Under the pieces are notes generated by a model, which searched no databases, was not told the DNA's origin, and saw only the letters and a program-made list of their open reading frames with translations. The position numbers and the translations under genes were made by a program. From Chryseobacterium carnipullorum (GTDB taxonomy: Bacteria > Bacteroidota > Bacteroidia > Flavobacteriales > Weeksellaceae), in NCBI RefSeq assembly GCF_900142785.1, contig NZ_FRCD01000001.1, forward strand, positions 248,001 through 312,000: a DNA stretch of 64,000 nucleotides, read 5' to 3'. Shown here one piece after another: positions 1 through 64,000 of this stretch (within the stretch, counting starts at the first letter, position 1; every line of letters starts with the position of its first letter).

Positions 1-270
1 TGCGATATATACGGAACCGTTTTTTCTTATGGTAAGATCTGCCTGGGAATGAAGTTCGTTATAGATGGCCAGACTTTCCCTTCCGTAGTTTTGCCATGTA
101 AGATCCATTCCGGAGGGAACTACCTGTCCGAAATTTCTCACCGTTGCGCCCTGAGGAACAGAATTTCTTTCCAGTAAAGCGACCTTAAGACCTCTTTTTA
201 GAGCATGATAGGCGTGGAATGTTCCCAGAATTCCACCTCCTACAACGATTAAATCAAATTTTGCTGTCAT
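1..270 (-). CDS. FAD-dependent oxidoreductase, TIGR03364-like (3' end outside window)
   Basis: Only the first 90 codons lie in the window; the gene runs off the left edge. The ATG is at 268-270 on the minus strand. Residues 6-25 form a Rossmann dinucleotide-binding segment (DLIVVGGGILGTFHA), followed by ALLERN and a GATVRNFGQV motif, as in DAO-type amine oxidases. The GATVRNFGQV stretch and the company of a DUF5690 transporter point to the TIGR03364 subfamily, which is known to sit beside phosphonatase-like hydrolases and is proposed to oxidise aminophosphonate-type amines. It starts 3 bp after the stop codon of the transporter gene upstream, so the two are surely co-transcribed. The exact substrate is not visible. 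Confidence 0.75.
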   Translation of the reverse strand, partial: MTAKFDLIVVGGGILGTFHAYHALKRGLKVALLERNSVPQGATVRNFGQVVPSGMDLTWQNYGRESLAIYNELHSQADLTIRKNGSVYIA

Positions 271-272
271 TG

Positions 273-1580
273 TTACTTTAGTTTATAAAATTTCGACGGA
301 TCGAAATTGATGAATTGATTAGAATTAGAATTCGGTTTTGCCTTTTTTTTGAATGCTAAAAAAGCAGTGACCGAAAGAATAAGAACGGCGGCTGTAATGA
401 TATAATTCAAATGAATATAAAAATTAAGCCACGAAGTCTGCGCAGAACCAAAGTTCTTATACAGCAGAATCAGAACACTTCCAAGATAACCGAAAGAGTC
501 TACGGTATAAATCAGAAACCCAACATTTCCCTTGATATCAAAAGCGGCAATCATCCGGTCAAAATAGATTCCGTTGAAGGGAATATAGCAGATGTACATT
601 CCGAAACCGGAGATCATCATCCACAGAAAAGGAGATAAAGAGCCGGTCTGAAATAAATACGTTGATAATCCGACCGTAAGAATGCCTCCAAAAAGGATGT
701 AGTGATAATAGGCAAAAGCTTTTTTATTGTTTTTAACTTTTACCATAAAGCTTAAAATCAGAAGAACCATTATTGCGATGGGAATTTCAGTGAGGGTGAA
801 AATGGAACTGTCAAAACTAAAATGCAGACCATCCCAGATCTCGCGGTTGAAATTATCCCTGAAATCCCTTAAAACCGTTAAACAGATATAAAGAAAAATA
901 ATACACACAACAGGAATAAAAAACTGACGAATCAGCTCTTTTCTTTCCGCACGAACTAATGGCTGTCTTTTGTTTTTAAGCAGAATATCCTCTTCAGTAG
1001 GTTTCGGAATCCTTTCCAGAAGAAAAGCGAAGATCATCAGAGGAATAATGAAAATCAATCCTGTGCAGAATGGCATCCAGAATTCTGAAACCGCAAAAGT
1101 ATCCATTAAGAATTTCCCGGCAGATTTTGTAAATCCTGAAGAAACTACAAAACTTGAACACAGGAAAAGCCCGATGATCTCTGTGGTTTTTCGTCCTTCA
1201 ATATAGGAGAATACAATTCCCCAGATCATTCCCAACGGAATACCGTTGATAAACATGAAAACGATGTTATAAGGAGCGGGAAAGGCAGCAAAACCCAGTA
1301 AGGCAAGCTCAGCCACTCCAATGAACGCCAGTAAATAGACGATTCTTTTTTCAGGTTTCAGTTCTGAAATAAATTTGATCCCTATGAATTTTGAAATAAA
1401 ATAACCTACCGCCTGAGCGATGATGATCAGGATTTTATAATCAACCCCGAAATAGGCAAGTCCCTCAAAAGAAGCTACTGTAAACGGTTTTCGGAAGCCG
1501 TACATGCAGAAGTAGACACCGAAAGCGGCCAGGGCAGCCTTCAGTGTTACTAATGTTTTGGTATTGATGCTTTGAGCCAT
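273..1580 (-). CDS. DUF5690 family MFS-type transporter
   Basis: This 435-residue protein is almost wholly hydrophobic, with about 12 predicted membrane helices and a charged ERIPKPTEEDILLKNKRQ loop near residues 190-207 that separates two six-helix halves, the usual major facilitator layout. The N-terminal MYGFRKPF motif resembles the UhpC/GlpT organophosphate antiporter branch and matches what I know of DUF5690. It lies between a TonB-dependent receptor (10 bp upstream) and the FAD oxidoreductase (2 bp downstream) in one minus-strand operon. It is therefore inferred to carry the receptor's ligand, or a derivative, across the inner membrane to the oxidase. A phosphonate or organophosphate-like solute is a guess from family similarity. 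Confidence 0.8.
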   Translation of the reverse strand: MAQSINTKTLVTLKAALAAFGVYFCMYGFRKPFTVASFEGLAYFGVDYKILIIIAQAVGYFISKFIGIKFISELKPEKRIVYLLAFIGVAELALLGFAAFPAPYNIVFMFINGIPLGMIWGIVFSYIEGRKTTEIIGLFLCSSFVVSSGFTKSAGKFLMDTFAVSEFWMPFCTGLIFIIPLMIFAFLLERIPKPTEEDILLKNKRQPLVRAERKELIRQFFIPVVCIIFLYICLTVLRDFRDNFNREIWDGLHFSFDSSIFTLTEIPIAIMVLLILSFMVKVKNNKKAFAYYHYILFGGILTVGLSTYLFQTGSLSPFLWMMISGFGMYICYIPFNGIYFDRMIAAFDIKGNVGFLIYTVDSFGYLGSVLILLYKNFGSAQTSWLNFYIHLNYIITAAVLILSVTAFLAFKKKAKPNSNSNQFINFDPSKFYKLK

Positions 1581-1590
1581 TGATGATGGT

Positions 1591-4416
1591 TTAGAAGTTC
1601 AGTTTTATTCCAAGATTACATCTTACGCCGTAATATTCTACCTGTTCGGGGCGATCTTCATTCTTTCCGAAATGATAGATGAGCGGTTTGTTCAGAATAT
1701 TGTTAACATCCGCATACAGCATCAGGTGTTTAGTGAATTGATATGATCCTCCGAAATCTAAGCTGCTGTATTTTCCGTAATAAGAATCATTGATATCATC
1801 TTCCGCATATTCTACGGCATATTTTCCTTTGTAATTATAAGCCAGTCTTGCGTTGAACCCTTTTTTCTCAAAGAAAACCTGTACGTTGTACAATTGTTTA
1901 GCCTGATAAGGAAGGGCTACTTTTCTTCCGCTTGGTTTTTCCATTTCCGAAGTCATGAACGTGGCATTCAGCTGGGTTCCGAAATACTGAAGAAATCCGG
2001 GTAAAAAGTCGAATCTTCTGTTGATTCCTAGTTCAACACCGCCCAGCCATGCTGCATTTCCGTTATTCGGTGCGGTAAACTGTACACCCGTCATTCCATT
2101 GTAGTTCCCGATGAAAGAATCCTGGAAAATAGGGTCTGTAATGGATTTGTAGAAAACACCTCCGCTTACGATTCCTACATTGGAAAAATAATATTCTCCC
2201 ATCAGGTCAAAATTCAGTGAATATGTTGGATTAAGTTTGGGGTTTCCGCCTTTGAATTCATTGTCAGCTTCGCTGTATGTTCCACCGGGTGTAATATCGC
2301 CGAAGTTGGGTCTTGAAAAAGTTCTGGTGGCAGCAAAACGAAGATTGGTTTTATCATTCAAAGCATATTTGATGTGTAGCATCGGAAGAACAGCCAGATA
2401 TTTTTTGGTATGTTCAACAGGTGTCAGAACCTCCTCAACCACATTATATCCTTTTACTCTTGTATTGGTATTGGATAATCTGATTCCTCCTAAAACCGTG
2501 ATCTTGTCACTCAATTTGTAGGTTCCCATTCCGTAAGCATCCGCATGTTTCTCAAAAACATCAAAGTTTCTTCCCAATGCTTTATTGTATTCCAACGCTT
2601 CGGAATCGGTAGGGTTGATCTTCAGATTTCCCTGATTCTGGATCCAGAACTGATCCATACCCGTTGTAGAAAGCACAGGTCCGAAAGTGTTTCCAATGTG
2701 AGTATTCATTTCACTTAAATATTTCGGCCCGTTCGCCTGTGTAGTGATGTAGGGAGCGTAATCAGACAGAAGGGGAGCCGTTCCTCCGTTCCAGTTATAG
2801 AAAATATCAGAGAATCTGGCATTTCTTTCCTTGTCTCTGTATTTGAATCCGTATTTTAAAGTCAGTTTATCTGATGCATTGATCTCATGATTGAATGCAG
2901 CGACGATCTTGTCCTTTTCCTCAACAAAAACTTTGTAGAATTCCAGGTCTGTAAATCTCATCTGCGAAGCATCCATTTTAAAGCCCGGATCGCTGTAGAA
3001 TCCAAATAAAGCATCCGGGTTTTTATAATCTAATTTTCCTCCGTCTGCTTTCCAGTAAGCTCTCGGTCCGCTTCCGTGGTTGGAAATATAATCAGGATTA
3101 ATGCCTACGCCGGATTGAGTGTATTTGATGACATAATAAGAATTGTTCTGCTTGTCAGGAATGTTTCCGTATTTGAAACGGTTGTCATAATACGATAAAT
3201 CCCAATCGATTTTTCCCTTATTTAAAGTATGAACTCCACCTAAAGATACAGAAGTAAGTTCCGTAATCAGTAGGTTGTGGATGTTCTGAAGCTCTACTCT
3301 GGCTGTATTGTTCGCAGAACTGAATTTATCAAATCTGATTCTGTGTTTGTAATGCGTCTCATCATCCGAAAGCGTTCCGTACATTCCTTTTACATAAAAG
3401 GTGTTCTTGGGAGAAAGGACGTATTCGAAGGCGGCATTCACGCCCGTTGTTTTTCGGACTCCGTTGTAATCGCGGAGTTCCATTCTGAAAACCCCTTCGT
3501 CACCACTTCTTCTCGCTTCAAAATTATCGGTCGACCAGTTTCTGATAAAGTGAGCCACATTAAATAAATACCCGAATTTTTTATCTTTTGTTCTGCCTCC
3601 GTAAAGAAGTCCGAGATTATAAACGCCTTTGTCAGCTTTTGCATTGTAACCGCTTCCCAAAGTTGCTTTGAACTCTGTTTTCATGGGTGGTGTTTTTGTG
3701 ATAAAATTCACGCCACCTCCGATTCCGTCTGCTTCCATATCAGGGGTAAAAGATTTGTTTACATGCACATAGGAGATCAGTTCTGTTGGGAAAAAATCAA
3801 ATGCAGTGGCTCTGGAAGTGGTTTCTTCCTCTGCGGTCGGCAATCTGTTTCCGTTGATGGTTGTAGATGCCCAAAACGGCGGAAGCCCTCTTAAGGAAAC
3901 AAATCTTCCTTCGCCCTGGTCTCTCTCAATGGAAACGCCCTGAACCCTCTGAACGGTTTCTGCTGCATTTCTGTCCGGAAGCTTTCCGATGCCGTCTGAG
4001 GCAATGACATTGGTGATATTGACTGCGTTTTTCTGAAGGTTTAAAGCTCTTGCTTCCGTATTTTTCAAAGTTCCGGTCACGACCACTTCGTCAATGCTTT
4101 TTCTCTGCTGAGATAGCTTTACAGAACCAACATCTACCGTTTCTCCGGATTTCATATCGATGCTGATCTCTGCTGTTTCGTAACCGATATAGCTTATCTG
4201 TAAATGATACTGGCCTTCTTTGATGTCATTAACCGTGAATTTTCCATCAATATCTGTAACGGTATTTTTTGATAAACCTTTTATTTTGACCGACGCACCG
4301 GGAAGGGGTTGGCTGTCGTCAAAAACAGTTCCTATAATGAGCTGCTTCTGCGCTGAAACAAAAATCGTGATGCAGACAAAAGCAAGGGTAAGTAATTTCT
4401 CTAATTGGGTCCTCAT
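1591..4416 (-). CDS. TonB-dependent receptor with carboxypeptidase-like N-terminal domain
   Basis: Outer membrane TonB-dependent receptor, 941 residues from the ATG at 4414-4416. An in-frame ATG 11 codons upstream would place a charged leader before the signal peptide and is less likely. Residues 1-23 are a signal peptide ending in VSAQ. A CarboxypepD_reg-like beta domain follows (about 25-105), then the plug with the SIDEVVVTGTL box and GIGKLPDRNAAETVQRVQG, and a 22-strand barrel ending in the aromatic GIKLNF. The LPDRNAAE and RGLPPFWASTTINGNRLP segments are typical of the TIGR01782 class of receptors. It heads the operon with the DUF5690 transporter and FAD oxidoreductase and probably imports their substrate. 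Confidence 0.9.
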   Translation of the reverse strand: MRTQLEKLLTLAFVCITIFVSAQKQLIIGTVFDDSQPLPGASVKIKGLSKNTVTDIDGKFTVNDIKEGQYHLQISYIGYETAEISIDMKSGETVDVGSVKLSQQRKSIDEVVVTGTLKNTEARALNLQKNAVNITNVIASDGIGKLPDRNAAETVQRVQGVSIERDQGEGRFVSLRGLPPFWASTTINGNRLPTAEEETTSRATAFDFFPTELISYVHVNKSFTPDMEADGIGGGVNFITKTPPMKTEFKATLGSGYNAKADKGVYNLGLLYGGRTKDKKFGYLFNVAHFIRNWSTDNFEARRSGDEGVFRMELRDYNGVRKTTGVNAAFEYVLSPKNTFYVKGMYGTLSDDETHYKHRIRFDKFSSANNTARVELQNIHNLLITELTSVSLGGVHTLNKGKIDWDLSYYDNRFKYGNIPDKQNNSYYVIKYTQSGVGINPDYISNHGSGPRAYWKADGGKLDYKNPDALFGFYSDPGFKMDASQMRFTDLEFYKVFVEEKDKIVAAFNHEINASDKLTLKYGFKYRDKERNARFSDIFYNWNGGTAPLLSDYAPYITTQANGPKYLSEMNTHIGNTFGPVLSTTGMDQFWIQNQGNLKINPTDSEALEYNKALGRNFDVFEKHADAYGMGTYKLSDKITVLGGIRLSNTNTRVKGYNVVEEVLTPVEHTKKYLAVLPMLHIKYALNDKTNLRFAATRTFSRPNFGDITPGGTYSEADNEFKGGNPKLNPTYSLNFDLMGEYYFSNVGIVSGGVFYKSITDPIFQDSFIGNYNGMTGVQFTAPNNGNAAWLGGVELGINRRFDFLPGFLQYFGTQLNATFMTSEMEKPSGRKVALPYQAKQLYNVQVFFEKKGFNARLAYNYKGKYAVEYAEDDINDSYYGKYSSLDFGGSYQFTKHLMLYADVNNILNKPLIYHFGKNEDRPEQVEYYGVRCNLGIKLNF

Positions 4417-4449
4417 TTTTACATATATTAAATTTTCACTGCAAATCAA

Positions 4450-5022
4450 GCTAATAATTTTAATATATATAAATATTTTGTATTAAGTATTGTTTAACAA
4501 ATTTGGGGAATTTGTTACTTATATTTTACTTAATTCACCTTTTTAAAAATAGAAGGAAAATATATAAATAGTTCATAAATCCCTTTATTACAGAGCGTTT
4601 TGTGCTAATCCGTGAAATGTTTCCTGAATGGCATTTTTAGATAGATAGAGTTCTGCCAGTTAACATAACGTTAATTTTAGCGGTAAACATAAAATCGAAA
4701 AGTTTACTATTTGTAAACTTTTTACCTGAATAAATAAGAAAAGCTTACGAAAATATGAGATTAAAAGCGGAAAGTTTTTACGTTTCTTATTAACACAAAT
4801 TAGATAAGGATAAGAAAATAGATTATAAGACCTAAAAAGGCGTATTGGAATTTTTAACCATGTCAAGGTTCAAAACCTTGACATGGTTAACAGGGCTGCA
4901 AGAACCTAAGATAGTTCAGATTCCCAGACCGTTATTATTTAAAATAAGGCATCCTTAAATGTAAAACTTTGCGTTTAAAATAGGCCGTATTATATAGGAA
5001 TTTGTAAAATATCAGTACTGTA
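4450..5022. other. Intergenic region without a credible gene (573 bp)
   Basis: AT-rich spacer between the receptor gene and the XRE regulator, both on the minus strand. It holds a perfect 17-bp-arm palindrome at 4854-4890 and, at 4966-4975, the motif ACTTTGCGTT, which resembles the ends of the MITE-like element at 9709-9883. A 68-codon minus-strand open frame at 4660-4866 has no recognisable protein character and ends inside the palindrome, so it is not called. The region may contain remnants of small mobile repeats. Confidence 0.6.
4854..4890. repeat. Perfect 37-bp hairpin/palindrome
   Basis: Arms TTAACCATGTCAAGGTT (4854-4870) and its exact reverse complement (4874-4890) are separated by the 3-nt loop CAA. 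No T-run follows on either strand, so it is a poor intrinsic terminator. The perfect arms and tiny loop look like a dispersed extragenic palindrome or a cruciform-forming site. No second copy was found in this window. Confidence 0.85.
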
Positions 5023-5592
5023 CTATGCAGTATAAAAGTAAAGAACAAGCATAATACAGCTTTCATCGCTGATACTTACCGGAACGTGTGGGAATTTTCC
5101 GTTAAAATAAAGGGAATCGCCTTCTTTTAAGATGATTTCTTCGTTGTCGATGATGTATTTCACTTCCCCTTTTAGAATGTATTTAAATTCCCAGGCATCG
5201 GTGATTACTTTTTCCCTTTTGGAATTTGGCTCAATGGTGAGTAATACCGCTTCAAAACCTAAAGAATGAAGGCTTTTGCTGAAAATATGCATATACTTAA
5301 ATCCTTCAGCTTCCACTTCTTTTTCAATGACCTGCTGATTGTCTTTGGGAAGATAAATGAATTTGGCACTGGATTTTTTCTCAACACCTTCAAAGAAATA
5401 GCTGGCATCAATCTCCAGAGATTGTATCATATCCAGTAGCACAGGAAGTGAAGGAATGGTTCTTCCGTTCTCGATCCTGGACACAAGGCCGTTGCTTACA
5501 TTGGCTTTGGAAGCCAGTTCGTTGATGGTTAAATTATTCTTTTTTCTGATATCCTTCAATCTTTTACCGATACCTATTAAAAAATCATTCAT
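5023..5592 (-). CDS. XRE-family regulator with C-terminal cupin domain
   Basis: Helix-turn-helix regulator of 189 residues. Residues 8-62 form an HTH_3 domain (GKRLKDIRKKNNLTINELA, then SNGLVSRIENGRTIPSLPVL). Residues 110-185 form a cupin barrel (EFKYILKGEVKYIIDN, then LKEGDSLYFNGKFPHVPV), a sensor for a small ligand. HTH-cupin proteins are commonly local repressors or activators of neighbouring catabolic genes. It lies upstream of, and in the same direction as, the receptor-transporter-oxidase operon and divergent from the two-component operon, so it most likely controls the former in response to its substrate. A promoter with a TAACTTTG -7 box lies just upstream. Confidence 0.88.
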   Translation of the reverse strand: MNDFLIGIGKRLKDIRKKNNLTINELASKANVSNGLVSRIENGRTIPSLPVLLDMIQSLEIDASYFFEGVEKKSSAKFIYLPKDNQQVIEKEVEAEGFKYMHIFSKSLHSLGFEAVLLTIEPNSKREKVITDAWEFKYILKGEVKYIIDNEEIILKEGDSLYFNGKFPHVPVSISDESCIMLVLYFYTA

Positions 5593-5643
5593 AGTGTTTG
5601 CAATTTAACCTCAATTATATTCCTTCATTTGAGAGATGAAAAG

Positions 5644-5677
5644 CAAAGTTAATATTATTCTATATAGCTTCCGCCAA
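5644..5677 (-). promoter_or_regulatory. Predicted promoter of the XRE-cupin gene
   Basis: Reading the minus strand, TTG at 5677-5675 and TAACTTTG at 5651-5644 match the Bacteroidota -33/-7 consensus (TTG, TAnnTTTG) with a 23-bp spacer, at the long end of the range. The predicted start lies roughly 45 nt before the ATG. Confidence 0.5.
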
Positions 5678-5700
5678 CTCCCAGATCAATTCACTGAAAA

Positions 5701-5728
5701 TTGTTATTGAAATTTTTCCCTATTTTTG
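5701..5728 (+). promoter_or_regulatory. Predicted promoter of the two-component operon
   Basis: TTG at 5701-5703 and TATTTTTG at 5721-5728, separated by 17 bp, match the Bacteroidota -33/-7 promoter. The predicted start, near 5733, gives a short leader before the ATG at 5746 and supports that start over the in-frame TTG at 5701, which would overlap the -33 element. Confidence 0.6.
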
Positions 5729-5745
5729 TGAAATTCCTTATTTCA

Positions 5746-6453
5746 ATGAAAAAGATTATCCTCATCGAAGACGAAACCAGCGTTGTCTCTTTTATAAAGA
5801 AAGGACTTCAGGAAAGCGGGTACGAAGTTTCCGTAGCCTTTGATGGCCTTACCGGTGTACAGCTGGTTCAGGCCAACGATTTTGATCTTGTAGTTCTGGA
5901 TATTATGCTTCCGGAAATGAATGGACTGGATGTCTGCAAAGAGATCAGGAAAACCAATCAGCATGTTCCGATCTTGTTTTTGACTGCACTGGGAACTTCT
6001 GAAAATATTGTCCTGGGGCTGGAAAGTGGAGGCGATGATTATCTCGTAAAGCCTTTTAAGTTTATCGAACTGGTGGCGAGAGTCAAATCTCTGCTGAGAA
6101 GAAGCAACGGGGTAAGTCCTCAGGAAATTGCTGAGCCGGAACCGGATAATGAACATGTCTTCCAGTTTTCTGATCTGATCGTTAATGATTACACAAAGAA
6201 AGTAACCCGGGGCGGTGATGAGATTTCACTGACTTCCACAGAATACAAACTTCTATTGTATTTCCTGAATAATCCTGAAAAAGTAATTTCCAGAGCTGAA
6301 ATTCTGGATGCTGTCTGGGGGGTCAATTATGAACTCGGAACCAATGTCGTTGATGTATATGTGAATTACCTAAGAAAAAAATTAGATCATCAGGATGATA
6401 ATAAACTGATTCATACTGTAATAGGAATGGGATACGTATTGAAAAAAAACTAA
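5746..6453 (+). CDS. OmpR/PhoB-family response regulator
   Basis: DNA-binding response regulator of 235 residues. The receiver domain (1-118) has the acidic pair E8/D9, phosphoacceptor D52 (VVLDIMLP), T80 and K102 (VKPF), a complete phosphorylation site. Residues 135-232 form a winged-helix trans_reg_C domain (LTSTEYKLLLYFLNNPEKVISR, NVVDVYVNYLRKKLD, GMGYVL). The start at 5746 removes a 15-residue non-homologous extension. The cognate histidine kinase begins 3 bp after the stop. OmpR-type regulators bind tandem direct repeats with about 11-bp pitch; such an array lies downstream at 8131-8192. Confidence 0.95.
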   Translation: MKKIILIEDETSVVSFIKKGLQESGYEVSVAFDGLTGVQLVQANDFDLVVLDIMLPEMNGLDVCKEIRKTNQHVPILFLTALGTSENIVLGLESGGDDYLVKPFKFIELVARVKSLLRRSNGVSPQEIAEPEPDNEHVFQFSDLIVNDYTKKVTRGGDEISLTSTEYKLLLYFLNNPEKVISRAEILDAVWGVNYELGTNVVDVYVNYLRKKLDHQDDNKLIHTVIGMGYVLKKN

Positions 6454-6456
6454 GCA

Positions 6457-7857
6457 ATGTTTAATAAAGTTGTCACCAATCAGACCAAAACGATGATCCT
6501 TCTTATGCTGGTGTTTACTGCCATCATTCTGCTTTTTAGTGGATTGGTCTATTTTTCTATTGTCAACTTTTCGCATCAGAGGTTTTATGAACTGCTGAAA
6601 ATCCGCACAACCACCATCGTTCAGATTGAGAAAAGTAAAGATCACCTCGATCTTCCTGAAAACTACATCCTCAACAGTCTGAATGATGAAGAGCTTCCCA
6701 TGGAGAGAGATTATGTTTTTGCGGTGCCCACAGATTCCAATTTCAAAAAAATTTCACAGGAAGTTCATATTCCGGATTATTTTTTCAAAAGTATCGTCAG
6801 AAAAGGAGAAGCGAACTATAATGATAAAGAGTTTTACTATATCGGACAGACTTTTAAATATGACGATAAAGAATATATCGCCATCGCTTCTGCCAAGAAT
6901 CATTATGTAATCTATTATCTGGGATTTTTAAAGAGAACACTGATCACTTGTATTGTCCTTTCTCTGTTCTTCAGCATGATCTTTTCTTTTTATCTGTCTA
7001 AAACTTTATTCAGACCCATATTAAAAATTACAGGCAAAGTAAAGGAGATCAGTTCAGAAAATCTTCACCTGAGACTGGAAGCCCAGCCTGACAATAAGGA
7101 ATTGAATGAGCTGGTAGATACTTTCAACGGAATGCTGAACCGTATAGAAACTTCATTCGAAACCCAGAACCATCTGATCGGAAATGTTTCCCATGAATTG
7201 AGAACGCCTTTGACATCCATTATGGGTGAGGCTGACGTAGCACTTTCCATCAACAGAACGGCAGACGAATATAAAGATACCTTACAAATCATCCTGGACG
7301 AAGCTGAAAAGCTGGATAAAAAAATCAAAGCACTACTCATGATCGCTGAGACCGGTTTCGACGGTAAAATTCAGAAAATGGACAAAGTAAGGATCGATCA
7401 GCTGCTTTGGGACGTGATAGAAACCCTCAGAAAAATTGATTCCAGAAACAATATCTATCTGGATATCAGTATGCTTCCTGAGAATCCTAAAAAACTGAAA
7501 GTATATGGTAATGAGCAGCTTCTGCATCTTGCAGTGGCCAATATCATCAGCAATGGGTGCAAATATTCCAATTTCCAGCAGGTGAAAGTTTCCCTCGGTG
7601 CCACAGATACCGATGTCTATATCATTATAAAAGACTTCGGGATCGGGATTCCGGAAGTCGAGATGAACAAAATCTACGATCCTTTTTTCCGGGCTTCTAA
7701 TACCAAAAATTACGAAGGCTATGGAATCGGACTTCCGCTGGCCAGAAATATCGTAAGAATGCACCGTGGCGAACTTATCGTAAGTTCCAATGAAAATCAG
7801 GGAACAACCGTACAGATGCGTTTTCCTAATTTCTACAGTGCGAGACCGGAAAGTTGA
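6457..7857 (+). CDS. Sensor histidine kinase (HAMP, HisKA, HATPase_c)
   Basis: Inner-membrane sensor kinase of 466 residues and partner of the upstream regulator. It has a membrane helix at about 12-36, a periplasmic sensor region of about 120 residues without a recognised fold, a second helix at about 160-182, and a HAMP linker (183-235). The dimerisation domain carries the phosphorylated histidine H246 in NVSHELRTPLTSI. The ATPase domain shows an N box (IISNGCKYS), G1 (KDFGIGIP) and G2 (GYGIGLPLARNI). All catalytic motifs look intact. The signal is unknown. The domain set is that of CusS/ArlS-like kinases, often for envelope or metal stress, but that is only family analogy. Confidence 0.95.
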   Translation: MFNKVVTNQTKTMILLMLVFTAIILLFSGLVYFSIVNFSHQRFYELLKIRTTTIVQIEKSKDHLDLPENYILNSLNDEELPMERDYVFAVPTDSNFKKISQEVHIPDYFFKSIVRKGEANYNDKEFYYIGQTFKYDDKEYIAIASAKNHYVIYYLGFLKRTLITCIVLSLFFSMIFSFYLSKTLFRPILKITGKVKEISSENLHLRLEAQPDNKELNELVDTFNGMLNRIETSFETQNHLIGNVSHELRTPLTSIMGEADVALSINRTADEYKDTLQIILDEAEKLDKKIKALLMIAETGFDGKIQKMDKVRIDQLLWDVIETLRKIDSRNNIYLDISMLPENPKKLKVYGNEQLLHLAVANIISNGCKYSNFQQVKVSLGATDTDVYIIIKDFGIGIPEVEMNKIYDPFFRASNTKNYEGYGIGLPLARNIVRMHRGELIVSSNENQGTTVQMRFPNFYSARPES

Positions 7858-8250
7858 GGCTTAGACTGAGGTAGGGGGAACGAAGGGTTTGAGAGCTGGA
7901 GTGTTTTAGGGTTTCGGAGTTTTGGTCGATTGAAGGTGATTGAGTTCCTATCTGACGTCTAGCATCTTTATTCTTTGCTCTTGTTTCTTATAACTTAAAT
8001 TCACCATTCACTTGCGAAGCAAAATTCACCATTCAAGTTCTTAATCTCAGCCTTATGCTTAAAGTCTCATGTCTGAAATCTGAGATCTTAGGTCTTCTTA
8101 TTTTCCTTTATGTTAACGGGCATTAACAATATTCTAATCTCATTCTAATCTCTTTAATCACATTTTAATTCTATTCCAAAGGGCTTCTAATCTTGCCGCT
8201 TTAGTTTTGTATTATCAAAATACGATAACACAAATCTAAATCTAAAAGAT
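7858..8250. other. Intergenic region with decayed repeats and a promoter (393 bp)
   Basis: The left half (7860-8100) is low-complexity and non-coding, with two copies of TTCACCATTCA (8001-8011 and 8026-8036), a unit also seen in the ftsL-rsmH spacer near 34073. The right half carries the phased TTCTAAT repeats and the -7 box that precede the next gene. No open frame with protein character was seen. Confidence 0.6.
8131..8209 (+). promoter_or_regulatory. Phased direct repeats (OmpR-type operator candidate) and promoter
   Basis: TTCTAATC occurs at 8132-8139, 8143-8150 and 8185-8192, with weaker TTTAATCA and TTTTAATT units between at about 10-bp steps. The 11-bp pitch between the first two copies is the spacing expected for head-to-tail OmpR/PhoB-family dimers. 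A -7 box TAGTTTTG follows at 8202-8209. No TTG lies at the expected -33 position, which fits an activator-dependent promoter. The likely ligand is the regulator encoded at 5746-6453; this is inference. Confidence 0.5.
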
Positions 8251-8745
8251 ATGACTAAAACAATTTTAATCGCCACGGATTACTCTCTTGAGTCACTGAA
8301 TATATTAAAAAAAGTACTGAAAGAGAAAGAAGCTTCGGAAGAACAAAATCAGTATAACATTCTTTTGGTTTCAGGATATGAGCCCGGAGATTCCATCAGA
8401 GATCTTCTTTTCAATACAAAAAATACCATTTTCAATAAGATCAGACCACAGGAGTTCTGTGATGCCTATGGAATCATCAGGAATAAATATCCTCACTTAA
8501 TCAATAAGATCATCTGCGATATTTTCACAGGAAGTTTTCAGAGAACTTTCAACAATTATGTGAAAGCAGAGAATATAGAGGAAGCTTACTATTCTCCGGC
8601 TATCAAGAGTAAGGGCAAAGGAAAATTTGACATTGCGCCTTATATCAAAAAATGTAAGGATCTGCAGGTTCATGAAATCAAAGTGGAAATACCGGAGAGA
8701 CTTCCGGAAAGAGGAAGATTAGCGGAGGTCTTTGTTGAGGTCTAG
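8251..8745 (+). CDS. Small cytoplasmic protein, UspA-like N-terminus, unknown function
   Basis: A 164-residue soluble protein. The first 40 residues (TILIATDYSLESLNILKKVL, then a hydrophobic strand NILLVSGYEP) resemble the first strand and helix of universal stress protein alpha/beta folds, but the ATP-binding GxxG(9)GS signature is absent. The middle is rich in Ile, Asn and Lys and I do not recognise it. It is the first gene behind the promoter with phased repeats and precedes the YoaK-like membrane protein by 33 bp, so both probably form the target operon of the adjacent two-component system. No firm function can be assigned. Confidence 0.7.
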   Translation: MTKTILIATDYSLESLNILKKVLKEKEASEEQNQYNILLVSGYEPGDSIRDLLFNTKNTIFNKIRPQEFCDAYGIIRNKYPHLINKIICDIFTGSFQRTFNNYVKAENIEEAYYSPAIKSKGKGKFDIAPYIKKCKDLQVHEIKVEIPERLPERGRLAEVFVEV

Positions 8746-8778
8746 AAATGAATAAACACAATACTAAAAAATAAAAAA

Positions 8779-9606
8779 ATGTTAAGAAATTATAGTAACA
8801 GCCGAACATTGGGAGACAATATCAGATTGGGGACGCTGACTGCATTCACTGCAGGGACTATAAATATTGCTTCCCTGTTAATATTTCTCTCTTTTACCTC
8901 CAACGTAACAGGACACTACGCCATATTGGCGGCAGAGATTAGCAAAGGAAACTGGACCCAGGTAGCGGTAGTGGGAGCATGGATTTTTCTCTTCTTCTTC
9001 GGAAGCTTTGTGTCTAATTTCATTGTGATCAACTTCAATAAGAGAAGCAAGTATTTCGCACATTCTATGCCTATTGTTCTGGAAATTATGTGTTTGTTAT
9101 TTGTTGGAATCTATGGACAGTTTTATTATCAGAAAACATTGGAAGAAACAGAATATCTGGTGGCGCTGATGCTTTTTGCAACCGGACTTCAAAACGGCCT
9201 TACGGCAAGTATCTCCAATTTCTCGGTAAAGACCACCCACCTTACGGGTACCACTACCGACCTTGGAATTCTGTTTTCTATGTTTACGAAAAAGAAATAC
9301 AGAAAGAGCGGGGAACTGATCGCAAGAGCAAAACTGCTGATGAGTATCATGGTAGCCTACGTTTTAGGAGCGGTATTCTCAGGACTTACCTACTATTATC
9401 TTGAATTCAGGGTATTTTATGTCATCAGTGTATGTCTTTTAATTGTCATCGGATATGATGCTTATAAAATTCATATGAGACACTTTAACACCAAATACCG
9501 CTACAGCAGGATTTATAAAAAGCCTACTCTATTAGCGTATTTGTATGATAAGGTCCACGGAATTCCTAAAAGAAAAGAAAAAAGAACGCTTGTTTTTGAT
9601 GAATAA
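8779..9606 (+). CDS. YoaK/DUF1275 family membrane protein
   Basis: Integral membrane protein of 275 residues with about six hydrophobic helices. The N-terminal LGTLTAFTAGTINIASLL, the central GLQNGLTASIS and the following TTHLTGTTTDLG are hallmark DUF1275 (YoaK) segments. The family is widespread but functionally uncharacterised; a transporter-like role is often assumed. The C-terminus after residue 235 is a basic cytoplasmic tail. It is the second gene of the operon behind the OmpR-type repeat promoter, and an intrinsic terminator at 9651-9690 closes the unit. Confidence 0.85.
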   Translation: MLRNYSNSRTLGDNIRLGTLTAFTAGTINIASLLIFLSFTSNVTGHYAILAAEISKGNWTQVAVVGAWIFLFFFGSFVSNFIVINFNKRSKYFAHSMPIVLEIMCLLFVGIYGQFYYQKTLEETEYLVALMLFATGLQNGLTASISNFSVKTTHLTGTTTDLGILFSMFTKKKYRKSGELIARAKLLMSIMVAYVLGAVFSGLTYYYLEFRVFYVISVCLLIVIGYDAYKIHMRHFNTKYRYSRIYKKPTLLAYLYDKVHGIPKRKEKRTLVFDE

Positions 9607-9650
9607 GCGAAGAGATAAATATCAGTATTATTTTTGTGTAAACTAGCTGT

Positions 9651-9690
9651 GAACACTCCTTTTCGATGGTAGAGAAGGAGTGTTCTTTTT
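9651..9690 (+). terminator. Intrinsic terminator after the YoaK-like gene
   Basis: GAACACTCCTT (9651-9661) pairs perfectly with AAGGAGTGTTC (9675-9685), with partial pairing inside the loop, followed by five T residues at 9686-9690. Confidence 0.85.
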
Positions 9691-9708
9691 CAGTTAAAAG
9701 AAAGTTAT

Positions 9709-9883
9709 TTTAACGCAAAGGTTGATATTAAAGCGTTTTATTTCTAAGTCTGGAAAGGAGAAATCAATCGAAAATTGATTCGATGAAGCGTACGGATAAA
9801 ACGGTCGCTTAGTCAGTGTCGAAGCCACAGCTCTTTTGCCCTCCTTAATACTAAAGCAATTCATCATTAAACTTTGCATTAAA
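9709..9883. repeat. MITE-like element with imperfect terminal inverted repeats
   Basis: The left end TTTAACGCAAAGGTT (9709-9723) and the right end AACTTTGCATTAAA (9870-9883) are imperfect inverted repeats (reverse complement TTTAATGCAAAGTT). The interior has no gene. The related motif ACTTTGCGTT at 4966-4975 suggests a family of such ends in this genome. Non-autonomous mobility is an inference. Confidence 0.45.
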
Positions 9884-9993
9884 AAAAGACAAATTTCTTT
9901 TCAATATTTTTTTCCTTTGTCGGGGATAAAAACAGAACAGGACAGCACATTGTGATTAAAATGTTGATAATTAAATTTTAATTCACGGTTTTA

Positions 9994-10027
9994 TTGTTTT
10001 AATTCCCGTTTCCATTGACTATTTTTG
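9994..10027 (+). promoter_or_regulatory. Predicted promoter of the mutL operon
   Basis: TTG at 9994-9996 and TATTTTTG at 10020-10027, 23 bp apart, match the Bacteroidota -33/-7 signals. The predicted start lies about 15 nt before the mutL ATG at 10048. Confidence 0.55.
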
Positions 10028-10047
10028 TAAGTTGATTACAACGTTTT

Positions 10048-11844
10048 ATGTCAGATATTATTCAGCTTTTACCGGATCATGTAGCGAACCAAATTGCGGC
10101 AGGAGAAGTGGTGCAGAGACCTGCGTCCATTGTGAAAGAACTTTTGGAAAATGCTATTGATGCCGAAGCGTCTAAGATAGAATTGATTATCAGAGACGCC
10201 GGAAAAAACCTGATCCAGGTGGTAGACGACGGCAAAGGAATGTCTGAAACGGATGCAAGAATGGCGTTTGAAAGACATGCTACCTCAAAGATCAAAGGGA
10301 CGGAAGATATCTTTAAGATCTCTACCAAAGGATTCAGAGGTGAAGCACTGGCTTCTATCGCTGCGGTTTCTCAGGTTGAACTGAGAACGAAGCAGAATGA
10401 TGCCAAGATCGGAACCAATATCTACATTGAAGGCGGGGTATTTCAGTTTCAGGATCCCATACAGACTGTAGAAGGTTCTAATTTTCTGGTGAAGAATCTT
10501 TTCTATAATGTTCCGGCCAGAAGGAAATTTCTTAAAAATAATAATGTTGAATTCAGACATGTTATTGACGAATTCCAGCGTGTTGCGTTGGCGCATGAAA
10601 ATCTGGAGTTTTCTCTTTTTCATGATGATGAAGCGGTTTTCAGATTAAGAAAAGGAAGCCAGATGCAGCGTATTGTAGATGTTTTTGGACGTAAACTGCA
10701 GCCGCAGCTGATTCCTATCAAAGAAGATATTATCTGGTGTAAACTTCATGGGTTTGTTGCCAAACCGGAAGGGGCCAAAAAATCGAGAGGAGAGCAGTTT
10801 CTTTTTGTCAACGGAAGGTATTTCAGAAGCCCGTATTTCAATAAAGCGGTTCAGGAAGCTTTTGAAGGACTGCTTCAGCCGGGGTATGTTCCTACATTTT
10901 TCCTTTATCTGGAAATGGATCCGGAAAAAATAGACGTGAATATCCATCCTCAGAAAACAGAGGTGAAGTTTGAAGATGAACATCTGATCTTTGCCCTGCT
11001 TCGTTCCACCATTAAAAGATCTCTGGGTATTTATAACGTTTCCCCGAGCCTTGATTTTGATAAAGATCCTGAAATGGATGCGATGATGAATAAACCTTTT
11101 CCAAGCAAGGGAAACAGTGGTGGCGGGATGCTCAAAATGCCTGAAATTATTGTAGACAAAGACTACAATCCATTTATTGAAGAAAGAAATGTACGTCCGG
11201 AGGAGATCCAGAATCTTACGGAAATGTACCATCAGAACATTACCGCAGAGCCTTCAAAGATCAATTTATTTGAAGACGAAGATTTCGATGAAGATCTGAT
11301 GAGGTTGCCGAACGGCTACTGGCTGTTCAATAAGGGAGATGTGACCCTGATGCTTGATTTGGGAAGAATGCACCGATTGGTCGTTGCGGAAAACAACAAA
11401 ACGTCAAGGAAAAGTAATCTCAATATCAACCCAAACAGCCATTCGTTGCTGTTTTCTCTGGAGTACCATATGAACGAAATAGAGAAGAATAAATACAATT
11501 CTTTCAAAAAATTTCTTCCGGAACTCGGGTTTGACATGAAAATTGCACATGAAAGCGTGCTGAGAATAGATGCACTGCCCGAAGGATTGAAGGAAACCCA
11601 GGCGATGAAGTTCCTAGAGAATCTTTTTGAGATCCTTGAATATAAGAGTGAAGAGGAATTTATGCAGTATTATCTGAATCAGTGGAACAAAATGCACTCG
11701 AAATCAAGGTTTGATTTTATTTATAAAAAAGATGCGGAACAGGTCATTAAAGATTTTACAGCTTTAGGCTTCCCGGAATTTTTACCGGATGGCAAAAGAT
11801 GTTTTTATGAAGTTCCGTTTAATGATTTTAAAAACAAGTTTTAA
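10048..11844 (+). CDS. mutL: DNA mismatch repair protein MutL
   Basis: Mismatch repair ATPase of 598 residues that links MutS recognition to downstream excision. The GHKL ATPase domain is complete: ELLENAIDAEA (31-41), DDGKGM (60-65), RHATSK (76-81) and TKGFRGEALASI (93-104), followed by the S5-like transducer domain with KIDVNIHPQKTEVKF near 293-307. The C-terminal dimerisation region (about 420-598) is present. However, the endonuclease motif DQHA-x2-E-x4-E and the CPHGRP motif of nicking MutL proteins are not visible: the corresponding strand reads LMLDLGRMHRLVVAE and the tail PEFLPDGKRCFYEVP. It heads the operon with a rhomboid protease 2 bp downstream. Confidence 0.95.
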   Translation: MSDIIQLLPDHVANQIAAGEVVQRPASIVKELLENAIDAEASKIELIIRDAGKNLIQVVDDGKGMSETDARMAFERHATSKIKGTEDIFKISTKGFRGEALASIAAVSQVELRTKQNDAKIGTNIYIEGGVFQFQDPIQTVEGSNFLVKNLFYNVPARRKFLKNNNVEFRHVIDEFQRVALAHENLEFSLFHDDEAVFRLRKGSQMQRIVDVFGRKLQPQLIPIKEDIIWCKLHGFVAKPEGAKKSRGEQFLFVNGRYFRSPYFNKAVQEAFEGLLQPGYVPTFFLYLEMDPEKIDVNIHPQKTEVKFEDEHLIFALLRSTIKRSLGIYNVSPSLDFDKDPEMDAMMNKPFPSKGNSGGGMLKMPEIIVDKDYNPFIEERNVRPEEIQNLTEMYHQNITAEPSKINLFEDEDFDEDLMRLPNGYWLFNKGDVTLMLDLGRMHRLVVAENNKTSRKSNLNINPNSHSLLFSLEYHMNEIEKNKYNSFKKFLPELGFDMKIAHESVLRIDALPEGLKETQAMKFLENLFEILEYKSEEEFMQYYLNQWNKMHSKSRFDFIYKKDAEQVIKDFTALGFPEFLPDGKRCFYEVPFNDFKNKF

Positions 11845-11846
11845 AA

Positions 11847-12575
11847 ATGTTTAACAATATACCGCCCATCACCAGGAATATTATCATTATCAATATCATC
11901 GTATTCATTGGGACTTATTTTCTTGGAAATCAGGTAATCGGTTATCTTGCCGGATTTTACCCATTTTCTCCGTTTTTCCATTCATGGCAGATCATTACAC
12001 ATATGTTTATGCATGGAAGCATTATGCATATTTTGTTTAATATGCTGACATTGTACAGTTTCGGACCTATTCTTGAACAAGCTTTGGGAGAGAAGAAATA
12101 TCTGATTCTTTATTTTCTAAGTGGATTGGGAGCTTTCTTTCTTTTTAATTTATGGAATTTTGTTGAAGCTCAGCAGCTTACGGGTGAGTTGCAGCAGCTT
12201 GGATTCAATGTCAATGCCTATTTATCCGGAGCCAGCGTTGGATTTACCGGAGATGCGGCTTCTGTTCTTAAACAAAAAGAGTTGCTGGAAAGCTTTAAAG
12301 CAATTGTAACAACGCCTATGGTAGGTGCTTCCGGAGCTATTTTCGGAGTTGTAGCGGCTTTTGCCACTCTTTACCCGGATTCAAAAATCATGATGATGTT
12401 TATCCCGGTTCCTATAAAAGTAAAATACCTGATGCCTATCGTGATTGTTGTTTCTGTATACCTGGGTGTTTCCGGAAACGGAGGAGGTATTGCACATCTT
12501 GCTCACGTAGGAGGAGCATTGGTTGGCTTTATTCTTGCAAGGATCTGGAGAAAACATCTGTATAGATTCAATTAA
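11847..12575 (+). CDS. Rhomboid-family intramembrane serine protease
   Basis: Polytopic membrane protease of 242 residues that cleaves substrate helices within the membrane. The catalytic serine S162 lies in GASGAIFG and the catalytic histidine H220 in AHLAHVGGALVGF. The oxyanion/loop motif HMFMHGSIMHILFNM (52-66) is typical. About 30 residues (AQQLTGELQQLGFNVNAYLSG) extend a loop before the active-site helix, as in many Bacteroidota rhomboids. The ATG is 2 bp after the mutL stop, indicating translational coupling. The endogenous substrate is unknown. Confidence 0.93.
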   Translation: MFNNIPPITRNIIIINIIVFIGTYFLGNQVIGYLAGFYPFSPFFHSWQIITHMFMHGSIMHILFNMLTLYSFGPILEQALGEKKYLILYFLSGLGAFFLFNLWNFVEAQQLTGELQQLGFNVNAYLSGASVGFTGDAASVLKQKELLESFKAIVTTPMVGASGAIFGVVAAFATLYPDSKIMMMFIPVPIKVKYLMPIVIVVSVYLGVSGNGGGIAHLAHVGGALVGFILARIWRKHLYRFN

Positions 12576-12581
12576 AATTCT

Positions 12582-13571
12582 GTGAAAGTTTTCCGTCTTA
12601 TCATACTGATCCTGCATGTGGGTATTTTATTCCTGCTGCTGGGTACTTTAATGAATGCTTATGTACCACCCAAAATATTTCCGTGGTTCAATCTGCTTTC
12701 TTTGGGGTTTCCCATCCTTATTATTTTATATGCACTATTGACGCTTTTCTGGCTTTTCAGCTGGAAAAAGAGAACTTTTGCATTTATGCTGGCAGGGCTG
12801 ATCTTCATGAACCCTGTACAACGGTGGGTGAATTTTTCATCCGATAAAAAAGAGACAGCGAATCTTAAAATAGTATCCTTCAATGTCAAAGCGGGATTGA
12901 TGGGACCTACGGATATTGAAAAATACCTGAACAGGGCTGATGCAGATGTAGTGATGCTGCAGGAAGCAGGTAGTAAGATTTCGTTAAAGGGAATGACCGG
13001 AATAGGAGACAATGGCGTTTTAAAACTCTTTTCAAAACATAAAGTTGTAGAATCAAAGGAGTTGATCAAGAGTGATTTTTATACGAATAATGCCTATGCA
13101 TCTCAAACGGATATTGAAATTAAAGGAAAGGTATATCGTTTTATCAATGTGTATCTGGAACCTTTTAAATTCGAAAAAGGTATGGTTAAAATAGATGGGG
13201 TTAAAGAAGAGGATGAGCAAAAACTGAAAAATATTGTGAGAAGACTTATTCCTGTCTTCAAAAAGCATCAGGATCAGGTGGATACGATCAAAGAGGCAAT
13301 TGAAAATTCTCCTTATCCTGTAATTATTGCCGGAGATCTTAATTCTGTTCCGAATTCTTATGAATACTATCACTTAGGAGATGGACTGGATGATGCCTTT
13401 GTAAAAGCAGGGAAAGGCAGTGCTACAAGCTTTCACGACTATAAATTTCCGATCAGAATTGATTATATTTTTACATCAAAAACAGTACAACCTTTGACCT
13501 ATACCGTAGACCGAAGTGTAAAGCTTTCAGATCATTATCCTGTAATTGCAACTTTTTCACTAAATCATTAA
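12582..13571 (+). CDS. Membrane-anchored EEP-family phosphohydrolase (copy 1)
   Basis: A 329-residue protein starting with GTG at 12582, 6 bp after the rhomboid gene. Two or three N-terminal membrane helices (about 4-70) are followed by an endonuclease/exonuclease/phosphatase domain: FNVKAGLM, DVVMLQEAG, VIIAGDLNSVPNS, FPIRIDYIFTSK and SDHYPVIA, which carry the metal-binding Glu, the Asp/Asn pair and the terminal Asp-His. The family cleaves phosphodiester or phosphomonoester bonds in nucleic acids, phosphoinositides or lipids; the substrate cannot be read from sequence. The enzyme domain probably faces the periplasm, judged only from the anchor layout. A paralogue follows directly. Confidence 0.88.
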   Translation: MKVFRLIILILHVGILFLLLGTLMNAYVPPKIFPWFNLLSLGFPILIILYALLTLFWLFSWKKRTFAFMLAGLIFMNPVQRWVNFSSDKKETANLKIVSFNVKAGLMGPTDIEKYLNRADADVVMLQEAGSKISLKGMTGIGDNGVLKLFSKHKVVESKELIKSDFYTNNAYASQTDIEIKGKVYRFINVYLEPFKFEKGMVKIDGVKEEDEQKLKNIVRRLIPVFKKHQDQVDTIKEAIENSPYPVIIAGDLNSVPNSYEYYHLGDGLDDAFVKAGKGSATSFHDYKFPIRIDYIFTSKTVQPLTYTVDRSVKLSDHYPVIATFSLNH

Positions 13572-13649
13572 CAATCATAATATTAGTTAAAGCTTTGGCG
13601 CTTGGTAGGATTTTTGATTGAAGAAGGACATACCCTAGATTGTTTTTTC

Positions 13650-14624
13650 ATGAAGCCGAGCCAGTTGTTATTATTTGTTCATATTGTTGTTGCCGTGTTG
13701 CTATTGTGCACATTGGGAAATGCATGGATTCCGCCCAATTTTATGGGCTCACTTAATCTTCTTTCTCTGTGTTTTCCCTATCTGTTTATCGTATATTTTC
13801 TCTTAACGCTCGTTTGGGTGATCAAAAGAAAGAAAATAGCCATTGCTTTCGCCTTTGGACTGCTTCTTTTTTACAATCCGGTAAGAAGATGGGTCAATTT
13901 TTCCCCAAAAACGGAAAGCTTAAAATCGATAAGAGATATTAAAGTGCTTACATTTAATGTAAAATACGGAGATTTCGGTTGGGAAAAAGTGAAAAAATAT
14001 ATTCAGGATCAGGATGCTGATATTATTTTGGTTCAGGAAAAAGACACGAACAGAGCGATCAGAAAGGATATGGTAAAATACCCTTCTGTTATTCTCAAGA
14101 CAAAGCATAAGATTGTAAGACAGGAAAAGCTGATAGAAGAACAGGCAAGAGGTAATTCTTTCTATGCCGATATAGATATCAACGGAAAAATCATTAGAGT
14201 AGTCAATGTATATTTAGAGCCTTTCAGGTTGCACAAGTCAATGCTTAAATTTGACGGTTTTGCCAAGGAAGGCGGAAAAATTGCCAATCTGCTTTCTCAT
14301 ATGACGCCTACGTTTCAGGCTCATGAAGATCAGATCAGGAAAATCAGAAAAGTAATTGATTTTTCACCTTATCCGGTGATTCTGGCGGGTGATTTTAATT
14401 CTGTCCCTAATTCCTATGAATATTATAATCTTGGGAGAGATCTTCAGGACGCATTTCTTACCGTAGGAAACGGAGCTTCTACCAGTTTCCATGACTATAA
14501 GGTACCTTTGAGAATTGATTATATCTTTACGTCAAAATCTATCATTCCTTTAAGCTATAAAGTTGACCACTCTGTAAAATTATCGGATCACTATCCTGTA
14601 ATTGCAGAATTTCTGCTAAATTAG
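13650..14624 (+). CDS. Membrane-anchored EEP-family phosphohydrolase (copy 2)
   Basis: Tandem paralogue of the preceding gene, 324 residues from the ATG at 13650. The longer frame from 13602 adds 16 residues with no counterpart in copy 1, so the later start is preferred. It has the same layout: N-terminal membrane helices, then FNVKYGDFG, DADIILVQEK, VILAGDFNSVPNS, PLRIDYIFTSK and SDHYPVIAEF. The catalytic residues are kept, so both copies are probably active. Similarity extends over the whole length, pointing to a local duplication followed by substantial divergence. The purpose of keeping two copies is not evident. Confidence 0.87.
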   Translation: MKPSQLLLFVHIVVAVLLLCTLGNAWIPPNFMGSLNLLSLCFPYLFIVYFLLTLVWVIKRKKIAIAFAFGLLLFYNPVRRWVNFSPKTESLKSIRDIKVLTFNVKYGDFGWEKVKKYIQDQDADIILVQEKDTNRAIRKDMVKYPSVILKTKHKIVRQEKLIEEQARGNSFYADIDINGKIIRVVNVYLEPFRLHKSMLKFDGFAKEGGKIANLLSHMTPTFQAHEDQIRKIRKVIDFSPYPVILAGDFNSVPNSYEYYNLGRDLQDAFLTVGNGASTSFHDYKVPLRIDYIFTSKSIIPLSYKVDHSVKLSDHYPVIAEFLLN

Positions 14625-14628
14625 TTCC

Positions 14629-14991
14629 ATGAAAAATTTATTGTCTGCAGTTTTTATGATATCCCTTGTAATGGTAGCCTGTTCAAAGAAAGAGACGCCT
14701 GGTTTTGCGGCTGATCAGGAAATGAAAATCCATTATGATACAGCAGCGGTTGATTCGTTTTCTGCGGGAGCCACGTCTGTAGATATTGTACGTCAGATCA
14801 GAATGTCTTCACAGAAGTACCAGGACTCCATCAAACAGGCTGAAAAACTTCAGAAAGAAGAACAGAAACTGAAGGAAGAGCTGGAAAAAGAAAATAAAAA
14901 GAAGCTGGAAGAGGAGAAGAAAAAGACAGAAACCGATAAGAAAAAGGCTACTCCTGAAACTTCGCCAGCGACTGGTACAAAGACCAATTAA
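14629..14991 (+). CDS. Small lipoprotein with charged coiled coil
   Basis: A 120-residue protein with a lipoprotein signal peptide (SLVMVAC, Cys at about 18). A short globular or disordered stretch is followed by a Lys/Glu-rich alpha-helical segment (about 70-110) full of KEE and EKK heptad-like repeats and a Thr/Pro-rich end. It begins 4 bp after the EEP copy 2 gene and is part of the same operon. No domain is recognised. A periplasmic spacer or cell-wall-facing coiled coil is possible. Confidence 0.7.
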   Translation: MKNLLSAVFMISLVMVACSKKETPGFAADQEMKIHYDTAAVDSFSAGATSVDIVRQIRMSSQKYQDSIKQAEKLQKEEQKLKEELEKENKKKLEEEKKKTETDKKKATPETSPATGTKTN

Positions 14992-15031
14992 CCCTCACTC
15001 ACATTAAAAAACATTTATAAAAATATAAAAT

Positions 15032-15412
15032 ATGAAAAAACAAATCTTAGCAGCAGCGGCAATAGCTTTACTTGCTGTATCGTGTACAAAATCTACTACT
15101 AAAACAGAACAGGTAGAAAGCGCTGACGGATCAGTAACCACCACTACGACCACCGTTTCTGAAACGCCTTCTCAAATGGTAGATTCTGCTAAAATAAACA
15201 AAGCTAAACAGGATGTGAAATCCAAAGTAGATGAAGCCGGAAATAAAATAGACAATGCCGCTCAGAAAACGAAAGAAGACCTTAATAAAGCAGGAAAAGA
15301 CATCAAAGCCGGAGCAAAAGAAGTCGGACAGGATGTAAAAGAAGCCGCTGCAAAAGGGGCTGCAAAAGTAGAAGAAGGGGCAAAGAAACTGAAAGAGGAT
15401 CTAAAGAAATAG
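15032..15412 (+). CDS. LEA-like/hydrophilic repeat lipoprotein
   Basis: A 126-residue protein with signal peptide and lipobox (LLAVSC). The mature part is extremely hydrophilic: a Thr-rich linker, then from about residue 55 degenerate 11-residue repeats of the type KAGKDIKAGAKEVGQDVKEA, which resemble group 3 late-embryogenesis-abundant (LEA) or YtxH/CsbD-like stress proteins. Such sequences form amphipathic helices on drying or near membranes. It is the last gene before a strong terminator at 15429-15462. Its role in desiccation or envelope stress is inference from composition. Confidence 0.7.
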   Translation: MKKQILAAAAIALLAVSCTKSTTKTEQVESADGSVTTTTTTVSETPSQMVDSAKINKAKQDVKSKVDEAGNKIDNAAQKTKEDLNKAGKDIKAGAKEVGQDVKEAAAKGAAKVEEGAKKLKEDLKK

Positions 15413-15428
15413 TCCGTATAAAATACAG

Positions 15429-15462
15429 AAAACGCAGCCGGGATTACGGCTGCGTTTTTTTT
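15429..15462 (+). terminator. Intrinsic terminator of the mutL operon
   Basis: A 12-bp perfect stem (AAAACGCAGCCG at 15429-15440 with its complement at 15447-15458) with a 6-nt loop, followed by a T-run. Confidence 0.9.
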
Positions 15463-15528
15463 ATGCTCTTTTTTTTGAAGAATAAGATGGAGGTTAGAAG
15501 TTATATTGGAAAGCTATTCTTCAATTTT

Positions 15529-17043
15529 TTATCTGTTAAGTTCCAGTAATGGATCAATATATTCTCTGTCGTTGCTGAGTCTTGGTACTTTATTCTGCCC
15601 TCCTAGTTTTCCTTTACCCTCAAGCCATTGATAGAAAAGATCAGGTTTGGCAATATGAACGATTGGTCTTTTCAGGGTCAGATTATTGTATCTTTTCGCT
15701 TCATAATCTGAATTGATTGTTTTTAAGTGATGATCGAAGGCGTCTGTAAAACGTTCCAGATCATCCGGATGGTGGCTGAATTCAAAGATCCACTCGTGGG
15801 CACCGCCTTCATTCTCTTTCATGAAGACTGGCGCACCAGTAAAATCCGTAATACTTGCTCCGGTAACTTCACAGGCTTTTGAAAGGGCAGATTCTACATT
15901 GGTGATCATCAGCTCTTCCCCGAATGCATTGATATAATGTTTGGTTCTTCCCGTAATTTTAATTCTGAAAGGATTGGTAGAGGTAAAGACAACGGTGTCG
16001 CCGATCAGGTATCTCCACAGTCCGCCGTTGGTAGTGATCACCATTGCATAGTTTTTTCCTACTTCAACATCTTCCAGACTCACTACTTTCGGATTGGAAA
16101 AATGAAACTGATCCATTGGAATGAATTCATAGAAAATACCATAATCAAGCATCAAAAGCATTTCATCACTGTCCGACCTGTCCTGGATCCCGAAGAAGCC
16201 TTCAGAAGCATTGTAAATTTCGTAGTAATTGATCTTTTTACCGATGATCTGTCTGTATTGGTCCTTGTAGGCCTTGAAGCTGATTCCACCGTGAAAAAAG
16301 ACCTCTAAATTGGGCCAGAGTTCTGAAATGCTTCCGCTTCCGGTTTCTTTTAAAACTCTTTGAAGAAGAACAAGCATCCAGCTGGGTACGCCAAGGATAC
16401 TTCCCACATCTTCATTTTTCACTTCAGAGGTGATGGCTTTAAGCTTGCTTTCCCATTCAGACATCAGAGAAACTTTTTTGCTTGGGGTGGTGGTGATCTC
16501 TACCCAAAAAGGCAGGTTATCAATTAAAATAGCAGAAAGATCCCCGAATTTGGTGTTGAAATCTGCGTGGAGCTCTGAACTGCCTCCCAGACGTAGGTTT
16601 TTATTGGTGAACAGCTGATTTTCCGGATGATTATTGGCATAAATGGAAACCATATCCTTTCCTGCCTTCATATGGCAGTATTCAAGACTTTCCGTGGAAA
16701 TAGGGATGAACTTGCTCTTTGCATTGGTCGTTCCGGATGATTTGGCAAAGTGTTTAATGTATCCTGGCCAGCTAACATCCTTGTGTCCCTGTCTTGCTCT
16801 TTCAATAAAAGGCTCAAAATCTTCATAGGTAACGATAGGAACCTTGTTTTTAAAGTCCTGATAGCTGGAAATTGAATTGAAACCATACGCTTTGCCGTAC
16901 TCAGTATCCTCCGCATGAAACAGCTGAGAAAAGAGTATACCTTTCTGAGTTTCAATGGGATGATCCATGAAATTCTGAATCTGATCGATCCTTTGGCGGA
17001 TAAACCAGTTGACGACAGTATTGAAAAGTGCCTTTGTTGCCAT
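15529..17043 (-). CDS. GH3-family acyl-acid amido synthetase-like protein
   Basis: Adenylate-forming enzyme of 504 residues related to plant GH3 proteins, which join acyl acids to amino acids through an acyl-adenylate. ATP motif 1 is at 102-106 (SSGTTNAKSKFIPIS), motif 2 is YNASEGFFG and motif 3 is WRYLIGDTVVF; the C-terminal lobe with HEWIFEF completes the fold. GH3-like genes are common in Bacteroidota but their substrates are unknown. The gene stands alone on the minus strand, convergent with the mutL operon. Its -7 box lies only 6 nt from the ATG. Confidence 0.9.
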   Translation of the reverse strand: MATKALFNTVVNWFIRQRIDQIQNFMDHPIETQKGILFSQLFHAEDTEYGKAYGFNSISSYQDFKNKVPIVTYEDFEPFIERARQGHKDVSWPGYIKHFAKSSGTTNAKSKFIPISTESLEYCHMKAGKDMVSIYANNHPENQLFTNKNLRLGGSSELHADFNTKFGDLSAILIDNLPFWVEITTTPSKKVSLMSEWESKLKAITSEVKNEDVGSILGVPSWMLVLLQRVLKETGSGSISELWPNLEVFFHGGISFKAYKDQYRQIIGKKINYYEIYNASEGFFGIQDRSDSDEMLLMLDYGIFYEFIPMDQFHFSNPKVVSLEDVEVGKNYAMVITTNGGLWRYLIGDTVVFTSTNPFRIKITGRTKHYINAFGEELMITNVESALSKACEVTGASITDFTGAPVFMKENEGGAHEWIFEFSHHPDDLERFTDAFDHHLKTINSDYEAKRYNNLTLKRPIVHIAKPDLFYQWLEGKGKLGGQNKVPRLSNDREYIDPLLELNR

Positions 17044-17048
17044 TCCAA

Positions 17049-17056
17049 CAAATATA
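17049..17056 (-). promoter_or_regulatory. -7 box upstream of the GH3-like gene
   Basis: TATATTTG on the minus strand (CAAATATA at 17049-17056) matches TAnnTTTG. It ends 5 nt before the ATG, which would give an almost leaderless mRNA; no good -33 TTG is seen. Confidence 0.35.
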
Positions 17057-17096
17057 ATAATATTTGGATTTTTACAGAATTTTTATCGTGTTAAAT

Positions 17097-17126
17097 AAAA
17101 AAACCGTTACATATCATGTAACGGTT
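17097..17126 (-). terminator. Intrinsic terminator of the bacilliredoxin gene
   Basis: An 11-bp perfect stem (AACCGTTACAT at 17102-17112 with 17116-17126) and a 3-nt loop, with a T-run on the minus strand (A-run 17097-17101). It lies 23 bp past the stop codon at 17149. Confidence 0.85.
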
Positions 17127-17148
17127 CAGTATTTAGCTTTATTGTTTC

Positions 17149-17559
17149 TTAGCAATACTCATCAAAAGCTGCCTGAAGATTGGCTGCAATAGCACCTGCA
17201 GGGTTTCCTTCAATGTGGTGTCTTTCAAGCATGTGAACCAATTCTCCGTCTTTGAAAAGCGCTACACAAGGAGAGCTTGGAGGGAATGGAGCAAGATGTT
17301 TTCTTGCTTCTGCTACAGCTTCTGTATCAAATCCTGCAAAAACAGTTGTTAAATGATCAGGTTTTTTATCTCCTGTCAAAGAATATACCACACCTGGTCT
17401 TGCTGCACCTGCCGCACATCCACATACTGAATTGATAACCAATAGAGTTGTTCCTGACTGCTTTAGAGCCTCCTCTACCTGTGCTGGAGATGTTAGATCT
17501 TCGAAACCTTTATCTGTAAGTTCTGCCTTCATTGGCATTACTAAATCTGTTGGATACAT
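17149..17559 (-). CDS. BrxA/BrxB-family bacilliredoxin (DUF1094)
   Basis: A 136-residue thioredoxin-fold protein of the YphP/YqiW family. The active site is CGC (C46-G47-C48) in NSVCGCAAGAARPG, the family signature; the partly buried first Cys is the nucleophile. Family members in Bacillus remove bacillithiol from mixed disulfides. Whether this organism makes bacillithiol cannot be told from the window, though several Bacteroidota do. The gene is monocistronic, with its own terminator at 17097-17126. Confidence 0.92.
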   Translation of the reverse strand: MYPTDLVMPMKAELTDKGFEDLTSPAQVEEALKQSGTTLLVINSVCGCAAGAARPGVVYSLTGDKKPDHLTTVFAGFDTEAVAEARKHLAPFPPSSPCVALFKDGELVHMLERHHIEGNPAGAIAANLQAAFDEYC

Positions 17560-17953
17560 ATATTTTGTTTTTTATCACTACAAAGTTAAGCAATTCTTCG
17601 CTTTTGTTCAATATATAAAAACTATCAATCGTTTAGTCAGATAAAATTAATACAATATTAATATTACAATAATATTGAAAAAAATATGAAGTAAAATTAT
17701 GAATAACAAGAATTATTTATTAAATTTGAAATGATTCTGAAAAACAAACGACCATGAAAAAAACATTTACTGCTTTCCCTCGAGCGTTCCAATTATTTAA
17801 TACGGCATGATGACGTAGTTGAATAACCACTTATTTAGTTTTGAATGATGATAAACTGAATTAATAATTATGAATATCCAAAAATGAATCCCGGAACGTG
17901 AACGCTCCGGGATTCTTTAATCAAATCGATATGCAAAGGTTGGATATCCTGTT
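17560..17953. other. Intergenic region between bacilliredoxin and yqeY genes (394 bp)
   Basis: Very AT-rich. On the plus strand it has a good -7 box TAAATTTG (17721-17728), a tiny 18-codon open frame (17754-17810) and the hairpin at 17886-17915. These could form a short RNA unit of about 185 nt. On the minus strand the same hairpin serves as terminator of the dcw operon. No longer gene is present. Confidence 0.5.
17880..17915 (-). terminator. Terminator at the end of the dcw cluster
   Basis: GAATCCCGGA (17886-17895) pairs perfectly with TCCGGGATTC (17906-17915), and the inner bases extend the stem. On the minus strand the stem is followed by ATTTTT, 38 bp past the yqeY stop. On the plus strand it has only TTT, so it is weaker there. 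Confidence 0.85.
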
Positions 17954-18400
17954 TTATGAAAGAAGCTTTTTAGCCATCTCGGAAATACTTTTTCCGTCTG
18001 ACTTTCCTGCTAATGCTTTTGAAGCAGCTCCCATTACCTTTCCTAGGTCTTTGGCAGACTCAGCTCCGGTTTGGGAAATAATATTCTTAATTTCTGTTTC
18101 CAGTTCTTCCGGGCTCAGTTGCTTAGGCAGAAACTGTTCAATTACTTTCGATTGTGCCTCTTCTACTTCTGCAAGGTCATTTCTTCCCTGGGCTGTAAAC
18201 TGTTCGAAAGAGTCTTTACGCTGCTTGATCATTCTCTGAAGAATGGCAATTTCCTGTTCAACAGAAACTTCAGCACCTCTAGCTTCCGTTTTTAGATTTA
18301 AAATCTGAGCTTTTACAGCTCTCAGAGAATCCAGAGCAACTCTGTCTTTTTCTCTCATCGCTGTTTTAATCGCTTCGCTTATGGTATTTTCTAAACTCAT
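17954..18400 (-). CDS. GatB/YqeY domain-containing protein
   Basis: A 148-residue protein of the YqeY family (MSLENTISEAIKTAMREKD, then LRAVKAQILNLKTE and the C-terminal GKVMGAASKALAGKSDGKSI motif). YqeY resembles the tRNA-binding tail of GatB, which takes part in glutamine transamidation, but stand-alone members have no proven role. The ATG at 18398-18400 is preferred over an upstream in-frame start that would add 18 residues encoded in a repeat-like spacer. It is the last gene of the dcw cluster, as in many flavobacteria, followed by a strong terminator. Confidence 0.9.
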   Translation of the reverse strand: MSLENTISEAIKTAMREKDRVALDSLRAVKAQILNLKTEARGAEVSVEQEIAILQRMIKQRKDSFEQFTAQGRNDLAEVEEAQSKVIEQFLPKQLSPEELETEIKNIISQTGAESAKDLGKVMGAASKALAGKSDGKSISEMAKKLLS

Positions 18401-18430
18401 GGTATATAATTTATCAATGTAAAAGTGTAT

Positions 18431-18481
18431 CAATGTACCAATTTGAACAAGCAATTGTTACACTGTTAAATTGATACATTG
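18431..18481. repeat. Imperfect palindrome in the yqeY-ftsZ spacer
   Basis: CAATGTACCAATTTGAACA (18431-18449) is nearly the reverse complement of 18464-18481, with one mismatch and one bulge. It is built from TATCAATGTA-like units that recur in other dcw spacers. Confidence 0.6.
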
Positions 18482-18490
18482 TTACATTAT

Positions 18491-20413
18491 TTAGTCAACA
18501 TCTTTATTTAAAAATCTGTTTTCTCTTACCTGCATAGATCCATTGTTGTCAGACAGATAGGTGTTGATATTCTGGTCTGATGCGTTGTTTCCGTCGATAG
18601 AGATATTCTTTCTTTTGAAAGCCGGAACAGATTCGAATTCGCTGGTACTGTCAAAACTTTGGTAGCGTGAGTTGAATTCTTTTAATTTATTTCTTCTCTC
18701 CACAATTCTTTCCTGATCAACTGCTTTATTCACAAAAGTGAATTCTGATTCTGCAGATTTTGGCGTTTGAATTTCTGTTTTTTCTTCAAAAGCAGGCTTT
18801 GTTTCAGCTTTTGGTTCTTCATATCTTGTCTGGAAGATGGCTTCAGCTGCCTGAACAGGAATTTCAGTTACTGCACCGGCAGGAGCGGTAAACTCTGCTT
18901 TGGGTTGTCCGTAATCTGTTTTAGGCTCGTTGGATGAAGGCTGATTGTTGACAAAGAAACTGAACTCAACAGGTTTTTCGTTTGAGAAAGCATTCGTAGC
19001 CGGTGAAGATGGAGTATCGTCTTTTCTGGAATCAAAGTCAAATTTGAAAGATTCAATTTCCAGATCATTTGGATCTTCTCCTTCTTCATCATAAGAGAAT
19101 AAGCTGTAAGACTCTTCTTCCTGTTCTTCTTCATTTCTCCAGTCACGAGAAGCGTTGTTAGGCGTATCTTGTTCTTTATCAAAGAATTTTATTTCTGTTT
19201 TAATCTGCTCTTCCTCAATAATCATTTTTTTTTCAGAAGACTTCATCCCGAATTGCGGAGCATCGCTGTCCTCATCATCCAGTCTGAATGTGTGCTTTCC
19301 GCCGAATTCACGGTTTGTTTCAGAAGTTGTTTCTCTTTCTTCTCTTGTTTTAAAAGGAGAGGTTTTTGGAGCATCAAAACTGTCATTCAGACTGATTCTG
19401 ATCTTCTCAGTAGGACCCGCAAATCTTTTGCTGTCGTTTGAAAAACCTGTAGCGATGACAAGAACGCTTACAGAATCTCCCAATTCTTCATCAGCACCGA
19501 CTCCGAAAATAATATCTGCGGTATTTCCTGCTTCTTTCTGGATGTGGTCCATAATAACCCCGATCTCATCCATGGTTACTTCTTCAGCACCACTTCTGAT
19601 CAATAGAAGAACGTTTTTAGCACCGGTGATCTTGTTGTCATTCAACAACGGAGAATCCAGTGCCTTTTTAACTGCTTCTTCGGCTTTGTTTTCTCCAGAG
19701 GCAATTCCTGTAGACATCAGGGCTGTCCCAGAGTTCTGAAGTACAGATTTAGCATCTCTAAAGTCAATGTTTACATCAAAATAACCGGTAATAACTTCTG
19801 CCATTCCTTTGGCGGCATTGGTTAAAACTTCATCGGCTTTTGAGAATCCCTGTTTAAATCCAAGGTTTCCGAACTGCTGTCTCAGTTTATCGTTATTGAT
19901 CACAATCAGTGAGTCAACATTATTTCTTAGTTTTTCAAGACCAATCTCGGCTTGTTCAAGTCTTCTTTTACCTTCAAAGCTGAAAGGAACGGTAACAATA
20001 CCTACCGTCAGAATTCCCATATCTTTAGCTACCTTGGCAATGACCGGAGCTGCTCCGGTACCTGTACCACCGCCCATTCCGGCTGTGATGAATACCATCT
20101 TGGTATTCTGGCCCATGCACGCTTTGATGTCTTCGATGCTTTCAATAGCCGATTTTTCTCCTACTTCAGGATCTGCTCCTGCCCCCAATCCTTCAGTAAT
20201 GGTGGTACCAAGCTGTACTTTATTGGCAACGGGGTTATTATCTAAAGTCTGGGCATCTGTATTACAGACCACGAAATCTACTCCGTAAATTCCTTTTTCG
20301 TACATGTGCTTCAATGCGTTGTTTCCACCGCCTCCTACACCGATTACTTTTATAATGGATGAATTTCCTTTTGGCAAATCAAATGAAAATCCTTGTGTAT
20401 CTATATTTTCCAT
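18491..20413 (-). CDS. ftsZ: Cell division protein FtsZ
   Basis: Tubulin-like GTPase that forms the cytokinetic ring. From the ATG at 20411-20413 it has 640 residues; the longer frame adds 22 repeat-encoded residues. GVGGGGNNA (26-34), the tubulin signature GGGTGTG (114-120), and the T7 catalytic loop NIDFRD (215-220) are intact. The GTPase core ends near 340. It is followed by about 300 residues of acidic, Glu/Asp/Ser-rich linker, far longer than in E. coli FtsZ (383 aa total) but usual for Bacteroidota, and a short conserved tail. The gene follows ftsA in the dcw order. Confidence 0.98.
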   Translation of the reverse strand: MENIDTQGFSFDLPKGNSSIIKVIGVGGGGNNALKHMYEKGIYGVDFVVCNTDAQTLDNNPVANKVQLGTTITEGLGAGADPEVGEKSAIESIEDIKACMGQNTKMVFITAGMGGGTGTGAAPVIAKVAKDMGILTVGIVTVPFSFEGKRRLEQAEIGLEKLRNNVDSLIVINNDKLRQQFGNLGFKQGFSKADEVLTNAAKGMAEVITGYFDVNIDFRDAKSVLQNSGTALMSTGIASGENKAEEAVKKALDSPLLNDNKITGAKNVLLLIRSGAEEVTMDEIGVIMDHIQKEAGNTADIIFGVGADEELGDSVSVLVIATGFSNDSKRFAGPTEKIRISLNDSFDAPKTSPFKTREERETTSETNREFGGKHTFRLDDEDSDAPQFGMKSSEKKMIIEEEQIKTEIKFFDKEQDTPNNASRDWRNEEEQEEESYSLFSYDEEGEDPNDLEIESFKFDFDSRKDDTPSSPATNAFSNEKPVEFSFFVNNQPSSNEPKTDYGQPKAEFTAPAGAVTEIPVQAAEAIFQTRYEEPKAETKPAFEEKTEIQTPKSAESEFTFVNKAVDQERIVERRNKLKEFNSRYQSFDSTSEFESVPAFKRKNISIDGNNASDQNINTYLSDNNGSMQVRENRFLNKDVD

Positions 20414-20446
20414 AACTATGCTTTTTATAATTGACGATTGATGAAT

Positions 20447-20510
20447 GATAATTGATGAGTGATAAAGGGCTCGATGCAATAAGCGGTCTGCTTTTTATTT
20501 ATCAATTATC
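20447..20510. repeat. Imperfect inverted repeat in the ftsZ-ftsA spacer
   Basis: GATAATTGAT (20447-20456) and ATCAATTATC (20501-20510) are exact inverted copies. Both lie in longer degenerate tracts of TGATGAATGATAA type with partial complementarity. Confidence 0.55.
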
Positions 20511-20534
20511 AATAATCTTCTATCATTTATATTT

Positions 20535-21920
20535 TTACTCTACTTCTTCAAAGAATTTTTTTACTTTTTCCATAAGCGACTGCCCGAACGTGAGCTTCGC
20601 TCTTCTGTTTTCCTGCTGCTGGGTAACAACGGCCTGTTGCTCCTGAACTGTAGCTGTCGGCTGAATTGGCTGAATTGTTTCTGTCTGTACTTCAGCAGTT
20701 TCTGCTTTAGCAATTTCTTCTTCTACGAGCTCTTCAGCTTCAGCCCCCTGCTTTTTGTCCCGAATCTTTAAACTCTCCATCAGCAAGCCGATTGAAGTAG
20801 CAAATTCCGGGCCTTTCAGGTACTGGTTTTTATCGTTGGCAATATATTCATTGGCAAAACCAATTCTGCTGTCAAAACCTGTGGTATAATTGGCCAGCTG
20901 ACGAAGGTGTTTCAAGTTGGATCCGCCTCCTGTAAGGACAATCCCTGCGATCAGCTTTTTCTTTTGCTCAAATGCTCCGTAGGCTTTTAATTCGGTGTTA
21001 ACCATTTCCAGAATTTCTTCTACTCTGGCATTGATGATCTGTGCCAGGGTTTTAAGAGAAATTTCCTTGTCCGGTCTTCCGTGAAGTCCAGGAATGGTAA
21101 CAAATGTACTGTCTTTTTCCAATTCCGGAACAGCAGAACCGAATTTTACTTTCAGTTGTTCTGCGTGTTTCTCAATGATGGAACATCCTTCTTTGATATC
21201 TTCCGTAATAATACCGCCTCCGTAAGGGATTACGCAGGTATGGCGAATGATATTGTCTTTGAAGATAGCAATATCTGTAGTACCGCCTCCTATATCTACA
21301 ATAGCAACGCCGGCTTCTTTTTCTTCTTTGGTCAGTACGGCTTCTGAAGATGCCAGAGGTTCAAGCGTAAGGGCTTCCATTTCAAGGCCTGCTTCTCTTA
21401 CACATCTTGCGATGTTTCGGATGCTGCCCATTTGACCTACTACCACGTGAAAATTGGCCTCTAAGCGTTTTCCATGCATTCCAACGGGCTCCTGTATTTC
21501 GCCCTCGGAATCCACTTTATACTCCTGGGGAAGGACATGGATGATTTCTTCTCCGGGAAGCATGACCAGTTTCTTTACCTGATCCTTGAGTGCTTCGATG
21601 TCGTCGTCTGTAATAAATTTGTCCGGATGCTCACGCATAATATAGTCGGAATGCTGGAGAGAACGGATGTGTTTTCCTGCAATACCTACCGTAACTTTAC
21701 GGATGGGAACTCCTGCGCTGGATTGTGCTTCAGAAACGGCGGCCTTGATTGAATTAATGGTTTGTGAAATATTATTCACAATCCCTTTATGAACTCCAAG
21801 ACTTTTGGCCTTCCCGACCCCGAGAATTTCTATCTTCCCGTGTGCATTCCTCCTTCCGACTATCGCGACAATTTTCGTTGTCCCGATGTCCAGACCTACT
21901 GAATACTCTTGATTTTCCAT
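20535..21920 (-). CDS. ftsA: Cell division protein FtsA
   Basis: Actin-like ATPase of 461 residues that tethers FtsZ filaments to the membrane and recruits late division proteins. Phosphate loop 1 is GLDIGTTKIVAIVG (9-22), phosphate loop 2 is IVDIGGGTTDIAIF, and the adenosine motif is IVLTGGGSNLKHL. The 1C/SHS2 subdomain occupies about residues 85-165. A Gln/Thr-rich linker precedes the C-terminal amphipathic helix (LTFGQSLMEKVKKFFEEVE), the membrane-targeting sequence. The gene lies between ftsQ and ftsZ, the usual order. Confidence 0.97.
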   Translation of the reverse strand: MENQEYSVGLDIGTTKIVAIVGRRNAHGKIEILGVGKAKSLGVHKGIVNNISQTINSIKAAVSEAQSSAGVPIRKVTVGIAGKHIRSLQHSDYIMREHPDKFITDDDIEALKDQVKKLVMLPGEEIIHVLPQEYKVDSEGEIQEPVGMHGKRLEANFHVVVGQMGSIRNIARCVREAGLEMEALTLEPLASSEAVLTKEEKEAGVAIVDIGGGTTDIAIFKDNIIRHTCVIPYGGGIITEDIKEGCSIIEKHAEQLKVKFGSAVPELEKDSTFVTIPGLHGRPDKEISLKTLAQIINARVEEILEMVNTELKAYGAFEQKKKLIAGIVLTGGGSNLKHLRQLANYTTGFDSRIGFANEYIANDKNQYLKGPEFATSIGLLMESLKIRDKKQGAEAEELVEEEIAKAETAEVQTETIQPIQPTATVQEQQAVVTQQQENRRAKLTFGQSLMEKVKKFFEEVE

Positions 21921-21987
21921 TTTATGTCGATTTGATTTTTTTCTACTTTTTCATGTCAGGGAACGTGTCCCGTTTTTTTAATCAAAC

Positions 21988-22028
21988 TGGATGTTATCCA
22001 ATTATATGCTAAATTGTCCCTTTGGGAC
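21988..22028. repeat. REP-like twin hairpin, ftsA-ftsQ spacer
   Basis: Hairpin A is TGGAT-GTT-ATCCA (21988-22000). Hairpin B is GTCCC-TTT-GGGAC (22016-22028). Both have perfect arms and 3-nt loops. The same A-B pair, in the same order and orientation, lies at 25653-25693 and 31596-31638. A further GGGA/TCCC dyad lies at 21959-21971. Confidence 0.75.
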
Positions 22029-22034
22029 TCTTTG

Positions 22035-23000
22035 TTATTCTATTTTTACTTTTGCTTTAGGCTTTGCAGCTGCGGGCTTTTTCTCTGTTTTTTTAGTTTC
22101 CTTTGGTTTGGCGGTCGTTTTTGGTTTTATTTTTTCCTTCGGTTTTACAGAAGGGGCTTTTGCTTTTTTAGTTTCTGCCATTTTAGGCATGGCTTCCGGT
22201 TTTTTGGCTACGGTCAGCAACGGGGCCTTTGCCAGTTCCAGATTTCCTGCTTTCAGAATACTGTCGTTTTCTTTGAAATAAGGATTTAAAGTCGTTACAA
22301 TCTGGTTCTGGTATTTTACAGAGACCATGCTGTACTTTTGGGGGTCCTGGAATACCAGATATTTTTCTACAAAAGTTTTTAAACCTTTTACCTTAAACTC
22401 TATATTGTCTAGATCTCCTATTTCCACCTTATAATTTCCATCACTGGTCAGAAGATTATAATCGCCTTTGCTTTTTGAAATTCCTATAAAAAACTTTTTG
22501 CTGAAATCATCTTTATCAATTTTTTCAACCAGTTCTGCCAGCTTTTCATATTCATCCGGTTTTACATCTCCGGTTACCAGCATACATGGGTGAGAATAGG
22601 TCCTGGAAATAGGAAATTCAGTTCCTTTTTCATCCACATAAAAGTCTCTACCGTCTTTATTTAATCTGAATACAGGGACTCTCTGTTTGATATCCAGATA
22701 GAGTTTCCCGTTCAGGTTCAAATAGACATTGGCACTGTCTACCGCGGGAAGAGAATTAATTTTCTTTTCAAGTACGGGAATATTCAGGTCTCCCACTTTT
22801 CCGGAAGGGTTTTCTTTTTTTACAATTTCCCGGATATCTTTTTCATCAATGAAATAGACCGGAGTTTTTTCATTCATTTTTACAGAAATCTTATTGTCCG
22901 TAATCTTCTGGCCGCTGAATCTCTTCAATGAGAAACTCAGCAGTAATCCGAGGATGATCACTGTGACAGCAATTTTTAATATTCTGTATTTATTTTTCAT
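22035..23000 (-). CDS. ftsQ: Cell division protein FtsQ/DivIB
   Basis: Bitopic divisome protein of 321 residues that links FtsL and partners to the early ring. It has a short cytoplasmic start, one membrane helix (about 6-26), a periplasmic POTRA-like domain (about 35-105, with TPVYFIDEKDIREIV) and a beta domain to about 250. The last 70 residues are an unusually long Lys/Pro/Ala-rich basic tail (KPKEKIKPKTTAKPKETKK) with likely disorder and affinity for anionic wall polymers. It lies between murC and ftsA in the standard order. Confidence 0.92.
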   Translation of the reverse strand: MKNKYRILKIAVTVIILGLLLSFSLKRFSGQKITDNKISVKMNEKTPVYFIDEKDIREIVKKENPSGKVGDLNIPVLEKKINSLPAVDSANVYLNLNGKLYLDIKQRVPVFRLNKDGRDFYVDEKGTEFPISRTYSHPCMLVTGDVKPDEYEKLAELVEKIDKDDFSKKFFIGISKSKGDYNLLTSDGNYKVEIGDLDNIEFKVKGLKTFVEKYLVFQDPQKYSMVSVKYQNQIVTTLNPYFKENDSILKAGNLELAKAPLLTVAKKPEAMPKMAETKKAKAPSVKPKEKIKPKTTAKPKETKKTEKKPAAAKPKAKVKIE

Positions 23001-23006
23001 AATTTT

Positions 23007-23102
23007 TGTACAATGTAAAAAGTACAGTGTACTATTGTATTTTAATTAGTTACTTTATTAAATGGTCTCTGTGCATTGTATTTTTTACCTTTTACTTTGT
23101 AC
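23007..23102. repeat. Imperfect palindrome around the ftsQ-murC spacer
   Basis: TGTACAATGTAAAAAGTACA (23007-23026) faces an inverted, degenerate counterpart ending in TTTACTTTGTACA at 23102. The right arm runs into the 3' end of murC. Confidence 0.5.
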
Positions 23103-24458
23103 AGAAGAATTTATCCACTCACAAATAGGATCATACAGGGTGTCAATATTTCCTGCGCCTACGGTAAGAAGGATGTCAAAATCTTTTTCTTTTATTTTTT
23201 CAAAAGCACCGGATAGTTCGGATTTCTCTTTTTTCTCTAAAGTCACCTTTTCTAATAACCAGTCAGACGTTATTCCTTCAAAATTTTCCTGAAGTTCTCT
23301 TGCAGGATAAATGTCGAGAAGGATAAGCTCATCCGATTGGCTCAGGCTTTCTGCAAATCCATCAGCAAAATCTCTTGTTCTGCTGAAAAGATGGGGCTGA
23401 AAGACCACCAAGAGTTTTTTATCAGGGTAAAATGTTCTGATAGAGCTCACAACCGCATTGATTTCTGTTGGGTGATGGGCATAGTCATCGATATAAATTT
23501 TACCGTTTGGATAAATATGTTTGGTATATCTTCTTTTAATTCCTTTAAAATTGGCAATAGCCTTTTTCAGTGTTTCAAAATCTACGCCTAAATTGTGAAG
23601 AATAGCCAAAGCTGCCGTTGCATTTTCTACATTATGGATTCCCGGAATTTCCCACACAAAATCTTTGACGGTTTCAGAAGGAGTATGGAAATCAAAATAG
23701 ATTTTATCATGATCCATACGCAGGTTGTCTGAATAGTAATCTGCTTCTTCATTGACGGCATAGGTCTGATGTGCTCTGCCGATATCCAATCCTTTTCTTA
23801 CGAATAACTGTTGGTCATTCGGAACAAGAGCTGCAAATTGCTTGAACCCTTCTTCAATATGGCTTTTATCGCCATAAATATCCAGATGGTCTGCATCGGT
23901 GGAAGTTACCACAGCCCAGTCCGGAGAAAGGCTCAGGAAGCTTCTGTCGTATTCATCTGCTTCTACTACGGAATATTCTGTTCCATTGTACAGGAAGTTT
24001 GATTTAAAATTTTCAGAAATCCCTCCCAAAAAGCATGAAAATGGAAGATCAGCCTCTTTGCAAAGGTGAGAAACCAATGTAGAAGTTGTTGTTTTCCCAT
24101 GGGTTCCTGCGACGGCAATACAGTCTGTGTTTTCTGTAATAAGACCTAAAACCTTCGCCCTTTTTAAAACTTCAAACTGATTTTGATTGAAATAATCTAA
24201 AATTCCCAAAGTTTTAATGGCAGGCGTGTAGATGACCAGCGTATTTTCTTTTTGAAGTGTGGTTATTTTTTCGTCAATATGATCTTCAAAAACAATATCA
24301 ATTCCTTCTTGCATCAGGAGGGTGGTAAGCTTGGTATTGGTTTTATCATACCCCAGCACTTTTTTGCCCGAAGCATGGAAATAACGTGCTAATGCACTCA
24401 TTCCAATACCTCCGATTCCTACGAAGTAATAATTTTGATATGTGTCTAAAATGTTCAT
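23085..24458 (-). CDS. murC: UDP-N-acetylmuramate--L-alanine ligase MurC
   Basis: Cytoplasmic ligase of 457 residues that adds the first amino acid, L-alanine, to UDP-MurNAc. The N-terminal dinucleotide-like fold has GIGGIGMS (14-21), the ATP P-loop is GTHGKTTT (118-125), and ADEYDRSFLSL and the DDYAHHPTEI motif characteristic of MurC are present. All three Mur ligase domains are complete and the length is normal. It lies between ftsQ and murG. Its 3' end overlaps the spacer palindrome, so the last residues (about 452-457) are encoded in repeat-like DNA. Confidence 0.98.
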   Translation of the reverse strand: MNILDTYQNYYFVGIGGIGMSALARYFHASGKKVLGYDKTNTKLTTLLMQEGIDIVFEDHIDEKITTLQKENTLVIYTPAIKTLGILDYFNQNQFEVLKRAKVLGLITENTDCIAVAGTHGKTTTSTLVSHLCKEADLPFSCFLGGISENFKSNFLYNGTEYSVVEADEYDRSFLSLSPDWAVVTSTDADHLDIYGDKSHIEEGFKQFAALVPNDQQLFVRKGLDIGRAHQTYAVNEEADYYSDNLRMDHDKIYFDFHTPSETVKDFVWEIPGIHNVENATAALAILHNLGVDFETLKKAIANFKGIKRRYTKHIYPNGKIYIDDYAHHPTEINAVVSSIRTFYPDKKLLVVFQPHLFSRTRDFADGFAESLSQSDELILLDIYPARELQENFEGITSDWLLEKVTLEKKEKSELSGAFEKIKEKDFDILLTVGAGNIDTLYDPICEWINSSVQSKR

Positions 24459-24480
24459 TCTTTTTGTATTAATGTATGAT

Positions 24481-24530
24481 GTACAATGTATTGATGTATG
24501 TTTTTGTCGTTAATACATTCTACACTGTAC
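24481..24530. repeat. Inverted repeat in the murC-murG spacer
   Basis: GTACAATGTA (24481-24490) and TACACTGTAC (24521-24530) are inverted copies with one mismatch, set in TATTAATGTATGATG-type low-complexity DNA. The right arm overlaps the murG stop region. Confidence 0.5.
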
Positions 24531-25629
24531 TTTTTACAGTTTTAAATATCTCATCTACAATCTCTTTCGCCGCATTAGGTTTGGCAAAATATTCGAGGTT
24601 ATGAGACATTTCATTTCTTAAACTTTCACTGCTGCAGATCTCTTCCAGTGTATTCCAGAATTTTTCCTGCATTTCAGAGTCTTTTACCATTCTGGCTGCA
24701 TTTTTTTCAACCAGATTCATGGCATTTTTAGTCTGGTGATCTTCTGCCGCAAACGGAAAGGGTACCAGAAGAACAGGTTTCTTCGCTACTGCCAGCTCTG
24801 AAATGGCAATGGCCCCTGCTCTTGAAACAATGATGTCTGCTGCGGAGTAGGCCGTTTCCATGTCTTTGATGAATTCATGGATCTGGATGTTTCTGCTTTC
24901 AGAGTCTTTTGTTTCTTCTACGATGTCTTTATAATCAAGCTTTCCTGTCTGCCAGATCAGCTGATAATCATTTTTTACAAGTTCGTTTAGATGAGATCTC
25001 CACGCATTGTTTAATGTTCTGGAACCTAAAGAACCGCCTACGGAAAGAATGGTAAGTTTATCTTTACTTAATCCCATTTTTTCTTTTGCCTGTGCTGTTT
25101 CTGTCATTCCTGTGATGATATTCTCACGAATAGGGTTCCCCAGGAATTTTATTTTTTCAGCAGGAAAGCCTTCTACTTTCGGATAGGCTGTGAAAACTGC
25201 TTTTGCCTTTTTGCTCAAAATTTTATTGGTCACTCCGGCATGGGCATTCTGCTCCTGAATAAAGATAGGAATTCCCAGTTTGCTTGCTTCATACAAAGCG
25301 GGTCCGCTTGCAAAACCTCCTGTCCCTACTGCAAAATCCGGAGAGAAATTTCTAATAATCTTTTTCGATTTAGATAAACTTTTCAAAATTTTGAAAGGCA
25401 GTCCTAAATTCGACAGCATATTTCCTCTGTCGATTCCGGCAATATCAATTCCTTCAATTTTATAACCTGCCTGCGGAACTTTTTCCATTTCCATTTTTCC
25501 GTTGGCGCCAATGAACAAAAATTCGGTATCAGGAAATCTTTTTTTGATTTCGTCTGCAATGGCGATAGCCGGGAAGATATGTCCTCCTGTTCCGCCGCCT
25601 GATAATACTACTTTTAGTTTTTGGTTCAT
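24520..25629 (-). CDS. murG: UDP-GlcNAc transferase MurG
   Basis: Membrane-associated glycosyltransferase of 369 residues that adds GlcNAc to lipid I to make lipid II. The N-terminal GGGTGGHIFPA (11-21) binds the lipid-linked acceptor, and GTGGFASGP is present. The C-terminal Rossmann domain carries LSVGGSLGSRTLN and the donor-binding segment SRAGAIAISELAVAKKPVLLVPFP (Glu in AISEL). Length and motifs are standard. It lies between ftsW and murC, and its start is next to a REP-like twin hairpin. Confidence 0.97.
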   Translation of the reverse strand: MNQKLKVVLSGGGTGGHIFPAIAIADEIKKRFPDTEFLFIGANGKMEMEKVPQAGYKIEGIDIAGIDRGNMLSNLGLPFKILKSLSKSKKIIRNFSPDFAVGTGGFASGPALYEASKLGIPIFIQEQNAHAGVTNKILSKKAKAVFTAYPKVEGFPAEKIKFLGNPIRENIITGMTETAQAKEKMGLSKDKLTILSVGGSLGSRTLNNAWRSHLNELVKNDYQLIWQTGKLDYKDIVEETKDSESRNIQIHEFIKDMETAYSAADIIVSRAGAIAISELAVAKKPVLLVPFPFAAEDHQTKNAMNLVEKNAARMVKDSEMQEKFWNTLEEICSSESLRNEMSHNLEYFAKPNAAKEIVDEIFKTVKSTV

Positions 25630-25652
25630 TTTCTTTTTATGTTGATATTTTG

Positions 25653-25693
25653 ATAGGACTGCGTCCTATTTTGTTAAATCGTCCCGTTGGGAC
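25653..25693. repeat. REP-like twin hairpin, murG-ftsW spacer
   Basis: Hairpin A is ATAGGAC-TGC-GTCCTAT (25653-25669) with a 7-bp stem. Hairpin B is GTCCC-GTT-GGGAC (25681-25693) with a 5-bp stem. The two are joined by an 11-nt AT-rich linker ending in TTAAATC, which recurs before hairpin B at 31626. Confidence 0.8.
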
Positions 25694-25696
25694 TCT

Positions 25697-26950
25697 TTAG
25701 GCGATATCATTAATTTCTGCTATACTCTGTTTTTTGCCCATTCCTTCTTCATCGTATATCTGTATCCTTGAGCTTATATTTAAAATAATTCCAAGCTGGA
25801 GGTAAGTGACCAGCATGGAGGTTCCTCCGTAACTTATCAATGGCAGTGGCTGTCCTGTTACCGGGATCAGATTGACCGCTACTGCAATATTCACCGCAAG
25901 CTGTATAAAGATCATCACCCCGAGACTGAGTACGAGGAGCGAGCCGAAAAAGGCGGGCATTTTACTGGCAATCATCACAATTCTGATCATCATAATAAGA
26001 TAGAGACAGATCAGAAATGCAGCACCAATAAGCCCATATTCTTCTACAATCACTGCAAAAATAAAGTCGGAGGCGGATTGCGGAAGCATTTGTTTTAATG
26101 CACTTTTCCCAGGCCCCATTCCGGTAATTCCACCGTGAACAATGGCGGCTTTTGCCTGCATGACCTGGTAGTTTTTAGCTTTTACGCTTTCGTCATCTAC
26201 ATCCGTTGATTTTGCTTTGCTGGAGGTAAATGTTTCAATACGGCTCATCCATGTATGAACACGGTTGCCGCCTATCAGATTGGTGTTTAATGCGACAATC
26301 AGGAAGAAAACAATGGCTACAAAGGAGGAAGAGATAAATCCTGCGATGTATTTCCAGTGAAGCTGTCCTATGATCAGGACAATGACAGAAACCATCAGGA
26401 TCATCAGGGCTGTTGAGCCATTATCCTTTGCTACCAAAACAAACACCAGCAGGATGGGCCCGAAGATGTACATAATGTTTTCAATAGGAAGTCTTTCCCG
26501 TGTTATTTTCTTGGTCAGATATCTGCAGAGATAAATGATCAGCATTAAAAAGGCAAATGAGGATGGCTGGAATGAGATGGGAGTTCCGGGAATTTTCAGC
26601 CATCTTGAAGCACTGGCTCCATCAATCGTCTGTCCCGTAAACATGGTGACTACAAGCAAGACAATCATTAAACCGAGCAGAATACTGCTGAGCTTTCCGA
26701 TATACTCGTATTTGACCATTCCTACAACTCTCATGATGACCAAACCTAAGACCACAAAGAACATATGTTTGATAACGTGACCGGTAGTGGTCCCGTTATT
26801 AACAATATATTCCAGATTTGAACTTGCAGAATATACAGGGAAAATAGAGAAAATGGAGATCACTAGGATGACCATCCAAAGTACTTTATCGCCCTTTAGC
26901 AATTCAATTCTGTTATCTGTGTTCTGTTCGTCCATATTTTTTGTATTCAC
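25697..26950 (-). CDS. ftsW: Lipid II polymerase FtsW (SEDS family)
   Basis: Polytopic membrane protein of 417 residues with about ten helices, the septal peptidoglycan glycosyltransferase that works with FtsI. Signature segments are WLKIPGTPISFQPSSFAFL, AKDNGSTALMILMV (catalytic Asp region), GKSALKQMLPQSASDFIFAVI, EYGLIGA and the C-terminal TGQPLPLISYGGTSML. An in-frame ATG five codons later is also plausible as start. It lies between murD and murG in the standard order. Confidence 0.96.
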   Translation of the reverse strand: MNTKNMDEQNTDNRIELLKGDKVLWMVILVISIFSIFPVYSASSNLEYIVNNGTTTGHVIKHMFFVVLGLVIMRVVGMVKYEYIGKLSSILLGLMIVLLVVTMFTGQTIDGASASRWLKIPGTPISFQPSSFAFLMLIIYLCRYLTKKITRERLPIENIMYIFGPILLVFVLVAKDNGSTALMILMVSVIVLIIGQLHWKYIAGFISSSFVAIVFFLIVALNTNLIGGNRVHTWMSRIETFTSSKAKSTDVDDESVKAKNYQVMQAKAAIVHGGITGMGPGKSALKQMLPQSASDFIFAVIVEEYGLIGAAFLICLYLIMMIRIVMIASKMPAFFGSLLVLSLGVMIFIQLAVNIAVAVNLIPVTGQPLPLISYGGTSMLVTYLQLGIILNISSRIQIYDEEGMGKKQSIAEINDIA

Positions 26951-26996
26951 GTAAAATGTATGTTGTACAATGTACTTTTTACATCCGACATTTTAC
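26951..26996. repeat. Inverted repeat in the ftsW-murD spacer
   Basis: GTAAAATGT (26951-26959) and ACATTTTAC (26988-26996) are exact inverted copies. Between them lie TTGTACAATGTAC units like those of the other dcw spacers. Confidence 0.55.
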
Positions 26997-27005
26997 TTTT
27001 TACAT

Positions 27006-28331
27006 TTACTTTAATACTTGCTCTTTAAACTGTTTTCCTCTGTCTTCATAGCTTTTGAACAGGTCAAAACTTGCGCAGCATGGGGATAGTAAAACGGTAT
27101 CTCCGTTTTTGGCCAGTGACTTTGATATTTTCACGGCTTCTTCCATGCTTGAAGTATCATAAATGAATTCTTTTTTGTCTTTAAAGAAATCTATGATCTT
27201 CGAATTGTCTATTCCCAAGCAAACAATGGCTTTTACTTTTCTTTTCACGAGATCCTCAATCTCTGAATAGTCGTTTCCTTTATCTAATCCTCCTACGATC
27301 CAAACCGTTGGAGTTTTCATGCTTTCTAAGGCATAGTAGGTAGCGTTTACATTCGTTGCTTTGCTGTCGTTGATGTATTTTACACCATCGGTTTCTGTCA
27401 CGAATTCGAGTCTGTGCTCTACCGCCTGGAATGTCATCAGAGAGTTTCTGATGCTTTCGTTGTTGATTTCCAGTATTTTACCTGCTATTGAAGCTGCTAA
27501 GCTATTGGCAATGTTGTGATTTCCAAGAAGAGAAAGCTTATCGATCTTCATGGAAAACTCATCTTTCATTTTTACGACGATCTGATCACCATCAATGAAA
27601 CCACCTTCAGTCAATTTTTCTTTTGTAGAGAAGGGAATCATCTTCGCTTTTATTTCAAGCTTTTCAAGGATATTTTTGCTCATTTCATCATCTTTGTTGT
27701 AGATGAAGAAATTATCATTTTCCTGATTTTCAGCAATTCTGAATTTAGCTAAAGCATATTCTTCATAATTGTAATTGTACTGATCGAGATGATCCTGAGA
27801 AAGGTTCAACAACAGGGAAATGTAAGGTCTGAAGTTCTGAATATCATCCAGCTGGAAAGAACTTACTTCCAAAACATAATACTCATGATTCTCGTCAGCC
27901 ACCTGTTTGGCAAAGCTGTATCCTATATTTCCTCCCAATCCTACATTCAGTCCGTCATTTTTCAGGATGTGGTAGATCAGGGAAGTTGTTGTTGTTTTTC
28001 CGTTGCTTCCTGTGATCGCGATGATTTTGGCATCGGTAAATTCTGAAGCAAATTCAATTTCAGAGGAAATTCTGATTCCTTTTTCATGAATTTTATGGAT
28101 GATGTCTGCCTTTTTGGGAATTCCCGGGCTTTTCACGATCCATTCGGCCTCTAAAATTCTTTCTTCGTTGTGGTTTCCTTCTTCAAACTCAATTTCATTT
28201 TCGGCTAAAAACTGCTTATAGTTATCCTTAATAGCTCCCTTGTCTGAAAGAAAAACCTCCAGACCTTGTTTTTTCGCTAAATAGGCAGCTCCGCATCCGC
28301 TCTCTCCACCTCCTAAAACAACTATTTTCAT
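27006..28331 (-). CDS. murD: UDP-MurNAc-L-alanine--D-glutamate ligase MurD
   Basis: Cytoplasmic ligase of 441 residues that adds D-glutamate to UDP-MurNAc-L-Ala. The N-terminal nucleotide fold has VLGGGESGCGAAYLA, the ATP loop is GSNGKTTTT (108-116), NLSQDHLDQY follows, and the C-terminal domain carries NDSKATNVNATYYAL, GGLDKGNDY and LSPCCASFDLF, the MurD-type substrate-binding segments. It is complete. It lies between mraY and ftsW, with spacers on both sides carrying TGTA-type inverted repeats. Confidence 0.97.
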   Translation of the reverse strand: MKIVVLGGGESGCGAAYLAKKQGLEVFLSDKGAIKDNYKQFLAENEIEFEEGNHNEERILEAEWIVKSPGIPKKADIIHKIHEKGIRISSEIEFASEFTDAKIIAITGSNGKTTTTSLIYHILKNDGLNVGLGGNIGYSFAKQVADENHEYYVLEVSSFQLDDIQNFRPYISLLLNLSQDHLDQYNYNYEEYALAKFRIAENQENDNFFIYNKDDEMSKNILEKLEIKAKMIPFSTKEKLTEGGFIDGDQIVVKMKDEFSMKIDKLSLLGNHNIANSLAASIAGKILEINNESIRNSLMTFQAVEHRLEFVTETDGVKYINDSKATNVNATYYALESMKTPTVWIVGGLDKGNDYSEIEDLVKRKVKAIVCLGIDNSKIIDFFKDKKEFIYDTSSMEEAVKISKSLAKNGDTVLLSPCCASFDLFKSYEDRGKQFKEQVLK

Positions 28332-28415
28332 ATTTATTCTTTTGTAAAATGTATAATGTATAATGTATTAATGTAATTTGGTCTTGTTTTAATACTTGAT
28401 ACTTTACACAAAGTT
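28332..28415. repeat. TGTA-rich imperfect palindrome, murD-mraY spacer
   Basis: The tract TTTGTAAAATGTATAATGTA (28338-28357) with further ATGTA units faces a degenerate inverted counterpart ending in ACTTTACACAAAG (28401-28413). The right end abuts the mraY stop. Confidence 0.45.
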
Positions 28416-29657
28416 TTATCTCATTTTTAATGTGATCAGGCATACAATAGCCAGCACTACACCGATGATGATCATTCTGTTCACGATTTTGCTTTCGTGA
28501 AAACCTCCTTTCTGATAGTGGTGGTGTAATGGGGACATTCTAAAAAATCTATTATTCTGAGCGTATTCCAGCCCGTATTTTCTTTTTCTGTATTTGAAAA
28601 CAACGACCTGTAGCATTACCGATACGTTTTCAATCAGAAAGATTCCGCATAAAACAGGAATCAAAAGTTCTTTTCTTAGAATGATGGCTAAAACAGCAAT
28701 CACTCCTCCAAGCATTAAACTTCCCGTATCGCCCATAAAAACCTGGGCTGGATAGGTATTGTACCAGAAGAAACCGATCACTGCACCTACCATGGCGACC
28801 GCAAAAATGGTGGTTTCCCCCATATTCGGAAGGAACATGATATTGAGGTAATCCGCAAAAATAATGTTCCCGGAAAGGTAGGCGAACAGCGCCAGGGTAA
28901 GCAGTATAATGGCACTGGTTCCTGCAGCGAGCCCATCGATTCCGTCTGTGATATTAGCTCCGTTTGAAACGGCTGTCACGATGAAAATAACGATTGGGAT
29001 AAAGACAATCCATGCCCACTCATGGGCATCTTTATCATTCATCCAAAATAAAATTCCACTGTAATCGAACTCATTGTTTTTGGCAAACGGAACGGTAGAA
29101 ACAGTGATCTTCTCTGTGGGCATGAAGTTCTGTTCTACATTGTTTCTGTTCACCACTTTTGCATCTGCATATTTTCTTTTAACCGTAATGTCAGGGTGGA
29201 AATACATTGTTACTCCGACAATTAGCCCTAATCCGACCTGGCCTACAATTTTAAATTTTCCGCTCAGCCCGTCTTTATTCTTCTTTATTTTCTTTAAATA
29301 ATCATCTACGAAACCTATAGCGCCCATCCATATCATGGAAACCAGCAGCAGAACGATGTAGACATTGGTGATCCTTGTAAAGAGCAGCACCGGAATGATG
29401 GTGGCAATGATAATGATCAGTCCACCCATGGTAGGAGTTCCTTCTTTCTGCTTTTGTCCGTCTAATCCAAGATCACGCACCAGCTCACCCATTTGTTTTG
29501 CTCTCAGGTAATTGATAATCCTTTTTCCGTAAACCAGGGCAATGACAAGAGAAAACAGCACGGCTATTCCTGCACGGAAAGAAATGTATTTCAGCATTCC
29601 CAATCCCGGTATGTGGATTCCCTGACTGGTTAGATATTCGTATAGATAGTATAGCAT
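28416..29657 (-). CDS. mraY: Phospho-N-acetylmuramoyl-pentapeptide-transferase MraY
   Basis: Ten-helix membrane enzyme of 413 residues that transfers phospho-MurNAc-pentapeptide to undecaprenyl phosphate to make lipid I. The catalytic aspartates lie in GFVDDYLKK and [15 protein letters not shown], with the [12 protein letters not shown] and [11 protein letters not shown] motifs further on. A 60-residue insertion (about 155-215, including [18 protein letters not shown]) relative to the E. coli enzyme (360 aa) is usual in Bacteroidota. The start codon is 15 bp from the inverted-repeat end of the element carrying the four-helix-bundle gene. Confidence 0.97.
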
Positions 29658-29671
29658 GTCCTTTTTTTTAA

Positions 29672-29705
29672 TTTAAAAATTTAATTTATTTAAAGATTTA
29701 AAGAT
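29672..29705. repeat. Left terminal inverted repeat of the four-helix-bundle element
   Basis: AT-rich 34-mer containing ATTTAAAGATTTAAA; its partner at 30082-30115 in reverse complement differs at three positions only. Confidence 0.75.
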
Positions 29706-30081
29706 GGGGTTTCTCCATATTTTCACTTAAATACTTAATAAAGTTTGAAATATTAGAAGAAACTTCCCGTGAAAGATTAATGATTTCCTCTGCTTTATTT
29801 TCATCTCCTAATTTTAATCTTTTACTTACAATCATCATACTTCTAACTTCGGCACAACTGCCTTTTGCAATTTTTAAATATTTAATAAATTGTCTGTTAT
29901 TATTATATTCTGAGCCTTCAGCAATATTGTTGGATATTGAAAATCCGGCTCTTTTTATTTGGTTATTAAATTCAAATTCTTTTTCTAAATTTTCGCTTCT
30001 GATAAACTGATAAACTTTTTCAATAAGATCTAAACTCTTGATATAAACCGGAAAATTTTCAAAATTTTTAGCCATCATCAA
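29698..30081 (-). CDS. Four-helix-bundle protein (TIGR02436/S23 IVS-protein family)
   Basis: A 127-residue all-helical protein with the family signature: FENFPVYIKSLDLIEKVYQF at the start, QIKRAGFSISNNIAEGSEY (about 44-62) and FIKYLKIAKGSCAEVRSM (about 65-82). This family includes proteins encoded in 23S rRNA intervening sequences and the Avd accessory protein of diversity-generating retroelements; its members form basic pentamers, and their cellular role is unclear. Here it sits inside the dcw cluster between murE and mraY, co-directional with both and flanked by long terminal inverted repeats. It is probably an inserted passenger rather than a division gene. Confidence 0.9.
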   Translation of the reverse strand: MMMAKNFENFPVYIKSLDLIEKVYQFIRSENLEKEFEFNNQIKRAGFSISNNIAEGSEYNNNRQFIKYLKIAKGSCAEVRSMMIVSKRLKLGDENKAEEIINLSREVSSNISNFIKYLSENMEKPHL

Positions 30082-30115
30082 ATTTTTAAATCTTTAAATG
30101 AATTAAATTTTTCAA
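30082..30115. repeat. Right terminal inverted repeat of the four-helix-bundle element
   Basis: Inverted partner of 29672-29705 (31 of 34 matches). It begins one base after the gene's start codon region and ends 10 bp before the murE stop codon. Confidence 0.75.
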
Positions 30116-30125
30116 TCTTACTTTT

Positions 30126-31586
30126 TTATTTACTCATTAACTTCCAAAGTTCGATGATCGTTTCTTTGTCGTCAAAGTGATGTTTCACACCATTCATGTC
30201 CTGATAGGTTTCATGTCCTTTTCCGGCTACTAAAACAATATCTTTTGGCTCTGCAAACTTGATCGCCATTTTGATGGCTTCTCTTCTGTCCGGAATTGAA
30301 GTGTATTTGCTGAAATTCTGAGATTCAACACCGGCTTCAATTTCTTTGATGATCTGTGCGGGATCTTCCGTTCTCGGATTGTCTGAAGTGATGATTGCCA
30401 GTGTAGATTTTCTGGTGGCAATATTTCCCATTTCAGGTCTTTTGGAGTGATCTCTATCTCCTCCGCATCCGAAAACTGTAATCAGTCTTTCGTTTTTGGT
30501 TCTGATATCATTGATGCTGTCCAGAATGTTTTCTAAAGCATCCGGAGTGTGTGCATAATCTACGATAAAGAATATTCCGCCATCAGATTTGAAGGTTTCA
30601 AATCTTCCTGAGACTCTTTTTAGCTTACTGATCGCCTGTAAAATTTCGTCCTGCTCAAAACCTAGTTCTGATGCAATTCCGAAAACCAGCAGTAGATTAT
30701 AAACATTGAACCTTCCCGTTAATGTCGTCCAGAATTCTTTTCCGTTGAAATTCAACAGCATCCCGTTGAAGTCAATTTCTAAAGATTTTCCGTGGTAATC
30801 TGCCATCGTTTTCAGGGCATAAGATTTTTTCTTTGCCTTGGTATTCTGAAGCATGACCATTCCGTTTTTGTCATCCACATTTGTTATGGCTACGGCATTG
30901 TCTTCAAGTCCATCGAAAAATCTTTTTTTCGTTTTCAGATATTCATTGAATGTTTTATGATAATCCAGGTGATCGTGGGTAAGGTTAGTGAATCCTGCGA
31001 TTTTAAAATGCAGACCTTCAATTCTGTTCTGCGCAATTCCATGGGAGCTTACTTCCATAAAAGCGAATTCACAACCTTTTTCAACCGCCTGGGCTAAAAT
31101 TTTATTGATGGTAATCACATCCGGAGTGGTATGTGTAGCTGGAATAATTTCATCTGCAATTCTGATTTCCACTGTGGAAAGCAATGCTGAATCATAACCT
31201 AAATTTTGGAATACATCAAAAAGAAGGGTAGATACTGATGTTTTTCCATTGGTTCCGGTAACGCCTATCAATTTAAGTTTCTGAGATGGGTTTCCGTAAA
31301 AGTTGGATGCCAGATGTCCCAAAGTCTTAGATGAATCTTTCACCTTTATGTAGGTTACATTTCCATCCATTGTTTCAGGGAATTCTTCACAAACAACTGC
31401 TTTTGCACCTTTTTCAACAGATGATGCAATGTATGAATGTCCGTCTGCAACGGTTCCTCTCACTGCAACGTAGAGTGAGTTTTCCGTGATCTTTCTGCTG
31501 TCGAAAACCAATTCTGAAACCTCACGGGCATCGTCGCCGTGAATTTCTAAAACTGGGATTCTTTTTAATAATTCTGTTATTATCAT
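30126..31586 (-). CDS. murE: UDP-MurNAc-tripeptide synthetase MurE (meso-DAP type)
   Basis: Cytoplasmic ligase of 486 residues that adds the third stem-peptide residue. ATP loop GTNGKTS (111-117), the HTTPD motif that binds the UDP-MurNAc part, and GCGGDRDHSKRPEMG are present. The specificity motif DNPR (402-405, SDNPRTEDP) is the one that binds meso-diaminopimelate rather than lysine, so the peptidoglycan is predicted to be of the A1-gamma, meso-DAP type. It lies between ftsI and the inserted four-helix-bundle gene. murF is not in the window, as in many flavobacteria. Confidence 0.97.
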   Translation of the reverse strand: MIITELLKRIPVLEIHGDDAREVSELVFDSRKITENSLYVAVRGTVADGHSYIASSVEKGAKAVVCEEFPETMDGNVTYIKVKDSSKTLGHLASNFYGNPSQKLKLIGVTGTNGKTSVSTLLFDVFQNLGYDSALLSTVEIRIADEIIPATHTTPDVITINKILAQAVEKGCEFAFMEVSSHGIAQNRIEGLHFKIAGFTNLTHDHLDYHKTFNEYLKTKKRFFDGLEDNAVAITNVDDKNGMVMLQNTKAKKKSYALKTMADYHGKSLEIDFNGMLLNFNGKEFWTTLTGRFNVYNLLLVFGIASELGFEQDEILQAISKLKRVSGRFETFKSDGGIFFIVDYAHTPDALENILDSINDIRTKNERLITVFGCGGDRDHSKRPEMGNIATRKSTLAIITSDNPRTEDPAQIIKEIEAGVESQNFSKYTSIPDRREAIKMAIKFAEPKDIVLVAGKGHETYQDMNGVKHHFDDKETIIELWKLMSK

Positions 31587-31595
31587 TTTTTATCA

Positions 31596-31638
31596 ATAGG
31601 ATTTCATCCTATCCGTTATTAAATCGTCCCTTCGGGAC
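31596..31638. repeat. REP-like twin hairpin, murE-ftsI spacer
   Basis: Hairpin A is ATAGGAT-TTC-ATCCTAT (31596-31612). Hairpin B is GTCCC-TTC-GGGAC (31626-31638). Order, orientation, loop length and the TTAAATC linker match the copy at 25653-25693. Confidence 0.8.
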
Positions 31639-31651
31639 TTGGTTTTCTATT

Positions 31652-33643
31652 TTAATTTTGCAGAGACAAATAAATTCTCTGGTTCTTGCTGATGATGGTG
31701 CCTTCCAGCGGGAATTGTTCTTTGATCCGGCCAACCCCTTTAAAATCGACTCTATATCCTAAGTTTTCCAGTTGGGGGATGATGTTCTTACCGATCATTC
31801 CGACTACGCTTGGCATTTGCTTATTATTGACGGCTATTTTTACATTAGGTTCAATCAATTTATTGAGGTTTACCTTTCTGTCTACAAGCATTTCTTTTTC
31901 AATATTCTGAGGTGTTTTCAGGAATGTTTTTCCTGCAATCTCTTTAAACACCGGTGCTGAAACGGTTCCTCCATAAAAGCTTTTCGCGGTATTGGGCTCA
32001 CTGATCATCACATAACAGGTGTATTTTGGGTTATCAGCCGGATAGAATCCTGCGAAAGAAGCCCTGTACTTCATGGGACCAGGAAGCCAGTATTCAAATC
32101 TTGCCGTTCCAGTCTTTCCCGCCATTTTCAGGTTGGGGGTAAAGATGCTTCGTCCTGTTCCTTTTTCTACGGCTTTGGTCAGTGCGCTGGTCATCATTTT
32201 AATGGCTTTTTCTGAGGCCATTTTATTGACGATTACTTCCGGTTTTGCGCTGTACATCACTTTTCCGTCTTTCATGATCTTATCGATGAATAGAGGTTTA
32301 AGCATTTTACCGCCGTTAGCAACCCCGTTGTAGAAGGTTGTTAACTGTAATAGGTTGATGTTTGATGAGTATCCGTAAGAAATAGAAGCTAAGGTGGCTG
32401 CGTTCCATCTCTTGTTCTGTGGGGTTACGATCTTCGGTTTTGTAATTCCGGGAAGTTCGATATCCATTTTATCAAACAATTTCCATCTTTTCAGGTGGTC
32501 CAGAAAAATCTGTGGTTTTTCTGCGTAATATTTTGTGATGAGTTTTGCTGTTCCTACGTTACTTGATTTCGCCAAAACATCACTAATATCATACGTTCCT
32601 CCACCATGACCGTCTGAAATTCTTTGTTTGGCATAAGTCCAGACTCCGTTCCCAACATTTACGGTTGTATTTTCGTCAATAAAACCGTCGTCCATTGCTG
32701 CCAGGAGTGAAATGGTCTTAAAGGTAGACCCCGGCTCGATATTATCTTTTATGGCATAATTGTAAGAATCTTCGTAATCGCCATCTTCATTTTTTCTTAA
32801 ATTAACCAATGCCCGAACCTTTCCTGTTTCCACTTCCATTACAATCACGGTTCCGTGTTTTGCTTCATAAGTGATGAGTTGCTTTTCTAGAGCAGAGTGT
32901 GCAATGTCCTGAATTCTAAGGTCTAAGGTGGTGTAGACATCTTCCCCGTCTACCGGTTCTTTTACTTTCCAGTAATCGATCGGTTTCCATTGTGAGGAGT
33001 TGATTCTTTGTTCCAATCTTTTTCCGTCGGTTCCGGTAAGATATTTTGAAAAAGCACCTTCAAGGCCGGCTCTAACTTCGCCATTATCCATACCAATGGT
33101 TCCGGCTCCGATCTCTGAAGTAGCGAGTTCCCGCTTATAATTTCGGTCTACGATAAAACCTCCTTTGTTTTTTCCTCTTTTAAAAATGGGAAAGTTTCTT
33201 ATTCTGTCGTATTCGTCAAAATCAAGACCTTTAACTAAAGTATAGTACTGGTTTTTCTTTTTCTTCTGTTCGTCAAATTTCTTTCTGAATTCTCCTCTGG
33301 ATTTTCCGAACATTTTGCTTAGAGAATCGGTCAGCGCACCAATGTTATTGCTGTAGATCGTATCCTTCATTGTTTTGAAATCAAGATAGATGTCATAGCG
33401 CATTACGGTAGTAGCCAGTATAGATCCGTCTGATGCGAAAAGGTTTCCACGGGCAGCCTTTAAAGTAGCTTCGCGATAGTTTTTATTAATGTAATCGTCT
33501 TTAATCTCTTGAACATTAGTGTTTTGCAAGACTACTATTCTGGTAAGAAATAGCACAAATACGCACAGGACTCCTACTGCGAAGAGGTAGCCCCACCTTA
33601 ACGTTTTTTTACGTTTGCTATCGTATTCATTTTGTTTTTGCAT
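31652..33643 (-). CDS. ftsI: Division-specific transpeptidase FtsI/PBP2-like with PASTA domain
   Basis: Class B penicillin-binding protein of 663 residues that cross-links septal peptidoglycan. One membrane helix (about 17-38), a pedestal domain (40-240), then the transpeptidase with S306-T-F-K309, SSN (360-362) and KTG (510-512), all intact. The last 55 residues form one PASTA domain (MPSVVGMIGKNIIPQLENLG), which can bind wall fragments. E. coli FtsI lacks PASTA; it is usual in Bacteroidota. The start overlaps the 3' end of ftsL by 17 bp, implying coupled translation. Confidence 0.96.
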   Translation of the reverse strand: MQKQNEYDSKRKKTLRWGYLFAVGVLCVFVLFLTRIVVLQNTNVQEIKDDYINKNYREATLKAARGNLFASDGSILATTVMRYDIYLDFKTMKDTIYSNNIGALTDSLSKMFGKSRGEFRKKFDEQKKKKNQYYTLVKGLDFDEYDRIRNFPIFKRGKNKGGFIVDRNYKRELATSEIGAGTIGMDNGEVRAGLEGAFSKYLTGTDGKRLEQRINSSQWKPIDYWKVKEPVDGEDVYTTLDLRIQDIAHSALEKQLITYEAKHGTVIVMEVETGKVRALVNLRKNEDGDYEDSYNYAIKDNIEPGSTFKTISLLAAMDDGFIDENTTVNVGNGVWTYAKQRISDGHGGGTYDISDVLAKSSNVGTAKLITKYYAEKPQIFLDHLKRWKLFDKMDIELPGITKPKIVTPQNKRWNAATLASISYGYSSNINLLQLTTFYNGVANGGKMLKPLFIDKIMKDGKVMYSAKPEVIVNKMASEKAIKMMTSALTKAVEKGTGRSIFTPNLKMAGKTGTARFEYWLPGPMKYRASFAGFYPADNPKYTCYVMISEPNTAKSFYGGTVSAPVFKEIAGKTFLKTPQNIEKEMLVDRKVNLNKLIEPNVKIAVNNKQMPSVVGMIGKNIIPQLENLGYRVDFKGVGRIKEQFPLEGTIISKNQRIYLSLQN

Positions 33644-33992
33644 CTGTACTGTCTAGTTTTATTAGCAGTTTATGAGGATGGTTTTCCAAAGTCATCAGTG
33701 AGTCCTTTGCTACTTCCTTCCCCAGTTGCGATTCCATTTTTACTTTGATCAGCTTACTCTGGGCGTAAGCATTTCTCGATTTGTATTCTTCTGTTTCTTC
33801 TTTTAAAGCATTGACAATTTTAATTTTCTTGTTGACGAGATGATTGCTATAGATCATCGCCATCATGAGAATGAACAACAATAAAAAATATTTGTAATGA
33901 GTTTTGATCTCATCACGGTTTAGAAAGTTTCCTTTTATAATGTCTATAAAAGTGAGCTTCTTCTGAGGGCGGTTTGTTGTTCTTTTTGCCAA
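33627..33992 (-). CDS. ftsL: FtsL-like cell division protein
   Basis: Bitopic protein of 121 residues: a basic cytoplasmic tail of 35 residues, one membrane helix (about 36-54), and a periplasmic coiled coil (about 60-100) expected to pair with FtsB/DivIC. Primary sequence is poorly conserved in this family; the call rests on size, topology and position between rsmH and ftsI in the dcw cluster. It overlaps ftsI by 17 bp. FtsL-FtsB-FtsQ regulate FtsWI activity at the septum. Confidence 0.88.
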   Translation of the reverse strand: MAKRTTNRPQKKLTFIDIIKGNFLNRDEIKTHYKYFLLLFILMMAMIYSNHLVNKKIKIVNALKEETEEYKSRNAYAQSKLIKVKMESQLGKEVAKDSLMTLENHPHKLLIKLDSTDAKTK

Positions 33993-34085
33993 AGTTATTT
34001 ATGTCAATTTGTTTACAGTGAATTCACTTCTTTCGTCAATTGTTTATAAGTTTCAAATTCACGATTGGCTATTCACCATTCACTT

Positions 34086-34979
34086 CTACACTTTTATTCC
34101 TGTTCTCATCTTAGCACTTCTTGCTCTTGAATTTTCTTCAATCTCCTTATCATCGGGGATGATGGCTTTACTTTTAAGGAGTTCAAATACTTTCTTATAA
34201 TTTCCGTAGATGTCTCTTTGCTGCTCTCCTTCGAACATTCCGTTTTTCAGGAATCTTTTGACCAATCGGTCTTCTAATGAATGGTAAGAAATCACAACAA
34301 GTCTTCCTTCCGGTTTTAAGACATTGTAAGCCTGAACCAGCATTTCTTTCAAGGCTTCAAGTTCCTGATTAACTTCTATTCTTATGGCCTGAAAAAGCTG
34401 GGCATAGAATTTATTCACTTTATGAGGCGGAAGGTAGCTGAAAAGCTTTTTCAGGTCCTCAGTAGTGTTGATGCTTTTTGTTTTTCTGTGATGAACAATA
34501 TCTCTAGCAAGTTTTCTTGCTTCTCTCAATTCACCGTAGTAATAAAATATATCGGCAAGTTCCGTTTCTTCATATTCATTAATCACTTTTTTGGCATCAA
34601 GAGTCTGCATGACGTTCATTCTCATGTCCAGAGGTGCATTGTTTCTTGTGGAAAAGCCTCTTTCTGCTTCATCAAACTGGTGAGATGAAACACCAAGGTC
34701 TGCCAGTACACCGTCAACCTGAGAAATACCATACATCAGCATAGCATTTTCCAGAAATCTGAAATTCTGATTAACCAGCGTAAATCTGGGATCCTCAATG
34801 GTATTTTTAAGGGCATCCAGATCCTGGTCAAAACTGAAAAGTTTTCCTTTCTCTGAAAGCCTGCTTAGGATTTCTCTTGAGTGGCCTCCTCCTCCAAAAG
34901 TGCAGTCCACGTATATTCCGTCAGGATTCGTCACCAAATCATCAACGCTCTGCTTCAATAAAACGGGGTTGTGGTACAT
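34086..34979 (-). CDS. rsmH: 16S rRNA (cytosine(1402)-N4)-methyltransferase RsmH (MraW)
   Basis: SAM-dependent methyltransferase of 297 residues that modifies C1402 in the ribosomal P site. It opens with the family start MYHNPVLLKQSVDDL, has the SAM motif DCTFGGGGHSREIL, then LADLGVSSHQFDEAERGFS and the C-terminal NVLKPEGRLVVISYHSLEDR. The length is standard. It is the second gene of the dcw cluster, 43 bp after mraZ. The downstream spacer to ftsL (33993-34085) holds GTGAATTCAC (34018-34027) and TTCACCATTCAC units. Confidence 0.97.
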   Translation of the reverse strand: MYHNPVLLKQSVDDLVTNPDGIYVDCTFGGGGHSREILSRLSEKGKLFSFDQDLDALKNTIEDPRFTLVNQNFRFLENAMLMYGISQVDGVLADLGVSSHQFDEAERGFSTRNNAPLDMRMNVMQTLDAKKVINEYEETELADIFYYYGELREARKLARDIVHHRKTKSINTTEDLKKLFSYLPPHKVNKFYAQLFQAIRIEVNQELEALKEMLVQAYNVLKPEGRLVVISYHSLEDRLVKRFLKNGMFEGEQQRDIYGNYKKVFELLKSKAIIPDDKEIEENSRARSAKMRTGIKV

Positions 34980-35022
34980 ACTTAATTGTGTTTTTTACTT
35001 TGCTTTTTACAGCAAGCGCGGT

Positions 35023-35481
35023 TTATTCTTCATCTAAAGAGCCCATCACATCTTCAGCAAGGCTGGCAAAATCAGCTTCATTGGTAGAAATCACCTTTTC
35101 ATAGGCTTCTTTGTCCCAAATTTCAAAAAGCTCTCCTGCGCTTGTAATAACAGTGTCTTTCTGAAGGTTTGCAAAATGAACCAGATCTTTTGAGATCTGA
35201 AGTCTTCCTGCATTGTCCAGCTCTACTGTTTTTACACCTGCCGTAAACATTCGAATGAAATCAGCATTCTTTTTAATGAATCTGTTTAGTTTATTTATTT
35301 TGCCCATCAGTTTGTCCCATGCATTCATGGGATAGACCTCGAGGCAAGGTTGGAACACAGATCTCTTGACTACAAATGCCTTATCGTCGAAGTTTTCCAT
35401 CTGATTGATCAGGGAGGAGGGAACTTTTAACCGGCCTTTGTCGTCAATTTTACACTCATATGTTCCAATGAAACTTTTCAT
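35023..35481 (-). CDS. mraZ: Transcriptional regulator MraZ
   Basis: First gene of the dcw cluster, 152 residues from the ATG at 35479-35481; the longer frame from 35520 would translate the operator and is rejected. Two SpoVT/AbrB-like repeats are visible, with the signatures DDKGRLKVPSSL (about 12-23) and DNAGRLQIS (about 91-99). MraZ forms ring-shaped multimers and in E. coli represses its own operon by binding TGGGN repeats 10 bp apart. Matching GTGGGAAA boxes lie directly upstream here, so autoregulation of the whole cluster is likely. Confidence 0.96.
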   Translation of the reverse strand: MKSFIGTYECKIDDKGRLKVPSSLINQMENFDDKAFVVKRSVFQPCLEVYPMNAWDKLMGKINKLNRFIKKNADFIRMFTAGVKTVELDNAGRLQISKDLVHFANLQKDTVITSAGELFEIWDKEAYEKVISTNEADFASLAEDVMGSLDEE

Positions 35482-35487
35482 TTGGGA

Positions 35488-35495
35488 CAAATTTA
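35488..35495 (-). promoter_or_regulatory. -7 box candidate of the dcw promoter
   Basis: TAAATTTG on the minus strand (CAAATTTA on plus) matches TAnnTTTG and lies 6 nt from the mraZ ATG, implying a nearly leaderless transcript. No -33 TTG at the usual spacing was found, since that region holds the MraZ-type boxes. Confidence 0.4.
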
Positions 35496-35506
35496 TATAA
35501 TAATTT

Positions 35507-35530
35507 CCAAAATTTCCCACTTTTTCCCAC
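35507..35530 (-). promoter_or_regulatory. MraZ-type operator: GTGGGAAA direct repeats
   Basis: On the minus strand GTGGGAAA starts at 35530 and again at 35520, exactly 10 bp apart, followed by a degenerate TTTGGAAA at 35511. This is the TGGGN-N5 array known to bind MraZ in other phyla, sitting at the expected place upstream of mraZ. Confidence 0.75.
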
Positions 35531-35723
35531 TTTTTGACTTAATGTTAATAAGTTTTATCAAAGATTGAATTTAAAAGGGGTAAGTGTTTGATATATTGCG
35601 GATTGTAAAAAGTGTTATTTAGGCCATAGCAAAGAGGTTTTGAAAAAAGTAAAGAAAAAGGATGATATTATATTATTTTTACTTTAAATTAGGGTAATCA
35701 AAAATTTTTTGAGGTTTAATTTG

Positions 35724-35731
35724 TATTTTTG
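35724..35731 (+). promoter_or_regulatory. -7 box upstream of the hydrolase gene
   Basis: TATTTTTG matches TAnnTTTG, 22 bp before the ATG at 35754. It supports that start over the in-frame TTG at 35709. The -33 element is not clear. Confidence 0.5.
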
Positions 35732-35753
35732 CAGAGCTTTATTAAGGCATTTT

Positions 35754-36515
35754 ATGATATTTAGTACAAAAAAAGAAAAGAAATATACTTTTATAGAGGC
35801 GGGAGAAGGACATCCATTGGTGCTGTTGCACGGTTTAATGGGTGGTTTGAGTAATTTCGATAAGATGGTAGATTTTTTTTCGGAAAGGGGGTTCAAGGTA
35901 TATGTTCCTCAGTTGCCTATCTACGATCTGCCGGTACTCAATACTAATCTTACTACTCTAGCAAAGTATATTATCAAGTTTATCGAGAGTCATATGACTG
36001 AACCTGTCACCATCGTTGGAAATTCCATGGGTGGACATGTAGGATTGATCATGACTTTAGCAAGACCTGACCTGGTTAAGAATCTTGTTTTAACGGGGAG
36101 CTCGGGGTTGTATGAAAGAACTTTCGGAGATAGTTTTCCTAGAAAAAATGACCGTTCTTATATAAGGAAGAAGACAGAAGAGGTTTTCTATGATCCTGCT
36201 ATTGCGACAGAAGCCCTTGTAGACGAGGTTTTTTCTGTAGTAAATGATAGGATGAAAGGAATAAAAACCGTCATGTTGGCAAGAAGCGCTATCAAACACA
36301 ATATGTTGCATGACCTTCCTAAGATTACCACACCAACGTGTCTGATCTGGGGAAGACAGGATAACGTAACGCCTCCTGAAGTAGCTGAAGATATGAACAA
36401 GTTTATTCCAAATTCAGATCTTTTCTGGATCGAGAAATGCGGACATGCTGCGATGATGGAAAAGCCTGACGAATTCAATGAAATTCTGTACAGCTGGTTA
36501 AAAGATAAAGTTTAA
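35754..36515 (+). CDS. Alpha/beta hydrolase
   Basis: Cytoplasmic alpha/beta-fold hydrolase of 253 residues. The oxyanion strand is LVLLHGLMGG, the nucleophile elbow is GNSMGG with S91, the acid is probably the Asp in WGRQDNVTPP, and the catalytic His is in CGHAAMMEKP. A lid domain (about 120-190) lies between. Similar proteins act on esters, C-C bonds of meta-cleavage products or epoxides; the substrate cannot be told. It is divergent from mraZ and followed by a terminator, so it is a single-gene unit. Confidence 0.88.
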   Translation: MIFSTKKEKKYTFIEAGEGHPLVLLHGLMGGLSNFDKMVDFFSERGFKVYVPQLPIYDLPVLNTNLTTLAKYIIKFIESHMTEPVTIVGNSMGGHVGLIMTLARPDLVKNLVLTGSSGLYERTFGDSFPRKNDRSYIRKKTEEVFYDPAIATEALVDEVFSVVNDRMKGIKTVMLARSAIKHNMLHDLPKITTPTCLIWGRQDNVTPPEVAEDMNKFIPNSDLFWIEKCGHAAMMEKPDEFNEILYSWLKDKV

Positions 36516-36528
36516 AACAAATAATAAT

Positions 36529-36563
36529 AAACCATTAAGAGCTTTTCTTAGTGGTTTGTTTTT
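36529..36563 (+). terminator. Intrinsic terminator after the hydrolase gene
   Basis: AAACCATTAAGA (36529-36540) pairs with TCTTAGTGGTTT (36546-36557), one wobble pair, 5-nt loop, followed by GTTTTT. Confidence 0.8.
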
Positions 36564-36580
36564 CTAAAAAATAGTCAAAA

Positions 36581-37204
36581 ATGGTTATAAAAACGGCAGA
36601 ATTTGTAAAAAGTAGTGGGAAATGGCAGGAATGTCCTGAACCTACGATGCCTGAGTATGCTTTTATCGGAAGGTCGAATGTTGGAAAATCCTCATTGATC
36701 AATGCAATGATGAATCACAAGGACTTGGCAAAAACTTCAGGAACTCCAGGGAAAACTCAGCTGATCAATCATTTTTTAGTGAATGAAAACTGGTATCTGA
36801 CGGATTTACCGGGTTATGGATATGCAAAGGTTTCAAAATCGATCAGAAAGGATTTTGAAAAACTGATCACCAATTATATTCTGAACAGAAGAAATCTGGT
36901 GAATCTTTTTGTTTTGGTGGATTCAAGACATACGCCACAAAAGATAGATCTGGAATTTATCCAGTGGTGCGGAGAAAGTGGAATTCCATTTTCGATTGTT
37001 TTCACTAAGGCAGATAAGCTGAAGCCTAATGTTACCCTTCAAAATGTAGAAAATTATAAAAATGAATTGCATAAAACGTGGGCTGACCTGCCTGAATTGT
37101 ATGTGACTTCTGCGGAAAAGAAAACCGGGGGTGATGAGATCCTGAATTTCATCCAGACCACGAATGAATTTTTGAAAAATAATAGTGTAAGTTTTGAGGA
37201 ATAA
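36581..37204 (+). CDS. engB: Ribosome biogenesis GTP-binding protein EngB (YsxC/YihA)
   Basis: Essential GTPase of 207 residues needed for late assembly of the 50S subunit. G1 is GRSNVGKSSLINAMM, the G2 Thr lies in KTSGTPGKTQLINHF, G3 is DLPGYGYAKVSK, G4 is TKAD and G5 is VTSAEKKTG, all intact, with the family's usual length. It overlaps the following GNAT gene by one base (TAATG), implying translational coupling. Confidence 0.97.
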   Translation: MVIKTAEFVKSSGKWQECPEPTMPEYAFIGRSNVGKSSLINAMMNHKDLAKTSGTPGKTQLINHFLVNENWYLTDLPGYGYAKVSKSIRKDFEKLITNYILNRRNLVNLFVLVDSRHTPQKIDLEFIQWCGESGIPFSIVFTKADKLKPNVTLQNVENYKNELHKTWADLPELYVTSAEKKTGGDEILNFIQTTNEFLKNNSVSFEE

Positions 37205-37644
37205 TGATCTGGAAAATTAAAACCTTTGATGAGTTTACGGTTCCTGAGCTGTATGCCATTTTAAAGGCCCGGATTGATGTTTTTGTGATCGAACAGAACT
37301 GTCCTTATCCTGACCTTGATAATTACGACCAGAAAGGAATTCATATCTGGGCTGAAGAAGACGGGCAAATTCTTGCTTACTGTCGTGTGTTTGATAAAGG
37401 AGTCAAATATGAGGAAACTTCTTTCGGAAGAGTACTTACCACAGAGAAGGCGAGAGGAAAAAATATTGGCAGACAACTGATTAGATATGCCGTAGAAACG
37501 ATCGAAAACCGTTTCCACACTTCTGAAATTAAGATTTCAGCACAGGATTATTTATTAAGATTTTATTCCGAATTCGGATTTATAGATACCGGGAAAAAAT
37601 ATCTGGAAGATGATATTCCCCACACGGAAATGATCAGAAAATAA
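37204..37644 (+). CDS. GNAT-family acetyltransferase, ElaA-like
   Basis: A 146-residue acetyltransferase. The N-terminal half (FTVPELYAILKARIDVFVIEQNCPYPDLD) is the ElaA signature, and the acetyl-CoA loop lies in GRVLTTEKARGKNIGRQLI. The ending, FYSEFGFIDTGKKYLEDDIPHTEM, is also typical. ElaA-type enzymes have no settled substrate. Its start codon overlaps the engB stop, so the two are translated together; a terminator follows directly. Confidence 0.92.
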   Translation: MIWKIKTFDEFTVPELYAILKARIDVFVIEQNCPYPDLDNYDQKGIHIWAEEDGQILAYCRVFDKGVKYEETSFGRVLTTEKARGKNIGRQLIRYAVETIENRFHTSEIKISAQDYLLRFYSEFGFIDTGKKYLEDDIPHTEMIRK

Positions 37645-37671
37645 AAAAGCGAAGAGAAATCTTCGCTTTTT
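37644..37671. terminator. Bidirectional terminator with GAAA tetraloop
   Basis: A 12-bp perfect stem (AAAAAGCGAAGA with its complement) and a GAAA loop, with A- and T-runs on its two sides. It separates the engB unit from the convergent accessory operon and overlaps the acetyltransferase stop codon region. Confidence 0.9.
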
Positions 37672-37709
37672 CTATATATGATGAGTGTTTTAGTTTTTTT
37701 AGAATTTGT

Positions 37710-38093
37710 TTAACCTCTATGTATAATTGCTTGATTTAAGGCATTTACAATCTTTTGAATATAAATTTTATCTTTAGAAATAATACTATTGGCTTCTCCG
37801 GAATTTGTACTGATCCTTACTGCATATTCATTCTTTGTTAAAAATAGAATTACAGCACCTATTACTGCGAAGATCGTCCCAACGATTCTGGTATCACCTG
37901 AGAAAAGTAATAAAATACCTATAACGATCAGTATTAAAGGAAATCTTCTACTTTTAATGATTTCAAAAACATGTACAGAAGATATATTTCTCATTGCATA
38001 GGTCTTTGACTGGGTTACATATCGAGATTGTGTAACGATAACATTTATATCTTTATAAAATGTTGTTTCGCCTGTTGATTGTAAGTTTTCCAT
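37710..38093 (-). CDS. DUF6232 family membrane protein
   Basis: A 127-residue protein with a short beta-rich start (FYKDINVIVTQSRYVTQSKTYAMRNISSV), two adjacent membrane helices (about 51-87) and a C-terminal beta/alpha part with EYAVRISTNSGEANSI. This layout and the TYAMRNISSV segment fit DUF6232, a family of unknown function often found in stress or accessory loci. It is the last gene of the five-gene minus-strand operon (40075 to 37710), 13 bp after the preceding gene and 38 bp before the bidirectional terminator. Confidence 0.75.
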   Translation of the reverse strand: MENLQSTGETTFYKDINVIVTQSRYVTQSKTYAMRNISSVHVFEIIKSRRFPLILIVIGILLLFSGDTRIVGTIFAVIGAVILFLTKNEYAVRISTNSGEANSIISKDKIYIQKIVNALNQAIIHRG

Positions 38094-38106
38094 AGTCTTG
38101 AGTTAT

Positions 38107-38403
38107 TTAGTTACAGCCGGAACAGTATGATCTGTCTACATATTGTTTACTGCTTCCTGTATAATAATAGCACCCTCCTCTTGAACCAACGTAGAGTTGA
38201 TTTCCATTATAAGTACATCCTCTGTTCTGTGCATAGGATTTTGATCTTTTGGAGCTGGAGCTGCTTTTGTTCTTTTTAGATTTTTTCTTTTGTTTTTTAG
38301 ATGATACTTCTGTTTTGGAAGCAGTATTATTTACTGTTGCTGTGAAGCTTGCCGGAAGGAGTAAACCTGTTGCCAAGAGGACTGTGAATAGTAGTTTTTT
38401 CAT
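38107..38403 (-). CDS. Small secreted basic protein with PBCV-basic-adaptor-like tail
   Basis: A 98-residue exported protein: signal peptide (about 1-24), a Lys/Ser-rich linker (35-58), then a compact C-terminal module with NGNQLYVGSRGGCYYYTGSS and four Cys (GC, GGC, YC, GC). The GSRGGCYYYTGS segment resembles the short PBCV-specific basic adaptor motif (xGxRGGxYYY), used as a small binding module. The four cysteines probably make disulfides in the periplasm or outside. The function is unknown. It belongs to the five-gene operon behind the LuxR-type palindrome. Confidence 0.65.
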   Translation of the reverse strand: MKKLLFTVLLATGLLLPASFTATVNNTASKTEVSSKKQKKKSKKNKSSSSSKRSKSYAQNRGCTYNGNQLYVGSRGGCYYYTGSSKQYVDRSYCSGCN

Positions 38404-38447
38404 GACGTAATTGTTTTTATATAATAAAAGTTTTCATGGTTATGAGT

Positions 38448-39515
38448 TTAATAGTTCTCTAATGTTTTGAGTAGCTGTTCTCTGAAGTTGTATATTTCGT
38501 CAAGATTATTCAACTGTACTTTTTCGCCTGCTTCTTTACCGTTGTGGAATGTTTCCAAATATTTGTTGGTCGTATTAAAATGGAAACGACAGAGAGGCTT
38601 TCTGTTGTTATCATCCAATAAAACTCCGAAGTACGATAAAGTATCTCTGTGGGCAATTCTTTGGGATGGGACTTTCTCTCTCAAAATTGCTTTGACAATC
38701 TGGAAGGCTTCCAGTTCTTCTTCGGTGGTTACAATTTTGGAATCATTATTTTCATCAATAGGCTGAGTGGTTTTTATCCCTTCCTCCTGTTTTTCAATCT
38801 GTTCATTAATACTTAGAGCGGATTTCAGCCTGAAACTGATGGATTCATTGATAGAGGTTGTTAAAGCCTTTTTGGTGTATTCCTTAAAAGAAACCATTCG
38901 GCTTGCCGTTATAGACTTTTCGAAGAATCTACTGACCAATAATTTCACCATTTCATCGGAAGGGGTTTCAATTTCTTTTTCAAATTCTTTCCTGATCGCC
39001 TTGATGTACTTTAAGGCTTCGGCTGAATCTAAAATACTTTCAAGATTGTAATCCTTTTTGGTAAAACTTTCAAGGATTTTGATCGAGCTGTCTTTTAGGT
39101 CTTCAATATTGATGGTAAAAAAAGGCTTTTCATCCATAATATTGGGCTTTTCCAGGTCGGTATAGAAATTATAGACAATCCCGTTGGTCAACACACCAAA
39201 CCGTGTTTTTGAAACATGATAATACCGGTGAAGCTGAGAATTGTGTGCATCAGCATTTTCTTTCCAGTGCTTGCATTCTATAATAAAAATGGGCTCGTCA
39301 TTGTGCTTGATTACATAATCTACTTTTTCTCCCTTTTTGGTTCCGATGTCACAAATATGTTCCGGAATAACTTCCGTCGGATTAAAGATATCATACCCTA
39401 AAATCTGTATAAAAGGCATTACAAAAGCATTTTTTGTTGCTTCTTCCGTACTGATCTGGTCTTTCAGGCCGACTACTTTCTGGTGTAACTGTTCAAGTTT
39501 AATTTTGAGATCCAT
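38448..39515 (-). CDS. Stand-alone HsdR N-terminal-type (PD-(D/E)xK) nuclease
   Basis: A 355-residue cytoplasmic protein. Residues 20-140 match the type I restriction enzyme R-protein N-terminal domain (HSDR_N_2): EEATKNAFVMPFIQILGYDI, then the catalytic core with D66 in KVDYVIK and E80-C-K82 in IIECKHW. There is no helicase motor, and no methylase or specificity gene nearby. The C-terminal half (about 150-355) is helical followed by a small domain with DDNNRKPLCRFHFN that recurs in similar orphan proteins. It could act on foreign or damaged DNA, perhaps under control of the adjacent two-component system; both are inference. Confidence 0.8.
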   Translation of the reverse strand: MDLKIKLEQLHQKVVGLKDQISTEEATKNAFVMPFIQILGYDIFNPTEVIPEHICDIGTKKGEKVDYVIKHNDEPIFIIECKHWKENADAHNSQLHRYYHVSKTRFGVLTNGIVYNFYTDLEKPNIMDEKPFFTINIEDLKDSSIKILESFTKKDYNLESILDSAEALKYIKAIRKEFEKEIETPSDEMVKLLVSRFFEKSITASRMVSFKEYTKKALTTSINESISFRLKSALSINEQIEKQEEGIKTTQPIDENNDSKIVTTEEELEAFQIVKAILREKVPSQRIAHRDTLSYFGVLLDDNNRKPLCRFHFNTTNKYLETFHNGKEAGEKVQLNNLDEIYNFREQLLKTLENY

Positions 39516-39526
39516 AGTATTGTTTT

Positions 39527-39865
39527 TTAAAGAGTTTCGTCAACGATTTCAGCGGTAGGAGCATTTGTTTTCACTGATGAAATCCCGACTTCCATGGAAG
39601 GTTTGGAACTGTAGTATTGGCTTTTACCAATGATTTCTCCGTTTCTTGCTTTTAATACAAAGTAATCCTTCTCGTTCTTGGCAACTCTTCTATCGTATCT
39701 CGAGTCCTCCTGAGAATTGATCTTTACAGATTCAATGCCTTTTAGACAAGATGCTTTCTGAACGTAGCCTTCGCTGGTTAAAATAATTTCGCCATTGCCG
39801 GCTTTTAAATTAAATTGATACTCGCTGTTGACTCTTTTTGTGATGACAAATTTTTCCATAACCAT
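39527..39865 (-). CDS. YegP family (DUF1508) protein
   Basis: A 112-residue protein built of two DUF1508 repeats: EYQFNLKAGNGEIILTSEGY near 14-33 and DYFVLKARNGEIIGKSQYY near 67-85, each with the NGE(I/V)I core. The family is known from E. coli YegP and is often stress-induced, but without known activity. It begins 3 bp after the Cys/His-rich protein gene and ends 11 bp before the nuclease gene, so it is co-transcribed with both. Confidence 0.88.
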   Translation of the reverse strand: MVMEKFVITKRVNSEYQFNLKAGNGEIILTSEGYVQKASCLKGIESVKINSQEDSRYDRRVAKNEKDYFVLKARNGEIIGKSQYYSSKPSMEVGISSVKTNAPTAEIVDETL

Positions 39866-39868
39866 TAC

Positions 39869-40075
39869 TTAGCTAGTGTGACATTCGTTTGAACATGTTT
39901 TACATCCATTGGATTGATAATATGTTTTCTTGGATTCTTTTACAGCATCTTTACAAGAAGAGTATTCTCCCAGATATTTTCTATTAGCAGGATCAGGGAG
40001 ATATCTGCAATCTTCATGATGAACTTCATGATCTCCGTTACTTTGTGCCTTTTTGTTTACGTAATACTTTTTCAT
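39869..40075 (-). CDS. Small Cys/His-rich protein, unknown function
   Basis: A 68-residue protein with likely zinc ligands: H19/H20, C23, C41, C58, C61, C65 and H66. The pattern HEDCRYLP, NRKYLGEYSSC, NGCKTCSNECHTS is recognisable from small flavobacterial proteins that often sit beside YegP genes, but no function is known. It is the first gene of the five-gene operon, directly behind a promoter with a TACTTTTG -7 box and an upstream perfect palindrome, 3 bp before the YegP gene. Confidence 0.75.
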   Translation of the reverse strand: MKKYYVNKKAQSNGDHEVHHEDCRYLPDPANRKYLGEYSSCKDAVKESKKTYYQSNGCKTCSNECHTS

Positions 40076-40103
40076 ATTATTTATTTTAAATGTTTTAACA
40101 TTT

Positions 40104-40111
40104 CAAAAGTA
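40104..40111 (-). promoter_or_regulatory. -7 box of the accessory operon promoter
   Basis: TACTTTTG on the minus strand (CAAAAGTA on plus) matches TAnnTTTG. It lies 28 bp before the ATG at 40075. No TTG lies at the -33 position; instead a palindrome lies 21 bp further upstream. Confidence 0.6.
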
Positions 40112-40132
40112 GAACGATTAGAAAATGAATCC

Positions 40133-40148
40133 TTACGGGAATCCGTAA
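40133..40148. promoter_or_regulatory. Palindromic operator candidate TTACGG-N4-CCGTAA
   Basis: A perfect 6-bp inverted repeat with a 4-nt spacer, centred about 29 bp from the -7 box and hence about 42 bp upstream of the predicted start. That is the class II activator position. The LuxR-type response regulator gene ends 55 bp away and is the obvious candidate ligand. Confidence 0.5.
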
Positions 40149-40156
40149 AAAGAAAA

Positions 40157-40180
40157 AACCTTCCAAGAATTTGAAAGGTT
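40157..40180 (-). terminator. Intrinsic terminator of the kinase/regulator operon
   Basis: AACCTT (40157-40162) pairs with AAGGTT (40175-40180), with an inner CAA/TTG pairing; the minus strand continues into a T-run (A-run 40153-40158). It lies 24 bp after the stop codon at 40204. Confidence 0.7.
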
Positions 40181-40203
40181 GTATATCCTATGTAAAAACA
40201 AGA

Positions 40204-40869
40204 TTAAATAATTCCCAGGTCTTTGCAGAAGGCAACCAGCTGTTCATTACTTGCTACATTGAGGTTTTCTTTTAGATTGTTCAGTCTTTTCTCAACACTG
40301 CTCAGGCTATTAGGCTTGATATTATTATTCTGAAGATAGGTGGGGATATTTTTTTGTAATACTCCCTGAGAAAGAAGGGAAACGAGTGTAATGTCATACG
40401 ACGTAAACTCATAGCTGTTGAGTTTTTTCACTTCCTGTTTAAGGTCAAGTGAGAGGTAGTTTTCATTGACGTATACGGAAGCGATTGCTTTTTTGAGATC
40501 TTTGGAATCATTTCGGGCTTTGCGTACAAATCCATTGATCTTATAGTCGTTAAAAAGAGAGTCTATCACTCCTGATTTATGTTCTCCGGAAAAAACAATC
40601 ACTTTGACAGAAGGGATTAATTCCCGTACTTCAAGGATCAGGTCCTTTCCTTCTTTGATGGTTTGTTCGCGGTGATCCTCTTCGAAAGAGAGATCGGTGA
40701 TCAATAAATCATAGTGGTCATTCTCGCGAATGGACTTTTTTACTTTAGCGACTGCATCATCACAGTAATACACATAATCAGCATGGGAGATATTGAGATC
40801 TTCCAATGTTTTTTGTACAGAAATACTGCTGCTTTCGTGGTCTTCGGCTATTAAAATTTTTTTGAACAT
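40204..40869 (-). CDS. LuxR/NarL-type response regulator
   Basis: A 221-residue response regulator. The receiver has acidic E9/D10, phosphoacceptor D59 (LLITDLSF) and the K of VRKARN. The effector part (about 150-221) is a LuxR-like HTH: SYDITLVSLLSQGVLQKNIPTYLQ, then SSVEKRLNNLKENLNVASNEQLVAFC. The recognition helix region is degenerate compared with classic GerE domains but keeps the pattern. The gene follows its kinase by 15 bp, and a terminator follows. It probably binds the palindrome at 40133-40148 upstream of the next operon. Confidence 0.9.
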   Translation of the reverse strand: MFKKILIAEDHESSSISVQKTLEDLNISHADYVYYCDDAVAKVKKSIRENDHYDLLITDLSFEEDHREQTIKEGKDLILEVRELIPSVKVIVFSGEHKSGVIDSLFNDYKINGFVRKARNDSKDLKKAIASVYVNENYLSLDLKQEVKKLNSYEFTSYDITLVSLLSQGVLQKNIPTYLQNNNIKPNSLSSVEKRLNNLKENLNVASNEQLVAFCKDLGII

Positions 40870-40884
40870 TCTTTAGGTCTTTTT

Positions 40885-42516
40885 TTAAGAAACAGGAAAT
40901 GAAATTGTAATCTTCAGTCCTTTTTCGGATTTATTGTCAAAAATAATTTCTCCACAGATAGCGGCAATACGGGTTCCCGTATTGGTGAGGCCATTTTTGT
41001 AGATCAAATCTCCTGGAATTCCGATTCCGTCGTCTGTATACTGTATTTTGACAAGGTTATCAGTTCTTTCAAATTTAAAAATAACACGCGACGCCTGGCT
41101 GTGTTTTTTCATATTAACCATCAACTCACGGATAATCTGAAAAACATCTTCAAATGAGGATGGCGAAACTCCATTCCATATTTCGCTTTCATTTCCTACG
41201 ATATAAGTGTGGGTTGTATCATTTTTAAAAGAAGCAATAAGGCTGGATATTCTATCTTTATTGTCCTTTGTATAATGTTCAGGATCAGGATCAGGTTTTT
41301 CGTAGGAAATGTCTCTGGATTTCTCGTAGACAAATTCCAGTTCGTCCAGAGCTTCTTCTTTATCAAAATGTTCCTGATTTTCTATTTTGGTCATCACCTG
41401 GTAGATACCGTTGGCTACAACGTCGTGGACTTTTTTTGAGATTCTTAATTGGTCATTTTTTATCTTTAATTCATTTTCTTGTTTCACTCTCTTTTTTCTT
41501 TTTCTATACCAAAAATAAGCCCCGATTAAAAGGGCTGATAAAGTACCTATACCAATATTTCTTTTTAAGAGCTCAACTTCATTTTCAACTATTTTCTTTT
41601 TCTTTTTCTCTACATCATATCTTATTGTAGCAAATTGGTTTTTAGCTTTACTTCTTGCAACCTGTACGGCATCATTAAGTTCCTGGAATTTTTCAAAACA
41701 CACCAGATAGTTTTCAGGATCTAAATTGATTATTTTTTGTAATGCTTGTAACTGATCCTCCAAGCTATTATTTTTTTCCGCAGTATTTAACATTTTGTAT
41801 GCATAGTATAATGCCTTACTCTTGTCTTTATAGAAAAAATAATTGGATAGCGTGGCATAGCTTGAATTTTCATCGTTTCCATTTTTCAGTCTTATTTCGA
41901 GAGCTTTATGAAATTCGGGAAGAGGATTGTAATTTTGATTTTCATAATATTTTGCCCGGGCCATATTATTAATAAACATTGCATATTTTAAACTGTTTGT
42001 GGTTGGCAGGGCAAGTTTTATACTTTCCTGAGCTTCTTTATACTTTCCTAATGTTATCAGTGCAGCTCCCAGATTATTATGGTACATATAATTATTCTCT
42101 TTATCATCAGAGTATTGAAGTGCGCGCTTATAGTACTCTATAGTTTCATCAAAACTGTAAAGATAGGATGAGCAGATTGCCATATTGTTAAAGCTGGAGG
42201 CTAATATTCGTCGGCTTAAGCTATCTTCATTTTTCTCAAGACATCGATTGGCTTCAAGAGAAGTTTCGATACTTCCATAATAATCTCCTTGATTTTCTTG
42301 AAGAATGGCCATATTTACTAATGATCTTGATCCTTCGATAGAATCGTTTGCTTCAAAATATAAATTTTTAGAGAGATTGTAATAATAGAAAGAGGAGCCT
42401 GTTGTATCTGCTTTTGCTTTATCAAAGTATGCTTTCGCAGCAGCAATTTTTTCAGATTTATTATTATTGCACGAAAAAAGGAAGATTGATAAAATGATGA
42501 GAAAAAACGTTTTCAT
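40885..42516 (-). CDS. TPR-containing lipoprotein-type sensor histidine kinase
   Basis: Sensor kinase of 543 residues typical of Bacteroidota. The N-terminus has a lipoprotein signal (IFLFSC, C16), the periplasmic part (about 20-300) is a TPR solenoid, then a coiled coil, a membrane helix (321-337) and a cytoplasmic NarX/LiaS-like kinase. The phosphorylated histidine is probably H364 (KKVHDVVANGIYQVM). The ATPase domain shows the N box (RELMVNMKKHSQA) and DDGIGIP. The signal is unknown; TPR sensors often read protein or envelope states. It partners the LuxR-type regulator 15 bp downstream. Confidence 0.92.
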   Translation of the reverse strand: MKTFFLIILSIFLFSCNNNKSEKIAAAKAYFDKAKADTTGSSFYYYNLSKNLYFEANDSIEGSRSLVNMAILQENQGDYYGSIETSLEANRCLEKNEDSLSRRILASSFNNMAICSSYLYSFDETIEYYKRALQYSDDKENNYMYHNNLGAALITLGKYKEAQESIKLALPTTNSLKYAMFINNMARAKYYENQNYNPLPEFHKALEIRLKNGNDENSSYATLSNYFFYKDKSKALYYAYKMLNTAEKNNSLEDQLQALQKIINLDPENYLVCFEKFQELNDAVQVARSKAKNQFATIRYDVEKKKKKIVENEVELLKRNIGIGTLSALLIGAYFWYRKRKKRVKQENELKIKNDQLRISKKVHDVVANGIYQVMTKIENQEHFDKEEALDELEFVYEKSRDISYEKPDPDPEHYTKDNKDRISSLIASFKNDTTHTYIVGNESEIWNGVSPSSFEDVFQIIRELMVNMKKHSQASRVIFKFERTDNLVKIQYTDDGIGIPGDLIYKNGLTNTGTRIAAICGEIIFDNKSEKGLKITISFPVS

Positions 42517-42545
42517 GGAATTTGGTTTTTCCTACAAAGTAAAAA

Positions 42546-42575
42546 AAAAGAACAGATTATACAATCTGCTCTTTT
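42546..42575 (-). terminator. Intrinsic terminator after the Gly/Asn-rich small gene
   Basis: AAAAGAACAGATT (42546-42558) pairs with AATCTGCTCTTTT (42563-42575), one mismatch and 4-nt loop. On the minus strand a T-run follows (A-run 42541-42549). It separates the small gene from the kinase gene. Confidence 0.8.
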
Positions 42576-42593
42576 AAAATTGATATGTTAAAC

Positions 42594-42821
42594 TTATGGT
42601 TGTGTTGAAAAGGGAGGTGTTTGTCCTGTGTTTCCTCCTGTATTTCCTCCGTTTCCATGGCCGTTCCCATTCCCATTTCCTGTTCCGTCTCCGGTTTCTG
42701 GATTTTCTCCCAGATTGATAAGCTGTGCTGTTGCTTGTCCTTGATTGTTAGTACATGTTGCCGTGTTGGCATTATTATTTGAGAATGCTAAACCAAATAG
42801 CATTAATATAATCTCGATCAT
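42594..42821 (-). CDS. Small exported Gly/Asn-rich protein
   Basis: A 75-residue frame from the ATG at 42819-42821; an upstream in-frame ATG at 42875 would add 18 residues without signal character. It begins with a hydrophobic stretch (MIEIILMLFGLAFS) followed by an Asn/Thr region with one Cys and a GNGNGNGHGNGGNTGGNTG low-complexity tail. No family is recognised. It has its own terminator at 42546-42575 and a structured 5' region, so transcription is likely even if the peptide's role is unclear. A competing 71-codon frame (42557-42772) on the same strand lacks protein character. Confidence 0.5.
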   Translation of the reverse strand: MIEIILMLFGLAFSNNNANTATCTNNQGQATAQLINLGENPETGDGTGNGNGNGHGNGGNTGGNTGQTPPFSTQP

Positions 42822-43201
42822 CTTCTTAAAATTTAAAATTTGAGCATTTCTGTAGTTGCCAGTGAAACCGATCACGGGTAGAGCTACACGAATAAAAAAT
42901 TTGAAGCGCTTCTAAATTTTTGGGAAGTGAACCTTCAAAAACGGAGGAGAAACATCTGCTTCCCAACCCGGAGTTTTCCTCCGTTTTATCTGGTGTTTTT
43001 TGAAATCAGTTTCGTATTTTTGTTTTTGTAATGTTTTGTTTGTCACTGATTTCTATGGCAAAGATGCGGCAAATGATGAAGCAGATGTTAGACAAAACAT
43101 GGACATCGATAGACAGGAAATGGACAGGGATTTCATTGCGGAAACCCGTAATGCGACATGGTCGAAAATCACCTATTTTGTAATTATTTTAAAAACTAAT
43201 T
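42822..43201. other. Divergent intergenic region with nested dyads (380 bp)
   Basis: Between the minus-strand small gene and the plus-strand 43202 gene lie a 10-bp perfect palindrome GAAGCGCTTC (42903-42912) flanked by AAATTT on both sides, an 11-bp inverted repeat (42938-42948 with 42977-42987), a 7-bp pair TGGGAAG/CTTCCCA (42921-42927, 42959-42965) that interlocks with it, and a 9-bp pair GAAATCAGT/ACTGATTTC (43002-43010, 43045-43053) bracketing a -7 box TATTTTTG (43015-43022). A 76-codon frame at 43000-43230 overlaps the next gene and looks non-coding. Confidence 0.55.
43015..43022 (+). promoter_or_regulatory. -7 box candidate upstream of the 43202 gene
   Basis: TATTTTTG matches TAnnTTTG and would give a leader of about 175 nt. 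It lies inside a 9-bp inverted repeat; the -33 element is not evident. Confidence 0.4.
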
Positions 43202-44056
43202 ATGTCCAAAATAAAACTACTTATTCATGAGGTTTTCAAACAGGCACGGGAAGAATCTGATAAGGACACTAAAAATGGTCTTGCTTCCTACTTATGGCTC
43301 TATTTTAAAGAAGATTTAGGTTTTGAAATCACCGATAAAAGCTTTGCGAGATATTACGATGCTTATATATTGGGAGGGAAAGAGATTCAGATTCAGTCGG
43401 ATAGGCTAGATAAGATGAGTGAGTACGTTGGTTTTAGGAATTTTTCTGATTTTTCCAGAACTTTTGTTAAAAATGATGAAAGTTCCAATAAAACAACTGT
43501 TAAAATAAGTGTGGATAAAGACGAAGAAACACTGACGGAAAAGTTATCTAACATTATCATCAATATTACCAATGAGCAGCATTTCAAAATGCCTGATTTT
43601 ATGAAACAGAATGGCTTAGGGATCATGGAGATGGCATTGCTTTTATGTCTCGTCACAGGCAATGTGGTTTTCTCTAATAGTAAGAAGATATCGAATGGCT
43701 CTTCGTTTCCATCAAGCTTTATGTCTGGTTTACAAGCGGGTACAGATAAAAAATATATGTATTGGGGTGGGGAAAGATATATTGCTACGGATAGTAGCTT
43801 TATCAGACCTGGATTGGAAGTAAAGGCCATGAACGAGCATGTATTTCTGCATTTTAGAAAGATCAAAAGAAAAGATACTCTGACAGAGGCTAATGCTCTT
43901 GGAAAAACTTGGTATTCAAAGTTCTATGGAAATGTTGAATTCTTTACAGATGATGGGGTAGATCCTGAAAATGGGAGGGAATTGAGAAAATCAACCTCCA
44001 CGATTATTTATAAATATGCAGGAAAGCCAAAAGACTCGGTAGAGGTTGAAGAATAA
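43202..44056 (+). CDS. Membrane-spanning protein of unknown function
   Basis: A 284-residue protein I do not recognise. Residues 1-95 are a charged helical domain (IHEVFKQAREESDKDTKNGL, then SFARYYDAYILGGKEIQ, YVGFRNFSDFSR) that looks like a small cytoplasmic DNA- or protein-binding module. A single hydrophobic segment (about 137-157, GIMEMALLLCLVTGNVVFSN) is likely to span the membrane. The remaining 120 residues form a beta-rich outer domain (YMYWGGERYIATDSSFIR). This in-out layout resembles anti-sigma-like or transmembrane signalling regulators, but no motif proves it. It is a single-gene unit closed by a terminator. Confidence 0.7.
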   Translation: MSKIKLLIHEVFKQAREESDKDTKNGLASYLWLYFKEDLGFEITDKSFARYYDAYILGGKEIQIQSDRLDKMSEYVGFRNFSDFSRTFVKNDESSNKTTVKISVDKDEETLTEKLSNIIINITNEQHFKMPDFMKQNGLGIMEMALLLCLVTGNVVFSNSKKISNGSSFPSSFMSGLQAGTDKKYMYWGGERYIATDSSFIRPGLEVKAMNEHVFLHFRKIKRKDTLTEANALGKTWYSKFYGNVEFFTDDGVDPENGRELRKSTSTIIYKYAGKPKDSVEVEE

Positions 44057-44065
44057 TTTAGACAC

Positions 44066-44098
44066 AAAAAAGCGAACATCCACCAGATATTCGCTTTT
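44066..44098. terminator. Bidirectional terminator between the 43202 gene and msrA
   Basis: AAAAGCGAA (44068-44076) pairs with TTCGCTTTT (44090-44098), with further ATC/GAT pairing inside. A- and T-rich sides serve both converging genes. Confidence 0.8.
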
Positions 44099-44105
44099 AT
44101 ATTTT

Positions 44106-44660
44106 TTATGCCTCATTCAGCATTCCCAGTCCTCCAAAATGTTTTTTAAACTTCTGGATCTTCGGACCTACTACGGCACTACAGTAAGGTTGGTTCGGAT
44201 TCACGTTATAATACCCCTGATGGTACTGCTCTGCAGGCCAGAACTTCTCAAACCGGGTAACTTCAGTAACGTATGTTCCGGGCCATTTTCCTGAAGCTTC
44301 AGAGGTTTTCAGAGCTTCTTCCGCTTTAGCCTTTTCAGCATCGTCTTTATAGTAAATAACGGAACGGTATTGTGTTCCGATGTCATTCCCCTGTCTGTTC
44401 AGTTGCGTAGGATCGTGAAGGAAGAAGAATACATCCATCAGCTGTGCATAAGAAATGATCTTTGGATCAAATGTAATCTGTACTACTTCTGCATGTCCGG
44501 TTTCTCCGGTGCAGACTTCTTCATAGGTAGGATTGTCTTTGTGTCCTCCTGAATATCCTGAGATAGCAGAATGCACTCCTTTAAGCATATTGAAACAGCT
44601 TTCCACGCACCAGAAGCATCCGCCTCCGAAAGTGATCTGTTCTAAATTATTATTATCCAT
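44106..44660 (-). CDS. msrA: Peptide-methionine (S)-S-oxide reductase MsrA
   Basis: Repair enzyme of 184 residues that reduces methionine-S-sulfoxide in proteins or free. The catalytic motif GGGCFWCVES has the nucleophile C15; the family segments GYSGGHKDNPTYEEVCTGETGHAEVV and YHQGYYNVNPNQPYCSAVV follow, the latter with a recycling Cys candidate. There is no fused MsrB domain. The gene stands alone and converges on the unknown 43202 gene. Confidence 0.97.
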   Translation of the reverse strand: MDNNNLEQITFGGGCFWCVESCFNMLKGVHSAISGYSGGHKDNPTYEEVCTGETGHAEVVQITFDPKIISYAQLMDVFFFLHDPTQLNRQGNDIGTQYRSVIYYKDDAEKAKAEEALKTSEASGKWPGTYVTEVTRFEKFWPAEQYHQGYYNVNPNQPYCSAVVGPKIQKFKKHFGGLGMLNEA

Positions 44661-45043
44661 TGTTCTTAAATTATTTATTTGTTGGTTTCACCAGGTTAGC
44701 CCGAGCGTAAAATGAATGAAAAACCAATCAAAAGTAAGAAAAAGTTTTTCATTTTGCATGAGAATTCCGATGATTTAAAACAGAATTGATGCCAGTTTTT
44801 TTAACCGCTGAAGATGGGAAAGTGATCTGATTTATTCGCGCATATTTCACAGATTAAACAGATCACTGCGGCAAAGAATTTCTGGAATAAATGAAATTTA
44901 TCAAATAAAGTAGAGAAAAAGTATATGTAAACCTGTATCAAGACCTGTAGAATCTGTGGGAGCTCCAACCAGATCGACCCATTCAAAGCAAAAAAGCATC
45001 CCAAAAGGATGCTTTAATATATTATTCCATTGTTGTTGTTCAG
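44661..45043. other. Intergenic region between msrA and the ROK gene (383 bp)
   Basis: AT-rich, no credible gene. An exact 9-bp inverted repeat AGTGATCTG/CAGATCACT (44821-44829, 44859-44867) surrounds a CACAGATTAAACAG tract that looks like a decayed flavobacterial intergenic repeat. The ROK terminator lies at the right end. A 67-codon minus-strand frame at 44801-45004 is judged non-coding. Confidence 0.5.
44991..45016 (-). terminator. Intrinsic terminator of the ROK gene
   Basis: AAAGCATCC (44994-45002) pairs perfectly with GGATGCTTT (45008-45016), 5-nt loop, with a T-run on the minus strand, 27 bp past the stop codon. Confidence 0.85.
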
Positions 45044-46012
45044 TTATTTTTCCCAAACCAAAGCACTTGCGCCAAGAATGGCAGCATCTGCTTCGTCCAG
45101 TTCACTGAAAACCAATTTTACTTTATTTCTAAAGATCGGAAGAAGGTTTCTTTCCATATGAAGTTTTGCAGGCTTCAAAATAAAATCTCCCGCCTTGATC
45201 ACGCCACCAAATAGAAGAATGGCTTCAGGTGAAGAAAACATCACAAAATTAGCCAAAGCCTCGCCCAGTTTCTGTCCCGTATATCTGAACACTTCAATAG
45301 CGATAAGATCACCTTTCAATGCGCATTCATGGACTGTTTTCGAGTTGATGGACTCTTCAGGATACTGGCTCAGCATAGATTCAGGAAATTCAGCCCTCAT
45401 CTTCTTGGCGGTAATCGCAATTCCCGTGGCTGAAGCATACGCTTCCAGACTTCCTTCAGATCCTGTACTCCAGTGCTTTCTTCCGCCCGGTTTTACAATG
45501 GTGTGCCCCAATTCTCCTGCAAAACCGTCGTGGCCGTAAATCAAACTTCCATTAGAAATGATTCCACTGCCCACGCCTGTTCCCAGAGTGATCATGATAA
45601 AGTCCTTCATTCCCCTTGCGGCTCCGAAAAGCATTTCTCCAAGAGCAGCTGCATTCGCATCATTGGTGATGGTACACGGCAGATTGAATTTGGCATTCAT
45701 CAGTTCACTGAAAGGAATGAGTCCCTTCCATGGTAAGTTAGGGGCCTGCTCAATGGTTCCTTTATAATAGTTGGCATTGGGAGCACCTACCCCGATTCCG
45801 TCAAAGTTGGTTTCAGTACCGTACTTTTCGATCAGGGGTTTTACCTGTTCGTATAAAGCATCGATAAAGTCTTCTACTTTTTCGTACTCATCGGTTCTCA
45901 GATTTCCTTTTTCCAGAACTTCACCGCGGTGGTTAACCACTCCGAACTTGGTATTCGTCCCGCCGATATCAATTCCTAGAGCAACTTGTTTTGATAAATC
46001 TATTAATGACAT
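45044..46012 (-). CDS. ROK-family sugar kinase (glucokinase-like)
   Basis: A 322-residue actin-fold kinase. The phosphate-1 motif is GIDIGGTNTKFG, the catalytic Asp lies in TITNDANAAALGE, and ITLGTGVGSGII is the phosphate-2 motif. The His of ELGHTIV is present, but the usual zinc signature CxCGxxGCxE is replaced by HWSTGSEGSLE, leaving no cysteine ligand. Sugar phosphorylation (glucose or an N-acetylated hexosamine) is the likely activity; a purely regulatory ROK is excluded because no HTH domain is present. It lies 84 bp downstream of the PepSY gene, in the same direction, perhaps as a separate unit. Confidence 0.88.
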   Translation of the reverse strand: MSLIDLSKQVALGIDIGGTNTKFGVVNHRGEVLEKGNLRTDEYEKVEDFIDALYEQVKPLIEKYGTETNFDGIGVGAPNANYYKGTIEQAPNLPWKGLIPFSELMNAKFNLPCTITNDANAAALGEMLFGAARGMKDFIMITLGTGVGSGIISNGSLIYGHDGFAGELGHTIVKPGGRKHWSTGSEGSLEAYASATGIAITAKKMRAEFPESMLSQYPEESINSKTVHECALKGDLIAIEVFRYTGQKLGEALANFVMFSSPEAILLFGGVIKAGDFILKPAKLHMERNLLPIFRNKVKLVFSELDEADAAILGASALVWEK

Positions 46013-46096
46013 TTCTATTTGTAAATTCTAAAGGGTTAAAATTATAAAAAAGATTGTATTAATGGATTATTAACAAAACTTTTATTTAAAAAACTT

Positions 46097-47308
46097 TTAG
46101 GCGGTTTTTGCCGGTTTCTTTTTTCTTCTTCCCCACCAAACCATAAATCCGGTTACCGGCAGTGATGCGCAGATGAGGCTGACAATGAATGCGATGATCT
46201 TCGTAGGAAGTCCCAAAATGGAACCTACATGGATATCATAGTTGGCCCCTACTGCTTTTTCACCAAAGTTTTTGTCCTTAGGATCATGGGTGTGGAGTAG
46301 TTCTCCCGAGTTTTCATCAAAGATCAGGCTGCTGCTTTTGTGATAAGAATAAGAAAGATGCTTGACATACACCTCAAAATTCGGGTGTTCATGATCATCC
46401 ATATGCTCGTGGCCAAGATCAATTGCGAAACCAAAAGAATCAGGATATTTCTGTATAACCGTATTGATCACTTTGTCCAGTGTTCCTTCCGTTCTTAATT
46501 CTATCGGAGCTTTGGTTTTAATGTGAGAGAAATCCGGATATTGGGTTTCTCCGCCGGAGAAGATCACATAGATCATCGCCTGTACAACGAAGAACGCATA
46601 AAACAATCCTGTAATGGTAAAGATCAACGCAAAGATAGAGGAGTAAAAACCAAGGATGTTGTGAAGATCATAGTTCTTTCTTTTCCAGCTTTTGATATTT
46701 TTCCATTTGAAAGAAAGACGCTGCTTTCTTGCCGCTTTATTTTTAGGCCACCAAAGTACAATTCCGGTGATCAGCATGATCAGGAATATGATCACGGGAA
46801 TTCCCACGACATACGGTCCCCAGTCCTGCTTCAGCAAAAAACTCCAGTGAATCATTTTCACAATATTGAAGAACCCGTTCTTTTCATCATAAACTCTGAG
46901 AACTTTTCCTGTGTAAGGATTTACATAAGCGGCTTTATAAACCGGCAGTTCATCAAAATAATTCCAGGCCTTCGTGTTGTGTTCATACCAATAAAAAATA
47001 TAAGATCTCTTTTTATCAATCGGAACATTCACCCAGTGAACCGGATATTTTTCTTTGACCTGTTCTACAACAGATTTCTCCATCATTCTGATAGGAAGAA
47101 CGTTTTTCTGTTCGATATTCTGTTCGTTATGATAGATCACGTCCTTTCGGGTAAAGTTTTCCAGTTCGTCCTTAAAAACATAGAGCGCTCCTGTAATGGA
47201 AATAATAAAGATCAGAAAGCCAATCCCCAGACCAAACCAAAGGTGCAGTTTGGCTGACCATTTTTTAAAGAAACCCGGTTTGTTTTTATGATGATGTTTT
47301 TTCTTCAT
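46097..47308 (-). CDS. PepSY-domain inner membrane protein (copy 2)
   Basis: A 403-residue membrane protein of the PepSY_TM family from the ATG at 47306-47308. A basic start (KKKHHHKNKPGFFKKW) leads into helix 1, a periplasmic PepSY-like region, helices near 150 and 205 (GIVLWWPKN), a second periplasmic part, and a final helix ending GFMVWWGRRKKK. Proteins of this family paired with TonB receptors act as ferric-siderophore or related reductases, or as heme-linked electron carriers; the conserved WW and His residues (HWSFLLKQDWG, YDLHNILGFY) fit heme ligands. It follows the TonB receptor gene by 51 bp. Confidence 0.88.
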   Translation of the reverse strand: MKKKHHHKNKPGFFKKWSAKLHLWFGLGIGFLIFIISITGALYVFKDELENFTRKDVIYHNEQNIEQKNVLPIRMMEKSVVEQVKEKYPVHWVNVPIDKKRSYIFYWYEHNTKAWNYFDELPVYKAAYVNPYTGKVLRVYDEKNGFFNIVKMIHWSFLLKQDWGPYVVGIPVIIFLIMLITGIVLWWPKNKAARKQRLSFKWKNIKSWKRKNYDLHNILGFYSSIFALIFTITGLFYAFFVVQAMIYVIFSGGETQYPDFSHIKTKAPIELRTEGTLDKVINTVIQKYPDSFGFAIDLGHEHMDDHEHPNFEVYVKHLSYSYHKSSSLIFDENSGELLHTHDPKDKNFGEKAVGANYDIHVGSILGLPTKIIAFIVSLICASLPVTGFMVWWGRRKKKPAKTA

Positions 47309-47359
47309 ATCGCAGTTCAAAGTATCGCAAAGATAAGTTTTACTTTTTATTTAGATTAA

Positions 47360-49477
47360 TTAAAATTTATATTCAAGCATCATCGTCCCTCTTCTTCCCA
47401 GTGAGTTCACGAATTCACTGTCACGGGCAGACCACCATGCAATCGCGGGTTGATACATTCTGTTGAATACATTTTCAACGCCTGCAGAGACTCTCCAGTT
47501 CCTATTGACTTCGAAACTTGCTTTAAAATTAAAAACAGTATAGTCAGGAACATAGCCTTCTCCGTAGGCAAACATTCCTGTTTTGGCGTTAGTCTGGAAC
47601 CTGTCCTGCTCAAAAGCGTGAATCATATCAGCCCCGAGAGATAAAGAAGGTATTGGTTTTACCTGAAGGTAGGCCAGTACTTTAGGCGCAGAAATGCGGC
47701 TGTTGTTGATTTTTGCTGAATAATCTCCGTCGTCTTTGATAGAAGTAATGCCTTCCATCCAGCTGTAGCTTCCTCCGAAGTTGATCCATTTAGCCGGCAT
47801 AAAATGTAAGAATCCTTCCACACCGTAAACAATTTCCGGAGATCTCTGTATCGTTAATGCTCTGTCCGCACTCTGTACAAATGAAGCGCCTAGTTTTGAT
47901 GTACTTACATAAGAAGTAATCTCGTAGTTGATCCATTTGGAGATCTGTCCCGTCGCCCCGAATTCATAGTTGTTCACGATGATCGGTTTGGTTTCAAGAT
48001 TTTGAATCGTACCTTCTGTTGAGGTTCTGAGGATTCTTCCTAATTCATTGATAGAGTAGGACTGTGAGAAGCTTCCGAACAGATTAATGAAAGGTTCAAT
48101 ATTGTAACGTACCCCTAAATTGGCGACCAATGCATTGTATTTTAAATCTCCACCGGTCACAAAGATACTTTTGGTAAATGTCCCGTCACTTTTAATAGTA
48201 GAAAGGGTATTGAAATCTCCGACTTTCACACGCATGTTTTCATAGCGTAGACCTCCTTTGATGGTTAATTTTTTTAATAAATCAATTTTAACCAAAACGA
48301 AAGGGGCAAGGTTGGTCATATTCATATCCGGTGTCCAGTAACGTCCGTCTTCCAGCTTCTGGACGGTCTGATCGTTAAGGATATCCATCCCGTACATGAT
48401 TTCACCCTGAGAATCTTTAGCCGACCACAGTTGAGTGTCGAAGTTGAATCTGACTCCGTACTTTTTAGAGATTACGTTGGACTGTCCTCCTCCGGAGAAG
48501 GTATCGCTGTATCCGTATACAGTCCTGAAATCCTGCATATAAGCATTGAAATTCAGTGAAGTTGTTCCACCAAAAAGGTTCTGATTGTCGTAGTTGATCC
48601 TGAAATTATGGTTTCTCGGTGTTCCCTGAGGGGTGGTTTCAAGATTTTTTCCTACACCTTCTCCAATGGTTGGGGTAATCCCGTATTTTCCTGTTTTTAG
48701 TCCTAAGTTAAGGTCAGATTTAGAGGCATATCCGATGTAGGAAGCTTCAATTCTCTGGTCTTTGTTGATATTGTAACCTACTTTAAGCATTCCGTTGTAG
48801 TTGTCCATTTTTGCAGGACTGTAGGTCGGGGTAAGGTTTACGCCGTCCGCATCTTTCATATAGCCTGTTTTTTCGTAGGCGAGAGAGAAGACGTAATCAA
48901 ATTTATTCACCTTTCCGGATAAGAGCTGGCTGGCCCTCACTCCAAGAGTTCCGCCATACGTTTGACCTGTAAAACCGAGCTGAGTAAGTCCGGAAATATT
49001 TTTATCGGATTTGCTTCTTCTCGTGATGTAGTTGATGATCCCGCCATCTGCTCCGTTTCCGTAGATGGAGGACGCTCCTTTGATCACTTCAATTCTTTCA
49101 ATCACGGAAGGATCGATAGACCTTAGATCTCTGGCTCCGTTTCTGAGTGGAGTAGACTGGGGAATTCCGTCGATAAGAACAAGAACCTGGCGGCCTCTCA
49201 AGGTCTGCCCTGTATTGGATGTTTGTCCCGAGTTGGTTCCTAAACTTGGAACGGTATATTGAAGAATGCTGGTAATATCTGAATTGACGGTCAGCTGAGA
49301 CTGGATCTGCTTTTCTGCAACAATCGTTACCGAGCTGGGTATTTCTTTGATATTTTCTTTTTTTCTGGAAGCAGTCATCACGACTTCATCCACGCTGTTG
49401 ATCTGCAGGCTGTCTTTAACCTGTGCAAAAATGGCAACCGAACCTAAGCATGCAGCTGATATAAGCGCTTTTTTCAT
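47360..49477 (-). CDS. TonB-dependent receptor (copy 2, iron/siderophore type)
   Basis: Outer-membrane receptor of 705 residues from the ATG at 49475-49477. The longer frame translates the preceding gene's end and is rejected. Signal peptide 1-19 (IFAQ), TonB-box-like SVDEVVMTASRK, plug with GQTLRGRQVLVLIDGIPQS and IEVIKGASSIYGNGADGGIINYITR, then a barrel ending in MLEYKF. The plug is of the FepA/CirA type. The start codon overlaps the stop of the upstream PepSY gene (TAATG), so the two are translationally coupled. It probably imports a ferric siderophore or heme; the ligand is not determinable. Confidence 0.92.
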   Translation of the reverse strand: MKKALISAACLGSVAIFAQVKDSLQINSVDEVVMTASRKKENIKEIPSSVTIVAEKQIQSQLTVNSDITSILQYTVPSLGTNSGQTSNTGQTLRGRQVLVLIDGIPQSTPLRNGARDLRSIDPSVIERIEVIKGASSIYGNGADGGIINYITRRSKSDKNISGLTQLGFTGQTYGGTLGVRASQLLSGKVNKFDYVFSLAYEKTGYMKDADGVNLTPTYSPAKMDNYNGMLKVGYNINKDQRIEASYIGYASKSDLNLGLKTGKYGITPTIGEGVGKNLETTPQGTPRNHNFRINYDNQNLFGGTTSLNFNAYMQDFRTVYGYSDTFSGGGQSNVISKKYGVRFNFDTQLWSAKDSQGEIMYGMDILNDQTVQKLEDGRYWTPDMNMTNLAPFVLVKIDLLKKLTIKGGLRYENMRVKVGDFNTLSTIKSDGTFTKSIFVTGGDLKYNALVANLGVRYNIEPFINLFGSFSQSYSINELGRILRTSTEGTIQNLETKPIIVNNYEFGATGQISKWINYEITSYVSTSKLGASFVQSADRALTIQRSPEIVYGVEGFLHFMPAKWINFGGSYSWMEGITSIKDDGDYSAKINNSRISAPKVLAYLQVKPIPSLSLGADMIHAFEQDRFQTNAKTGMFAYGEGYVPDYTVFNFKASFEVNRNWRVSAGVENVFNRMYQPAIAWWSARDSEFVNSLGRRGTMMLEYKF

Positions 49478-50673
49478 TATATTTTCTTTCCTTGTTTTTT
49501 TTGTTTTCCCCACCATACCAAAAATCCTGTCACAGGAAGTGAAGTACAGATGAGTCCGGTAATGAACCATAGAATTTTTCCGAACAGTCCGAAGTAGGAC
49601 CCTGTGTGGATGTCATAATTGGCATTGGCATATTTTTCAGCATTGCTCAGTTTCTGATGAGGTTTTTCAGCCAGCAGCTTTCCTGAGTATTTGTCAAAGA
49701 TCAATGCATTTCTTTCGCTGAACCTTCCTTCTTCGCCGTAAATAGTCACCGGGATATTTTTCAGTTCTTTTCCTTTCTTGTTTTTTCCGTTCAATGGAAT
49801 TCTGAAACTGGAAGAAGTAGGATACAATTTTCTGGTTTGCTGAGCGGTAAGGTCATAAACCGAAGCATTTTTCACCATAAGGGAATCAGGAGATTTAATA
49901 TCCTTTTCTTTAGGCTGTTCCAGAGATCCTGAAAGGGCAAGATTGAATGTGTTTTTCACATACGGATAGGCAAAATAGATTCCTGTAATGCTGATGAGTA
50001 AGGCGAAAAATGAAGCATAAAACCCTAACACATTATGGAGGTCATAGTTTTTACGTTTCCAGGTTTTCACATTTTCCCAGCTGAACCAGAAGCGTCCTTT
50101 TCTCGCTTTTTTGTTATTTGGCCACCACAATACGATTCCTGTGATCAGCATGAAGATAAACACAACAGTAGGAATTCCCACCACATATTTTCCCCATTCG
50201 GAGTTCAGAAGAAGACTCCAGTGGATGTATTTCAGAATGTTGAAAAAGCTATATTTCTCATCGTAAACGGCCAGAATTTTTCCGCTGTACTGGTCCACAT
50301 AGACGAGCTTATTGATCTTGACCTCTTCAAAATAATTCCAGCCTTTTTTATTTTTTTCGTAATAGGAAAAACGGTAGGATCTGTTTTTATCCAATGAGAT
50401 TTCTACAGCACTCAGCGGATATTTTTCATTAAGTTCAAGACTTACTTTTTCCTTAAGAACGGCAATAGAAAGTGGTGATGTTGAAGATTTCTGTACATAA
50501 ATCGCTTCTTTTCGGAGACTGTTCTGTATTTCGTCTTTAAAAACATATAAAGTTCCGGTAAGCGAAACAATAAAAACAATGATACCAACGGACAAGCCCA
50601 ACCACAAGTGCAGCTTGGAAGACCATTTTTTTGTAAAAGAAACTTTCTTTTTATGGAGGTGCTTTTTCTTCAT
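49477..50673 (-). CDS. PepSY-domain inner membrane protein (copy 1)
   Basis: A 398-residue paralogue of the 46097 protein. It has the same design: basic start with HLHKKK, helix 1 near 20-42, periplasmic PepSY-like region, GIVLWWPNNKKARKG, NYDLHNVLGFYASF, and the closing CTSLPVTGFLVWWGKQKK. It lies 40 bp downstream of the first TonB receptor and overlaps the second by one base. Two receptor/PepSY pairs in a row suggest either duplication of an iron-acquisition module or two ligand-specific receptor-reductase pairs. Confidence 0.88.
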   Translation of the reverse strand: MKKKHLHKKKVSFTKKWSSKLHLWLGLSVGIIVFIVSLTGTLYVFKDEIQNSLRKEAIYVQKSSTSPLSIAVLKEKVSLELNEKYPLSAVEISLDKNRSYRFSYYEKNKKGWNYFEEVKINKLVYVDQYSGKILAVYDEKYSFFNILKYIHWSLLLNSEWGKYVVGIPTVVFIFMLITGIVLWWPNNKKARKGRFWFSWENVKTWKRKNYDLHNVLGFYASFFALLISITGIYFAYPYVKNTFNLALSGSLEQPKEKDIKSPDSLMVKNASVYDLTAQQTRKLYPTSSSFRIPLNGKNKKGKELKNIPVTIYGEEGRFSERNALIFDKYSGKLLAEKPHQKLSNAEKYANANYDIHTGSYFGLFGKILWFITGLICTSLPVTGFLVWWGKQKKQGKKI

Positions 50674-50713
50674 AGCAAAAAGTTAACCTCCGGAGAGGCT
50701 AACTTTTGATTAT

Positions 50714-52879
50714 TTAAAATTTATATCCTATTGATAGTCTCCAGTTACGCGGAGCGTTATAGATCCATGCGTAAGAACCGTCATCTGATCTGTAACCGCT
50801 GTAAAGTTTTCTGTTCAGCACGTTGTTCAGTAATAGGTTAACATCGAATTTTTTGGCTACATAAGAGATCCCGAAGTTGGTGTCAAAATAATCTTCCAGA
50901 CTCTGGTCATATTTGGCGGTGGTTCCAAACCACGACTGTCTTCCTCCCTGATATTGGTATCCCGCAGAAATACCGAATCCTTTTAATTGACCGTGTTCAA
51001 ATCTGTAGTTTAACCAGGTATTCTGTACGTTTTTGGCATTTCCGGGAGCAGCCGTTCCTATTCTTGAAAGATCTGTATCTTCTGTCACGATCGCATCGGT
51101 ATATGCGTAGTTTATGACAACATTTAGCCCGCTTACGATTTCACCTTTGATATCTGCTTCAAATCCTCTTGCTCTTTGTTCACCAATGGCCAGTTTGAAT
51201 GGATAATTAAAGGTGATATTATCCGGATTAAGTACACCGTGTTCTTTGTCGTCTACACTTATGTTTTTTCTTTTAATTTCATAAACAGCGAAAGTAGAGT
51301 TCCATTTGCCATTAAACCAGTCTTTTTTCAATCCAAATTCTATATTTTGCCCTTTTAATGGAGCCGGAATATTGGTGTTGGTATAACTTGCTACTGATTG
51401 AGGAACAAATGTTTTATCAAAAACTCCATACACTGAAAGATCATCCTTAATAGAGTAGCTGACACCAGCTCTTGGTGTAAATTCTCCAGCTTGATCAGCT
51501 TTTATCGGATCTAAATTGGGATATCCCGAGAATGTTGTTCCACTGGTATATCTTCCTGCCAGTGTAATACGGAGCTTATTATTAAGCATTTCTATTTGAT
51601 CCTGAGCATAATAAGAAGTGTATTTTACTCCCTGATCATTATAGTAATTAGCATTTCGGTTTAGATAATAAGCACTTTCAGGAGGCAGTGTACTAGGATT
51701 TACACCATAAGTAATATTGTGGACATCAATAGATCCTCCATCACCTAAATAAGAGAAATCAGCCTGGTATTTTCTATTTCCATAATCGAATCCGGCAATG
51801 ATTTTATGAGTAATATTTCCTGTTTGTAGACTTCCTCTAACGTAGGTCTGGAATATATTGTTTTTTCCAAGAGCCTGCCAGTTGCTTAATGATCTGCTTA
51901 AAATATTGGGATCTGAACCGTAGAAACCGCCCCACCACGAGCCGCCGTCATAATTCATATCCATGTAGGCATATTGTGTACTCCAAATCCAGTCTTTGAA
52001 TAACTTCTGATCTAAGCTTAAAAATAAACTCTGATCTTTCACTTCTGTTTTTTTGAAGTTAGGATCGTTAAAGTTAGTATGAACATTGAGTGAAGCATAG
52101 CCGTCATTAGACATCAGGTAGGCACCCGGCTGATTGAATTTTAGATATTGATAATTGTATTGGGCAGTGAATGTAGTTGTTTTTGTAGGTCTGAATGTGA
52201 TAGACGGAGCAATGATTATTTTACTTGTCTTATCATTTTCTGACCATGATTTGTTGGAACTTCCCATTAAATTTAAACGATAATCCAAAACACCGTCTTT
52301 CACAATAACCCCGTCAAGATCTGCTTCGCCTCTGAAAAGGTTGTAACTTCCTGTTGTGAATCTTACGCTGTTGGCGAATTTTCCAGTGGGTTTTTTCGTC
52401 ACTATATTATAAAATCCTGCCGGATCACCCATAGATCCCATGAATCCTGCTGGCCCTTTTACAAATTCTATTCTGTCGATAATGGATGCGTCCGGGTTAA
52501 TGGGTCCCCAGGTAGAAGATACGTTCATTCCGTTCATATAAGTAGCAATACTTGCTCCTCTCATGAAAACGTTGGAATAAACATTGTCCCAGTGTTCTAC
52601 TTTTCTGGCACCGCTCACATTGCGGACAATTCCTTCAGACATATTTAAGGTGATCTGATCATTCAATACCTGGCCACTAATAGACTGTACATTCTGCGGA
52701 AGTTCAATAAGAGGGGTCTGCAATCTCAGTGATCCGGAAACCTCGTTGAGTTTATATTTTTGATAATATCTTCCATTGACAACAACTTCTTCAATATCGT
52801 TTGATTTGATAGTGTCTTTTTTTTGGGCAGAAACCAGCATTGTTCCCAGTGCGGAAGCGCAGATCAGTACATTTTTCAT
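50714..52879 (-). CDS. TonB-dependent siderophore receptor (copy 1, FhuA/FpvA type)
   Basis: Outer-membrane receptor of 721 residues from the ATG at 52877-52879. Signal peptide 1-19 (LVSAQ), SNDIEEVVVNGRYY as TonB box, plug with TPLIELPQNVQSISGQVL, NVFMRGASIATYMNGM and IDRIEFVKGPAGFMGSMGDPAGFYNIVTKKP, then the barrel ending in WRLSIGYKF. The plug signature matches TIGR01783 siderophore receptors. It heads the iron-uptake cluster, with a TATATTTG -7 box upstream and no obvious Fur box. It differs clearly from the second receptor, so the two are not a recent duplicate. Confidence 0.93.
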   Translation of the reverse strand: MKNVLICASALGTMLVSAQKKDTIKSNDIEEVVVNGRYYQKYKLNEVSGSLRLQTPLIELPQNVQSISGQVLNDQITLNMSEGIVRNVSGARKVEHWDNVYSNVFMRGASIATYMNGMNVSSTWGPINPDASIIDRIEFVKGPAGFMGSMGDPAGFYNIVTKKPTGKFANSVRFTTGSYNLFRGEADLDGVIVKDGVLDYRLNLMGSSNKSWSENDKTSKIIIAPSITFRPTKTTTFTAQYNYQYLKFNQPGAYLMSNDGYASLNVHTNFNDPNFKKTEVKDQSLFLSLDQKLFKDWIWSTQYAYMDMNYDGGSWWGGFYGSDPNILSRSLSNWQALGKNNIFQTYVRGSLQTGNITHKIIAGFDYGNRKYQADFSYLGDGGSIDVHNITYGVNPSTLPPESAYYLNRNANYYNDQGVKYTSYYAQDQIEMLNNKLRITLAGRYTSGTTFSGYPNLDPIKADQAGEFTPRAGVSYSIKDDLSVYGVFDKTFVPQSVASYTNTNIPAPLKGQNIEFGLKKDWFNGKWNSTFAVYEIKRKNISVDDKEHGVLNPDNITFNYPFKLAIGEQRARGFEADIKGEIVSGLNVVINYAYTDAIVTEDTDLSRIGTAAPGNAKNVQNTWLNYRFEHGQLKGFGISAGYQYQGGRQSWFGTTAKYDQSLEDYFDTNFGISYVAKKFDVNLLLNNVLNRKLYSGYRSDDGSYAWIYNAPRNWRLSIGYKF

Positions 52880-52896
52880 GAAAGTCAAATTTTTTG

Positions 52897-52904
52897 CAAA
52901 TATA
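52897..52904 (-). promoter_or_regulatory. -7 box of the iron-uptake cluster
   Basis: TATATTTG on the minus strand matches TAnnTTTG, 17 bp before the ATG. Further upstream TGATA-TT-TATCA (52938-52949) is a perfect dyad reminiscent of a partial Fur-like box, but its position near -50 and short length make this weak. Confidence 0.45.
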
Positions 52905-52973
52905 TTGTTTTTAATTGTTCTAAATAAATAATAACATTGATATTTATCATGAAATTATTAGGTGCTGAATAAC

Positions 52974-53010
52974 AAAACCCCGCTTCAGACGGTACTGAAG
53001 CGGGGTTTTT
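52974..53010. terminator. Strong bidirectional terminator of secA
   Basis: A 15-bp perfect stem (AAAACCCCGCTTCAG, 52974-52988, with 52995-53009), 6-nt loop, and A/T-runs on both sides. It lies 23 bp past the secA stop codon. Confidence 0.92.
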
Positions 53011-53032
53011 ATGAGATTTTATTATAGATTTC

Positions 53033-56107
<3,075 letters not shown>

Positions 56108-56232
56108 AAATTTTTTGCTTTATGCTTAAAGTAATATGCTTTAAGCGTTGTATTGATACGCTTATCGTGTGAATTATATATAAAAAAAGGGCAAATAAGC
56201 TCTAAGCTACTGCTTAAAGCTTATTGCTTTAA

Positions 56233-56454
56233 TTAATATTCGTCTTCGTTCCAAAGGAAATCCTCGTCGGTAGGATAGTCGCTCCATACCTCTTCGATAG
56301 ACTCATAGATCTCTCCTTCGTCTTCAATAGCCTGAAGGTTTTCTACTACTTCCATTGGTGCACCAGTTCTGATTGCATAGTCAATAAGTTCTGCTTTTGT
56401 CATCGGCCAAGGTGCGTCACTTAAATAGGAGGCTAGTTCTAATGTCCAGTACAT
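56233..56454 (-). CDS. DUF2795-family small acidic protein
   Basis: A 73-residue acidic protein (MYWTLELASYLSDAPWPMTKAELIDYAIRTG split across the start, then LQAIEDEGEIYESIEEVW). The WPMTKAELIDYA and the closing DEDFLW segments are those of DUF2795, a small family common in Bacteroidota with no known role; the fold is probably a helical bundle. It lies upstream of secA in the same direction with its own TACTTTTG -7 box. Confidence 0.85.
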   Translation of the reverse strand: MYWTLELASYLSDAPWPMTKAELIDYAIRTGAPMEVVENLQAIEDEGEIYESIEEVWSDYPTDEDFLWNEDEY

Positions 56455-56471
56455 AATTTCTAATTTTTTTG

Positions 56472-56479
56472 CAAAAGTA
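56472..56479 (-). promoter_or_regulatory. -7 box of the DUF2795 gene
   Basis: TACTTTTG on the minus strand matches TAnnTTTG, 17 bp before the ATG. No -33 TTG is evident. Confidence 0.5.
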
Positions 56480-56595
56480 TAAAATTAGCTTATATTATAC
56501 GCCTTTTTATACTTGATTTTCAATTCTTTTTGATTAATTTTTGTTCATTGTCCGTCATAGACTGCATTACAGCTGCACCGGAAACTTATATGATG

Positions 56596-57618
56596 TCATT
56601 TTCTCAAAAACCATTCCACAAATTTTTTTATGCCATTTTGGAAGTCGGTGTCTGGTTGGTAACCTATTAATGTCTTTGCTTTTGTGATATCTGCATTGGT
56701 TTTCTGGACATCTCCGGGCTGAAGTGGCAGAATTTTTCTGGTGGCAGAAATTTTAAGGGTTCTTTCTATGGTCGCCAACATTTCAGATAAGGTCACTACT
56801 TCGCTTTCTCCAAGGTTAACGATTTCATAAACATCGGAATGTGTTTCCAGATAAACAATAGATTTCGTGATTCCGTCGATGATATCATCAATGTAGGTGT
56901 AGTCTCTGGCTGTATTTCCGTCGCCGTAGAAGGGGATTTCCTCACCTTCTGAGATCAGTCTGGTGAATTTGTGAATGGCAAGGTCTGGTCTTTGTCTGGG
57001 GCCATATACGGTGAAAAAGCGTAAATGAATCATGTCGATATGATACAGGTTGTGATACACGTGTCCTAAAATTTCACCGCTTCGTTTTGTTGCGGCATAA
57101 GGGGAGATCGGATGATCTACATTATCTGTTTCGGTAAATGGGATCTTTTCATTATTGCCGTAAACGCTTGATGAAGATGCACCTATGAATTTACTGATAT
57201 TGAATTCCTTACAAAGCTCCCAAAGATTCATGGTGCCACGAACATTTACTTCTTCATATTCCAGTGGTCTTTCAATGGAAGGCCGTACGCCTGCCAATGC
57301 TGCAAGATGGATAACAAGGTCTATGTTGTGACTTTTAAAAATATTTTCAAGTCCTTTTTTATCACGAATATCCTGATAATAGATTTGATAATTGTCTGAC
57401 CGGGAAATGTCAGTTAAATATCCGATATCGGTCTCTTTGTCCGAAAACTCAAAATCCGGATTTTTATCAATAGACTCTAAAGTATTTTTAATTTTTATCT
57501 GATAATTGTAGAAATCATCAAAATTGTCAACGTTTATGACAGAATGTCCATTTCTTAATAATTTTTCTATTAAATGGGAACCTATAAACCCGCTTCCTCC
57601 AGTTACAAGATAAGTCAT
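56596..57618 (-). CDS. NAD-dependent sugar epimerase, UDP-glucuronate 4-epimerase-like
   Basis: Short-chain dehydrogenase/reductase of 340 residues. The NAD-binding loop is TGGSGFIGSHL (6-16), the adenine pocket VDNFDDFY, and the active site is Ser in SSSSVYG with Tyr-x-x-x-Lys in YAATKRSGE. The sequence RFFTVYGPRQRPDLAIHKFTRLI is typical of UDP-glucuronate 4-epimerases (CapI type) that supply UDP-galacturonate for capsule or O-antigen. UDP-glucose 4-epimerase is the alternative. The gene stands alone, divergent from the DUF2797 gene; no glycan cluster is adjacent. Confidence 0.9.
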   Translation of the reverse strand: MTYLVTGGSGFIGSHLIEKLLRNGHSVINVDNFDDFYNYQIKIKNTLESIDKNPDFEFSDKETDIGYLTDISRSDNYQIYYQDIRDKKGLENIFKSHNIDLVIHLAALAGVRPSIERPLEYEEVNVRGTMNLWELCKEFNISKFIGASSSSVYGNNEKIPFTETDNVDHPISPYAATKRSGEILGHVYHNLYHIDMIHLRFFTVYGPRQRPDLAIHKFTRLISEGEEIPFYGDGNTARDYTYIDDIIDGITKSIVYLETHSDVYEIVNLGESEVVTLSEMLATIERTLKISATRKILPLQPGDVQKTNADITKAKTLIGYQPDTDFQNGIKKFVEWFLRK

Positions 57619-57704
57619 TTGTGATTTTTTAATGCTGTAAAAATATAAATTTACTTTTTGAAAATATAATCATTAAATTTACTTAAAAAAGTAATATAAA
57701 TAGT

Positions 57705-58499
57705 ATGCAGTTTCAAGGGCAAATTTTAAAAATGACGAGCTACGACGCACAGCCGATCCAATATTATCTGAATCTTTCAGGAGATCTTATCCATATGAAT
57801 GAGCTTTTCGGAAAAGAATTACGTATAAAACATGTGGGGTTTCAGTGTGTGAACTGTGGGGAAGATAAAACTATTTATAGAATAGGCTTCTGCAAAAGCT
57901 GTTTCTTCGAAAGCCCGTACGCGAGTGATACGATCATTCGTCCCGAGCTTTCCACGGCACATCTGGGAGTGGGGGAACGTGATCTGGAAGTTGAAAAACA
58001 AATCCAGTTGCAGCCCCACACCGTATATCTTGCCTATACAGGCGATGTAAAGGTAGGAGTAACTAGAAATACTCAGATCCCTACAAGATGGATCGATCAG
58101 GGAGCTACTTTTGCACTGCCGATTGCCAGAACCGAGAACCGTTACGAGGCAGGAATGATAGAAGTTGCTTTAAAAGAACATCTTCCTGACAAAACCAACT
58201 GGAGAAAGATGCTTCAGGATGATTTTGAGGGAGAAATGGACCTCGCCGATTTTCAACAAAAAATCAGACAGTATTTCCCTGAGGATTTTCAAAAATTCTA
58301 CAGTGAAGGAGAAGACCTCTGGAGATTTGATTATCCTTTTGAAAAGCCGGAAAAAGTAACCTCATTCACATTAGATAAAAGACCTGAATTTACCGGCAAA
58401 TTAACCGGAATAAAAGGGCAGTACCTGAGTTTTCATGGCGGAGATTTTATCAATGTGAGAGGACATGAAGGATATGTAATTGAGCTGGATATCTCTTAA
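57705..58499 (+). CDS. DUF2797 zinc-ribbon protein
   Basis: A 264-residue soluble protein. Residues 48-66 form a four-cysteine zinc site (C48, C51, C63, C66: CVNCGEDKTIYRIGFCKSC). The next domain has HTVYLAYTGDVKVGVTRNTQIPTRWIDQG, resembling the GIY-YIG nuclease core in strand order and in the conserved VGVTR Arg, and ENRYEAGMIEVALKE. This is the DUF2797 family. The resemblance suggests nucleic-acid contact but no activity is proved. It starts a plus-strand group with the WG-repeat lipoprotein 2 bp downstream. Confidence 0.9.
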   Translation: MQFQGQILKMTSYDAQPIQYYLNLSGDLIHMNELFGKELRIKHVGFQCVNCGEDKTIYRIGFCKSCFFESPYASDTIIRPELSTAHLGVGERDLEVEKQIQLQPHTVYLAYTGDVKVGVTRNTQIPTRWIDQGATFALPIARTENRYEAGMIEVALKEHLPDKTNWRKMLQDDFEGEMDLADFQQKIRQYFPEDFQKFYSEGEDLWRFDYPFEKPEKVTSFTLDKRPEFTGKLTGIKGQYLSFHGGDFINVRGHEGYVIELDIS

Positions 58500-58501
58500 A
58501 T

Positions 58502-60316
58502 ATGAAGCATATTATCTTCCTTATTTTTGTAATTTTAGTTTCCTGTCATTCAAAATCTCAGAATAAGGTGGATTTCTCAAAACAGAATATTAGTTATACA
58601 GAAAGAGATGAGGAAACAGACTGGATTAGAGTAAAACTTAATAATCCTAATAAGTGGGGCTATATTAACGATGACGGTCTGGTTATGATTCCTTTTGAAT
58701 ATGATTTTCTTAATCCTTTTAAAAATGGTTTGGCTTATGCTAAAAATAACAATAAAGAATTTTTTATAACCAAGAAAAATTTAAGATTAAAAGGAGATTT
58801 TGAAGCTGTAGGTATTTTTTCTGAAGGACTTGCGCCTGTTAAAAAAAATGGAAAGTGGGGATTTATAGATTATCAGGCCAATTTAGTAATACCAATACAG
58901 TATGATGAAGTTGATTGCTTCAGGCCTAGTGGACTGTGTGCTGTAACAAAGAATGGGAAATCTGGATTTATAAATAAATCTGGGGCGGAAATTATTCCAG
59001 TCATTTACGATGAGGCAAGTCAGGAAATGAAAGATCAGAATGTAATTGTTAAAAAGAATAATAAATGGGCGGTTTTTGACAATTCAGGAAAACAACTTTC
59101 AGATTTTTTATATGACAGTTTCAAAAGAGCTTCTATTTCAGATTTTTCTAAAGATATTTTTACTAGAGATCAATCTACATTTTTTGAAAACGGAGCGGCT
59201 TTAGTAGAGGCCAATGGAAAGTATATATTTATAAATAGGAAAGCTCAGGCTGCTTTTCAAAATAATGAATTTGATTCTGCAAGTGTTTTTGACACCTTTA
59301 AAAATGCTATAGTAAAGAGAAATGGTAAGTTCGGAATTATTAAAACAGATGGAACCTTTAAGGTTCCTCTACAATATGATTTCATTGATTATTTTGAGTC
59401 AAATCATTCTTTTTCAGAATATTATAACGCACGAAAAGGAAAAATATATTCTATCTTTAATAAGGATTTGAAAAAAATAGGCGAATCTTATGAAGCTGTT
59501 TATAATGATTATTCAGATTTGGATCCTACACTTATTTACAAAAACTTAAAGAGAAAATATGGTATTGTTGATTGGCAAGGAAATGTCATTGTTCCTTTTG
59601 AATATGATGAGTTAAGACAAATTGAAAATACCACTTTTCTATGGGTTAAAAAGGGTGATTTTTACGGAATTATTTCTGAAAAGGGACAAATTAAAATACC
59701 TATAAAGTATAAAGAAATAACTTCTGTTTATGATAAATTTGATAATATTGAAAATGCTAGTAAATGTTTATTTATTATAAATGGAATGGTGGTTGATATA
59801 AACAATAATGTAATAATTAAAGGATATGATTCACTAATACCTCTTTATTACAATCATAATAAACTTATAGCATCTAAAAACAAAAAGTTTGGAATTATTG
59901 ATATCAGTAAAAAAGTTCTTTTGCCGTTGGAATATGATGAAATATCAAATTGGGTAGAGTATGGTCCTGAAAAAAGACAATTTATAGAAAAAAATGGCAA
60001 GCATGGCTTGATAGAATTTGAGACTTTTAAAATAATTATTCCACCAATTTATGATCAATTTATTTCAAGAGAAAATTTGATTTTTGCTTCTAAAAATGGA
60101 AAGGCAGGAATTCTTGATATCAATAATAAAGAAATTTGCCCTTTTATTTTAGATCAGATAAGGCCTCATAAATATTTTGGTTATGATGGTGGACAACATA
60201 CAATGTTTTATTCTAAAAAAGGGAATGCGCATTTTCAAATTAATTTAGAAGGTAAAATTCTGAAAGAAATTTCAGAAAAAGAATATAAAAACTATACCGA
60301 ACATCAAAATAAATAA
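58502..60316 (+). CDS. WG-repeat lipoprotein, AT-rich
   Basis: A 604-residue protein with a lipoprotein signal (FVILVSC). The rest consists of about ten WG/KWG-type repeats (PF14903-like), such as KWGYINDDGLVMIPFEYDF, KWGFIDYQANLVIPIQYDE and KYGIVDWQGNVIVPFEYDE, each with the GxIDxxGxxxIPxxYD pattern and forming a beta propeller or solenoid. Later repeats are degenerate. WG-repeat proteins are thought to bind ligands or partners at the cell surface. The coding DNA is visibly AT-richer than the genes on either side, suggesting rapid evolution or recent acquisition. The stop is 1 bp before the AsmA-like start. Confidence 0.88.
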   Translation: MKHIIFLIFVILVSCHSKSQNKVDFSKQNISYTERDEETDWIRVKLNNPNKWGYINDDGLVMIPFEYDFLNPFKNGLAYAKNNNKEFFITKKNLRLKGDFEAVGIFSEGLAPVKKNGKWGFIDYQANLVIPIQYDEVDCFRPSGLCAVTKNGKSGFINKSGAEIIPVIYDEASQEMKDQNVIVKKNNKWAVFDNSGKQLSDFLYDSFKRASISDFSKDIFTRDQSTFFENGAALVEANGKYIFINRKAQAAFQNNEFDSASVFDTFKNAIVKRNGKFGIIKTDGTFKVPLQYDFIDYFESNHSFSEYYNARKGKIYSIFNKDLKKIGESYEAVYNDYSDLDPTLIYKNLKRKYGIVDWQGNVIVPFEYDELRQIENTTFLWVKKGDFYGIISEKGQIKIPIKYKEITSVYDKFDNIENASKCLFIINGMVVDINNNVIIKGYDSLIPLYYNHNKLIASKNKKFGIIDISKKVLLPLEYDEISNWVEYGPEKRQFIEKNGKHGLIEFETFKIIIPPIYDQFISRENLIFASKNGKAGILDINNKEICPFILDQIRPHKYFGYDGGQHTMFYSKKGNAHFQINLEGKILKEISEKEYKNYTEHQNK

Positions 60317-60317
60317 T

Positions 60318-62972
60318 ATGCGAAAATGGGTCAAAAAGTTATTAATGAGCCTGGGAATTCTGCTGCTCATTCTTCTTGCCGCGAATTTCGGTTTGAATAT
60401 ATGGCTTAAAACCCAGCTTCCTGATTATATCAAGAAAAATACGGATTATAAAGTTTCCTATAAAACTCTGGATGTAGATCTGGGTTCTGGAAATATTTTT
60501 GCTGCAGGAATTACCGTAAACAGTAAAAATCCTCAAAATACTAACGTTATTGGACTCAAGGGAACCATCGATACCTTGAAAATCAGTCGTTTTGGGATTT
60601 ATGATGCCATTTTTAATAAAAGAATCAGCTCATCAGATCTTCTGTTGGCCAGGCCGAATTTAAATATTAGTCTCGCAAGACCTGTCGACCGGAAAACCGA
60701 TAAGAAACAAAGTCCATTCCTGTTTGAAAATATCAGAATTAATAAGGGAACCATCAATATTTTCAAATATACCAAACAGAAATTTTTATCTGTTCAGCAG
60801 CTGGATTTATTTGTAGAAAACCTGCAAATGACTGAAGAATCCGTAGAGGATAACCTTCCGGTTGCTTTTGACCGTTATGATATTAAAGGAAAGAATTTTT
60901 TCTTCCGTCCGAATGAGGTATATGCTATCACCATCAGTACCATCACGACTTTAGATGGCCAAATGTCAGTTGGGAATTTCCGGCTGAATCCACTTTTGTC
61001 TTTCCATCAGTTTACAAGATTTTATCCTAAAAAGCCCAAATTATTTGAGTTTTCCGTCCCAAAGATGGATTTTAAGGACGTAGTTTTCGCTAAAAATAAA
61101 ATTTCACTCACCAATGCTGATTTCCAAAATCCGGTTCTTACTGTTTATAATACGGGCGTAAAAGCAAAAAAAACAGACAAAAAACTGAATTTTGAAATTA
61201 ATTTAGAAGATGTAAAACTGAATAATGCGTCAGTGCTTATCAATAAACCTGACGGAAGCAGGCTGCTTTTTGCTAAAACAATGAATGTAAAGGTTAACCA
61301 GCTCAAGTTTGATAAAGTGACCGCAGAAGAGATTATTCCTGTCGGATATAAAGATTTCCATTTTTCAGGAAGAGAGATACAATATTCAAATCATCAGAAT
61401 TTTTCTGTTGAAAGTATTGCATTGAACCCCAAAAGTGGCGAAATCAGGAATCTGATTTTGTCTCCCGGATCTTCTGAAGCAGGAAAAGGGGCAATGGATC
61501 TTAAAGCCGGACATATTGCTCTTAACATCAACAAGTTTGAATTTATAGAAAAGAAACTTAATCTAGATCTGAAAGATGTTCTTGTTGAAAATATAAAAGG
61601 AACGATTAAGGCAGGTACCGGTAAACCGAAGAAAAATTCCGGTACCGGAATCATCAATTCAGTTATAGTAAGAAAAATGTCCCTGAAAAATTCTGATCTT
61701 GTTTATGATAAAGGAATGCAACCATTAGCATTTCACGATTTGAATGCCACAATCAATACTATTGAAATAGCACCCCAACCCAATAATCAGGGGCTTTCTT
61801 TCAAAGTGAAAGATTATTTCCTGACCACACGGAACTTTGCTTACAGAACGAAGTTTTATAATATGAGCGCGGGACTTTTAAAATTAAATAAAAACAAGAT
61901 TCAGGTTAATAATTTTGTCATGAAGCCTCTCGTTTCGAGAGCCCAGTTTATCAAAATGATACCTGTTGAACGTGATCTTTATGACATTAAGGTTTCCGGG
62001 ATCACAGCAGAAGGACATTGGGACTTATTCTTAGATCATCAATCGATCAACGCGTCCCATGTAACAGTTGATGGAGCAGATGCCAATATTTTCAGAAGTA
62101 AAATTCCGAATGACGACCCAAAAGTGAAGCCTCTCTACTCTCAACTGCTTCGTTCGATAAAAATACCATTGACCATTAATAGTCTGGATCTGAAAAACTC
62201 AGTTTTAGTCTATGAAGAAGATACACCGCAAAGTGCAGGACCTGGAAAGCTTACTTTCGCCAATTTTAATATGAACGTTAAAAACCTGAATTCTGCTAAA
62301 GCAAAAGGCAAACCTACGCAAGTGGATATCAGGATCAACTGCTCGTTTATGAATCTGGCGCCACTTTTTGTAAACTGGAATTTCGATGTAGCTGATCGCA
62401 ATGACGGTTTTTCAATTGCCGGAAAGACATCCAATCTCCCTGCAAGCGGTATTAATCCATTTATTAGACCCTACTTGCATGTAACGGCTACGTCAGGAAC
62501 CATTCAGGAAATGCTCTTTAACTTCAGGGGGAATCCTGCCGGGCTGCATGGAACATTTAATCTGAAACATAAAGATCTTAAAATTGCGGTATTAAATAAG
62601 AATAATCATGAAAAGAAGGGGGTATTAACCGCTGTAGCCAATCTTTTTATCAGATCGAACTCAGGTAAATTTCCTGAAGCCGTAGAGGTGGAAAATGTTG
62701 AACGTGATCCTACAAAATCATTCTTTAATCTTTTCTGGAAAGGAATTGAGCAGGGATTGAAGAAAACCCTGATCGGAAAGAATGTGGATAAAACTGAAGA
62801 AACCGTTAAAAAAGCGGTCACTTCGGTAAAGGAAGTAAAGAAGTCTGTAAAAGAACTCAAGCAGGAAATCAAATCGAAAAAAGAAGAGCCCAAGCCGCAG
62901 GAAGAGAAAAAAGAAAAGAAAGGCTTTCTAAAGAATGTATTCAGGAAAAAAGAAAATCCCGAAGCTGAATAG
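60318..62972 (+). CDS. AsmA-like/DUF748-type envelope protein
   Basis: An 884-residue protein with a single N-terminal membrane helix (about 7-27) and a long periplasmic beta-rich body (about 35-800) with repeated strands, typical of AsmA/YhdP/DUF748 bridge-like proteins implicated in phospholipid transport to the outer membrane. The end (about 815-884) is a Lys/Glu-rich coiled coil (VKKSVKELKQEIKSKK, then KEEPKPQEEKKEKKGF). Segments such as KTLDVDLGSGNIFAAGITV at the N-terminus fit the family. It starts 1 bp after the WG-repeat gene's stop, so the two are translationally linked; whether they work together is inference. Confidence 0.85.
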   Translation: MRKWVKKLLMSLGILLLILLAANFGLNIWLKTQLPDYIKKNTDYKVSYKTLDVDLGSGNIFAAGITVNSKNPQNTNVIGLKGTIDTLKISRFGIYDAIFNKRISSSDLLLARPNLNISLARPVDRKTDKKQSPFLFENIRINKGTINIFKYTKQKFLSVQQLDLFVENLQMTEESVEDNLPVAFDRYDIKGKNFFFRPNEVYAITISTITTLDGQMSVGNFRLNPLLSFHQFTRFYPKKPKLFEFSVPKMDFKDVVFAKNKISLTNADFQNPVLTVYNTGVKAKKTDKKLNFEINLEDVKLNNASVLINKPDGSRLLFAKTMNVKVNQLKFDKVTAEEIIPVGYKDFHFSGREIQYSNHQNFSVESIALNPKSGEIRNLILSPGSSEAGKGAMDLKAGHIALNINKFEFIEKKLNLDLKDVLVENIKGTIKAGTGKPKKNSGTGIINSVIVRKMSLKNSDLVYDKGMQPLAFHDLNATINTIEIAPQPNNQGLSFKVKDYFLTTRNFAYRTKFYNMSAGLLKLNKNKIQVNNFVMKPLVSRAQFIKMIPVERDLYDIKVSGITAEGHWDLFLDHQSINASHVTVDGADANIFRSKIPNDDPKVKPLYSQLLRSIKIPLTINSLDLKNSVLVYEEDTPQSAGPGKLTFANFNMNVKNLNSAKAKGKPTQVDIRINCSFMNLAPLFVNWNFDVADRNDGFSIAGKTSNLPASGINPFIRPYLHVTATSGTIQEMLFNFRGNPAGLHGTFNLKHKDLKIAVLNKNNHEKKGVLTAVANLFIRSNSGKFPEAVEVENVERDPTKSFFNLFWKGIEQGLKKTLIGKNVDKTEETVKKAVTSVKEVKKSVKELKQEIKSKKEEPKPQEEKKEKKGFLKNVFRKKENPEAE

Positions 62973-62981
62973 TTTCGGGAT
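62956..62981 (-). terminator. Hairpin terminator overlapping the end of the AsmA-like gene
   Basis: ATCCCGAA (62956-62963) pairs with TTCGGGAT (62974-62981). The minus strand continues as TTTTCTTTTTT, so it probably serves the convergent 63010-63360 gene; its first arm lies inside the AsmA-like coding sequence. Confidence 0.65.
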
Positions 62982-63009
62982 GTATATTGATCTTCTCATG
63001 GAAGTGGGA

Positions 63010-63360
63010 TCAGAAATTAAATTCGTCGCTTTCCTGAACGGGAATATCTCTTAAAAATTCGTCAAATTTTTCACCGGGATAGTTGCTGTCCGCTCCATAA
63101 GAATCTATAATCATTCCTCGATTTCCGGCGTCGTCCTTCACTACATATAATACCGCACTGTCATCAGGATTACTGTCGCCTTCAAAACGGTAGGTTTTTA
63201 AAATGGTGAGGTCAGAAGGCTGATAAACGGTCTCTGAATTTTCAAATTTCATTTCGCAGTTTTCATTCATTCTGAATTCCCGGTGTATTCCTCTTCCTGC
63301 AAGGGTGTTCATGACCTGACTTAGGGTGGTCATTTTATCGTTATATTCAGAATTGTCCAT
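63010..63360 (-). CDS. Conserved small protein of unknown function
   Basis: A 116-residue acidic cytoplasmic protein. The N-terminus is helical (LSQVMNTLAGRGIHREFRM) and the rest looks beta-rich, with LTILKTYRFEGDSNPDDSAVLYVVKDDAGNRG and YPGEKFDEFLRDIP. It resembles small Bacteroidota proteins annotated as hypothetical; no catalytic motif is visible. The gene is alone on the minus strand, with a terminator at 62956-62981. Confidence 0.75.
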   Translation of the reverse strand: MDNSEYNDKMTTLSQVMNTLAGRGIHREFRMNENCEMKFENSETVYQPSDLTILKTYRFEGDSNPDDSAVLYVVKDDAGNRGMIIDSYGADSNYPGEKFDEFLRDIPVQESDEFNF

Positions 63361-63533
63361 AATATTATTTTTTATAGTTAGTACAATAATTAAACCATTA
63401 ATCTGCTAAATATAATTAAAAAAGCAATTATGTTTTTCATTGAAATAAAGTTTAATGTTAACAAAATTTATAATTTGAAACAGAAAAATAGGTATGCTTT
63501 TTGCAGTAACGAGATTAATAAATCGGACAAAAT

Positions 63534-63728
63534 ATGAAAAAAGAAGTTGGCGTTTTACTGGCAGGAGGTGTTGGTCTTTTGGCAGTATTAGGTTTTATTG
63601 GATTAAAAAAAATACTGACTAAAAAAGATAAAAAATATAGTGATACCTATTCGGATTATCACAGACATTTTGATGAAAAAAACCACGAAGATGAATATCA
63701 TGGCGTGGAATTTTATGCACTGAAGTAG
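63534..63728 (+). CDS. Small single-pass membrane protein
   Basis: A 64-residue protein with a Gly/Leu-rich membrane segment (about 5-27) followed by a basic stop-transfer stretch (KKILTKKDKKY) and a hydrophilic His/Asp/Glu-rich tail (HRHFDEKNHEDEYHG), which could bind metal or simply be disordered. It belongs to no family I recognise. A terminator follows at 63755-63788, supporting a real single-gene unit. Confidence 0.6.
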   Translation: MKKEVGVLLAGGVGLLAVLGFIGLKKILTKKDKKYSDTYSDYHRHFDEKNHEDEYHGVEFYALK

Positions 63729-63754
63729 TAAAAGAATATATTTTAATTATGTTG

Positions 63755-63788
63755 AAATCCGGCTCCTTTTTAGGGATCGGATTTTTTT
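63755..63788 (+). terminator. Intrinsic terminator after the small membrane protein gene
   Basis: AAATCCG (63755-63761) pairs with CGGATTT (63778-63784), with inner CC/GG pairing and a T-run to 63787. Confidence 0.75.
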
Positions 63789-63848
63789 GTGAATAAATTT
63801 AATGTTAAAACTCATTATTTTATAAAAAATCCATTCTAATTTTACATC

Positions 63849-64000
63849 ATGCAAAACGAAAATTTCATCAAAGGACAGGGGGCACAGCGGAACGTGATCA
63901 ATCGTTTCGACAAATATACCTATGAGCCTGAAGATGAGGATTTCGAAGCGATAAAAACAACCTTCACAGAAGTTTTTCCGAAAACCATCGTCAATCAGGT
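63849..64000 (+). CDS. PA0069-family radical SAM protein (5' part only)
   Basis: Only the first 50 codons are in the window, starting at the ATG 63849-63851. The segment IKGQGAQRNVINRFDKYTYEP corresponds to the N-terminal RGxGAQxNxxNRF signature of PA0069-family (SplB-like) radical SAM proteins; the CxxxCxxC cluster would lie beyond the right edge. Function is unknown; the family is predicted to use S-adenosylmethionine radical chemistry. Confidence is limited by the truncation. Confidence 0.7.
   Translation, partial: MQNENFIKGQGAQRNVINRFDKYTYEPEDEDFEAIKTTFTEVFPKTIVNQ

Follow-up and report, generated by a model that had tools for sequence, protein, structure and literature searches.

The spacer between murE and mraY in Chryseobacterium carnipullorum holds a gene of the 23S rRNA intervening-sequence (IVS) protein family enclosed by two long inverted arms, and the site most likely belongs to a far broader pattern resembling IVS elements in mRNA operons. 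The anatomy of this unit is firm. Whether the unit belongs to a class of operon-spacer IVS elements, in which an ORF of the 23S-IVP family is looped between inverted and mostly degenerate 7- or 8-mer arms, we regard as an evenly balanced question.

In the window (the whole stretch of 64,000 nucleotides analysed here), the listed ORF at 29698..30081 on the reverse strand begins with TTG, with ATG codons immediately after, and was matched by the PF05635 profile (E 1.7e-26; 93 bits against a curated cut-off of 33.8) and by TIGR02436 (23S_rRNA_IVP, four helix bundle protein; E 5.6e-27; 94.1 bits against a cut-off of 24). Its neighbours on the same strand, murE upstream (30126..31586) and mraY downstream (28416..29657), both scored above the NCBIfam cut-offs. 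An inverted-repeat search returned two arms of 35 nt each, 91% complementary and 376 nt apart, which are the same pair that an earlier note on this DNA had given as 34-bp repeats matching at 31 of 34 positions. The murE-side arm (30082..30116; the 5' arm in the transcript) adjoins the ORF start and lies 9 nt from the murE stop codon, and the mraY-side arm (29671..29705; the 3' arm in the transcript), a period-8 array, overlaps the ORF stop codon at 29698-29700 and lies 13 nt from the mraY start. The loop between the arms is filled by the PF05635 ORF, and so the architecture that the note had read from the letters, with an IVS-family gene between murE and mraY, its stop codon inside the left repeat, and inverted ends as in rRNA IVSs, was borne out in each of these respects. 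Moreover, this arm pair scores 27.5, as against a mean of 8.93 and a maximum of 13 for mismatched pairs drawn from eight copies in the same genome, a control that rules out chance pairing of AT-rich sequence. The stem-loop that the note had anticipated is recovered when the RNA of the spacer is folded by prediction: MFE and centroid structures alike pair the arms, with a modest fold energy (z -1.97; 4 of 100 shuffles equally good). At E 0.01, neither PADLOC nor PHROGs gave a match, and a defence or phage origin was accordingly rejected.

The AlphaFold2 model of the family protein (mean pLDDT 92.2) has four helices, and its nearest solved structures, 2gsc (E 6.7e-6) and 2rld, place it in the four-helix-bundle fold. 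The same fold is shared by Avd of the diversity-generating retroelements (DGRs), with structure 4dwl matching the model at E 0.1, probability 1.00, and TM 0.72/0.84, and by the DGR ribonucleoprotein structures 8ub7 and 8ube; a passage of PMC10053308 likewise compares PF05635 to Avd. Unlike a DGR, however, the murE-mraY spacer contains the family ORF only, with no adjacent reverse transcriptase, template, or variable repeat, the neighbours being murE and mraY.

Occupancy of this spacer varies across the genus. From 60 genomes, we extracted 58 murE-mraY spacers and left out the two without an adjacent mraY; in L104 and L105 a gene other than mraY comes after murE, and the apparent 271-nt spacer of L106 is due to a split murE. 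The gene type of the window, with the same arm type, was found in 15 of the 58 spacers. By eye, five others (L039, L077, L078, L079, and L103) hold a different PF05635 protein (Pfam match 7.6e-13) with quite different arms, and L037 retains a shortened remnant of this second gene type. At least 10 spacers judged by eye (L025, L033, L034, L041, L042, L044, L088, L090, L091, and L098) have no gene, yet carry inverted arrays resembling those of the second type, and the L097 spacer resembles the first type minus its gene. Several spacers are only 18-50 nt long, and close relatives alternate between occupied and empty states; the empty spacers for which the earlier note had suggested looking are therefore present in relatives, as are alternative ones. 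In L087 and L096, the place of the family gene is taken by an unrelated small ORF whose N-terminus includes a hydrophobic stretch, and the one tested of the two (L087) gave no Pfam match. Divergence of the murE-mraY family gene broadly tracks that of murE and of mraY (Spearman 0.52 and 0.54), and in 15 of 105 pairs the gene is more alike than both flanks by more than 2 points. By eye, the spacers of relatives align too poorly for a clean definition of an empty site or a target-site duplication.

Matches to PF05635 occur in all 40 of 40 genus genomes, at 1 to 18 per genome, and number 10 in the genome of the window. They occupy operon junctions that we take, from recognition of the translations, to be carA-carB, the neighbourhood of nadD, and positions beside fatty-acid oxidation and metH genes, and the same junctions hold family genes in many genomes of the genus. 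At carA-carB (50 of 60 loci inspected), one family gene occurs in two versions, orthologs of about 70-75% identity, that are bounded by wholly different arm types. Another family gene (Pfam 2.7e-21) is also seen at this junction, as are gene-less remnants of arms. Unrelated elements occupy the same junctions as well. Here, we observed a Y1_Tnp (IS200-like) ORF with nearby REP-like repeats in four carA-carB spacers (L230, L244, L263, and L264, with the Pfam match made for L230 only), at the very junction that holds family genes in relatives. A recurrent palindrome at carA-carB (e.g. L226, L235, and L246) begins TTTGTCATTCTGA and ends GGAATGACAA, and in some cases a right-hand heptamer arm remains behind it.

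Beyond the genus, we compared the two arms of each locus with one another and with arms of other loci in three sets, whose members (148 loci in all) are similarity-ranked matches rather than a random draw. The first set came from a scan of named genomes in many phyla and took the best 80 of more than 580 candidates, 79 of them usable and one dropped for short flanks; here, own arms scored a mean of 16.89 against 8.4 across loci, with 9.39 as the highest of 2000 permutation means. The second, independent set (42 loci, after 8 of 50 were dropped as already used) gave 16.25 against 8.68, and the third (29 family loci, after 1 of 30 was dropped for want of a flank or stop) gave 20.55 against 8.53. 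For the 148 loci combined, the means were 17.35 and 8.37. Own-arm scores exceeded the 95th percentile of cross-locus scores at 117 of the 148 loci and fell short of this at 31, the own partner ranked first among 148 at 63 loci, and scores above 15 were reached by 81 of 148 own pairs as compared with 0.96% of cross pairs.

Arm type differs between loci even inside one genome: in a same-genome control, 20 loci had an own-arm mean of 19.92, whereas 36 cross pairs averaged 8.46 and did not exceed 11.0. The arms are therefore not conserved transposon ends, and this bears directly on the suggestion of the earlier note that the unit may be a mobile element bounded by terminal inverted repeats. A conventional mobile element of this kind, its ends recognised by a transposase, would account for the inverted ends, the multiple copies, and the patchiness and exchange of occupants at a single site, and the ten copies in the genome and the patchy, alternative, and empty spacers agree with the note. 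But the arms are not conserved terminal repeats, as copies in one genome do not share ends; the spacer encodes the family ORF and no transposase, and gene-less forms would have to draw on one supplied in trans; and a gene divergence that tracks murE and mraY argues against a burst of recent transposition. We consider such an element quite improbable.

In RAYT/REP systems, a single gene lies between inverted repeats and many repeat pairs exist as gene-free copies. The operon units may be likened to these by analogy, since they too have a gene between inverted repeats and gene-free copies, although their repeat type varies between loci and their protein is not a Y1 transposase, even if a Y1_Tnp ORF does sit in the carA-carB spacer of some relatives.

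Matching of arms is not shared by other ORFs at the same loci, as 48 non-adjacent control ORFs had a mean arm score of 9.2 and only 3 of 48 scored above 15. Among these three, L124 is itself family-like by eye and L135 is a DUF559. As a comparison family from the same phylum sample, DUF559 (26 loci, after 4 of 30 were dropped for want of a flank or stop) also has inverted flanks, with 13.71 for own against 10.12 for cross pairs. The DUF559 flanks (L398-L427) are mostly C/G-tract palindromes whose sequences resemble one another from locus to locus, and may represent a separate mobile unit. Because these flanks differ from the arms of the PF05635 family, we rejected the notion that small orphan genes in general have such arms.

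As for the geometry within operons, both neighbours were called at 133 loci; at 113 of these (59/70, 33/37, and 21/26 in the three sets) the family gene runs in the same direction as its two neighbours, and at only 7 is it antisense to both (p 1e-25). For the 58 clear-arm loci whose neighbours are co-directional, the distance between the upstream stop codon and the outer arm has a median of 0.5 nt and stays within 6 nt at 36 of the 58, as compared with a median of 17 nt and 3 of 26 for the weak-arm loci. The right arm lies a median of 13 nt from the next start, a figure biased short by the choice of a start codon next to the arm. If the arms do pair, about 500 nt would be looped out and a short stop-to-start junction restored. 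For the murE-mraY unit, the mechanism that we propose would have it co-transcribed with murE and mraY, and its arms pairing in the mRNA to loop out the ORF, which would leave about 22 nt between the stop codon of murE and the start codon of mraY, much like the empty junctions of relatives. The insertion would thereby be nearly harmless, and this would explain both the sense orientation and the flush arms. More speculatively, and by analogy with rRNA IVSs, RNase III may cut the stem, and the family protein, given its Avd-matching fold, might act on the RNA of the element.

The arms themselves are mostly degenerate arrays of 7- or 8-mers. Period 7 or 8 was seen at 111 of 148 loci at a threshold of at least 18/28 matches and at 82 of 148 at 20/28, whereas lags 5, 6, 9, and 10 together gave 13 of 148 loci at 18/28 and 9 at 20/28. 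Within the same genome set, lag-7 arrays flank 17 of 29 PF05635 loci and 1 of 26 DUF559 loci. Similar arrays also occur without a gene: in 464 kb of the window's contig, gene-free arrays with a nearby inverted partner lie between co-directional genes, and such pairs are present in four of the window's spacers that belong to the dcw cluster or lie close to it. In the array scan, these were the mraY-murD spacer (28330..28410; fold z -2.43 for 28332-28415), the murD-ftsW spacer (26951..27007; fold z -3.10 for 26945-27010, with a partner score of only 10), and two further sites between co-directional genes, one with inverted heptamer arrays (20422..20535; fold z -2.81 for 20415-20540) and one with octamer-type arrays (18407..18497; fold z -3.22 for 18400-18500). 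To see whether the arrays depend on the family in trans, two sets of 20 genomes from one phylum were compared: period-7/8 arrays were found in none of the 20 without the family and in 10 of the 20 rich in family genes. GC content differs between these sets (about 0.38-0.64 without and 0.35-0.45 with many), their GC overlap includes only two of the genomes that lack the gene, and the totals include 3 of 40 genomes with contigs reading N only. Heptamer arrays are exceptionally dense in a single 20-kb stretch (L350), which at 20/28 accounts for 10 of the 16 lag-7 arrays counted in the first sample of many-copy genomes.

Whether paired arms coevolve base by base was assessed within six ortholog sets that share an arm type, and such coevolution was mostly absent. 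In four of the six, own arms scored the same as arms taken from orthologs (p 0.79 for murE-mraY, 0.58 for nadD, 0.98 for AGGT, and 1.0 for TTAGA); the glycine-type set was borderline (p 0.049), and carA-carB was significant (p 0.003) because two arm types occur there. Since the arms of orthologs are interchangeable in score in these four sets, any selection acts less on the individual pair than on the type of repeat; otherwise, homogenisation of the arms would take place at the DNA level. In a rival reading, replication slippage and template switching create the degenerate heptamer arrays and palindromes of operon spacers, and the gene merely sits in or inserts into the hairpin loop, with arms that have no RNA role. 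This agrees with the lack of base-level covariation and with the gene-free array pairs in the window's genome and in the murE-mraY spacers of relatives, and passages of PMC4692102 describe heptamer arrays of Xanthomonas as convergent pairs, with 75 cases in one strain. Slippage alone, however, does not predict the sense bias or the flush arms, and the arrays are specific to the family when set against the DUF559 flanks. We judge a purely DNA-level origin to be rather doubtful.

Where intact, the murE-mraY family protein evolves under purifying selection (median dN/dS 0.076 in 21 pairs among 8 intact orthologs). Together with the recurrence of family genes at given junctions across many genomes of the genus, and with the gene-free hairpins in the same operon, this would suit a domesticated host gene, whose hairpin tunes the expression or stability of an operon segment with the protein as trans-acting partner. 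Against this, the frame is interrupted in 5 of the 15 window-type copies, and the protein is therefore dispensable in places; moreover, occupancy is patchy between close relatives, and unrelated elements are found in the same junctions. On balance, domestication appears unlikely.

Returning to the likeness with IVSs, the same protein family is found in the inverted-repeat loop of ORF-bearing 23S and 16S rRNA IVSs with S23p/IVP, as in Coxiella, Leptospira, and CPR bacteria. For the Coxiella 23S IVS, the relevant sections of PMC4990558 describe terminal inverted repeats that form a 28-bp stem, excision by RNase III, and tandem heptamers (GACAGAT) preceding the family ORF. Portions of PMC11270868 report several insertion sites in 16S and 23S that carry IVP ORFs and, for CPR bacteria, ORF-containing and ORF-less rRNA insertions, mainly LAGLIDADG ones, at the same sites. 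In contrast to an rRNA IVS, which sits in an rRNA gene, the unit in the window lies in the spacer of a protein-coding operon, and the operon units are sense-oriented, flush with stop codons, and of locus-specific arm type. A source in 23S rRNA family genes was rejected for 208 family loci (178 + 30), as the 23S locus of the window's genome (L397), the sole probe, found no blastn match among them, with L326 as positive control.

The suggestion of the earlier note that such an element is not described outside rRNA stands only in part. Family genes outside rRNA are in print, with 18 in cas loci, including one between cmr3 and cmr2, in the sections consulted of PMC3936711, and one between guanylate kinase and nadD of Flavobacterium columnare in those of PMC5524665. 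But our search of the open-access literature found no link of the family to locus-specific inverted heptamer arms in operon spacers. Intergenic tandem 7- and 8-mers, some in inverted pairs as here, are described in parts of PMC4692102, PMC4679880, and PMC2700814, among them the heptamers of Xanthomonas (GGGAATC) and Beggiatoaceae (TAACTGA) and the hepta- and octamers of Geobacter, though these papers draw no association with PF05635, and neither 'S23' nor 'helix bundle' appears in the main text of PMC4692102 or PMC4679880, or likewise in PMC2700814.

Taken more broadly, IVS elements could tentatively be viewed as widespread selfish operon units that fold themselves out of the mRNA and restore the junction, and of which the solitary heptamer arrays would be footprints or gene-less derivatives. 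In such units, an Avd-fold protein would be encoded in a loop closed by heptamer arms made or remodelled at each insertion site, which would give each insertion a matching stem of its own. In two phylum samples, 157 of 198 genomes and 87 of 148, respectively, have PF05635, and the IVS-like reading offers one frame for three puzzles, namely the 'four helix bundle' genes, the degenerate heptamers that litter intergenic regions, and the origin of rRNA IVSs. It predicts RNA structure inside essential operons, and family genes found in operons, for instance in cas loci, may accordingly be insertions and not functional partners.
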